DNA from: Nitrospirota bacterium
GTDB taxonomy: Bacteria; Nitrospirota; UBA9217
Reading direction: 5' to 3'
DNA: 35,017 nucleotides
Assembly (NCBI GenBank): GCA_020052615.1
Contig: JAGVOT010000126.1
Span: forward strand, 1 to 35,017
Shown here one piece after another: positions 1 to 35,017 of the stretch. How positions within the stretch are numbered: the stretch's first letter is position 1; each line of letters starts with the position of its first letter. The notes under the pieces are model-generated. The model did no database searches. It worked only from the letters and a program-made list of their open reading frames with translations, and was not told where the DNA came from. Both the position numbers and the translations under genes were made by a program.

Positions 1-1
1 A

Positions 2-169
2 GAGCCGACCCTCTTCGTACGGGCGGCCATCGTGGTCGGCATCGGCGTCGGCATCGCGGCCGCGGGAACGGTGAGCATCGTGACGGGCGGCCTGCTCGGA
101 ACGCTCCTCGGCTACATCGTGTCGGTGCCGAAGGTGATGAAGGAAGCAAAGGCATCGGTAAGGGCGTAA
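2..169 (+). CDS. 3' end of a membrane protein (5' truncated)
   Basis: An open frame enters from the left edge and ends at TAA 167-169, giving 55 residues. The peptide is dominated by Ala, Gly, Val and Ile runs (for example VVGIGVGIAAAG and GGLLGTLLGYI) and ends with a short basic tail (KVMKEAKASVRA). It therefore looks like one or two C-terminal transmembrane helices followed by a cytoplasmic end. A strong terminator follows directly, which supports it being a real gene end. The family cannot be recognised from this fragment. Confidence 0.6.
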   Translation, partial: EPTLFVRAAIVVGIGVGIAAAGTVSIVTGGLLGTLLGYIVSVPKVMKEAKASVRA

Positions 170-185
170 CACCGGACGATCGCAG

Positions 186-212
186 GGGCGGCCCAGAGTG
201 GCCGCCCTTTTT
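186..212 (+). terminator. Rho-independent terminator
   Basis: Perfect 8-bp GC stem GGGCGGCC / GGCCGCCC (186-193 with 200-207), 6-nt loop, then T5. It lies 17 bp after the stop of the truncated membrane-protein gene and must end that transcript. Confidence 0.9.
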
Positions 213-230
213 GTTTCTGATGATAACGAT

Positions 231-262
231 AAAGGCGGCGGGAATATCCCCGACGCCTTTTT
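231..262. terminator. Second, bidirectional terminator hairpin
   Basis: AAAGGCG (231-237) pairs with CGCCTTT (254-260), with an inner GGG/CCC pairing and an AATAT loop. On the plus strand it is followed by a T5 tract (258-262). On the minus strand the stem itself ends in TTT. It sits between the convergent membrane-protein and CpXC genes, so it can back up the first terminator and also end the minus-strand transcript. Confidence 0.75.
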
Positions 263-295
263 GTTTCCCGTTCCCGATCGCCTTGCGAGCCCGTC

Positions 296-1153
296 TTAAA
301 TGCCGGGCCGTCCTTCGGGACGCCGCGCCGGCTGCTTCCGTCCCGATCGCTTCTCCTGTTTATGAGCGGCGACCGTGCCGAGCTTCCAGGTATATACCCT
401 GCCGCAGCTCTCGCAGGACGCGCCTGCCAGCGACTCGCGGCAGTTCGGGCAATAGATCACATAATGACGGGAAAGAAGACTGTCGTGATCGTCCAGCACA
501 ACGCTGTTGCCGCAGCACTTGAATTCCTTTGTCAGGTCCCCGCCGCAGACACAGCGCCGGTCCATGGGCCAGGGAAGCATCTCCTCCAGATTGTAGATGG
601 CTTGGGCGAGAATGTCCATAAGCTCGTCCTCAGCGGCGTCGCCGAAGAACGATTCCGTCAGCTTCTCCCGGATCTGGATCATCAGGGGATCTTCCTTCAG
701 GAACGCCAGGAACTTCCTGGTGCGCGCTTCTCCCCTGCCGATCCTCGACAGTGTAAGAAGGTTCTTGTTGGTCCGGTAGTGCTCCTGGAGATACAGGAGC
801 GTCCAGAGCTGCGTCAGGTCGTAGAAGTATTCGAGGACGGGATAGTAGCCATACTTCTCCTTGATCGACGCCTCCACCTCTCCGCGGGACTCCGGGATCC
901 GGGGAAAAACAGCGATCAGGGTACCCTCTTTAAAGTCCTCGTAGAAGAACGGGGTATCGGCATAGTTCCTGCAGCCGCAGTGAGTACACTGGACGATGTT
1001 GAACTCCCAGCGGAGCACCATCTGTTTCACCTGCGGGGTCCGCGAAACATCGACCCAGGTGATCACCTTTGCCTGGAATTCCCGGTCGCAGCTCCCGCAA
1101 TTAAAGGTTTCCTTGCTGTATGCCTCGACCTGGTTGATTTTGACGTTTAGCAT
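296..1153 (-). CDS. CpXC-domain zinc-binding protein
   Basis: 285-residue soluble protein. The N-terminus matches the CpXC domain: a first Cys-x2-Cys pair (C19, C22), a hydrophobic strand region with a Thr-Pro, and a second pair Cys-x2-Cys-Gly-Cys (C56-C61), typical of a zinc site. The middle (about 90-200) is helical with no recognised motif. The C-terminus adds further Cys pairs (CVCGG, CC, CPNC, CESCG), likely one or two extra zinc ribbons, then a basic Arg/Lys-rich tail. A GTG at 1168 is an alternative start giving five more residues. ATG 1153 is preferred because a TATAAT lies exactly 6 bp upstream and neither start has a Shine-Dalgarno. The gene is transcribed alone, divergent from the topoisomerase gene and ending at the 231-262 hairpin. 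The function of CpXC proteins is not established. Confidence 0.8.
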   Translation of the reverse strand: MLNVKINQVEAYSKETFNCGSCDREFQAKVITWVDVSRTPQVKQMVLRWEFNIVQCTHCGCRNYADTPFFYEDFKEGTLIAVFPRIPESRGEVEASIKEKYGYYPVLEYFYDLTQLWTLLYLQEHYRTNKNLLTLSRIGRGEARTRKFLAFLKEDPLMIQIREKLTESFFGDAAEDELMDILAQAIYNLEEMLPWPMDRRCVCGGDLTKEFKCCGNSVVLDDHDSLLSRHYVIYCPNCRESLAGASCESCGRVYTWKLGTVAAHKQEKRSGRKQPARRPEGRPGI

Positions 1154-1159
1154 GGTTCC

Positions 1160-1165
1160 ATTATA
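1160..1165 (-). promoter_or_regulatory. -10 hexamer TATAAT for a probably leaderless CpXC mRNA
   Basis: Perfect TATAAT on the minus strand, separated from ATG 1153 by 6 bp (GGAACC). With normal spacing, transcription would begin at or next to the A of the start codon. No clear -35 hexamer is visible 16-18 bp upstream. Confidence 0.55.
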
Positions 1166-1188
1166 CACTACAATCCAAAAAACTCACT

Positions 1189-1218
1189 TTGAAAAAAGCA
1201 TGCCCTTTGTGGTAGAAT
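1189..1218 (+). promoter_or_regulatory. Sigma70-like promoter for the topoisomerase gene
   Basis: TTGAAA (1189-1194), 18-bp spacer, TAGAAT (1213-1218): five of six matches in each box. The predicted start is near 1225, giving a leader of about 55 nt that contains GAGG (1271-1274), 6 bp before ATG 1281. It is arranged back to back with the CpXC promoter. Confidence 0.65.
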
Positions 1219-1280
1219 GCCGCGCCATAGGGTGAAGCATTTCGCACTATTTTGTTCAATCTCCATTAACGAGGTTCTGC

Positions 1281-3542
1281 ATGGCCACAAAAGAAGATTC
1301 GATCCTTACCACGGCGCTTCACTCGGAAGTGGAGAACCGCTTCCTCACCTACGCGCTCTCGACCATTGTTTCCCGGTCCCTCCCTGACGTGCGCGACGGG
1401 CTGAAGCCGGTCCACCGCCGCATCCTTTTTGCCATGTGGGAGATGGGCCTCGGCCCCACGTCCAGGTTCCGGAAAAGCGCCGCCGTGGTCGGCGAGGTGC
1501 TCGGCAAGTTCCACCCCCACGGAGACCAGGCGGCCTACGACGCCATGGTCCGGATGGCCCAGGACTTTTCGCTCCGCTATCCGCTCGTGGAGGGCTCCGG
1601 GAACTTCGGCAGCCTCGACGGCGACCCGGCAGCGGCCATGCGGTACACCGAGGCGCGCCTCTCGCAGCTTGCCGAAGAGCTCCTGGTCGAGATCGAGAAG
1701 GAGACCGTCGGATTCCGGCCGAACTACGACAACTCGCTCAAGGAGCCGGTGGTGCTGCCGGCACGCTTCCCGCAGCTGCTCGTGAACGGCACGTCGGGGA
1801 TCGCCGTGGGCATGAGCTGCTCATTCCCGCCGCACAATATCGGCGAGGTGATCGATGGCCTTGCGGCCATGATCGACAACTCGAGCATCGACCTCAAGGA
1901 CATCCTGAAGCTGATCAAGGGGCCGGACTTCCCCACGAGCGGCCAGATCCTGAACTCCAAGAAGGAGCTGAAGGATATCTACCAGACAGGAAGCGGAGCG
2001 ATCCGCGTCCGCGGCGAATATACCGTCGAAGATCTGACCCGGGGCAGGCAGGCCATCGTGTTCACGTCCATTCCCTATCAGGTGAACAAGGCAAAGGTGC
2101 TCGAGCGGATCATCGGCCTCATGGAGGACAAGAAGCTCCCCCAGGTCACGGCGGTGCGCGACGAGTCCACCGACGTGATCCGGCTCGTGCTGGAGCTCAA
2201 GGCCGAGACGAACCCCGAGCTCGTGACCGCCTACCTGTTCAAGCACACGGACCTGGAAAACTCCTTCGCCGTGAACTTCACGGCGCTCAAGCCGAACATG
2301 GAACCCGAGCGGCTGTCGCTCAAAGAGATCATGCGGTACTTCCTCGATTTCCGGCTCGAGATCACCACGAAGCGGCTGAACTACGATCTCAGGCTGCTGA
2401 AGGCCCGGCTCCACATCCTCAAGGCCTTCGAGATGCTCTACGACGACCTCGACACGGCCATCAAGCTCATCCGGAAATCGAAGTCCCGCGAAGAGGCCGG
2501 CGTCAAGATCAAGAAGCATTTCAAGTTCGACGACGAGCAGACCGGGGCCATCCTCGAAATGCAGCTCTACAAGCTCGCGGGACTCGAGATCGACCGTATC
2601 CTCAAGGAGAAGGCGGAAAAGACCAAGCTGAGAAAGGACATCGAGGCCATCCTGGGGAGCCAGAAAAAGATCTGGACGCTCATCAAGGCGGAATTGCTCG
2701 ACATCAAGGCGAAGTACGGCGACAAGCGCAAGTCGGTGATGAAGGCGGCCGAGGACGTGGAGTTCTCCCAGGAGGACTTTGTCGTCCACGAGGACGTTAC
2801 CATGATCCTGACGAAGATGGGCTGGGTGCGCCGCGTCAAGACCGTGGGCGAGAACCTCCGGTTCAAGGAAGGCGACGACCTTCTCTCCCTCATCCCGGCC
2901 AATACGCGGGACAACATCGCGATCTTCTCGTCGGCCGGCAAGGTCTACGTCATCAAGGCCTTTGACCTGCCGTCGGGCTCCGGCTTCGGCGAGCCGGTCC
3001 AGCACCTCTTCAAGTTCGGCGACGGGGAGCGGCCCATCATGGCCATGAACCTGACCACGGTCCTTGCCGCCCCCGAGGAGATCGACCCGGCGGGCGGTAA
3101 ACAGCCCGCGCTGGCGCTCACCGGAGGCACGGTCATCGCGCTGTCCATCTCGACGCACGGGGTGGGCTTCAAATTCGACCTCTCGCAGTTCAACAGCGTC
3201 ACCACCCGGGCCGGCAAGAAGTTCGCCGGCGTGAAGGCGGGCGACAGCATCATGGGCGTGGACATCCTCGACCTGCCGCTGGTCCTGTTCCTCACGAACG
3301 AAGGCAAGGCCGTGGTCGTCGCGGCCAAGGACATCCCGCAGCTCACCGGCGCGGGCAAGGGAGTGAAGCTGGTGAACGTGAAGAAAGGCGAGATCGCGCT
3401 GTTCCGGGACGTGCGGAAGGGCGAACAGGTCAAGGTCGTCGATGAGAAGGGCAAGGAGAAGGTCATCGATCTCAAGAACTACGGCGTCATGACCCGCGGC
3501 AGCGTGGGTCTGAAAGCGGTGAAGGCGGTCAAGTTCGTGTAG
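1281..3542 (+). CDS. Type IIA DNA topoisomerase subunit A (ParC/GyrA-like)
   Basis: 753-residue DNA-cleaving subunit of an ATP-dependent type II topoisomerase; it would work as an A2B2 complex with a GyrB/ParE partner not seen here. The breakage-reunion domain fills the first ~480 residues, with the catalytic tyrosine at Y122 ([10 protein letters not shown]). The quinolone-determining helix reads [10 protein letters not shown], with Gln at the position of E. coli GyrA Ser83 and Asp kept at 87. A coiled coil and C-gate follow, then a beta-pinwheel C-terminal domain (~490-753) in which I do not find the GyrA-box QRRGGKG. Lack of that box favours a decatenating ParC-like enzyme over a true gyrase. 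Start: GAGG 6 bp before the ATG, plus a promoter upstream. Single-gene unit as far as visible. ParC versus GyrA identity is an inference. Confidence 0.93.
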
Positions 3543-3558
3543 GGTCGATCAAGGTCCG

Positions 3559-3665
3559 CCCACGGAGACACGAGAACAACGAAATATAATCTTTCTCTCG
3601 CAAACAAGGACTCATAGAAAACTATGCGACACGCCTTTCTCTGTGTCCTCTGTGCCTCTGTGTCA
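3559..3665. repeat. Dispersed CTCTGTG-type inverted repeat, copy A
   Basis: The gap between the topoisomerase and yjbQ has a left arm (3561-3575, CACGGAGACACGAGA) and a right arm (3636-3664) made of repeated TCTGTG words (TCTGTGTCC, TCTGTGCC, TCTGTGTC). The arms are imperfect reverse complements around an AT-richer centre. Related elements occur at 14838-15026, 15758-15892 and 28601-28717. No gene is visible inside. Confidence 0.6.
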
Positions 3666-3683
3666 GAATTTTCTTAATCCACA

Positions 3684-4100
3684 ATGAAATCATTTCGCAA
3701 AGAGCTTTGGTTCACCATCCCAACCCGCAGGGGATTCCTCAACATCACCCCCCAGGTCGATGACTGCCTGCGCGAGAGCGGCATCAGCGAGGGCCTCTGT
3801 CTCGTGAACGCCATGCACATCACGGCATCGGTGTTCGTCAACGACGACGAGCGGGGGCTGCACCAGGACCTCGAGGTCTGGCTCGAGAAGCTCGCGCCCT
3901 ATGAACCGGTCGCGCAGTATCGCCACAATATCGGCGAGGACAACGCCGACGCCCACCTCAAGCGGTCGATCATGGGACGCGAGGTTATCGTCGCCGTCAC
4001 GAAGGGCAAGCTCGACTTCGGCCCGTGGGAGCAGATCTTCTACGGCGAGTTCGACGGCCGGCGAAAGAAGCGCGTCCTCGTCAAGATCATCGGGGAGTAG
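3684..4100 (+). CDS. yjbQ: YjbQ/UPF0047 family protein
   Basis: 138 residues, the usual length for the YjbQ (UPF0047) family, annotated in many genomes as secondary thiamine-phosphate synthase because some members show weak activity of that kind. Seen: the [15 protein letters not shown] segment containing the conserved His, the QYRHN and NADAHLK region, [28 protein letters not shown], and a basic C-terminus. It should be a soluble homotrimer with a His-rich site. No good Shine-Dalgarno precedes the ATG, and the upstream 140 bp is a dispersed repeat. A GC hairpin follows. The physiological role of the family remains uncertain. Confidence 0.9.
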
Positions 4101-4120
4101 GCCCCGGCCTTCCGCCTTCA

Positions 4121-4140
4121 GGGCCGGCTCACGCCGGCCC
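4121..4140. terminator. GC hairpin after yjbQ
   Basis: Perfect 8-bp stem GGGCCGGC / GCCGGCCC with a TCAC loop, 20 bp downstream of the yjbQ stop. No T-tract follows on the plus strand, so it may only pause or stabilise the 3' end. Confidence 0.45.
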
Positions 4141-4262
4141 GATCGCAAGCGTGACCCTTTCCTCGTGCATTGTTTCGCGTCATCGGTCCGCCGCGCCGGC
4201 TTAGTCGCACGGTTGCTAAAGTCTTGATCTGCCCCGGCAAGAAACGATCCGGAAATGAACAA

Positions 4263-4290
4263 TTGACATCGGTCTTTGAGGTAGAATAAT
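4263..4290 (+). promoter_or_regulatory. Promoter of the yeeE-tusA sulfur operon
   Basis: Perfect -35 TTGACA (4263-4268), 16-bp spacer, AATAAT (4285-4290). The predicted start is near 4297, leaving a ~70-nt leader that ends in a G-rich ribosome-binding stretch (4358-4364) before ATG 4367. Confidence 0.6.
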
Positions 4291-4366
4291 ATGAAGCGTG
4301 ATCACTATCGTTGATGCCCTCGCTGAACAGGCGGCGGCACCGGGTAGATGAGAAAAAGGGGGGGTC

Positions 4367-5542
4367 ATGACGCTTTCAATGCATCCCTACGTGTTCCTCG
4401 GGTCGGTTTCGCTTCTGCTGGGACTTGCCGCGGGTTTCGTGATGCACCGGTCCGATTTCTGCATTGCCGGCATGTTCCGCGACATCTTCCTCTTTCGCCG
4501 CTTCACCATGATCCGGTCCTTTGTTCTTCTCGTGGTCGCGACCATGGCCCTCTTCGAAGCGGCACGCCTGTTCGGGCTCCTCTCTGTCTATCCCTTCCCG
4601 CTCCTCTACGCGCCGACCGCTGCGAACGTCATCGGCGGCTTTCTTTTCGGCATCGGCATGGTTCTTGCGGGCGGGTGCGTCGTGGGAACGCTCTACAAAA
4701 TGGGCTCCGGAAGCGCACTGAGTATGACGGCGTTCATCGGACTCATCATCGGCAGCGGCCTCTATGCCGAGGTACATCCGGCCTGGGCCGCCTTTATCAA
4801 GCAGACGACCTTCTTTCCGGGCAAGGTCACCATCGCCCAGATCCTGGGTGTGAATCCTTTCATCACCGTGCTTGCCGTCGTCAGCCCCGCAGCGGCGCTT
4901 CTATTCTCGTGGTACCGCAGGGACGCCTTCACGCGCCCGTCCTTCGCGTCCGGATACCTGCAGCCTTTCCGGGCGGCGCTGGCGCTGGCATTGATCGGCG
5001 CGGCCTCCTCTGTCCTGGTCGGCATGCCCCTGGGGGTCACGTCGTCGTTCACCAAAGCGGCCGGCTGGGCGGAGAGCGCTCTGATGAAAGCGCATTACGC
5101 GGGCCTGACGGTCTACTCGGCTGTTCCGCTCAACTTTATCCACCGATTGACCGGACCGGCTGCCCTCACCGGCGGCCCCGGCCCTGCCTTTGATGCTCTG
5201 GCTGCGATCCAGGTCCCCTTGATCATCGGAATCGTTGCAGGCAGCGCGTTCTCCGCCGCCCTTCTCGGCGAGCTTCGGTTTTCCTACCGGGTGCCGGGTC
5301 GGCAGTACGCACTTGCGGCCGGCGGGGGGATCCTGATGGGCCTGGCGTCCCGCCTGGCACCGACCTGCAACGTCTGGCACCTGCTCGGCGGGCTTCCGCT
5401 CCTTGCGGCATCGAGCATGCTGTTCCTTATCGGGATCCTCGGCGGCGCGTGGCTCGGTGGTCTCCTGCTGCTGAGGCTCCTCGGGACCGGCAGCGGGGGA
5501 ATTGACGGAGGGCTGTGCTCGACGCGAAAGGACGCGGCATGA
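4367..5542 (+). CDS. YeeE/YedE-family sulfur (thiosulfate) transporter
   Basis: 391-residue polytopic membrane protein with roughly nine or more hydrophobic segments. It carries the three conserved cysteine sites of the YeeE/YedE (sul_transp) family: HRSDFCIAGMFRD (C32), LAGGCVVGTLYKMG (C104) and APTCNVWH (C334). In characterised YeeE homologues such cysteines relay thiosulfate across the membrane. Within the cell it would import thiosulfate or another reduced sulfur species and hand sulfane sulfur to the TusA protein encoded 23 bp downstream. A poly-G stretch serves as ribosome-binding site; M5 is a possible alternative start. The promoter lies at 4263-4290. The substrate is inferred from family and neighbourhood, not shown. 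Confidence 0.88.
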   Translation: MTLSMHPYVFLGSVSLLLGLAAGFVMHRSDFCIAGMFRDIFLFRRFTMIRSFVLLVVATMALFEAARLFGLLSVYPFPLLYAPTAANVIGGFLFGIGMVLAGGCVVGTLYKMGSGSALSMTAFIGLIIGSGLYAEVHPAWAAFIKQTTFFPGKVTIAQILGVNPFITVLAVVSPAAALLFSWYRRDAFTRPSFASGYLQPFRAALALALIGAASSVLVGMPLGVTSSFTKAAGWAESALMKAHYAGLTVYSAVPLNFIHRLTGPAALTGGPGPAFDALAAIQVPLIIGIVAGSAFSAALLGELRFSYRVPGRQYALAAGGGILMGLASRLAPTCNVWHLLGGLPLLAASSMLFLIGILGGAWLGGLLLLRLLGTGSGGIDGGLCSTRKDAA

Positions 5543-5565
5543 TCATCGGACAGGAGATATAACGC

Positions 5566-5808
5566 ATGGAAACCGTCGAGATCGACATCCGCGGACAGCT
5601 CTGCCCAGCCACCTTGCTCGTCGCGCTGAAGGAGATCAACGCCCGCGCGTCCCTCCTGCGCCGGGGTGCGGTGAAGCTCTGCTTCCTCATTGATAACCGC
5701 GACGCGACCGGGACCATACCCGAATCGGCCTCCAACATGGGATATGCCGTGAATGTAGCAAAGCAACAGGAAGGATGGTACCGTATCGAGGTCGCTGCCC
5801 GACTGTAG
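5566..5808 (+). CDS. tusA: TusA/SirA-family sulfur carrier
   Basis: 80 residues, the standard TusA length. The RGQLCPATLL motif contains the Cys-Pro pair (C13) that carries persulfide sulfur in this family. A two-layer alpha/beta sandwich with the usual Gly-Tyr late segment (ASNMGYAV) follows. AGGAG is placed correctly before the ATG. It lies 23 bp after the YeeE/YedE gene, a partnership seen widely, so the likely job is accepting imported sulfur for thiolation or sulfur oxidation/reduction pathways. The hybrid kinase gene begins 35 bp downstream and may be cotranscribed. Confidence 0.92.
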   Translation: METVEIDIRGQLCPATLLVALKEINARASLLRRGAVKLCFLIDNRDATGTIPESASNMGYAVNVAKQQEGWYRIEVAARL

Positions 5809-5843
5809 GGCCGTCCCCTCCGATACGCGACAGCCGACAATCC

Positions 5844-8345
5844 ATGGAACAAACAAGACCCCATCAGAACGCGGACCTTCTCCGGGAGAACGACGGGCTG
5901 CGGAAGAAACACGCCGCCGCGATGCAGTATATCCGGCGCAAGGTCGACCAGCTCCTGACCGTGATGGGCACGTCTCCGCTCCGGCCCGAGGAGCTTGACG
6001 ACAATACCCTCATCGAGCTCGACCCCATCAGCATCATCAGCGATTCCTTCATGCAGGTCCTGCATCATCTCAAGGAAACCAACGAGCAGCTCAGGGTAGC
6101 CCACGAGGAGATCACCGCGATCTTCGACTCCGCCGGCATGGGGATCCTCGTTATCGACCGGGACATGCGCATTCTCGCTCTCAACCGGAAGATCAAGGAG
6201 CAGTTTGGGATCGATCGAAAAATCACTGATGGCATGTGCTGCCGCGACCTGCTCTGCAAAAAGGATGTTGAGGCGGAGTGCCCGGCCCGGAAGGCCATCG
6301 AATCCGGTGCCAGCGTCGAACGCGTGATGGACTTGAATGGTTTGCATTTCGACGTTGTTGCGACGCCGATCCGGGACAAGAGCGGCATTATCACCCAGGT
6401 CGTGCTCGTCTATATGGACCTGACCGAACGCATACGGGCCCAGGAGGACCTTCGCAGGAGCGAGGAGCGCTACCGGGACCTGTTCGAGAACTCCACCGAC
6501 CTGATCCAGGTCCTGAACGCCGACGGCACGATTCGCTATGTCAACCAGGCATGGCGGGAATCGCTCGGATACGGACCGGATGAGGTGGCCAGCATGTCGA
6601 TCTTCGATATCATCCATCCGGACTGCAAGGACTGCGGCCCCGAATTCAAGAGCGTTGTCTGCGGCCACAAAGGCGGGCGGTTCGAGACGCTTTTCCTTAC
6701 CAAGGCGCGGGAAACGATCATCGTGGAGGGCAATGTCAGCCCCATGATGGAACACGGCGCCTTCGTCGGCACCCGGGGCATCTTCCGCGACATTACCCTG
6801 CGCAAGCAGGCGGAGATCGCCGTAATCGCGGAGCGGGAGCAGCTTGCCGTGACCCTGCGGAGCATCGGCGACGGAGTGATCACCACCGATATCAGCAGCA
6901 ACGTGGTGCTGATCAACAAGGTGGCCGAACACCTGACCGGATGGACGCAGGACGCCGCCCGCGGCATGAACATCCGGGAGGTCTTTTCGATCAAGAGCGA
7001 AAAGACCGGCGAAGACACCGCCTGCCCGATCGAATGCGTGCTCAGGACCGGAGCGCCCTGCGAACTTGAAGAAAGCGCCGTCCTGATCGCCCGCGACGGC
7101 AGGCGGCACCTCATAACCGACAGCGTGGCGCCGATCCGTGACAAGGACAGCGTCGTCACCGGGGCGGTCCTGGTCTTCCGGGACATCACTGACCGCAAGA
7201 GGCTTGAAGACCGGATCATCAAGTCCGAGAAGATCGAGTCCCTCGGCGTGCTGGCGGGAGGCATCGCCCACGACTTCAACAACCTCCTGAACACCATCAT
7301 CGCCAATATCGACATCGCCGCGCGGTTTGACAGACCCGACAGCGAAGCGCAGAAAAGCCTGGCCCGCGCCCAAAAGGCATCGACCAAGGCGAAAGAGCTT
7401 ACCCAGCAGCTCCTCACCTTTTCGAAAGGAGGCGCTCCGGTCAAGAAGCTGGCCGCCATCGCCGACCTCATCCGGGACACCGCCGACTTCGGCACCCGGG
7501 GCACAAACGTCCGGTGCGACTATGCGCTGCCCGAAGACCTCTGGAGCGCCGAGATCGACGAAGGCCAGATCAGTCAGGTGATCCAAAACCTGGTCCTTAA
7601 CGCCGTCCAGGCCATGCCCCAGGGAGGTACGATCAGCATCAGCGCGCGCAACATCGAGGTCGGACGCGCGGCCTTCACCGCGCTCGGGGAGGGCCGCTAT
7701 GTTGTCATTGCCGTGCGCGATCACGGCCACGGGATCCCTCCGGAGAACTTGAGCCGGATCTTCGAACCCTATTTCACCACGAAAGACACCGGGAGCGGTC
7801 TCGGTCTTGCCACCACCTATTCTATCGTTAAGAAACATGACGGCATGATCGATGTGGAATCCTCTGTAGGAGGCGGCACGACCTTCACCGTATATCTCCC
7901 CGCATCCCTGGCGGCTGCCGTGCATACCGGACTGCCGGCCGAACCGCTCCCCAGGAGGGAGATCAGCGGAAGGATCCTGGTCATGGATGACGATGCATTG
8001 GTCCTCGAGACAGCTGGCGTGCTCCTGGAGATGCTCGGCTATCAGGCGGACTTCGCATCCGACGGCGACGAGGCACTGGAAAAATATCGGGAGGCCCTTC
8101 GGTCCGGTGCATCCTACAGCGCGGTCATCATGGATCTTACGATCCCCGGCGGAAAGGGCGGCAGATCAACGATCCGGCACCTTCTTGAGATCGACCCGCT
8201 TGCAAAGGCTATTGTTTCAAGCGGGTATTCCACCGATGCGGTCATGGCAAACTATGCACGGCACGGCTTCGCCGGCATCGTGGTGAAGCCCTACACCATC
8301 GACGATCTGGACGCCGAACTGCAGCGGGTGCTTGGAAATAAATAG
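5844..8345 (+). CDS. Triple-PAS hybrid sensor histidine kinase
   Basis: 833-residue soluble sensor kinase without membrane segments. Order: N-terminal coiled coil (~5-85), PAS1 (~88-199), PAS2 (~209-325), PAS3 (~331-454), HisKA with GGIAHDFNN and phospho-His H476, HATPase_c (~570-690; NLVLNAVQAM, DHGHGIP, GSGLGL), and a C-terminal receiver (~707-833) with acidic DDD, phospho-acceptor D764 and K815. All three PAS domains carry cysteine clusters: CC-x4-C-x7-C in PAS1, C-x2-C-x8-C in PAS2, C-x3-C-x7-C in PAS3. ATG 5844 is preferred over an in-frame ATG at 5775, which would overlap tusA. Neither has a good Shine-Dalgarno. Position after yeeE-tusA suggests, but does not prove, sensing of sulfur or redox state. 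No dedicated output protein is adjacent except the HD-GYP protein downstream. Confidence 0.93.
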   Translation: MEQTRPHQNADLLRENDGLRKKHAAAMQYIRRKVDQLLTVMGTSPLRPEELDDNTLIELDPISIISDSFMQVLHHLKETNEQLRVAHEEITAIFDSAGMGILVIDRDMRILALNRKIKEQFGIDRKITDGMCCRDLLCKKDVEAECPARKAIESGASVERVMDLNGLHFDVVATPIRDKSGIITQVVLVYMDLTERIRAQEDLRRSEERYRDLFENSTDLIQVLNADGTIRYVNQAWRESLGYGPDEVASMSIFDIIHPDCKDCGPEFKSVVCGHKGGRFETLFLTKARETIIVEGNVSPMMEHGAFVGTRGIFRDITLRKQAEIAVIAEREQLAVTLRSIGDGVITTDISSNVVLINKVAEHLTGWTQDAARGMNIREVFSIKSEKTGEDTACPIECVLRTGAPCELEESAVLIARDGRRHLITDSVAPIRDKDSVVTGAVLVFRDITDRKRLEDRIIKSEKIESLGVLAGGIAHDFNNLLNTIIANIDIAARFDRPDSEAQKSLARAQKASTKAKELTQQLLTFSKGGAPVKKLAAIADLIRDTADFGTRGTNVRCDYALPEDLWSAEIDEGQISQVIQNLVLNAVQAMPQGGTISISARNIEVGRAAFTALGEGRYVVIAVRDHGHGIPPENLSRIFEPYFTTKDTGSGLGLATTYSIVKKHDGMIDVESSVGGGTTFTVYLPASLAAAVHTGLPAEPLPRREISGRILVMDDDALVLETAGVLLEMLGYQADFASDGDEALEKYREALRSGASYSAVIMDLTIPGGKGGRSTIRHLLEIDPLAKAIVSSGYSTDAVMANYARHGFAGIVVKPYTIDDLDAELQRVLGNK

Positions 8346-8410
8346 CATTTTTGCCGGCGCTGAGGATCGATGCTCCCTGCCGCAATCTTCAAAGTGATAT
8401 GAAAGTTCTC

Positions 8411-8439
8411 TTGCTCCGGCCGCCCGCATCTGGTACTAT
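8411..8439 (+). promoter_or_regulatory. Possible promoter of the HD-GYP gene
   Basis: TTGCTC (8411-8416), 17-bp spacer, TACTAT (8434-8439), with an overlapping TATACT (8437-8442). It lies 26 bp before ATG 8466, leaving a short leader with no Shine-Dalgarno. Confidence 0.4.
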
Positions 8440-8465
8440 ACTTTCGCTTTTATTTACCCACGACC

Positions 8466-9641
8466 ATGCCGAATCGAAGCTACGATAGCAGCCAGCAGTC
8501 GCCGTTCAAAAGCGAGATGGACGATCTTCTTCTGCGTCTCGCCCTGACCGAGCGCAAGCTGTCCCTGACCTCCCAGAAGCTCGAGGCCAGGAACAAGGAG
8601 CTTTCGGCCATCTTCCGTCTCTCCGAGACCATCGGCAGCGAGCGGCAGATCAACCGTCTGTGCGAGCGAACGGCTGAAGAGATACGCCGCACCCTGAACG
8701 TCGACACGGTCTGCATCCTCTTGCTGGATGAGCAGAGCGGCGACCTCGTCACGGCGACCTCCCTCCAGGGGTCCATCATCGGCGGATACCATCCCCGCGT
8801 CAAAGCGGGCGACGGGCTTCTCTGGCAGGCCATGAAGACCGGCAGGCCCCTCCACCTTCCCGGCAGCGCTGCCGCAAAACAGTTCGCCGGGGCCCAGGCG
8901 GGACAGGCGGGTATTGCCATTCCGATCAGGACCCGGGGAAGAACGCTCGGGGTCATCTACGCCTGCGGAAAGAAGAGCGGACAGGAGTTCTCTGCCCGCG
9001 AGCGGGACATGCTCAGCGGCATCTCCAATCAGGCGGCCTTCGCCCTGGACAACGCCACCCTCTACCATGATCTCGAGAACCTCTTCGTAGGGATCGCCTG
9101 GTCCTTCGCCTCGGCACTGGACGCCAAGTCACCCTGGACAGCAGGCCATTCCAAGCGTGTTACCCAGTATTCGGTTGCCATCGCCGAGGAGCTCGGCCAG
9201 CCCGCGGATTTTGTCAACTCGATCCAGACCTGCGGCCTTCTGCACGACATCGGCAAGATCGCCATTTCCGAGAAGATCCTCGACAAGCCGGGCGCCATCA
9301 CGCGGCAGGAGCGGACCGCCATCGCCGAGCACGCTTCCCAGGGCGCGAAGATCCTCGAGCACATCGACAACTTCCAGCCGCTCCTCCCGGGGATCCGGCA
9401 CCACCACGAGCGGTGGGACGGCCGCGGGTTTCCCGACCGGCTCTGTGCAGGCGACATCCCCCTCATGGCACGGGTGCTAGCGGTCGCCGATGCCTACGAT
9501 GCCATGACTTCGGACCGGCCTTACCGGCAGCGCCGGAACCGGGTCGAAGCGATCGCAGAGATCGAACGCTGCTCGGGGAGCCAGTTCGATCCCGAGATCG
9601 TCGAAGCCTTCGTCGAGATCACCAGCCACAAGATGTTTTGA
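8466..9641 (+). CDS. GAF/HD-GYP domain protein, probable c-di-GMP phosphodiesterase
   Basis: 391 residues. A short coiled coil (~20-50) leads into a GAF domain (~50-195; sensor of a small ligand), then an HD-GYP domain (~200-390). Metal and catalytic elements are visible: GHSKRV, HDIGK (H260, D261), EHASQGA, HHHERWDGRGFP, and DAYDAMTSDRPYR. The signature GYP reads GFP, a change accepted in many active HD-GYP proteins. It would hydrolyse cyclic di-GMP in the cytoplasm under GAF control. It follows the hybrid kinase by 120 bp and probably has its own promoter. The convergent ftsH transcript meets it at the 9749-9779 hairpin. Confidence 0.93.
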   Translation: MPNRSYDSSQQSPFKSEMDDLLLRLALTERKLSLTSQKLEARNKELSAIFRLSETIGSERQINRLCERTAEEIRRTLNVDTVCILLLDEQSGDLVTATSLQGSIIGGYHPRVKAGDGLLWQAMKTGRPLHLPGSAAAKQFAGAQAGQAGIAIPIRTRGRTLGVIYACGKKSGQEFSARERDMLSGISNQAAFALDNATLYHDLENLFVGIAWSFASALDAKSPWTAGHSKRVTQYSVAIAEELGQPADFVNSIQTCGLLHDIGKIAISEKILDKPGAITRQERTAIAEHASQGAKILEHIDNFQPLLPGIRHHHERWDGRGFPDRLCAGDIPLMARVLAVADAYDAMTSDRPYRQRRNRVEAIAEIERCSGSQFDPEIVEAFVEITSHKMF

Positions 9642-9748
9642 TCCTGCCTGTTGCTGCGCCTCCCGAATTTCCCTCTCCCGAAGCCTGCAGGATCTGCCCG
9701 CCTTGTCGCTCTCTTCCTCCGTGAACTTTCTGTCCCGGCCTGAAACAG

Positions 9749-9779
9749 CAAGGGCCGGAGAATATTCTCTCCGGCCTTG
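9749..9779. terminator. Stem-loop between convergent genes
   Basis: CAAG-G-GCCGGAGA pairs with TCTCCGGCC-TTG: 9-bp perfect core (9753-9761 with 9768-9776) extended by CAA/TTG, 6-nt loop. It lies between the HD-GYP gene and the 3' end of ftsH. No long T-tract exists on either strand. The remaining sequence from 9642 to 9845 holds no gene. Confidence 0.55.
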
Positions 9780-9845
9780 CATGATACCGTCCAGCGCCTC
9801 TTCAGGCAGTTATGCTGAAAATCCCGACGGGGCGTATTTGCAGGC

Positions 9846-11660
9846 TCAAGCTTCCTTCTTCCTTTCCGGGAGTCCCAGGATCCTCCGGATCTCCTCGCCC
9901 TCCAGCGTTTCCTTCTCCAGCAGCACTTTCGCCAGGCCCCTGAGGCGGTCCTGGTTCTCCGTGAGCATCTCCTTCACCTTCAGGTAAGACGTGTCGATGA
10001 GCTTCTTCACTTCCTGATCGAGCTCCCGGGCTGTTTCCTCGCTGTACTCCTTCGGCCCGTTCGGCAGCCCGACATCGAGGAACAGGGGGCGCCGCTCCTT
10101 CTCGAAGGTGAGCGGTCCGAACTTCTCGCTCATCCCGTATTCCTTCACCATGCTCCTGACGATGGCGGCCGCCCGCTGGAGGTCGTTCTGCGCGCCCGTG
10201 GAGATCTCGCCGAAGATGACCTCTTCGGCCACGCGGCCGCCGAGCATCACGCAGAGCTTGTCGAGCAGTTCCGGCCGGGTCATGAGGTACCGATCCTCGG
10301 TGGGGAGCTGCAGCGTGTAGCCCAGCGCCGCGATGCCGCGCTGGACGATGGACACGCGGTGCACGGGGTCCGTCGTCGGCAGGAGCTCGGCGACGATCGT
10401 GTGTCCGCACTCGTGATAGGCGACGATCTCCTTTTCCTTCTGGTTCATGACGCGACGCTTTTTTTCCAGGCCGGCGACGATGCGATCGATGGCCGCCTCG
10501 AAGTCCGTCATCTCCACCTCGGTCTTGTTCTTGCGCGCGGCAAGGAGCGCGGCCTCGTTCACCATGTTCGCGAGGTCCGCCCCGACGAACCCGGGGGTCC
10601 GCGCTGCGATCACCTTGAGCTCCACGTCCTTCGAGAGCTTGACGCCGCGGGCATGGATCCTGAGGATGTCCTCGCGGTCCTTGATGTTCGGCCGGTCCAC
10701 AAGGACGTGGCGGTCGAAGCGGCCCGCCCGGAGGAGCGCCTGGTCCAGGATCTCGGGACGGTTCGTCGCCGCCATGATGATGACGCCTTTCCGCGGATCG
10801 AACCCGTCCATCTCGGCAAGGAGCTGGTTCAGGGTCTGCTCCCGTTCCTCATGACCGCCGGCGAGCCCCGCCCCGCGCGCGCGCCCCACGGCGTCGAGCT
10901 CATCGATGAAGATGATGCAGGGCGCCCGTTTCAACGCCTGCTGGAACAGGTCGCGTACGCGCGACGCGCCCACGCCCACGAACATCTCGACGAACTCGGA
11001 GCCGCTCATGGAAAAGAACGGCACCTTGGCCTCTCCCGCCACGGCGCGCGCCAGGAGCGTCTTGCCGGTTCCGGGCGGGCCCACGAGCAGCACGCCCTTG
11101 GGAATGCGCCCCCCCAGCCGGGTGAACTTGCCGGGATTGCGCAGGAACTCCACGACCTCGATAAGCTCCTCCTTGGCCTCTTCCACGCCGGCCACGTCAT
11201 TGAAGTTGATCTTGACGTCGCTTTCCCCGTAGATCTTGGCCTTCGATTTTCCGAAGCTCATGACGGACTCACCGGGGCCGCCGCCGCCCATGCGGCGGAA
11301 CACGAAGCTCCAGATGAAAACGAGGATGACGAGCGGAAGGACCCAGGCAAGCAGAAGGTCCTTGAGCCAATTGTCGGTTGTCCTGCCCTCGTAGGTCACG
11401 CCGCCCGACTCGAGGCTTTTCAGGAGACCGGGGTCCTCGATCCGCACCGTTACAAAGGGCTTTTCTTTCTCCCCCTCCTTCACGGTCCCGCGGATACTTT
11501 CGTTGGTGATGACGACGTCCTTCACCTGTTTCTCGGCCAGGAGCTGCTTGAACTGGCTGTACTTGATCTCATTGGCCGTCGGCGTGGCGAACAGCCGGAA
11601 CAGGCTGAGGACCGCCAGGAACATGAGGAAGTAGAAGAGGAATTGCTGTCCTTTTTTCAT
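9846..11660 (-). CDS. ftsH: ATP-dependent zinc metalloprotease FtsH
   Basis: 604-residue membrane-anchored AAA+ protease that degrades membrane and short-lived cytosolic proteins as a hexamer. Two N-terminal membrane helices (~7-25 and ~99-121) flank a periplasmic segment. The AAA module has Walker A GPPGTGKT (194-201), Walker [10 protein letters not shown] (249-257), and the second region of homology ([21 protein letters not shown]). The protease domain has the zinc motif HECGH (416-420) and a downstream coiled coil. Length is normal. GAGGT sits about 8 nt before the ATG. A perfect extended -10 (TGATATAAT) lies ~70 bp upstream, at the very end of the Slp-lipoprotein gene, so ftsH has its own start but could also receive read-through. 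Confidence 0.97.
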
Positions 11661-11731
11661 GTAACCGACCTCAAATAGTATCGTACCTCGGGGCTCGCAG
11701 AGGACGCGAAGGGAAAAACCGGTCCAGAACT

Positions 11732-11740
11732 ATTATATCA
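11732..11740 (-). promoter_or_regulatory. Extended -10 promoter for ftsH, overlapping an upstream stop codon
   Basis: TGATATAAT on the minus strand, a perfect extended -10. Its TGA is the stop codon of the upstream lipoprotein gene (11738-11740). No recognisable -35 is present, as expected for extended -10 promoters. Confidence 0.55.
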
Positions 11741-12235
11741 GAACCCCCGGTACACGCCGATGCCGATGGAGAACCTCGGCCCCGCGGAGGGCGACCAGAG
11801 ATGCATGTCCTTTGCCGTGAGGACCGGATACCGGTATTCTACCTCGCCCAGCGGCTGCAGCTTCGAACCGGCGACCTCGCCGATGATCGTGATGCTCCTG
11901 CCGCGGTGGAACACGGCGGCATCAAGGAACGTCTTCGTGACGGCCAGGAACCGGCCGCCGGTCTCGTCAGTCTGGGCGGGCCGGCCTTCGCCGTCTAGGG
12001 GCTTCTGGATCACTTCGATCTGCGTTCCCTCTTTCAGGTTTCTGGTATCGACGATCGTACCGCCGACCATCAGCAGTTTTCCCGAGAACCGCGCAGGCTC
12101 TTGCTGAATGGCCGCGAAGGGAACGTTCCTGTCGACCCTGTCGAGAAGCTCCTTGGGAAAGGGCGGAGCGCAGCCGGCAGCGAGAAGGACAGCCAGGGAA
12201 AGCCGGACCAGTACAAAGATCGGTGTCTGCTTCAT
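11738..12235 (-). CDS. Slp-family outer-membrane lipoprotein, copy 1
   Basis: 165 residues. A lipoprotein signal peptide ends in LLAAGC (Cys21), so the mature protein should be lipidated; no Asp at +2, compatible with outer-membrane sorting. The body matches the Slp (starvation lipoprotein) family: FSGKLLMVGG, NLKEGTQIEVIQKPLD, GGRFLA, FLDAAVFHRGRSITIIGEVAG, GEVEYRYPVL and a terminal LW. Members are small beta-rich outer-membrane lipoproteins of unclear function, induced by starvation in E. coli. No Shine-Dalgarno precedes the ATG, but TGATATACT lies 7 bp upstream, predicting a leaderless transcript. A paralogue is encoded upstream on the same strand. Confidence 0.88.
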   Translation of the reverse strand: MKQTPIFVLVRLSLAVLLAAGCAPPFPKELLDRVDRNVPFAAIQQEPARFSGKLLMVGGTIVDTRNLKEGTQIEVIQKPLDGEGRPAQTDETGGRFLAVTKTFLDAAVFHRGRSITIIGEVAGSKLQPLGEVEYRYPVLTAKDMHLWSPSAGPRFSIGIGVYRGF

Positions 12236-12242
12236 ACTTATT

Positions 12243-12251
12243 AGTATATCA
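12243..12251 (-). promoter_or_regulatory. Extended -10 (TGATATACT) for a probably leaderless slp mRNA
   Basis: TGA-TATACT on the minus strand, with exactly 7 bp (AATAAGT) between the hexamer and ATG 12235. Transcription would begin at the start codon. No consensus -35 is visible. Confidence 0.6.
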
Positions 12252-12398
12252 CGGCCGGGACAGGGTTACCGGCGGCGGTGCACACCAGGATTTTGGACCG
12301 ACGAGTGCGTTCAGGTAGATAGTGCAGGTGCTACAGGGGATCCGGCGCGTCATGGGGCAGGCTGCCTTGATCCGGGGTTCGACCGTCCTGTGCGGCGA

Positions 12399-12914
12399 TC
12401 AATACCCGAACTTGTCCTGTGGAGCGTTGCGATCGTGGAGCGGATCCAGGAACTGCGGCTTGTCCCAGCCCGGTTTTCCTCGCGGCCAAAGCTTGATCTC
12501 GCGGGCGTTGACGAGGGGGTACAGGACCACGGACTCGGCCTGGAACTTCTCCTCGGTCCCCGCTACCTCGCCCGCGACCGTGATCTCCCTGCCGGGTGCG
12601 AAGACCAGGACATCAAGCGTCCGGGACTGACGGACGATGAAACGTCCGCCCGTGCGGTCCGTGCGCCGCGGTTTGCCCCAGTAGTCCAGTTCCTTCTGGA
12701 TGATCTCGATGAGGGTCCCGTTCTTCACCGTGCGGATCTGTGCGATCTCGCCGCCGAAGATAACGGTCTTTCCCTTGACGGAAGGCGGATCTGCCTGGAA
12801 TTGTTCGAAGGTGACGGAGTGGTCTGCAGTGCGGGAGACGTCGGACGATAGGGCATAGGGACAGCCCTGCAGCAGCAGGGCCATTCCTCCGATCAGAATG
12901 GCAAGGATGTTCAT
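12399..12914 (-). CDS. Slp-family outer-membrane lipoprotein, copy 2
   Basis: 171 residues from ATG 12914, chosen because GAGGGA precedes it by 7-8 nt and the first residues then form a compact lipoprotein signal (ending LLLQGC). An ATG 30 bp further upstream lacks a ribosome-binding site. The Slp fold is recognisable: VKGKTVIFGGEI, KNGTLIEIIQKELD, GGRFIV, APGREITVAGEVAG and a KLWPRG end. A longer charged C-terminal tail (~150-171) distinguishes it from copy 1, with which it shares only family-level similarity. It lies 61 bp after the 92-aa gene on the same strand. The 163-bp gap to copy 1 contains that gene's promoter. Function unknown beyond envelope localisation. Confidence 0.85.
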   Translation of the reverse strand: MNILAILIGGMALLLQGCPYALSSDVSRTADHSVTFEQFQADPPSVKGKTVIFGGEIAQIRTVKNGTLIEIIQKELDYWGKPRRTDRTGGRFIVRQSRTLDVLVFAPGREITVAGEVAGTEEKFQAESVVLYPLVNAREIKLWPRGKPGWDKPQFLDPLHDRNAPQDKFGY

Positions 12915-12975
12915 CGCGGATTCCCTCGGCGTGCTGCTTTTCATGAGGAGAGCTGGACGGAAAAAACGGATGCGA

Positions 12976-13254
12976 TCACGCGGACAGCTTCATGTTCTCC
13001 GCTGTCTGGTCCGATTCCTGCTGGATCTTTTTCCGCGCCCGCTCGGAAAGGTCCAGACTGCGAAGGTCGAACCTGGCCAGTTCGCGGGCGAGGACGTTGA
13101 TCTTTTCATTGGCGTGGAGATGCTTGTTGATGATGATCCGCCGGGTCTCCATGACCCTGCAGGACCCGCCCTTTGATGTCTTGAGGTCCTCGTAGGTCAC
13201 ATTGACCTTCAGGGCCTTGGCGGCATCTTCCAGTTCCGTGAGCGTGACTTTCAT
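12976..13254 (-). CDS. Small conserved-looking protein of unknown function (92 aa)
   Basis: 92-residue soluble, charged protein. The N-terminal part reads like a short helix plus strand (ELEDAAKALKVNVTYEDL), then KGGSCRVMETRRIIINKHLHANEKINVLARELARFDL, then a basic helical tail. The pattern 'strand, Gly-Gly-x-Cys, strand, Asn-Lys, helix' recalls small proteins of many Gram-negative genomes that carry no assigned function; I recognise no catalytic motif. GC-rich third codon positions resemble the neighbours, so it is probably real. No Shine-Dalgarno is present; TATACT lies 6 bp before the ATG. It lies between the 41-aa gene and slp copy 2, all on one strand. Confidence 0.7.
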   Translation of the reverse strand: MKVTLTELEDAAKALKVNVTYEDLKTSKGGSCRVMETRRIIINKHLHANEKINVLARELARFDLRSLDLSERARKKIQQESDQTAENMKLSA

Positions 13255-13260
13255 AGATAG

Positions 13261-13266
13261 AGTATA
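13261..13266 (-). promoter_or_regulatory. -10-like TATACT, 6 bp before the 92-aa gene start
   Basis: TATACT on the minus strand followed by CTATCT and then ATG 13254. It gives the same leaderless geometry as the CpXC and slp starts. No -35 is visible, and the gene could also be read through from upstream. Confidence 0.4.
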
Positions 13267-13294
13267 GCGCAGAGCGCGCCGGTCCGGGGGGATG

Positions 13295-13420
13295 TTATGA
13301 CTCTTCCTTGTGGATCTCCATGATGCTGACGATGTTGATGTTCGCGTCCTTGAGCGCCTTCTGCACGTCGGCCAGTTTCGCGTCCTGGACCTTGAGAATG
13401 AAGTTCGACTTTGTTGCCAT
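13295..13420 (-). CDS. 41-aa ACT-like mini-protein
   Basis: 41 residues starting MATKSNFILKVQDAK and ending KEES. A near-perfect ribosome-binding site (AGGAGG, 6-7 nt before the ATG) and high-GC third positions argue that it is translated. The pattern is strand (NFILKVQD), helix (LADVQKALKDAN), strand (INIVSIMEI), i.e. the first half of an ACT-like beta-alpha-beta fold. The closest comparison in this window is the second ACT domain of the protein at 21623-22183, which has a similar AISNAGINIYYFYS stretch. It might dimerise to complete a fold. A promoter candidate is at 13473-13502. The 92-aa gene follows 40 bp downstream. Function unknown. Confidence 0.7.
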   Translation of the reverse strand: MATKSNFILKVQDAKLADVQKALKDANINIVSIMEIHKEES

Positions 13421-13472
13421 TGATCACCCTCCTGGGAAAAGAACGGTCCTCAAGTGGGACCTGAATGTCGAC

Positions 13473-13502
13473 AACCTATCACAAACACGCCCTAAAAGTC
13501 AA
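13473..13502 (-). promoter_or_regulatory. Promoter candidate for the 41-aa gene
   Basis: On the minus strand, TTGACT (13497-13502), 18-bp spacer, TAGGTT (13473-13478) preceded by TGA. The -35 matches 5/6; the -10 is weak but has an extended TG. It is divergent from the HU promoter. The rest of 13421-13652 holds no gene. Confidence 0.4.
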
Positions 13503-13652
13503 CGGCAAACACCCCGGCGGTGAGCGCAGACGCGCTAGAAAGAACGCATTGCTTCTGAGGACCTCGAGGCCCGTTGTCTGCGGCCAGAACAATAAAACTT
13601 TTCTCTACCCTGAAAATACCCCTCTCCAATTGGAAACTAGTTAAATTTTTTC

Positions 13653-13681
13653 TTGCTATTTACTTGGACTGTGGCTATACT
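13653..13681 (+). promoter_or_regulatory. Promoter of the HU gene
   Basis: TTGCTA (13653-13658), 17-bp spacer, TATACT (13676-13681), preceded by a strongly AT-rich stretch (13636-13652) that could act as an UP element. The ~68-nt leader ends in AAGGAGG (13743-13749). Confidence 0.65.
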
Positions 13682-13755
13682 TTGAACCAATAAAAGCATA
13701 CAAACTGCCAACGCAGTGAGTACTTTTAATCTATATCGCTTGAAGGAGGAGAAGT

Positions 13756-14043
13756 ATGGCAAAAGCCATGACGAAGTCACAGATTGCGGACCACATCGCG
13801 AAGAAGGCGGACCTGAAGAAGAAGGTTGCAGTTCAGATCCTTGAGGACTTGGCGGCACTGGCGTACAAGGAAGCAAAGAACTCTTTCACGCTGCCCGGCC
13901 TCGGCAAGCTTGTGCTCGTGAATCGCAAGGCCCGCATGGGTAGGAACCCCCAGACCGGCGAGGCCATCAAGATCCCGGCCAAGAAAGTCGTGAAGTTCCG
14001 CGTCGCGAAGGCCTGCAAAGAGGCCGTGCTCGGAAAGAAGTAA
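13756..14043 (+). CDS. HU/IHF-family nucleoid DNA-binding protein
   Basis: 95-residue histone-like protein that bends DNA as a dimer. Seen: N-terminal helical body (KSQIADHIAKKADLKKKVAVQILEDL), the FTLPGLGKLVLVNRKAR strand pair, and the DNA-wrapping arm signature RMGRNPQTGEAIKIPA, then VKFRVAKACKEAV. Length is typical for HU. A near-perfect Shine-Dalgarno, an AT-rich promoter and a strong terminator make it an independent, probably highly expressed unit. Whether it is an HU homodimer or one IHF-like partner cannot be decided here. Confidence 0.95.
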   Translation: MAKAMTKSQIADHIAKKADLKKKVAVQILEDLAALAYKEAKNSFTLPGLGKLVLVNRKARMGRNPQTGEAIKIPAKKVVKFRVAKACKEAVLGKK

Positions 14044-14077
14044 TCCACCTCCTGCTGTAATGCTCAGATACCACCTA

Positions 14078-14108
14078 GGCATCCCGGGTCATTCCGGGGT
14101 GCCTTTTT
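14078..14108 (+). terminator. Rho-independent terminator of the HU gene
   Basis: GGCATCCCGG (14078-14087) pairs with CCGGGGTGCC (14094-14103) with one G-T wobble, 6-nt loop, then T5. Confidence 0.9.
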
Positions 14109-14119
14109 CGTCTTGAACC

Positions 14120-14821
14120 ATGGAACTCATTCTCTTCATACTCTATCCTCTCGCCCTGGTCCGCCTGCGGCTTGTTCTCATCGCCCTCGCGGTCCATGGG
14201 GCGCTGATCATCGGATCGGGCGTACGATACGGACGCATACCGCTCATCGGGACCCATGACACCCTGGGTTTCCTTGCCTGGTCCATCGGAGTCGTGTATC
14301 TCGTCTTCGGCTGGCGGCGAAGGCGCGGCCTCTATTCGTATCTGACCATTCCCCTGATCCTGCTGTTGATCGCGGGTTCTGTCATCTCGCCGGTCATGAA
14401 AGGCCCCCTGCCGCCCGTTCTCCGCACGATCTGGTTCGAGCTCCACGTTATCCTCTCCTTCGTATCCTACGCGCTTTTCGCTGTCGGTGCGGTCTTCGGC
14501 GCACTGTTCCTCCACGACGGTGAGCGGGAGCAGGAAACGAACCAGTACCGGAACCTTCTGCTGGGATACGTCCTCTTCTCGGTTGCCATGATCTTCGGCG
14601 GGATCTGGGCACACCTCGCCTGGGGAACCTATTGGCTCTGGACACCGAAAGAGCTCTGGACCACCATCGTCTGGTTCTTTTACAGCCTGTACCTCCACGC
14701 GCGGCTGGTCAGGGGGTGGACCGGAAGGCCCGTGGCGTGGATGGGGATCGCGGGGTTCCTGATCGTCATGTTCACCTATGTCGGCGTAGGATTGCTCATG
14801 AGGAGCTCCCATGAGTTCTGA
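14120..14821 (+). CDS. ccsA: Cytochrome c biogenesis protein CcsA (system II)
   Basis: 233-residue polytopic membrane protein (about seven or eight helices) of the haem-handling CcsA/CcmC family, which with ResB/Ccs1 delivers and attaches haem to apocytochromes c outside the membrane. Conserved histidines appear in GTHDTLG, ELHVILSF and YLHARL. The tryptophan-rich WWD segment is present (WAHLAWGTYWLWTPKELW), but the usual Asp of WDPKE is Thr. It is somewhat shorter than many CcsA proteins, mainly at the N-terminus. The ATG lacks a Shine-Dalgarno and lies 11 bp after the HU terminator, so its promoter is not obvious. ResB follows after a 220-bp gap filled by a dispersed repeat. Confidence 0.88.
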   Translation: MELILFILYPLALVRLRLVLIALAVHGALIIGSGVRYGRIPLIGTHDTLGFLAWSIGVVYLVFGWRRRRGLYSYLTIPLILLLIAGSVISPVMKGPLPPVLRTIWFELHVILSFVSYALFAVGAVFGALFLHDGEREQETNQYRNLLLGYVLFSVAMIFGGIWAHLAWGTYWLWTPKELWTTIVWFFYSLYLHARLVRGWTGRPVAWMGIAGFLIVMFTYVGVGLLMRSSHEF

Positions 14822-14837
14822 GGGCGGACGCAATTCT

Positions 14838-15026
14838 GCCCAAGAGACACTGAGGCACAGAGGAAGGCCCGGACCAGAATATATTTCCGCTCTTTTGCAT
14901 GAGCTCCCGCTGATGGCATTACGGCAAGCTGATATTACACCTGAAATGATTGCGGCTGTTGTGACATATGCAGTTCCCCGTGTCTCCGTTCTCTCGCTTT
15001 GAAGCACCTGCTTTTGGCCGCGGTAA
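14838..15026. repeat. Dispersed CTCTGTG-type inverted repeat, copy B
   Basis: Left arm 14838-14868 (AAGAGACACTGAGGCACAGAGG), right arm 14976-15026 (CCCCGTGTCTCCGTTCTC, then a GAAGCACCTGCTTTTGGC extension). The right-hand extension at 14995-15026 matches 28684-28715 in 27 of 32 positions. It fills the ccsA-resB gap. A small frame (14811-15002) and a TTG-start extension of resB run through it but look spurious. Confidence 0.65.
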
Positions 15027-15040
15027 AAAGGTCTGCTGAC

Positions 15041-15757
15041 ATGAAAAACTTCTTCCTCTCCCTCAAGACAGCGGTCTGGCTCCTTACGTGCCTCATCTGC
15101 GTGTTCTTTCTCGGATCGTACCTGATGCCGGCCTACCGCGACGTGCACGGCGCCATGAACGACCGCCTCCTGTTCGAGTGGGTCGAGCAGGTCGCCCTAG
15201 ATCATCCGTGGGTGACGGGATGGTTCTTCCTCGCCCTGACAGCGCTTGTTCTCCTCACCATCAACACCCTCGCCTGCAGCATCCAGGCGGTCAGGGGTAA
15301 ATGGTCTCGCGAGGACTTTCTGCTGCGCATATCACCTCAGCTCGTCCATGGGGCATTCCTCGTCATCCTGCTCGCCCATCTCCTGGGCGCCGGCTGGGGA
15401 TACCGCCTCTCGGGAATGCTCCCCGAGGGGGCCTCTGTCCGGCTGCCCGGGGACCGTGTCCTGTTCCTCAGGGAGATCCGCGCGGAGTCCGATCCGCGAG
15501 GCTACGTTCGCGACTGGTCCGCCCGGATCATTCTCTACGAGAGCGGCCGGCCCGTTGCGGACGGCCTCCTGGGGCCCAATGCGCCGCTCTTCTACGGCGG
15601 CATGGGCGTGTACCTCAAGAGCTTCGAGCTCCAACCATCGCCCGCGGCCTTCCTTCTCGTGACCAGGGACCCCGGCGCTGTCTGGGCGCTCGCAGGCTCG
15701 GTCCTGTTCGTGATCGGCACGGTGATCATTCTTTTCCTCAAGTGGAAAAAAATATGA
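15041..15757 (+). CDS. resB: ResB/Ccs1-family cytochrome c biogenesis protein
   Basis: 238-residue membrane protein, partner of CcsA in system II cytochrome c maturation. Hydrophobic helices near ~10-30, ~60-85, ~110-130 and ~210-235 surround an extracytoplasmic domain (~130-205) with strands such as GDRVLFLREI and YVRDWSARIILYESG. The start LKTAVWLLTCLICVFFLGSY is typical of ResB. ATG 15041 (AAGG ~9 nt upstream) is preferred to a TTG at 14999 that lies inside the repeat. It is short compared with many ResB/Ccs1 proteins, resembling compact versions in some anaerobes. A dispersed repeat begins 1 bp after its stop. Confidence 0.85.
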   Translation: MKNFFLSLKTAVWLLTCLICVFFLGSYLMPAYRDVHGAMNDRLLFEWVEQVALDHPWVTGWFFLALTALVLLTINTLACSIQAVRGKWSREDFLLRISPQLVHGAFLVILLAHLLGAGWGYRLSGMLPEGASVRLPGDRVLFLREIRAESDPRGYVRDWSARIILYESGRPVADGLLGPNAPLFYGGMGVYLKSFELQPSPAAFLLVTRDPGAVWALAGSVLFVIGTVIILFLKWKKI

Positions 15758-15892
15758 TTTCTCCACGGAGACACGGAGAGCGCAAAGAAGGCCATGGAGC
15801 GAAGGCATCACGACATCGCGGTTTGTTTCTTTATTTGCTGAAGATAATGAAACATGGGCGTATTCTTTTCTCCGTGTCTCTGTGGCAAATGC
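15758..15892. repeat. Dispersed CTCTGTG-type inverted repeat, copy C (best preserved)
   Basis: Left arm 15762-15781 (CCACGGAGACACGGAGAGC) and right arm 15862-15890 (TTTTCTCCGTGTCTCTGTGG) are near-perfect reverse complements around a ~70-bp AT-richer centre. The element starts at the resB stop and ends 10 bp before mnmA, so it fills the whole gap. Confidence 0.75.
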
Positions 15893-15901
15893 CGTAATAC
15901 T

Positions 15902-16942
15902 ATGACCAAACGAATTCTCATCGCCATGAGCGGCGGGGTCGACAGTTCCGTCGCCGCAGCCCTTCTCCGGCAGCAGGGCTACGAGGTCGAGGGCGTTACC
16001 ATGAAGCTCACTGCCGGACTCTGCTGCGACATCGGCTCTGCCCAGGCAGTCTGCGGCCATCTCGGCATCCCGCACCGCGTGATCGACCTGCAGAAGGAGT
16101 TCGCCGCATCGGTCATCGGGAACTTCATCGATGAATATCGCAACGGCCGCACGCCGAATCCCTGCATCCGGTGCAACGACGTCATAAAGTTCCGCACGCT
16201 GCTGACCTATGCCCGGGAGAATGCCTTCGAATTCCTTGCGACCGGCCATTACGCACGCATCGGACAGGATCCTGCCGCTTCCCGCTTCGCCCTCAAAAAG
16301 GGCAGTGATGCGAACAAGGACCAGAGCTATTTCCTCTACCGTCTGACGCAGGACCAGCTCGCCCATGTCCTGCTTCCCCTGGGGGACATGCGCAAGACCG
16401 AGGTCCGCAGGCTCGCGGCAGAACTGAAGCTGCCGACAGCCGACCGGCCCGAGAGCCAGGAGATCTGCTTCGTGCCGGACAACAACTACCGTTCCTTTCT
16501 GAGGGCCCATGCTCCCGATATCCTGAGGCGCGGCGAGATCGTCATGACCGACGGAAAGGTCGTGGGCAGGCACGACGGTGTGGCCTTCTATACCATCGGC
16601 CAGCGCCGGGGGGTCGGCATTGCCTCGGGCGGCCGCCTGTATGTCGTCCGGATCGAGCCGGGCCGCGGTCGGGTAGTTCTCGGCCAGCGCGGCGACCTGG
16701 AGACCGCTTCATTGCAGGTGTCCGACGCGGCCTTTCTCCCCTTTGACCGCCTTTCCGCGCCGCTCTCGGTGGAGGTGAAGGTCCGCTATCGCTCGGCCCT
16801 CCATCGCGCAACGATCCGGCCCGCAGACAGCAACCGCGTCGCCGTGGCCTTCGATCAGCCTGTCGCCGGCGTTACGCCCGGACAGGCGGCGGTCTTCTAT
16901 GACGGCGACACCGTTGTCGGCGGCGGCATCATCGAAGGTTAG
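15902..16942 (+). CDS. mnmA: tRNA-specific 2-thiouridylase MnmA
   Basis: 346 residues. It thiolates U34 of Lys, Glu and Gln tRNAs using persulfide sulfur relayed from a cysteine desulfurase. Seen: PP-loop AMSGGVDSS, catalytic Cys pair C88 (NPCIRC) and C189 (QEICF), tRNA-binding ATGHYARI and NKDQSYFLYRL, then the C-terminal barrel (IGQRRGVGI). An upstream frame extension from 15854 lies in a repeat and is not used. No clear Shine-Dalgarno. The gap after the gene (16943-17027) is pyrimidine-rich and empty. TusA at 5566 could in principle be an upstream sulfur donor, though a TusBCDE relay is not seen. Confidence 0.95.
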   Translation: MTKRILIAMSGGVDSSVAAALLRQQGYEVEGVTMKLTAGLCCDIGSAQAVCGHLGIPHRVIDLQKEFAASVIGNFIDEYRNGRTPNPCIRCNDVIKFRTLLTYARENAFEFLATGHYARIGQDPAASRFALKKGSDANKDQSYFLYRLTQDQLAHVLLPLGDMRKTEVRRLAAELKLPTADRPESQEICFVPDNNYRSFLRAHAPDILRRGEIVMTDGKVVGRHDGVAFYTIGQRRGVGIASGGRLYVVRIEPGRGRVVLGQRGDLETASLQVSDAAFLPFDRLSAPLSVEVKVRYRSALHRATIRPADSNRVAVAFDQPVAGVTPGQAAVFYDGDTVVGGGIIEG

Positions 16943-17027
16943 TTCCTGTCCCTGGTTTTCCTTCGTCTCCGCGTCCGCCTCTTCTCTTTCCGTCCCCTTC
17001 TCCCTGTCCCCGCGTCAGTATTTTCCC

Positions 17028-17056
17028 TTGCCTGACGTTATTCCCTGTGATATATT
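17028..17056 (+). promoter_or_regulatory. Promoter of the modE-tup operon, probably leaderless
   Basis: TTGCCT (17028-17033), 17-bp spacer ending in TGA, TATATT (17051-17056). ATG 17064 follows 7 bp after the hexamer, so the transcript should start at or within 1-2 nt of the start codon. Confidence 0.6.
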
Positions 17057-17063
17057 ACGCTTC

Positions 17064-17420
17064 ATGGCTCCGGCAAACAAAGAACAGGTCATGTCCTTTC
17101 GTGGACGCGTCTGGATCGACGGCAAGGAAGGCACGTTCATCGGCTACGGCCGCGTTGTCCTGCTCGAGCGGATCCTCGAGCACGGCTCCATCACCAAGGC
17201 GGCCAAATCCATGGAGATGTCCTACCGCCACGCCTGGGACCTGGTGGACTCCATGAACCGGCAGGCCGGAAAACCTTTCGTCGAGCTTGCCACAGGCGGG
17301 AAAGGCGGAGGTGGCGCCATGGTCACCGAAAACGGCAAGAAGGCAATAAAGGTGTTCTGGCGCTTCCACAGGGATCTTCAGGCCTTTCTGAAACGCGAAG
17401 AGAAAAGGCTCAAGCTGTGA
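17064..17420 (+). CDS. ModE-type HTH transcriptional regulator (DNA-binding domain only)
   Basis: 118 residues matching the N-terminal winged helix of ModE: FIGYGRVVLLERILEHGSITKAAKSMEMSYRHAWDLVDSMN, then FVELATGGKGGGGAMVTENGKK. It has no TOBE/Mop ligand-binding domain, so any molybdate or tungstate response would have to come from elsewhere or from DNA-level autoregulation. ATG 17064 is favoured by the leaderless promoter; ATG 17091 is the next candidate. It is the first gene of a tight operon (30-bp gap) with three TupA-like proteins and TupBC, so it is the likely local regulator of tungsten/molybdenum oxyanion uptake. No separate operator could be identified. Confidence 0.85.
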   Translation: MAPANKEQVMSFRGRVWIDGKEGTFIGYGRVVLLERILEHGSITKAAKSMEMSYRHAWDLVDSMNRQAGKPFVELATGGKGGGGAMVTENGKKAIKVFWRFHRDLQAFLKREEKRLKL

Positions 17421-17450
17421 TCGTATGCTGATCTTCCAGGAGGTTATGCC

Positions 17451-18244
17451 ATGGCCACATCTCCTGTAACGCTCGTAATCGCATCTACGACCAGCACGCA
17501 GAATTCAGGATTATTCGACGTACTCATCCCTGCTTTCGGGAAGGAGGCACACTCCCGCGCGAACGTGAAGGTCATTGCCGTTGGCACGGGCCAGGCCATG
17601 CGGCTCGCCAAAAAGATGAGGCCGACCTGCTCTTTGTGCACGATCCATTTCGGGAGGAAAAATTTGTTGCCGATGGGTACGGCGTCAACCGCCGCACAGT
17701 GATGCACAGCGACTTCGTTGTCCTCGGCCCGTCGAACGATCCCGCCCGCATTAAGGGACACCGCTCTGCCATCGATGCCTTTGAACTGATCTCGGAAACA
17801 GGCGCATCCTTCGTCTCCCGGGGCGACGACTCCGGGACGAACGTCAAAGAGCTGGACCTCTGGGACGATGCCGGGGTGAATCCGAAGGGCAAAAGCTGGT
17901 ACATCGAGGCAGGCGCAAAGATGGGTGATGCTCTTCTGATCGCGGACGCCAAGAAGGCATACATCCTGTCGGACCGCGGCACGTTCCTGAACTATGAATC
18001 CCGGCTCGGGCTGAAGGTCCTGGTTGAAGGCGACGCATTGCTGAAAAATCAGTACAGCGTTATCGCGGTAAGCCCGGCGCGGTTCCCCGGTGTTAATTAC
18101 CGGGAAGCCATGGACTTCATTGCCTATGTCACCTCACCGGAGGGACAGAAACTCATTGCTCGCTATAAGAAGCGCGGCGTGAGCGCGTTCGTCCCCGATG
18201 CTGTCCCGGGGGCCGCCGCGGAATCGAAAAAAGAAAAACGATAG
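17451..18244 (+). pseudogene. TupA-like oxyanion-binding protein 1, frameshifted and without signal peptide
   Basis: Two frames together encode a TupA-type protein. The first (17451-17614) gives VIASTTSTQNSGLFDVLIP and AVGTGQAMRLAKK. The second, in the -1 frame from about 17615, gives DEADLLFVHDPFREEKFVADGYG, FVVLGPSNDPARIKG, SRGDDSGTNVKEL, and a normal C-terminus ending at TAG 18242-18244. The join is an A5 run (17610-17614): one extra A restores a continuous frame. AGGAGG precedes the ATG, but the first residues (MATSPVTLVIAS) are not a signal peptide, and the in-frame codons upstream do not supply one. So it is either a decaying paralogue, a sequencing error, or (less likely) a -1 slippage gene on CAAAAAG. 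The SGTH motif reads SGTN. Confidence 0.75.
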
Positions 18245-18257
18245 GAGGATTTCCGTG

Positions 18258-19116
18258 ATGAATCGTAACGTATTGTCGATGCTGTTCTGTCTTGCGATGT
18301 CAATGCTCACGCCCATGATGGCTGCTGCCGAACCGGCAATCGCGCAACCGAAGAAGATCATGCTTGCCAGCACCATCGGCCCGATCGATGCGGGGATCGT
18401 CGGAGCGCTGGAAGCAGCCTTCACGAAGAAGACCGGCATTACGGTGGAGCACACCGGCGCCGGAACGGGCAAGGCCATCCAGATGGCCGAAACCGGAAAG
18501 TACGACCTTCTTCTCGTGCACGCAAAGGTCCTGGAAGAGAAGTTCGTCGCCGACGGCTTCGGCACGAAACGATATGACCTTATGTACAACGACTTTGTCA
18601 TCCTCGGCCCACCGTCCGACCCGGCAAAGATCAGGGGCACGAAGGACGCGGCTGCTGCATTGCGCAGGATCAGGGAAGCAAAGGCCCTCTTTGTGACCCG
18701 CGGCGATAAATCAGGAACTCACGTGAAGGAAATCGAGGTCTGGAAAAAGGCGGGCATCGAGCCGCAGGGCGCCTGGTATCACGTGTTCGAACAGGGCTCC
18801 AAGGGGAACGCCCCGACCCTTGCCTTCACCAATGAAAAGCAGGCCTACACGCTCATGGACCGCGCCACCTACATCACCATGAAGTCGAAGATCACCCTGC
18901 AGGTGCTGGTCGAACGGGACGATATTCTTCTTAAATTATATCACCCTGATCCCGGTCAACCCGGCGAAGTTCCCGCAGGTCCGTCACGCAGAGACGGTGC
19001 AACTCGTGGACTGGCTGCAGGGCAGGGATGCCCAGCTCATCATCCGCGATTTCGGCAAGGATACGTATGGCGAACCGTTGTTCTTCCCCAATTCGCCTGA
19101 AGGAAAAAGACTGTAA
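18258..19116 (+). pseudogene. TupA-like binding protein 2, frameshifted near the C-terminus
   Basis: The signal peptide (cleaved near AAAEP) and most of a periplasmic TupA-like protein are intact: LASTIGPIDAGIVGALEAAF, HTGAGTGKAIQMAETGKYDLLLVHAK, YNDFVILGPPSDPAKI, TRGDKSGTHVKE, AYTLMDRATYI. At an A3 run (18933-18935) the frame breaks. Skipping one A restores NYITLIPVNPAKFPQ, LVDWLQGRDAQLIIRDFGK and a proper end at TAA 19114-19116. In the unshifted frame it ends at 19100 with a nonsense tail. The ligand loop STIGPIDAG differs from the STTSxxxSG loop of copies 1 and 3, so its original ligand may have differed. AGGAGG (18243-18248) overlaps the stop of copy 1, so translation is coupled. Confidence 0.75.
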
Positions 19117-19142
19117 CCCATCACTTTGAGGAGGATCATGCA

Positions 19143-19952
19143 ATGAAAAAGACAATCACTCTGGTATTGCTCTTAACGTTTGTCGCAACGGTTGCCTTTG
19201 CTGAAACGCGCATCCGCATGGCATCCACGACGAGCATCCAGAATTCGGGCCTTTTCGACTATCTGCTGCCGGTCTTCGAGAAGAAAACAGGCATCAAGAT
19301 CGACGTGGTGGCCGTAGGCACGGGCGCATCCATTGAGATCGGCAAACGCGGGGACGCGGACGTAGTCTTCGTCCACGCCAAGGAGCAGGAGCTCAAAGCG
19401 GTCGAGGAAGGCTTCTTCGTGAACCGCCATGACGTCATGTACAACGATTTCGTGATCATCGGCCCGCCGGCCGATCCCGCGAAGATTAAGGGCATGAGGT
19501 CGGCCGCAGATGCCCTGAAGGCAATCTCCCTTTCCGGCTCCTCCTTCGTTTCCCGGGGCGACAGGTCGGGCACGCACACCAAGGAGCTCGCTCTGTGGAA
19601 AAAGGTCGGAATCGACCCCACAGGCCAGAAGTGGTACCTTGAGGCCGGCCAGGGCATGGAGAAGACCCAGCGCGTCGCCGACGAAAAAAAGGCCTACACG
19701 CTAACCGACCGGGGCACCTGGCTCGCTACGAAGGGCAAGGACAAGCTTGACCTGGTGATTGTTCTCGAAGGAGATACGGTCCTTTTCAACCAATACGGCG
19801 TTATGGCGGTCAATCCCGAAAGGCACAAGCACGTGAAATTCAAAGAAGCCATGCAGTTCGTGGACTGGATCATCGCCAGGGACGGCCAGGCTGCTGTTGC
19901 GGCCTTTAAAGACAAGAACGGAAACCCGCTGTTCATCCCGAACGCCAAATAA
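19143..19952 (+). CDS. tupA: Tungstate-type ABC transporter substrate-binding protein (TupA-like), intact copy
   Basis: 269 residues with a clear Sec signal peptide (1-20, MKKTITLVLLLTFVATVAFA). TupA-family landmarks: MASTTSIQNSGLFDYLLPVF, VAVGTGASIEIGKRGDADVVFVHAK, YNDFVIIGPPADPAKIKG, SRGDRSGTHTKEL, AYTLTDRGTWLA and FNQYGVMAVNP. It should bind tungstate (possibly molybdate) in the periplasm and deliver it to TupB/TupC. GAGGAGG lies a suitable distance before the ATG, 26 bp after copy 2. It is the only one of three tandem TupA genes with an unbroken frame, and it directly precedes an attenuator-like hairpin and the permease. Oxyanion choice is inferred from the family. Confidence 0.92.
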   Translation: MKKTITLVLLLTFVATVAFAETRIRMASTTSIQNSGLFDYLLPVFEKKTGIKIDVVAVGTGASIEIGKRGDADVVFVHAKEQELKAVEEGFFVNRHDVMYNDFVIIGPPADPAKIKGMRSAADALKAISLSGSSFVSRGDRSGTHTKELALWKKVGIDPTGQKWYLEAGQGMEKTQRVADEKKAYTLTDRGTWLATKGKDKLDLVIVLEGDTVLFNQYGVMAVNPERHKHVKFKEAMQFVDWIIARDGQAAVAAFKDKNGNPLFIPNAK

Positions 19953-19964
19953 CTTTATAAGGCT

Positions 19965-20034
19965 GGCACGGACCGGATCAGAACAAGGCTCGATACCCCC
20001 AAGTATCCCTCCCTGCTCCGGTCCGTGCCTTTTT
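19965..20034 (+). terminator. Long-loop terminator/attenuator between tupA and tupB
   Basis: A perfect 13-bp stem, GGCACGGACCGGA (19965-19977) with TCCGGTCCGTGCC (20017-20029), encloses a 39-nt loop and is followed by T5 (20030-20034). The tupB ATG starts 2 nt later. It should end a large share of transcripts after the binding-protein genes; in read-through RNA the stem would also cover the ribosome-binding region of tupB. Confidence 0.75.
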
Positions 20035-20036
20035 CT

Positions 20037-20741
20037 ATGGACTCATTTCTGCAAGGATTCATCAAAGCCTTTGAGCTGATCCTCAATCTTGATCAGACGC
20101 TTTTCGGGATCATATTCCTCTCCCTGAAGGTCTCAGGCTCTGCCCTGTTCATGGCGACCGCCATCGGACTTCCCGCCGGCGCTCTGCTCGGGCTGAAACG
20201 CTTTCCGGGCCGGGACCTTGCCATCAGCAGCGTGAACACGCTCATGGGCCTTCCGCCGGTCGTCGTAGGCCTCTTCGTCTATCTCCTGCTGTCGCGCAAG
20301 GGTCCGCTGGGATTTATGGGGCTGCTCTATTCTCCCACCGCTATGGTCGTTGCGCAAACCATTCTGGCACTCCCCATTGTGACTGCACTTTGCCACTCTG
20401 CGATCGTGAACATCGATCCCATCATCCGGCTTTCGGCGCGCACCCTCGGAGCGACGCCCGGCCAGGAGACCATCGCGGTCATCCGTGAAGCGCGCTATGG
20501 GATCTTCTCCGCCGTCATCGCCGCCTTCGGCAGGGTCATGGCCGAGGTCGGTGCCATCCTCATCGTGGGCGGCAACATTGCCGGCTATACGCGCGTCATG
20601 ACAACTACGATCGCTCTTGAGACGGACAAGGGGGATTTCGAACTCGCCCTTGCCCTCGGGATCATCCTCCTGACAATCTCCTTCGTCATCAATGCCCTGT
20701 TGCATGGCGTCCAGAAGAGAGGCGCGGTCAAGACAGCATGA
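20037..20741 (+). CDS. tupB: Tungstate-type ABC transporter permease TupB
   Basis: 234-residue inner-membrane permease with five or six hydrophobic helices and the cytoplasmic EAA-type loop (RLSARTLGATPGQETIAVIREARYGIFSAVIAAFGRVMAEVG region; key Gly in TLGATPGQ). The family segment GLPPVVVGLFVYLLLSRKGPLG is typical of TupB. ATG 20037 is preferred to a GTG at 20025, which would lie inside the terminator stem. No Shine-Dalgarno is available outside the hairpin. Its last codons overlap tupC by 4 bp (ATGA), so the two are translationally coupled. It forms the channel for the oxyanion delivered by TupA. Confidence 0.9.
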   Translation: MDSFLQGFIKAFELILNLDQTLFGIIFLSLKVSGSALFMATAIGLPAGALLGLKRFPGRDLAISSVNTLMGLPPVVVGLFVYLLLSRKGPLGFMGLLYSPTAMVVAQTILALPIVTALCHSAIVNIDPIIRLSARTLGATPGQETIAVIREARYGIFSAVIAAFGRVMAEVGAILIVGGNIAGYTRVMTTTIALETDKGDFELALALGIILLTISFVINALLHGVQKRGAVKTA

Positions 20742-21391
20742 AACTGGTCCTTTCCCATATACGGAAGGATTACAACGGCAAACCGGTCCTGAAGGACTGC
20801 TCCTATGCCTTCAAGGGCAGCGGCACCTATGTTCTCATGGGTCCGAACGGATGCGGAAAGTCCACCCTGCTGCGGATCTGCTCGTTGCTCGAAGCGCCCG
20901 ATGGCGGCGGCCTCGTGTTCCAGGACGACGGTACGCCACTGATCAGGGACCTTGCGCTCCGTCGGCGCATCACGCTCGTCCTGCCCCGGACAGGCGTGTT
21001 CAATACGACTGCCTTCCACAACGCTGCCTATGGGTTGAAAGTACGCGGCATGGGCGGCAACCTCCTGAAGAAGGAGGTCGATAGGGCGCTGGACATTGTC
21101 GGTCTGGCGCACAAGTCAGGCCAGAATGCCCGGACGCTCTCGAGCGGAGAGACCCAGCGGCTCGGCATAGCCCGCGCGCTCGCCATCGGTCCGGAGATCC
21201 TGTTCCTCGACGAACCCACCGCTTCGGTGGACGAGGAGAACACCGCGATCATCGAGTCGATCATCGGAAACCTGAAAAAGGACGGCCGAACAATGGTCAT
21301 TATGACCACGCACGATACGGACCAGGCGGAACGGCTTGCGGATACGCTTCTCTTAATGAAGGAAGGCAGCATAGCTGACCGGAAGCATTGA
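20738..21391 (+). CDS. tupC: Tungstate-type ABC transporter ATPase TupC
   Basis: 217-residue ABC ATPase: Walker A GPNGCGKST (35-43), signature LSSGETQRLGIARAL (134-148), Walker B ILFLDEPTAS (D158, E159), switch His H192. The Q-loop is unusual: where most families have VFQ, this protein reads VLPRTGVFN, placing Pro at residue 83 in the Gln position. No TOBE regulatory domain, as usual for TupC. It couples ATP hydrolysis to transport through TupB, with which it overlaps by 4 bp. It is the last gene of the modE-tup operon; the gap after it (21392-21622) contains a promoter candidate for the next gene and no obvious terminator. Confidence 0.92.
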   Translation: MKLVLSHIRKDYNGKPVLKDCSYAFKGSGTYVLMGPNGCGKSTLLRICSLLEAPDGGGLVFQDDGTPLIRDLALRRRITLVLPRTGVFNTTAFHNAAYGLKVRGMGGNLLKKEVDRALDIVGLAHKSGQNARTLSSGETQRLGIARALAIGPEILFLDEPTASVDEENTAIIESIIGNLKKDGRTMVIMTTHDTDQAERLADTLLLMKEGSIADRKH

Positions 21392-21444
21392 TCCTTTCTC
21401 TTGCCGGCAACGCAGAATTCCTGAAAGATTCCCCGCCTTTCCTC

Positions 21445-21473
21445 TTTATCTTCCAGAAAAAATAAGCTATACT
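21445..21473 (+). promoter_or_regulatory. Promoter candidate for the ACT-domain gene
   Basis: TTTATC (21445-21450), 17-bp spacer, TATACT (21468-21473). The -35 is weak, the -10 matches 5/6. The leader would be ~140 nt and ends with AAGGAG about 12 nt before ATG 21623. Confidence 0.4.
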
Positions 21474-21622
21474 TTTCGCATCGATACCGTCAATGGCTCG
21501 CGCTTGAAACCATTGCTGTTCCAGCGCCGATCGGCACATCGTACTGTCGAGCGGCGGAGTGCTTAGGCGATCATTGCCATCCCTGGGTGGCGTTAAATTC
21601 CTCGTAAGGAGATACATAAGCC

Positions 21623-22183
21623 ATGGCTACGAAAGCGAAGAAAGCTGCTCCGAAAAAGAAAAGGGCCGTGACCCCACGGCCGGCGGCAAAAGCAGCCTCC
21701 AGAAAAAATACGCCGACAGCCGTTCGGCCGGCACTGAAGGCGGCGCCGGCAGCAAGAACGTCCGGGCCCAAGTTCACCGTTACGGCGGCAATAGAGATCA
21801 CCGCAACCTTCCCGGACACCATGGGATTGACCGCAAAAGTGGCGGCGGCCCTCGCCGCGGAGAATGTGAATATCCTTGCCGGGACCGGTTACTCTGCCAG
21901 CGGCATGCGGCGCAAGGCGACCTTTACCCTGATCGTTGACAACCTGGAGAAGGCGGAGCGTGCCCTCGATCGGATCGGCGCAGACGAGATACAGGATTCA
22001 ATGGTCATCCTGGTGGAGACAGAGAACAAGGTGGGGGCCCTGGAAAAGATATCCAAGGCAATTTCCAATGCCGGCATCAACATCTACTACTTCTACTCCA
22101 CGACCAGCTCCGGCAAGACTGCCACCTGCGTGTTCAAGACGGCCGACGACCAGAAGGCGATCAAGGTCCTTCGCAGCGCGTAA
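21623..22183 (+). CDS. Tandem ACT-domain protein with histone-H1-like N-terminal tail
   Basis: 186 residues in two parts. Residues 1-48 are rich in Lys, Ala, Pro and Arg (KAKKAAPKKKR, PRPAAKAASRK), like the disordered tails of histone H1-like or AlgP proteins, and could bind DNA or RNA. Residues ~52-186 hold two ACT domains: ITATFPDTMGLTAKVAAALAAENVNILAGTGYSA and ILVETENKVGALEKISKAISNAGINIYYFYST, each with the Gly at the turn where ACT domains bind small ligands. There is no enzyme domain, so it is more likely an amino-acid-responsive regulator or adaptor than a biosynthetic enzyme. It stands alone between tupC and the Fur-family gene. Confidence 0.85.
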   Translation: MATKAKKAAPKKKRAVTPRPAAKAASRKNTPTAVRPALKAAPAARTSGPKFTVTAAIEITATFPDTMGLTAKVAAALAAENVNILAGTGYSASGMRRKATFTLIVDNLEKAERALDRIGADEIQDSMVILVETENKVGALEKISKAISNAGINIYYFYSTTSSGKTATCVFKTADDQKAIKVLRSA

Positions 22184-22258
22184 AGCGACGCGGATCGTTC
22201 CGGATCGGTCCAGGCCGGAACCATGGTGCGGTCTGATCGTCAGCTCAAAATCTTCCAA

Positions 22259-22297
22259 CGGGGATACGGTTCTTTTCTTGAAGAAGCTGTATCCCCG
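22259..22297 (+). terminator. Extended hairpin after the ACT gene
   Basis: CGGGGATAC (22259-22267) pairs perfectly with GTATCCCCG (22289-22297), with an inner TTCTT/AAGAA pairing, so the stem nearly closes. The following sequence is T-rich (CTCTTCGTTCTC) but lacks a pure T-tract. The rest of 22298-22505 holds no gene or other structure I can support. Confidence 0.5.
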
Positions 22298-22505
22298 CTC
22301 TTCGTTCTCGGCCTTCATTGGCAAGCTGTATCGGAACGCCCGATCGCGCTTTAATAAACAGGTCCTGCCCGTTCTTCCCCGCGCTCCTCGGGTTCATCCC
22401 CAGCGCCTTCTCTTGATGCAACCCCTTCCCCACAGACGAGCGAACGGGACAAGACCCCAAAATGCTCCCCGGGCTTGCCAATACACATGCAGCGCTAATT
22501 GGTCC

Positions 22506-22534
22506 TTGACAAAGCATTCGCCAGCAGTTAGCAT
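22506..22534 (+). promoter_or_regulatory. Promoter of the Fur/PerR-type gene
   Basis: Perfect TTGACA (22506-22511), 17-bp spacer, TAGCAT (22529-22534; 4/6). The predicted start is near 22541, only ~21 nt before ATG 22562 and just ahead of the 7-1-7 palindrome. Confidence 0.6.
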
Positions 22535-22544
22535 TGATACTAAT

Positions 22545-22559
22545 TAGGAATCATTCCTA
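22545..22559. promoter_or_regulatory. PerR/Fur-type operator (7-1-7 palindrome)
   Basis: TAGGAAT-C-ATTCCTA, a perfect 7-1-7 inverted repeat, the geometry of Fur-family boxes. It lies between the predicted transcription start and the ATG of the Fur-family gene, so binding would block early elongation: autorepression. No second copy is seen in front of katG. Confidence 0.65.
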
Positions 22560-22561
22560 TT

Positions 22562-23011
22562 ATGAACCTTTCTGCAACTCCAGAAGAAATCGAGCGCAAG
22601 CTTATCAAGAGCCTGCGGGAAAAGGGCTACAAGCTGACCTCGCAGCGGCTTGAGATCATCGGTCTGCTGGCCAGGGACATGACGCATCCCGGCGCCACGG
22701 ACCTTTTCCGCAGGGTCAGGAAGCGGGTGCCGCGGATCAGCATGTCTACCGTATATTACACGCTGGATATGCTGAAAAAAGAGGGCTTGCTGCGGGAGCT
22801 TGAGTTTTACGACCGCGACAACCGCTATGATGTCACCGTAGCCGACCATATCAACCTCATCTGCAGAAAGTGCGGCAAGATCGCGGATCTTCCCGGGGAG
22901 CTGCCCTTTTCAACGGAAGCGGTATTGAAGAAGACCGGGTTCCAGCCTGTGGCAATGAGATACGAATACTACGGATACTGTAAAGAATGCCGCCGAAAAC
23001 GTGCGCGCTGA
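22562..23011 (+). CDS. Fur-family regulator, PerR-like
   Basis: 149 residues. Winged helix: YKLTSQRLEIIGLL, HPGATDLFRRVRKRVPRISMSTVYYTLDMLKKEGLL. Structural zinc site: two Cys pairs, CRKC and CKEC. The regulatory-metal region reads RYDVTVADHINLICRKCGKIADL; the second His of the canonical HxH is Asn. It should repress its targets with Fe or Mn bound and release them on peroxide or metal loss. The neighbouring katG, 126 bp downstream on the same strand, points to a peroxide-response (PerR) role. The operator at its own start suggests autoregulation, and katG may be cotranscribed. There is no Shine-Dalgarno. Assignment as PerR rather than Fur rests on context. Confidence 0.9.
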   Translation: MNLSATPEEIERKLIKSLREKGYKLTSQRLEIIGLLARDMTHPGATDLFRRVRKRVPRISMSTVYYTLDMLKKEGLLRELEFYDRDNRYDVTVADHINLICRKCGKIADLPGELPFSTEAVLKKTGFQPVAMRYEYYGYCKECRRKRAR

Positions 23012-25333
<2,322 letters not shown>

Positions 25334-25481
25334 TCGTGGCATAACAGTCCGCATGGGCTCTTGGCCGGGCGGAAAAACAGTACACCACCAGTTCCAACGG
25401 ACGGCATACCACGCCCGCTGCGCTCCGGAGCGTGCCCGCTCGACCCAGCCCATTCCGGAACAAAAGCGACCAGTTATCCCG

Positions 25482-25510
25482 AGCCTCCGCTTTCGAGCGG
25501 AGGCTTTTTT
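25482..25510 (+). terminator. Rho-independent terminator after katG
   Basis: AGCCTCCGC (25482-25490) pairs with GCGGAGGCT (25497-25505), 6-nt loop, T6. It lies 150 bp after the katG stop; the intervening stretch has a 12-bp palindrome CGCTCCGGAGCG (25421-25432) but no gene. Confidence 0.9.
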
Positions 25511-25905
25511 CTACGTTCACCACGTCTTGCGTTCGTGGCGAAACGCTTGCTGACAATTAATTAAAGAAGGGAAGAATAGAAGATGCTAAGGAGGGGACTT
25601 AAAGGGTTTAGTCTGGCTTAACTTGCAAAAGCATGATCTATCGGCTGCCCTTGTGGAACAACGGCTACATAGAGCATGATGCTGGGGCGATCAGGACGGC
25701 CATTGATCTTTCTGAGCTGGTCGAGCCTCGTAGAGATTTGGATCGTTGGAAAAGAGGTAAGAGCATTTGTCGGTTGATTTGCTTGCAACATGCCCTGTAT
25801 GTAACGTTAATATGTTTATGAGAATAGTTATAGAAGGCAAGGAAAATCAAGGAGTGTTTGGCGGATTGTTGGCGGCAACGCGATGGCAGCAATCCTTTTT
25901 GCCGG
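25511..25905. other. AT-richer non-coding stretch
   Basis: No frame here has coding character: short ORFs lack ribosome-binding sites and their codon use does not fit the neighbours. Base composition is visibly more AT-rich than the surrounding genes. One hairpin (TTC-A-CCACG / CGTGG-C-GAA, 25516-25542) follows the katG terminator. An isolated AAGGAGGGG (25588-25597) is not followed by a convincing gene. It may be the remnant of a decayed gene or an old insertion boundary; no terminal repeats or tRNA are seen. Confidence 0.5.
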
Positions 25906-25934
25906 TTGCGGTTTTCTTCGGGATTGTGTAAGAT
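25906..25934 (+). promoter_or_regulatory. Promoter candidate for the dppBC-type genes
   Basis: TTGCGG (25906-25911), 17-bp spacer, TAAGAT (25929-25934). ATG 25946 follows 11 bp after the hexamer, so the leader would be only about 5 nt and lacks a Shine-Dalgarno. Confidence 0.45.
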
Positions 25935-25945
25935 TTCGGTTAATC

Positions 25946-26881
25946 ATGTTTTTTTACATCGCCAAACGGGTCCTCCTGTTCATCCCCACGCTCCTCGGGA
26001 TCACGCTCATCACCTTCCTTTTGATGCAGGCCCTCCCCGGCGACCCGGTGCAGGGGATGGCCGGAGAGCGCGCGAATCCCGAGACCCTCGCAAGGATCCG
26101 GGCCGAACTGGGCGCTGACCGGCCGCTTCCGCTGCAGTACCTCGGCTACCTCAAGCTGCTTGTCCAGGGAGAGCTCGGCAGGTCGTACTACACGAACCGG
26201 AAGGTCAGCGACGATCTCCTTCAAAAGTTCCCGAACACCCTCAAGCTCGCGGTGACCGCCATCCTCTTCGCCTCGCTGGGCGGCATACTCTTGGGGACAC
26301 TGTCTGCGGTCAAGCGCGGAACCGTCTGGGACAAGGTCGCTTCGGTCATCTCCGTCGGCGGCATTTCGATCCCCGTGTTCTGGCTGGGGCTTACGCTCAT
26401 GCTCATCTTCGCGCTCTACCTGCGCTGGCTGCCGCCGTCCGGCATGGGGAACGGGGCATTCGCTTACCTTATCCTGCCGGCAATGACCCTCGGCGCCTAC
26501 TCGCTGGCCTACATCTCCCGCATCACCCGCTCATCGATGATCGACTCGCTCTCGCAGCCCTACATCGCAACGGCACGGGCCAAGGGCCTGTCGCAGACCA
26601 CCGTCATTGCAAAGCATGCCTTAAAAAACTCGCTCATCCCGATCGTGACCATTATCGGCCTTGATCTCGGCTCGTATCTCAACGGCGCGGTGCTGACCGA
26701 AACGATCTTCGGCTGGGACGGCATCGGCAGATATGCCCTCGACGGCATCTTGAAGCGGGACTATCCCGTCATCATGGGCGTCGTGCTCTTCGGAGCCGTT
26801 GTCTTCGTCGCCATGAACCTCCTGGTTGACATCACCTATCGCTACCTCGATCCCCGGGTCCGGGTACCGGGCACGGAATAG
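25946..26881 (+). CDS. Peptide/nickel-type ABC transporter permease (DppB family)
   Basis: 311-residue inner-membrane permease. N-terminus YIAKRVLLFIPTLLGITLITFLLMQALPGDP is the hallmark of the DppB/OppB/NikB group, followed by a periplasmic loop (ELGADRPLPLQYLGYL), LGRSYYTNRKVSDDLL, and the cytoplasmic EAA loop with YIATARAKGLSQTTVIAKHALKNSLIP. C-terminal helix and RYLDPRVR end are typical. ATG 25946 is chosen over upstream frame that lacks support. It pairs with the DppC-type gene 4 bp downstream. No binding protein or ATPase gene is adjacent, so the substrate (peptide, nickel or other) is unknown. Confidence 0.92.
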   Translation: MFFYIAKRVLLFIPTLLGITLITFLLMQALPGDPVQGMAGERANPETLARIRAELGADRPLPLQYLGYLKLLVQGELGRSYYTNRKVSDDLLQKFPNTLKLAVTAILFASLGGILLGTLSAVKRGTVWDKVASVISVGGISIPVFWLGLTLMLIFALYLRWLPPSGMGNGAFAYLILPAMTLGAYSLAYISRITRSSMIDSLSQPYIATARAKGLSQTTVIAKHALKNSLIPIVTIIGLDLGSYLNGAVLTETIFGWDGIGRYALDGILKRDYPVIMGVVLFGAVVFVAMNLLVDITYRYLDPRVRVPGTE

Positions 26882-26885
26882 TCTT

Positions 26886-27722
26886 ATGACAGACAACCCT
26901 ATCCTGCGGGATATCAGATCGAACAAGCTGGTGCTGGCGGCGGCCGTCGTGCTGGCGCTGCTTCTAGCAACCGCGGTCATGGGACCGCTGTTCGTTCCCT
27001 ACGACCCGCTCGCCATGGACCTGGACAGCCTCCGGCAGCCTCCAAGCAGCTCGCACCTCCTGGGTACGGACAGCAAGGGTAGGGACATCCTTTCCCGCAT
27101 CGTTCATGGCGCGCGCGTCTCGCTGGCGGTCGGCATTGCGGCGTCGCTTTTTTCTCTCTGCATCGGGACCTTTGCGGGACTTATGGCCGGCTACTTCGGC
27201 GGAAAGGTCGACCTGGTCCTGTCCCAGGTGTTCGACATCTTTCTCGCCTTTCCCAGCCTCCTCCTTGCCATCGGGATCAGCGCGGTCATGCCGCCGGGCC
27301 TTGCGTCGGCCATGCTCGCCATCACGATCGTCAGCTGGGCCGGGTTCGCCCGCCTCGTGCGCGGTCTCACCCTCTCCCTCAAAGAGCAGACCTATGTCGA
27401 GGCCTCGGCTGCCATCGGCGCCAGCACCGGGCGGATACTCTTCCGGCACATCCTGCCCAACGCACTGCCGCTGCTGCTGGTGGCAGGCAGCCTTCGCGTG
27501 GGAGGTTTCATCCTGCTCGAGGCGTCCCTCTCGTTCCTTGGACTCGGCGTCCAGCCGCCGACGCCCACGTGGGGGTCCATGATCAGCTTGAACAGGATGT
27601 ATATCAATTCCGCGCCCTGGATGGTCATATTCCCCGGACTCGCCATCAGCATTACCGTGATCTCCTTCAATATCCTGGGTGATTTCCTCCGGGACAAGCT
27701 CGATCCGCGGTTTCAGGGGTAA
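26886..27722 (+). CDS. Peptide/nickel-type ABC transporter permease (DppC family)
   Basis: 278-residue partner permease. Short N-terminal OppC_N segment (first helix ~17-40, then PYDPLAMDLDSLRQPPSSSHLLGTDSKGRDILSRIVHGAR region, with the family LGTDxxGRD motif), five further helices, EAA loop (YVEASAAIGASTGRILFRHILPNALP), and a conserved end (LNILGDFLRDKLDPR-like: FNILGDFLRDKLDP). It starts 4 bp after the DppB-type stop, and rsmA starts 14 bp after its own stop, so the three are probably one transcript. The rest of the transporter must be encoded elsewhere. Confidence 0.92.
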   Translation: MTDNPILRDIRSNKLVLAAAVVLALLLATAVMGPLFVPYDPLAMDLDSLRQPPSSSHLLGTDSKGRDILSRIVHGARVSLAVGIAASLFSLCIGTFAGLMAGYFGGKVDLVLSQVFDIFLAFPSLLLAIGISAVMPPGLASAMLAITIVSWAGFARLVRGLTLSLKEQTYVEASAAIGASTGRILFRHILPNALPLLLVAGSLRVGGFILLEASLSFLGLGVQPPTPTWGSMISLNRMYINSAPWMVIFPGLAISITVISFNILGDFLRDKLDPRFQG

Positions 27723-27736
27723 ACAGTATCTATACT

Positions 27737-28552
27737 ATGAGCATCGAAAATCTCTATCCCAAAAAATCGCTCGGCCAGAACTTCCTGAAGGACCCTCATT
27801 ATCTCGGGAAGATCGTCGACGCCGCGCAAGTCGGGCCCCGGGACCAGGTGATCGAGATCGGTCCGGGGCTGGGCCATCTGACAAGAGCCCTTGCGGACAC
27901 CGGATGCAAGCTGTTGATCCTTGAGCTGGACGACCGTCTCATCCCGCGCCTTCATGATGAGTTCGCCTCCCGCCCCATGATCCAGGTCGTTCATGCCGAC
28001 GCTTTGGAGTATGATTACAGCGGACTTTCCGGTACCTGGAAGGTCGTCGCCAATCTTCCCTATTATATATCAACCGCCATCATCCAGAAGCTCGTCGCGC
28101 AGCGCGGCCGGTTCACCACCCTCACCTTGATGCTCCAGAAAGAGGTTGCCGAGCGCATCGCCGCCGATCCGGGTGGAAAGGAATACGGATTCCTGTCCGT
28201 GCTGGTGCAATACGCGGCGGTGCCCCGCCTTGAATTCTCCGTGCCTGCCGGCGCGTTCACGCCGAGACCGAAGGTGGACTCGACGGTCCTGACCCTGACC
28301 ATGCGCGAGCGGCCGGAAACCGTCGCGATCGATGAAGCGCTGTTTCTGCGCGTGATCAAGGCGGCCTTTTCCCAGCGGCGGAAGACGCTCCGGAACTCGC
28401 TGGGCCAGCTGGGCTATCCCGGCGAGCTGATGGGCGCGGTGAAAGAGGGGACGGGGATCGACCTGGGCCGACGCGCAGAGACCCTGAGCGTTCCCGAGTT
28501 CTGCCGGCTGGCGAATTTCTTCAGCAGCAAACACAACAAGACCACGGGATAA
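27737..28552 (+). CDS. rsmA: 16S rRNA (adenine1518-N6/adenine1519-N6)-dimethyltransferase RsmA (KsgA)
   Basis: 271 residues. It dimethylates two adenines near the 3' end of 16S rRNA late in small-subunit assembly. Seen: KKSLGQNFLKDP, SAM motif I EIGPGLGHLT, acidic LILELDD, catalytic NLPYYIST, FTPRPKVDSTVL and C-terminal FSQRRKTLRNSL. Length is typical. It lies 14 bp after the permease gene; no Shine-Dalgarno is visible, and translation may be coupled. The gap after it holds a dispersed repeat and then the gmhA promoter. Confidence 0.96.
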   Translation: MSIENLYPKKSLGQNFLKDPHYLGKIVDAAQVGPRDQVIEIGPGLGHLTRALADTGCKLLILELDDRLIPRLHDEFASRPMIQVVHADALEYDYSGLSGTWKVVANLPYYISTAIIQKLVAQRGRFTTLTLMLQKEVAERIAADPGGKEYGFLSVLVQYAAVPRLEFSVPAGAFTPRPKVDSTVLTLTMRERPETVAIDEALFLRVIKAAFSQRRKTLRNSLGQLGYPGELMGAVKEGTGIDLGRRAETLSVPEFCRLANFFSSKHNKTTG

Positions 28553-28600
28553 TCGCTCTCAGCATGGGACCGGTGCAGCTTCGAAGAAGAGTATTAAGTT

Positions 28601-28717
28601 CATTACGCCACCGAGATCGCCCAGAACGCCGGGAAAGGCGAGAATCCTTATAGCATGGCTTTTCTCCGTGCTCTCTGTGTACTCGCTTAGAAGCGCCTGC
28701 TTTTGGCTGTGGCAAAT
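28601..28717. repeat. Dispersed CTCTGTG-type inverted repeat, copy D
   Basis: A degenerate left arm (28601-28642, CGCCACCGAGATCGCC) faces a right arm (28658-28717) with TTTTCTCCGTGCTCTCTGTG followed by the GAAGCGCCTGCTTTTGGC extension shared with copy B. It lies between rsmA and the gmhA promoter. Confidence 0.6.
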
Positions 28718-28733
28718 TGATATTAACTATACC

Positions 28734-28761
28734 TTGACATTTCCCGGTCGTATTTTATAAT
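28734..28761 (+). promoter_or_regulatory. Consensus sigma70 promoter of gmhA
   Basis: TTGACA (28734-28739) and TATAAT (28756-28761), both perfect, with a 16-bp spacer. The ~20-nt leader contains GGAGAG just before ATG 28788. It is the closest match to consensus in the window. Confidence 0.85.
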
Positions 28762-28787
28762 ACTGCAGCAATTTCAGCGGAGAGAGC

Positions 28788-29366
28788 ATGAATGAAGCGG
28801 TGATCAGGATATTCGAGGAAGGGGCGCGGGTCAAGGTCGCCTTCGCGAAAGAGAACGCAGACCGGATCGTTGAGGTCGTGCATCTCATCGCACGGACCTT
28901 CCGAGAAGGCCACAAGGTGATCCTCTTCGGGAACGGCGGGAGCGCCACCGACGCATCCCATATCGCCGCTGAGTTCGTAAACCGCTTCCTCATCGACCGG
29001 CCTCCGCTCCCCGCCATCGCTCTGAACACCGACATCGCCGTGCTCACCAGCATCAGCAATGATTTCGGCTATGACCAGATATTCTCCAAGCAGCTCTCCG
29101 CCCTGGGGCATGAAGGAGATGTGGTCATCGGCATCAGCACCAGCGGCAATTCGCCGAACGTCATCAAGGCGCTGGACGTTGCCAGAAAGAACGGCATGAA
29201 GACCGTCGTTCTCACCGGCGGCACCGGCGGCAAGATGACCAGCATTGCAGACTACACCTTCGTCGTCCCCTCAAGACATACCCCCCATATCCAGGAGACG
29301 CACATAACCCTGGGCCATATCCTCTGTCAGCTGGTGGACGAGGAGCTCTTCGGCGGTAACCGGTGA
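28788..29366 (+). CDS. gmhA: Sedoheptulose-7-phosphate isomerase GmhA
   Basis: 192-residue SIS-domain enzyme making D-glycero-D-manno-heptose 7-phosphate for the LPS inner core. Seen: FGNGGSATDASHIAAEF, NDFGYDQIFSKQL, ISTSGNSPNVIKAL, and ETHITLGHILCQLVD, whose Glu and His residues form the zinc/catalytic site. Length is normal for GmhA. GGAGAG precedes the ATG and the upstream promoter is perfect. It implies a heptose-containing envelope polysaccharide, hence a Gram-negative cell. A DHS-like gene follows 4 bp downstream and is surely cotranscribed. Confidence 0.95.
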   Translation: MNEAVIRIFEEGARVKVAFAKENADRIVEVVHLIARTFREGHKVILFGNGGSATDASHIAAEFVNRFLIDRPPLPAIALNTDIAVLTSISNDFGYDQIFSKQLSALGHEGDVVIGISTSGNSPNVIKALDVARKNGMKTVVLTGGTGGKMTSIADYTFVVPSRHTPHIQETHITLGHILCQLVDEELFGGNR

Positions 29367-29370
29367 GCCC

Positions 29371-30306
29371 ATGAAGACCTTCGACCCCTCAAAGATCAAG
29401 ACCTATTCCCTCAAGGGCCGGGCCAGCAAGGTCCGCATCGACGAGCTCGCCTCGCCGCACAGGAAAGGCGCATCGTTCAAGGACTTCTTTTCCTCCCTCC
29501 CGAACATCCTTGCCGCCAGGGACATCAAGGATGTCGCCGCGGCCATTGTCCAGGCGCGAAGAGACGGGCGTCCGGTCATGCTCGGCATGGGCGCTCATCC
29601 CATCAAGGTAGGCCTCACGCCGGTCATCATCGATCTCATGGAGCGCGGATCCATTACGAGCCTTTCGCTGAACGGCGCCGGGATCATTCATGATTTCGAA
29701 CTTGCATTCATCGGGCAGACCTCTGAGGACGTTGACCGGGAGATCCTGTCCGGGGCTTTCGGGATGGCCGAAGAGACGGGCAGCATGATAAACAACGCGG
29801 TCAGGGACGGGAACGGAAAGGGACTGGGCATCGGCGAGGCGGTGGGCAGGCTGGTCCAGGACGGCGAGTTCCCCTACAAGAGCAAAAGCCTCCTGGCGGC
29901 GGGCAGCAGGCTCGGCATCCCGGTGACCGTGCATATCGCCATCGGGACCGACATCATCCATATGCATCCGACCTTCGACGCCAGGGCCACGGGCGAGGCG
30001 GCGGGCAGGGACTTTCAGAAGTTCTGCTCCCTTGTCGCGGACCTCGAAGGAGGTGTCTACTGCAATCTCGGTTCGGCGGTCCTGCTGCCCGAGATCTTCC
30101 TCAAGGCCGTTACCCTCAGCCGGAACCTCGGCCACACGCTCAAGCACTTTACCACGGTGAACATGGACTTCATCCAGCACTACCGGCCGAACGCCAACGT
30201 AGTCCGCCGGCCTACCCACGGCGGCGGCAAAGGTTTCGCCCTCACCGGCCACCACGAGATCATGCTACCCCTCCTCGCCGCAGCGATCACTGAGTTATCC
30301 TCGTAA
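29371..30306 (+). CDS. Deoxyhypusine-synthase-like protein
   Basis: 311 residues, no signal peptide. The NAD-binding pattern resembles deoxyhypusine synthase (DHS): VMLGMGAHPIKVGL, SLNGAGIIHDFELAFIG (compare the archaeal DHS pattern of Gly-Ala-x-x-x-His-Asp), VHIAIGTDIIHMHP, VYCNLGSAVLLPE and a final TGHHEIMLPLLAAAITE corresponding to the DHS C-terminal PLL segment. A Lys in GGGKGF is a candidate for the enzyme-intermediate lysine; this alignment is by eye. Bacteria lack eIF5A, so the substrate must be another amine acceptor: bacterial DHS homologues are known to act in polyamine (homospermidine-type) chemistry. Tight linkage to gmhA (4 bp) is intriguing but unexplained. Confidence 0.72.
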   Translation: MKTFDPSKIKTYSLKGRASKVRIDELASPHRKGASFKDFFSSLPNILAARDIKDVAAAIVQARRDGRPVMLGMGAHPIKVGLTPVIIDLMERGSITSLSLNGAGIIHDFELAFIGQTSEDVDREILSGAFGMAEETGSMINNAVRDGNGKGLGIGEAVGRLVQDGEFPYKSKSLLAAGSRLGIPVTVHIAIGTDIIHMHPTFDARATGEAAGRDFQKFCSLVADLEGGVYCNLGSAVLLPEIFLKAVTLSRNLGHTLKHFTTVNMDFIQHYRPNANVVRRPTHGGGKGFALTGHHEIMLPLLAAAITELSS

Positions 30307-30426
30307 TCTCGCCGTTGTCTCTCCCGATGTAAATATTTTCCGCCAATTCTTCTCAAGTCGCTGCACGGACAGGCCTTCTTTGTTACAAATGGCCACGAAG
30401 CTGGCATCGGAGACCCCCGACAGCAT
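30295..30426 (-). CDS. Possible 43-aa small protein or gene remnant
   Basis: A minus-strand frame (ATG 30424-30426, stop 30295-30297) overlaps the 3' end of the DHS-like gene by 12 bp. The first ~35 residues (MLSGVSDASFVAICNKEGLS, VQRLEKNWRKIFTSGE) look protein-like, with GC-rich third positions. No Shine-Dalgarno precedes it. It lies between two convergent genes with no terminator in view. It may be a real small protein or the tail of a lost gene. I do not recognise it. Confidence 0.3.
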   Translation of the reverse strand: MLSGVSDASFVAICNKEGLSVQRLEKNWRKIFTSGETTARLRG

Positions 30427-30473
30427 ACAGAGGTGGGTTTATATCAGGACTGCTTGAGGCACGGACGGGCAGA

Positions 30474-31577
<1,104 letters not shown>

Positions 31578-32456
31578 TCAGTCGATCTTCCGGTAGACCG
31601 TTGAGGTGAGCCGCCGGAGCGGCAGAGTGAAACCGTGGATGCTCTCGGAATGTCCCAGGAACAGATATCCATTCGTCTTCAGCACCTTGCAGAAACGGCT
31701 GATCAGCTGCTCCTGCGTCTTGCGGTCAAAATAGATGATGACGTTCCGGCAAAAGATCATGTCCAGCGGTTCGGCGAACGAAAAGGCCTCTTCCATGAGG
31801 TTCAGCCGCCTGAACTGCACGATCGACCGCAGCGCAGGTCCGATCCGTACGATGCCCTTGCCCGGGTCCTTGCTGCGGAGAAGGTATTGCTGCTTCAACG
31901 CCAGCGGGACAGCGGCCACTCGCTCGGCATCGTAGACCGCTTCCCTGGCGCGATCGAGCACTTTTGTGGAAATATCGGTAGCAAGGATCGAGAAGCGGAA
32001 CGACGGATGGTGAACGGCGAAATCCGAAAGCACCATGGCAAGCGTGTACGGCTCTTCACCCGTTGAACAGCCGGCGCTCCAGACGGAAAACGGCTTGTCG
32101 CTCCCTTTGGACCGCTCCCGTTCCTCGACGAATTCGGGAAGGATCGTTTGTACCAGATAGTGAAAGTGGACAGGCTCCCGGAAAAAATCCGTTTTGTTCG
32201 TGGTCACCGCGTCGAGCATGTGGACCAGTTCGTCCCGCCCGCCTTCGCCGAGAACATGATCGTAGTAGTCCCGGAAGTTCGATATTCCCAGGATCCGCAG
32301 CCGCTTCTGCAGCCGCGCCTCGAGCATGATCTTCTTGCTCGGCGGCATCTTGATGCCGCATTGGCCGATAATGAATTCGCTGAAGCGGCTGAACTCCGCC
32401 TGCGTCATGGGTTTCGCTGCCCCGGTTATAAAGGTCTTAGGTTCCATGGGTTGCAT
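31578..32456 (-). CDS. cheR: Chemotaxis protein methyltransferase CheR
   Basis: 292 residues from ATG 32456 (an ATG at 32447 is an alternative; both overlap the 3' end of the MCP gene, giving ~11-20 bp of coupling). N-terminal helical CheR_N domain ([25 protein letters not shown] region) precedes the SAM-dependent domain: [29 protein letters not shown]. No C-terminal receptor-tethering or TPR extension. It methylates glutamates of the two MCPs encoded upstream. An in-frame extension to 32501 lies wholly inside the MCP gene and is not used. Confidence 0.95.
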
Positions 32457-34002
32457 GCGGGAGGAATTCCCCTGAGGCCCGCTTCGACAGGGGCCCCGCA
32501 CCGCTCTCGGCGACCCTGAAAAAAGCGATCGTCGTCTTCAGCTGTTCCGCCTGCGCGGCAAGCTCCTCGGCCGTGGTTGCGATCTCCTCGGTGGCTCCCG
32601 CGTTCTGCTGAACGACCTGGTTCAATTGCTGGATCGCGTTGCTGATCTGGTCCGTACCGCTGGTCTGCTCCCTGCTTGCGACGCTGATCTCCTGCACCAG
32701 TTCGGCCGTTCTCTGGATGTCGGGAACAAGCTGGGCAAGCATGGTGCCGGCGTTTTCAGCTATCCTGACGCTTGAGGCGGAAAGTTTGCTGATCTCGGCG
32801 GCAGCGATCTGGCTCCGCTCCGCCAGTTTTCGCACTTCCGCCGCCACCACGGCGAATCCCCTGCCGTGCTCTCCTGCCCGAGCGGCCTCGATGGCGGCAT
32901 TGAGCGCCAGCAGGTTCGTCTGGCGGGCGATCTCCTCGATGATCGAGATCCTGGACGCGATGTTCTTCATGGCGGCCACGGCCTCAGCCACGGCCAGACC
33001 GCTGTCGGTGGCATTCGTTGCGGACTGGAGAGCGATCTTCTCGGTCTGCGCGGCATTGTCCGCGTTCTGCTTGATGGTCGCGCTCATCTCTTCGATGGAG
33101 GAGGAGGCCTCCTCGGTCGATGCCGCCTGCTCCGTCGTTCCCTGGGACAGTGCACCGGCGCCGACGGACAATTGGTCGCTCCCGGACGCGACGTTATGCG
33201 CAGCCGACTTAACGGACACGACGACGGTCCGCAGCTTCTCGACCATGTTCTTCATGGCGATCAGCAGCTGACCCATCTCGTCCCTTCCCCAAGCGGAGAT
33301 CGACACGTCCAGGTTCCCTGCGGCAAGTTCCGTAGCTACCTTCATGCCCTTGCTGATCGGGATCGTGATGCTCCGTGTGATCATTACGGCGATGACAATG
33401 CCAAGGATGATGGCAACGCCGCCTGTCATATAAAGGGTTGCCTGCACGTTCCGGGCTGTATCCACGTTCCCCCGGGAAAGGACCTGTGCCTCGGCGGCCA
33501 TTTCCTTTCGGAACACAGCCACCTTGTCGACCAGCTGAGTTGCCGCCCCATCCACCGGGACCATGATGCGGTTCCCCGCTGATGTGCCCTCATCGATGTA
33601 CACGCCGGCCATGCGTTTTCCCATGCCGAAAAAATTGTCGAAGAGCGTCTCAAGCGCGGCGATCTCCCGGACCCCTTTGCTATTCTTCTCTTTGGCGAAC
33701 CTTTCGCGAAGCGTTGCCGCACCCTGCCGAAATCCTGCGGCCGCTTCTTCCGCCTCCCGCAGGCCTTTCGGATCGCGCGTCGCGGCAACGTCGGTGAGGA
33801 ACTGCTGTGTCTGCGCGACATTGAACGCCATGTTCTCGGCAAGCAAGGCACGGGGAAGCCGCTCATCGGCGAGCTGACGGGAATTGCGTTCCATCTTCCT
33901 GACCGAGATGCTGGTAAACAGTTCGGCAATCCCGAACACGGCCAGCACGATCCCGAAGCCGATGAACAGCCGCATCCCGATCTTGAAATCGCCTAATTTC
34001 AT
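32437..34002 (-). CDS. Methyl-accepting chemotaxis protein
   Basis: 521-residue chemoreceptor. First membrane helix ~9-30, a helical periplasmic four-helix-bundle-type sensor (~31-185), second membrane helix ~190-210 ([16 protein letters not shown]), HAMP (~212-265), and a cytoplasmic coiled coil with the highly conserved tip [28 protein letters not shown] (key Glu-Ile-Ala then Asn-Ala-Ala-Ile-Glu-Ala) that binds CheA/CheW. The C-terminus has no NWETF-type pentapeptide. Weak Shine-Dalgarno (GGGCGGA). It ends inside the cheR start and follows cheW by 77 bp. Ligand unknown. Confidence 0.94.
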
Positions 34003-34079
34003 ACGTCAAGTCCGCCCTTTTCCATCGTTCCACAAGACAGATGGCAACACGAACCGCCGGGGCCCGGCCGCAAGCGGAT

Positions 34080-34580
34080 CTACGACGCGGCTGGGGATAT
34101 GTCTTCCTGCTTCACCAGGGCAAGTTCATCGGACGAGAACACCTTGTCGATGTCCAGGATGATGATGAAACGGTCGTCCCGTTTTCCCATGCCCTTGATG
34201 AACTCGGTCTTGAGCTTTGTCCCGATCTTGGGCGCCGGTGCAATGCTCCCCGGCTCGAGGTCCAGCACCTCCTGTACCGAATCGGCCAGGGCGCCCAGGA
34301 TCGTCGTATCGTTTTCCACCGTTACTTCGGTGATGATGATGCAGGTGTTCACGCTGCTCTCGGTCTTTGTCATGCCGAATTTGAGGCGCAGGTCAACCAC
34401 CGGCACCACGCTCCCGCGCAGGTTGATCACGCCCCGCATGAACTCCGGGGTCCGCGGCACCTTGGTCACGGTGGTGAAATCAAGGACCTCACGGACCTTT
34501 GTGATGTCCAGTGCGAACACCTCGTCGGCCAGCTTAAAGGTCAGGAACTGTGTTGTTTCACTGGTAGATGTAACTGTCAT
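34080..34580 (-). CDS. cheW: Chemotaxis coupling protein CheW
   Basis: 166 residues linking receptors to CheA. Seen: QFLTFKLADEVFALDITKVREVL, RTPEFMRGVINLRGSVVPVVDLR (key Asn-Leu-Arg-Gly), DRFIIILDIDKVF. ATG 34580 is supported by AAGGAGG 6-7 nt upstream; a longer frame from 34661 runs through a repeat. The SD is embedded in an A8GGAGG run. Between MCP genes on the minus strand, it belongs to the operon MCP-CheW-MCP-CheR-CheB. No unusual insert is visible in the CheW fold. Confidence 0.95.
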   Translation of the reverse strand: MTVTSTSETTQFLTFKLADEVFALDITKVREVLDFTTVTKVPRTPEFMRGVINLRGSVVPVVDLRLKFGMTKTESSVNTCIIITEVTVENDTTILGALADSVQEVLDLEPGSIAPAPKIGTKLKTEFIKGMGKRDDRFIIILDIDKVFSSDELALVKQEDISPAAS

Positions 34581-34600
34581 GGCAGCCTCCTTTTTTTTAA

Positions 34601-34706
34601 CTTCGCGAAGGTAAAAAGCTAGGAAGACCGGAAGGTAGGTTAAGGAGGAAACTTCTTTCAACTCCTGCTTATCCTCTTACCTTCTTACCCTCCTACTTTC
34701 CTGCTT
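34601..34706. repeat. Purine/pyrimidine inverted repeat upstream of cheW
   Basis: Left side (34601-34652) begins with the palindrome CTTCGCGAAG and continues purine-rich (AGCTAGGAAG, GGAAGGTAGG, TAAGGAGG). The right side (34657-34706) is its pyrimidine-rich mirror (CTTATCCTCTTACC, TTCTTACCCTCC, TACTTTCC). It could fold into a long imperfect hairpin in the cheW leader. Different in sequence from copies A-D. Confidence 0.5.
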
Positions 34707-35017
34707 CTAAAACTTCTCGAACTCGCCCTCTCTGCTGTCTCGCCTGGACGTTGCGTCATGACCCAGGTCCAGATGGACCCCCTTTGCAGCACCGCCCTGC
34801 TTTGCGGCCCTGGGGGCCACATGGGCTATCTGGGCATGGTGCACCGGCCGGAGCGTTCTCCGCTGGGCGCCGGGAGCAGCACGGTCAAGTCCGTCAACCT
34901 TGAAGAACGCGATCGTCGTCTGGAGCTGGTCTGCCTGCGAGGAGAGCTCCTCGGCGGTCGACGCCATCTCCTCGGCGGCGCCGGCGTTCTGCTGGACGAC
35001 CTGATTGAGCTGCTGGA
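34707..35017 (-). CDS. C-terminal end of a second methyl-accepting chemotaxis protein (truncated by window)
   Basis: The frame stays open to the right edge. The last ~40 residues of the signalling coiled coil are recognisable ([40 protein letters not shown]) and closely parallel the end of the MCP at 32437-34002, so the two are likely paralogues. A ~65-residue tail rich in Arg, His and Ala follows before the stop; it is of low complexity and lacks a pentapeptide. Upstream gene of the chemotaxis operon as seen here. Confidence 0.85.
   Translation of the reverse strand, partial: QQLNQVVQQNAGAAEEMASTAEELSSQADQLQTTIAFFKVDGLDRAAPGAQRRTLRPVHHAQIAHVAPRAAKQGGAAKGVHLDLGHDATSRRDSREGEFEKF

Follow-up and report, generated by a model that had tools for sequence, protein, structure and literature searches.

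The window analysed here is one whole contig of 35,017 bases (G000:C83), belonging to a genome of 3.99 Mb in 135 contigs that is 97.8% complete and, among named public genomes, closest to metagenome-assembled genomes of Nitrospirae. On its forward strand stands a modE-type gene, followed by three tandem TupA-type genes (c1, c2 and c3), tupB and tupC, an arrangement that the preliminary description had given correctly and with exact coordinates. This locus is a tungstate-uptake operon with three old TupA paralog types. The modE-type gene (17064..17420; 118 aa; TIGR00637, 87 bits, and HTH_1) is syntenic in relatives at 72–87% identity, and in family searches it has the HTH domain only, without the TOBE/Mop ligand domain. 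Beyond the binding proteins, both the tupB permease (20037..20741; NF041773, 180 bits; NF038017, 255 bits) and the tupC ATPase (20738..21391; 217 aa; ABC_tran; NF041774 tupC, 98 bits; no TOBE domain detected) are intact. An Rfam scan of the window at the gathering threshold returned neither molybdenum/tungsten riboswitches nor other RNAs.

The first two binding-protein genes are each interrupted by a single frame change. c1, a TupA paralog lacking a signal peptide, starts at the ATG at 17451, behind a good ribosome-binding site. Its 5' part (17451..17615) encodes the first 55 residues, among them the STTS pocket motif, and its 3' part (17615..18244), in a shifted frame, supplies 209 more and with them H, R, T and D of the pocket. 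Between the two, an A5 run (17610..17614) differs in length by a single base; relatives have AAGAAAGGC there and no long A-run. c2 has a signal peptide and the loop STIGPIDAG in its 5' part (18258..18935) and continues for 60 residues in a shifted frame (18934..19116), the single-base length difference lying at an A3 run (18933..18935) through which relatives maintain one continuous frame. Both breaks therefore lie exactly where they had first been placed, and each junction falls within a codon of the point at which intact orthologs run through. In family searches the pieces of all three genes match PBP_like_2 (PF12849) and/or the NCBIfam TupA model NF041772, with the exception of the c2 tail, which alone matches no model and aligns with all c2 orthologs at 73–85% identity.

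The third gene, c3 (19143..19952), is an intact and canonical periplasmic TupA. Its hydrophobic leader, MKKTITLVLLLTFVATVAFA, has the hydropathy of a signal peptide; signal peptides were judged throughout by position and hydropathy rather than by a dedicated predictor. The pocket is complete, with S-T-T-S, H, R, T and D aligned to those of 3lr1 (E=1e-83), and S replaces T at the first position. The NF041772 score of 260 bits lies below the equivalog cut-off of 400 and places c3 in the TupA family. 3lr1 is the TupA of Geobacter sulfurreducens, and 5my5, used below, is that of Desulfovibrio alaskensis G20. Together, c3 and TupBC are predicted to form a working importer.

Comparison with relatives

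The order modE-c1-c2-c3-tupB-tupC recurs with every frame continuous in G002, which is of the same genus, and in G008, which is of another. The breaks are not chance features, since both frames run through in G002 at 76–85% identity and in the same gene order. Intact c1 orthologs are present in G002, G008 and G009, and intact c2 orthologs in G002, G008, G010, G006 and WY3.bin121; the last three genomes have modE-c2-c3-tupBC without c1, while G001, G004 and G011 have modE-c3-tupBC with neither. Comparison with close relatives, which the preliminary description had called for, thus yields intact orthologs in both same-genus and more distant Nitrospirota, instead of the many further lesions expected of plain pseudogenes. 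Among the genomes compared, both breaks are private to the window genome. A short contig of G002 (L035/L033, G002:C155) carries another c2-c3-tupB-tupC set, which is partial; as this genome is listed with 8% contamination, the second set may stem from another organism.

In a tree of 42 protein rows, c1, c2 and c3 fall into three separate clades with support of 98–100% each. Two features that had been noted as possible damage acquire a different meaning here: the absence of a signal peptide from c1 is real and common to c1 orthologs, and the STIGPIDAG loop of c2 is likewise real and shared by all five orthologs in which the loop is visible. On the alignments, neither is a lesion: each is a conserved trait of long standing in its own paralog clade. 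In c2 the TTTS pocket motif of TupA is replaced by S-T-I-G, while H, R, T and D are kept; the predicted fold is that of TupA (pLDDT 84.9; 5my5, TM 0.77/0.87). c2 is the rarer of the two accessory genes, occurring in 8 of 296 genomes. A further exported TupA-like paralog, with the loop TGSPGELG, was seen in G055 (L048:9251-9937) and G295 (L168:4867-5733), beside or between tupA copies in the position that c2 occupies in the window; it forms a long branch of its own.

Age and origin of the two frameshifts

c1 and c2 both have a disabled frame with intact orthologs elsewhere, as pseudogenes do. Measured piecewise against G002 by the NG86 method, dN/dS is 0.14–0.18 for c1 and 0.07–0.16 for c2, close to the 0.12 of c3 and the 0.20 of tupC; this check, also proposed at the outset, thus gave about 0.07–0.18 for the broken genes and no sign of relaxed selection. 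Relative-rate tests with G008 as outgroup agree, since unique amino-acid changes number 16 in the window lineage and 17 in G002 for c1, and 20 and 21 respectively for c2. As protein evolution in c1 and c2 has not been faster in the window lineage, the breaks are either very young or not real. That the two genes are long-dead pseudogenes in neutral decay is hence very improbable. Frameshifts in two neighbouring accessory paralogs, both absent from several relatives, would suit such decay, which is contradicted by the rate tests, in which c1 and c2 have no more amino-acid changes than their intact G002 counterparts, by the low dN/dS of the pieces and by the presence of exactly one lesion in each gene.

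It had also been suggested that slippage or phase variation might control the extra binding proteins; in this reading their expression would be tuned at the A-runs, with programmed slippage of the ribosomal or the transcriptional kind. At c1 the zero frame does read C AAA AAG, and a -1 slip would yield a protein of family length, but this is expected of any one-base deletion, and the canonical heptamer A AAA AAG is absent. A programmed -1 frameshift is marked by a conserved X XXY YYZ heptamer with a stimulatory structure; at c1 we find C AAA AAG in the window only. The runs are just A5 and A3, the two sites would require opposite shifts, and RNA structure beside them is ordinary, with no stable element relative to shuffled sequence (z -1.25, 1.25 and 0.15). 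Relatives with intact frames have AAGAAAGGC at the c1 site and a leucine codon followed by AAY TAY at the c2 site, so that no A-run or slippery sequence is conserved at either break. Slippage or phase variation is left without support, and we give it very little credence.

The remaining choice lies between mutation and error. If both breaks were consensus or assembly errors, c1 and c2 would be intact in the organism, and much about the locus is compatible with this: the draft genome is fragmented into 135 contigs and probably metagenome-derived, both differences fall at short A-runs, and the two frames are otherwise clean, with a signal of purifying selection and no acceleration of rate. Moreover, the locus was chosen for its breaks, two local errors within 1.3 kb are possible, and at approximately one frameshift per 130 kb the chance that 4 Mb of genome would contain a pair this close is not very small. 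Against this, a tblastn survey of 435 kb of the genome against relatives, 136 kb of which was covered by homology, identified one broken gene besides c1 and c2. A coding-frame model recorded 15 frame switches in 446 kb of coding sequence, against 6 in 362 kb and 13 in 386 kb in two relatives; many of these switches fall at gene overlaps, and the sensitivity of the model is limited, given that it flagged the c2 break and missed that of c1. Neither survey shows an excess, and genome-wide frameshift error was accordingly rejected as the cause. Nor is a general homopolymer problem visible in the sampled part of the genome: 252 long open frames contain 195 A5 runs, 69 A6 runs and 26 runs of seven A or longer without losing frame, and there is an in-frame A7 in c3. 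Error at these two sites retains an appreciable chance, well short of even. The other broken gene is a decayed PAS/GGDEF-type gene just upstream of a MoaB-like ORF (L054:680-1460, G000:C85), with at least two frame changes, of which the frameshift at L054:1337 looks real. A candidate frameshift at position 29361 of the window proved to be a shadow ORF and was discarded.

We consider real and recent inactivation of c1 and c2 slightly more probable than error, at odds of about one in two. Of the readings offered beforehand, this is the one that fits all results. It would entail two independent losses, both very recent, as neither gene bears a further lesion, and this counts against it. In its favour, c1 and c2 occur in some relatives and are missing from others, a patchy distribution suggestive of dispensability over evolutionary time and in keeping with inactivation. 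That the breaks are mutations rather than errors, and that the genes are dispensable, we infer, as we do the ligands and roles of c1 and c2. In the picture that we propose, c3 would be the ordinary periplasmic binding protein feeding TupBC, c2 another binding protein that is exported, its ligand loop altered, and c1 a TupA-like protein of the cytosol whose pocket is intact. In the window genome c1 and c2 would each have suffered one very recent, lineage-specific single-base frameshift, resulting in truncated products and leaving c3-TupBC whole; most likely, these are first steps in the loss of two dispensable accessory genes.

A signal-less clade of TupA-like proteins

The breaks themselves are ordinary, and it is the conserved signal-less clade that is worth following. 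In a sample of 296 genomes from the phylum, c1 orthologs were identified in 12 genomes besides G002, at 65–71% identity to the G002 copy. The 13 intact proteins come from nine families and are separated by a clear gap from other TupA homologs, at 54% or less; G012 has a partial ortholog. In all 13 the protein starts some 11 residues ahead of the pocket motif and a hydrophobic leader is absent, while the neighbouring c3 proteins do have one. The start in G255 is less certain because its frame is open further upstream. c1 thus lacks the export signal of a periplasmic TupA. It keeps every residue equivalent to those of the D. alaskensis TupA pocket, S taking the first position just as it does in c3. 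Orthologs score 222 bits against NF041772, below the equivalog cut-off of 400, and the AlphaFold2 model has both lobes of a complete TupA fold (mean pLDDT 86.1), with 5my5 as its best match (TM 0.88/0.93). With all 13 intact orthologs leaderless and in possession of the whole tungstate pocket, c1 is, by prediction, a cytosolic TupA-like clade and not a periplasmic TupA.

Among relatives, c1 usually precedes the canonical tupA immediately. In family f1 it mostly follows modE, and in genus g8 it follows modABC. At four loci in families other than f1 a LysR-type gene (MEDHRLKAFCL...) is divergently adjacent to c1 (L164:3967-4878, L167:6593-7498, L168:6733-7668 and L169:1516-2457). At L162 a LysR gene is near c1, with a formate-dehydrogenase-like molybdopterin/2Fe-2S gene between them; in G169 the neighbour of c1 is a formate-dehydrogenase-like gene. 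These neighbourhoods suit a cytosolic oxyanion receptor. A tight link between c1 and ModE was rejected as a rule, because, of ten c1 loci from families other than f1, just one has modE beside c1. Association with MoeA-PBP proved uninformative, since almost every tupA-bearing relative tested has this fusion, whether c1 is there or not. In a plasmid collection the best c1 matches listed are about 50% identical, and the two inspected, from Nostoc and Microvirga, have an N-terminal extension of about 28–33 residues. Our search of the open-licence literature found no description of a TupA without a signal peptide, and the c1 clade is apparently an undescribed and widespread family.

Intact c1 in relatives would most likely bind tungstate or molybdate in the cell, as a sensor for the operon regulator or a carrier to cofactor synthesis. 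At somewhat less than even odds, we tentatively regard the Nitrospirota c1 clade, conserved, cytosolic, free-standing and TupA-like, at the head of a tungstate-uptake operon and often beside a regulator, as an intracellular tungstate/molybdate receptor. Its proposed role is that of a sensing partner for the HTH-only ModE or the neighbouring LysR protein, or of an oxyanion carrier to MoeA. Tungstate and molybdate must be told apart after uptake by intracellular means that are poorly known, and a TupA-type binding protein put to cytosolic use, as proposed for c1, offers a directly testable candidate. c1 also illustrates that, when a single sequence lacks a signal peptide, this is not safely read as damage.

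Comparison with known systems

The pocket of D. alaskensis TupA consists of TTTS, H59, R118, T124 and D170 (PMC5517513). Like the TupA of TupABC systems, c3 has a signal peptide, a TTTS-type motif and equivalents of H59, R118, T124 and D170, and its gene lies ahead of tupBC; c1 shares both pocket and fold. Unlike it, c1 has no signal peptide in any ortholog with a visible start, and c2 has STIG for TTTS. The locus further departs from TupABC in that a single permease/ATPase pair is accompanied by three binding-protein genes, of which two are broken in the window.

Two fusion proteins combine a cytosolic binding-protein domain with another function. MoeA-PBP, of the archaeal MoeA1 type, has a cytosolic PBP-type domain, is thought to handle intracellular tungstate and often occurs with TupA (PMC11733289). 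The window genome encodes such a fusion (643 aa ORF), and on contig G000:C113 it lies close to an ordinary MoeA (L170:4632-6563 and 7387-8703); possession of both suggests separate tungsten and molybdenum insertion enzymes. c1 is not a member of this family, as the PBP domain of MoeA-PBP is PF12727, whereas c1 is a free-standing protein of the TupA clade with PF12849. The second fusion joins a ModE-type HTH to a PBP_like domain and is encoded, for example, on the Microvirga terrae plasmid pR24_1 (L181/L182; WP_173946034.1), divergent to a tupBCA-like set. It resembles the window locus in placing a ModE-type HTH and a cytosolic PBP domain beside tungstate transport genes, and differs in being one protein with PF12727, whereas the HTH-only ModE and the signal-less TupA of the window are separate genes; between c1 and this fusion we found no sequence similarity beyond short chance matches. 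By analogy, at most, c1 may work as the MoeA-PBP and ModE-PBP_like fusions do; if this is true, it would be the split counterpart of both.
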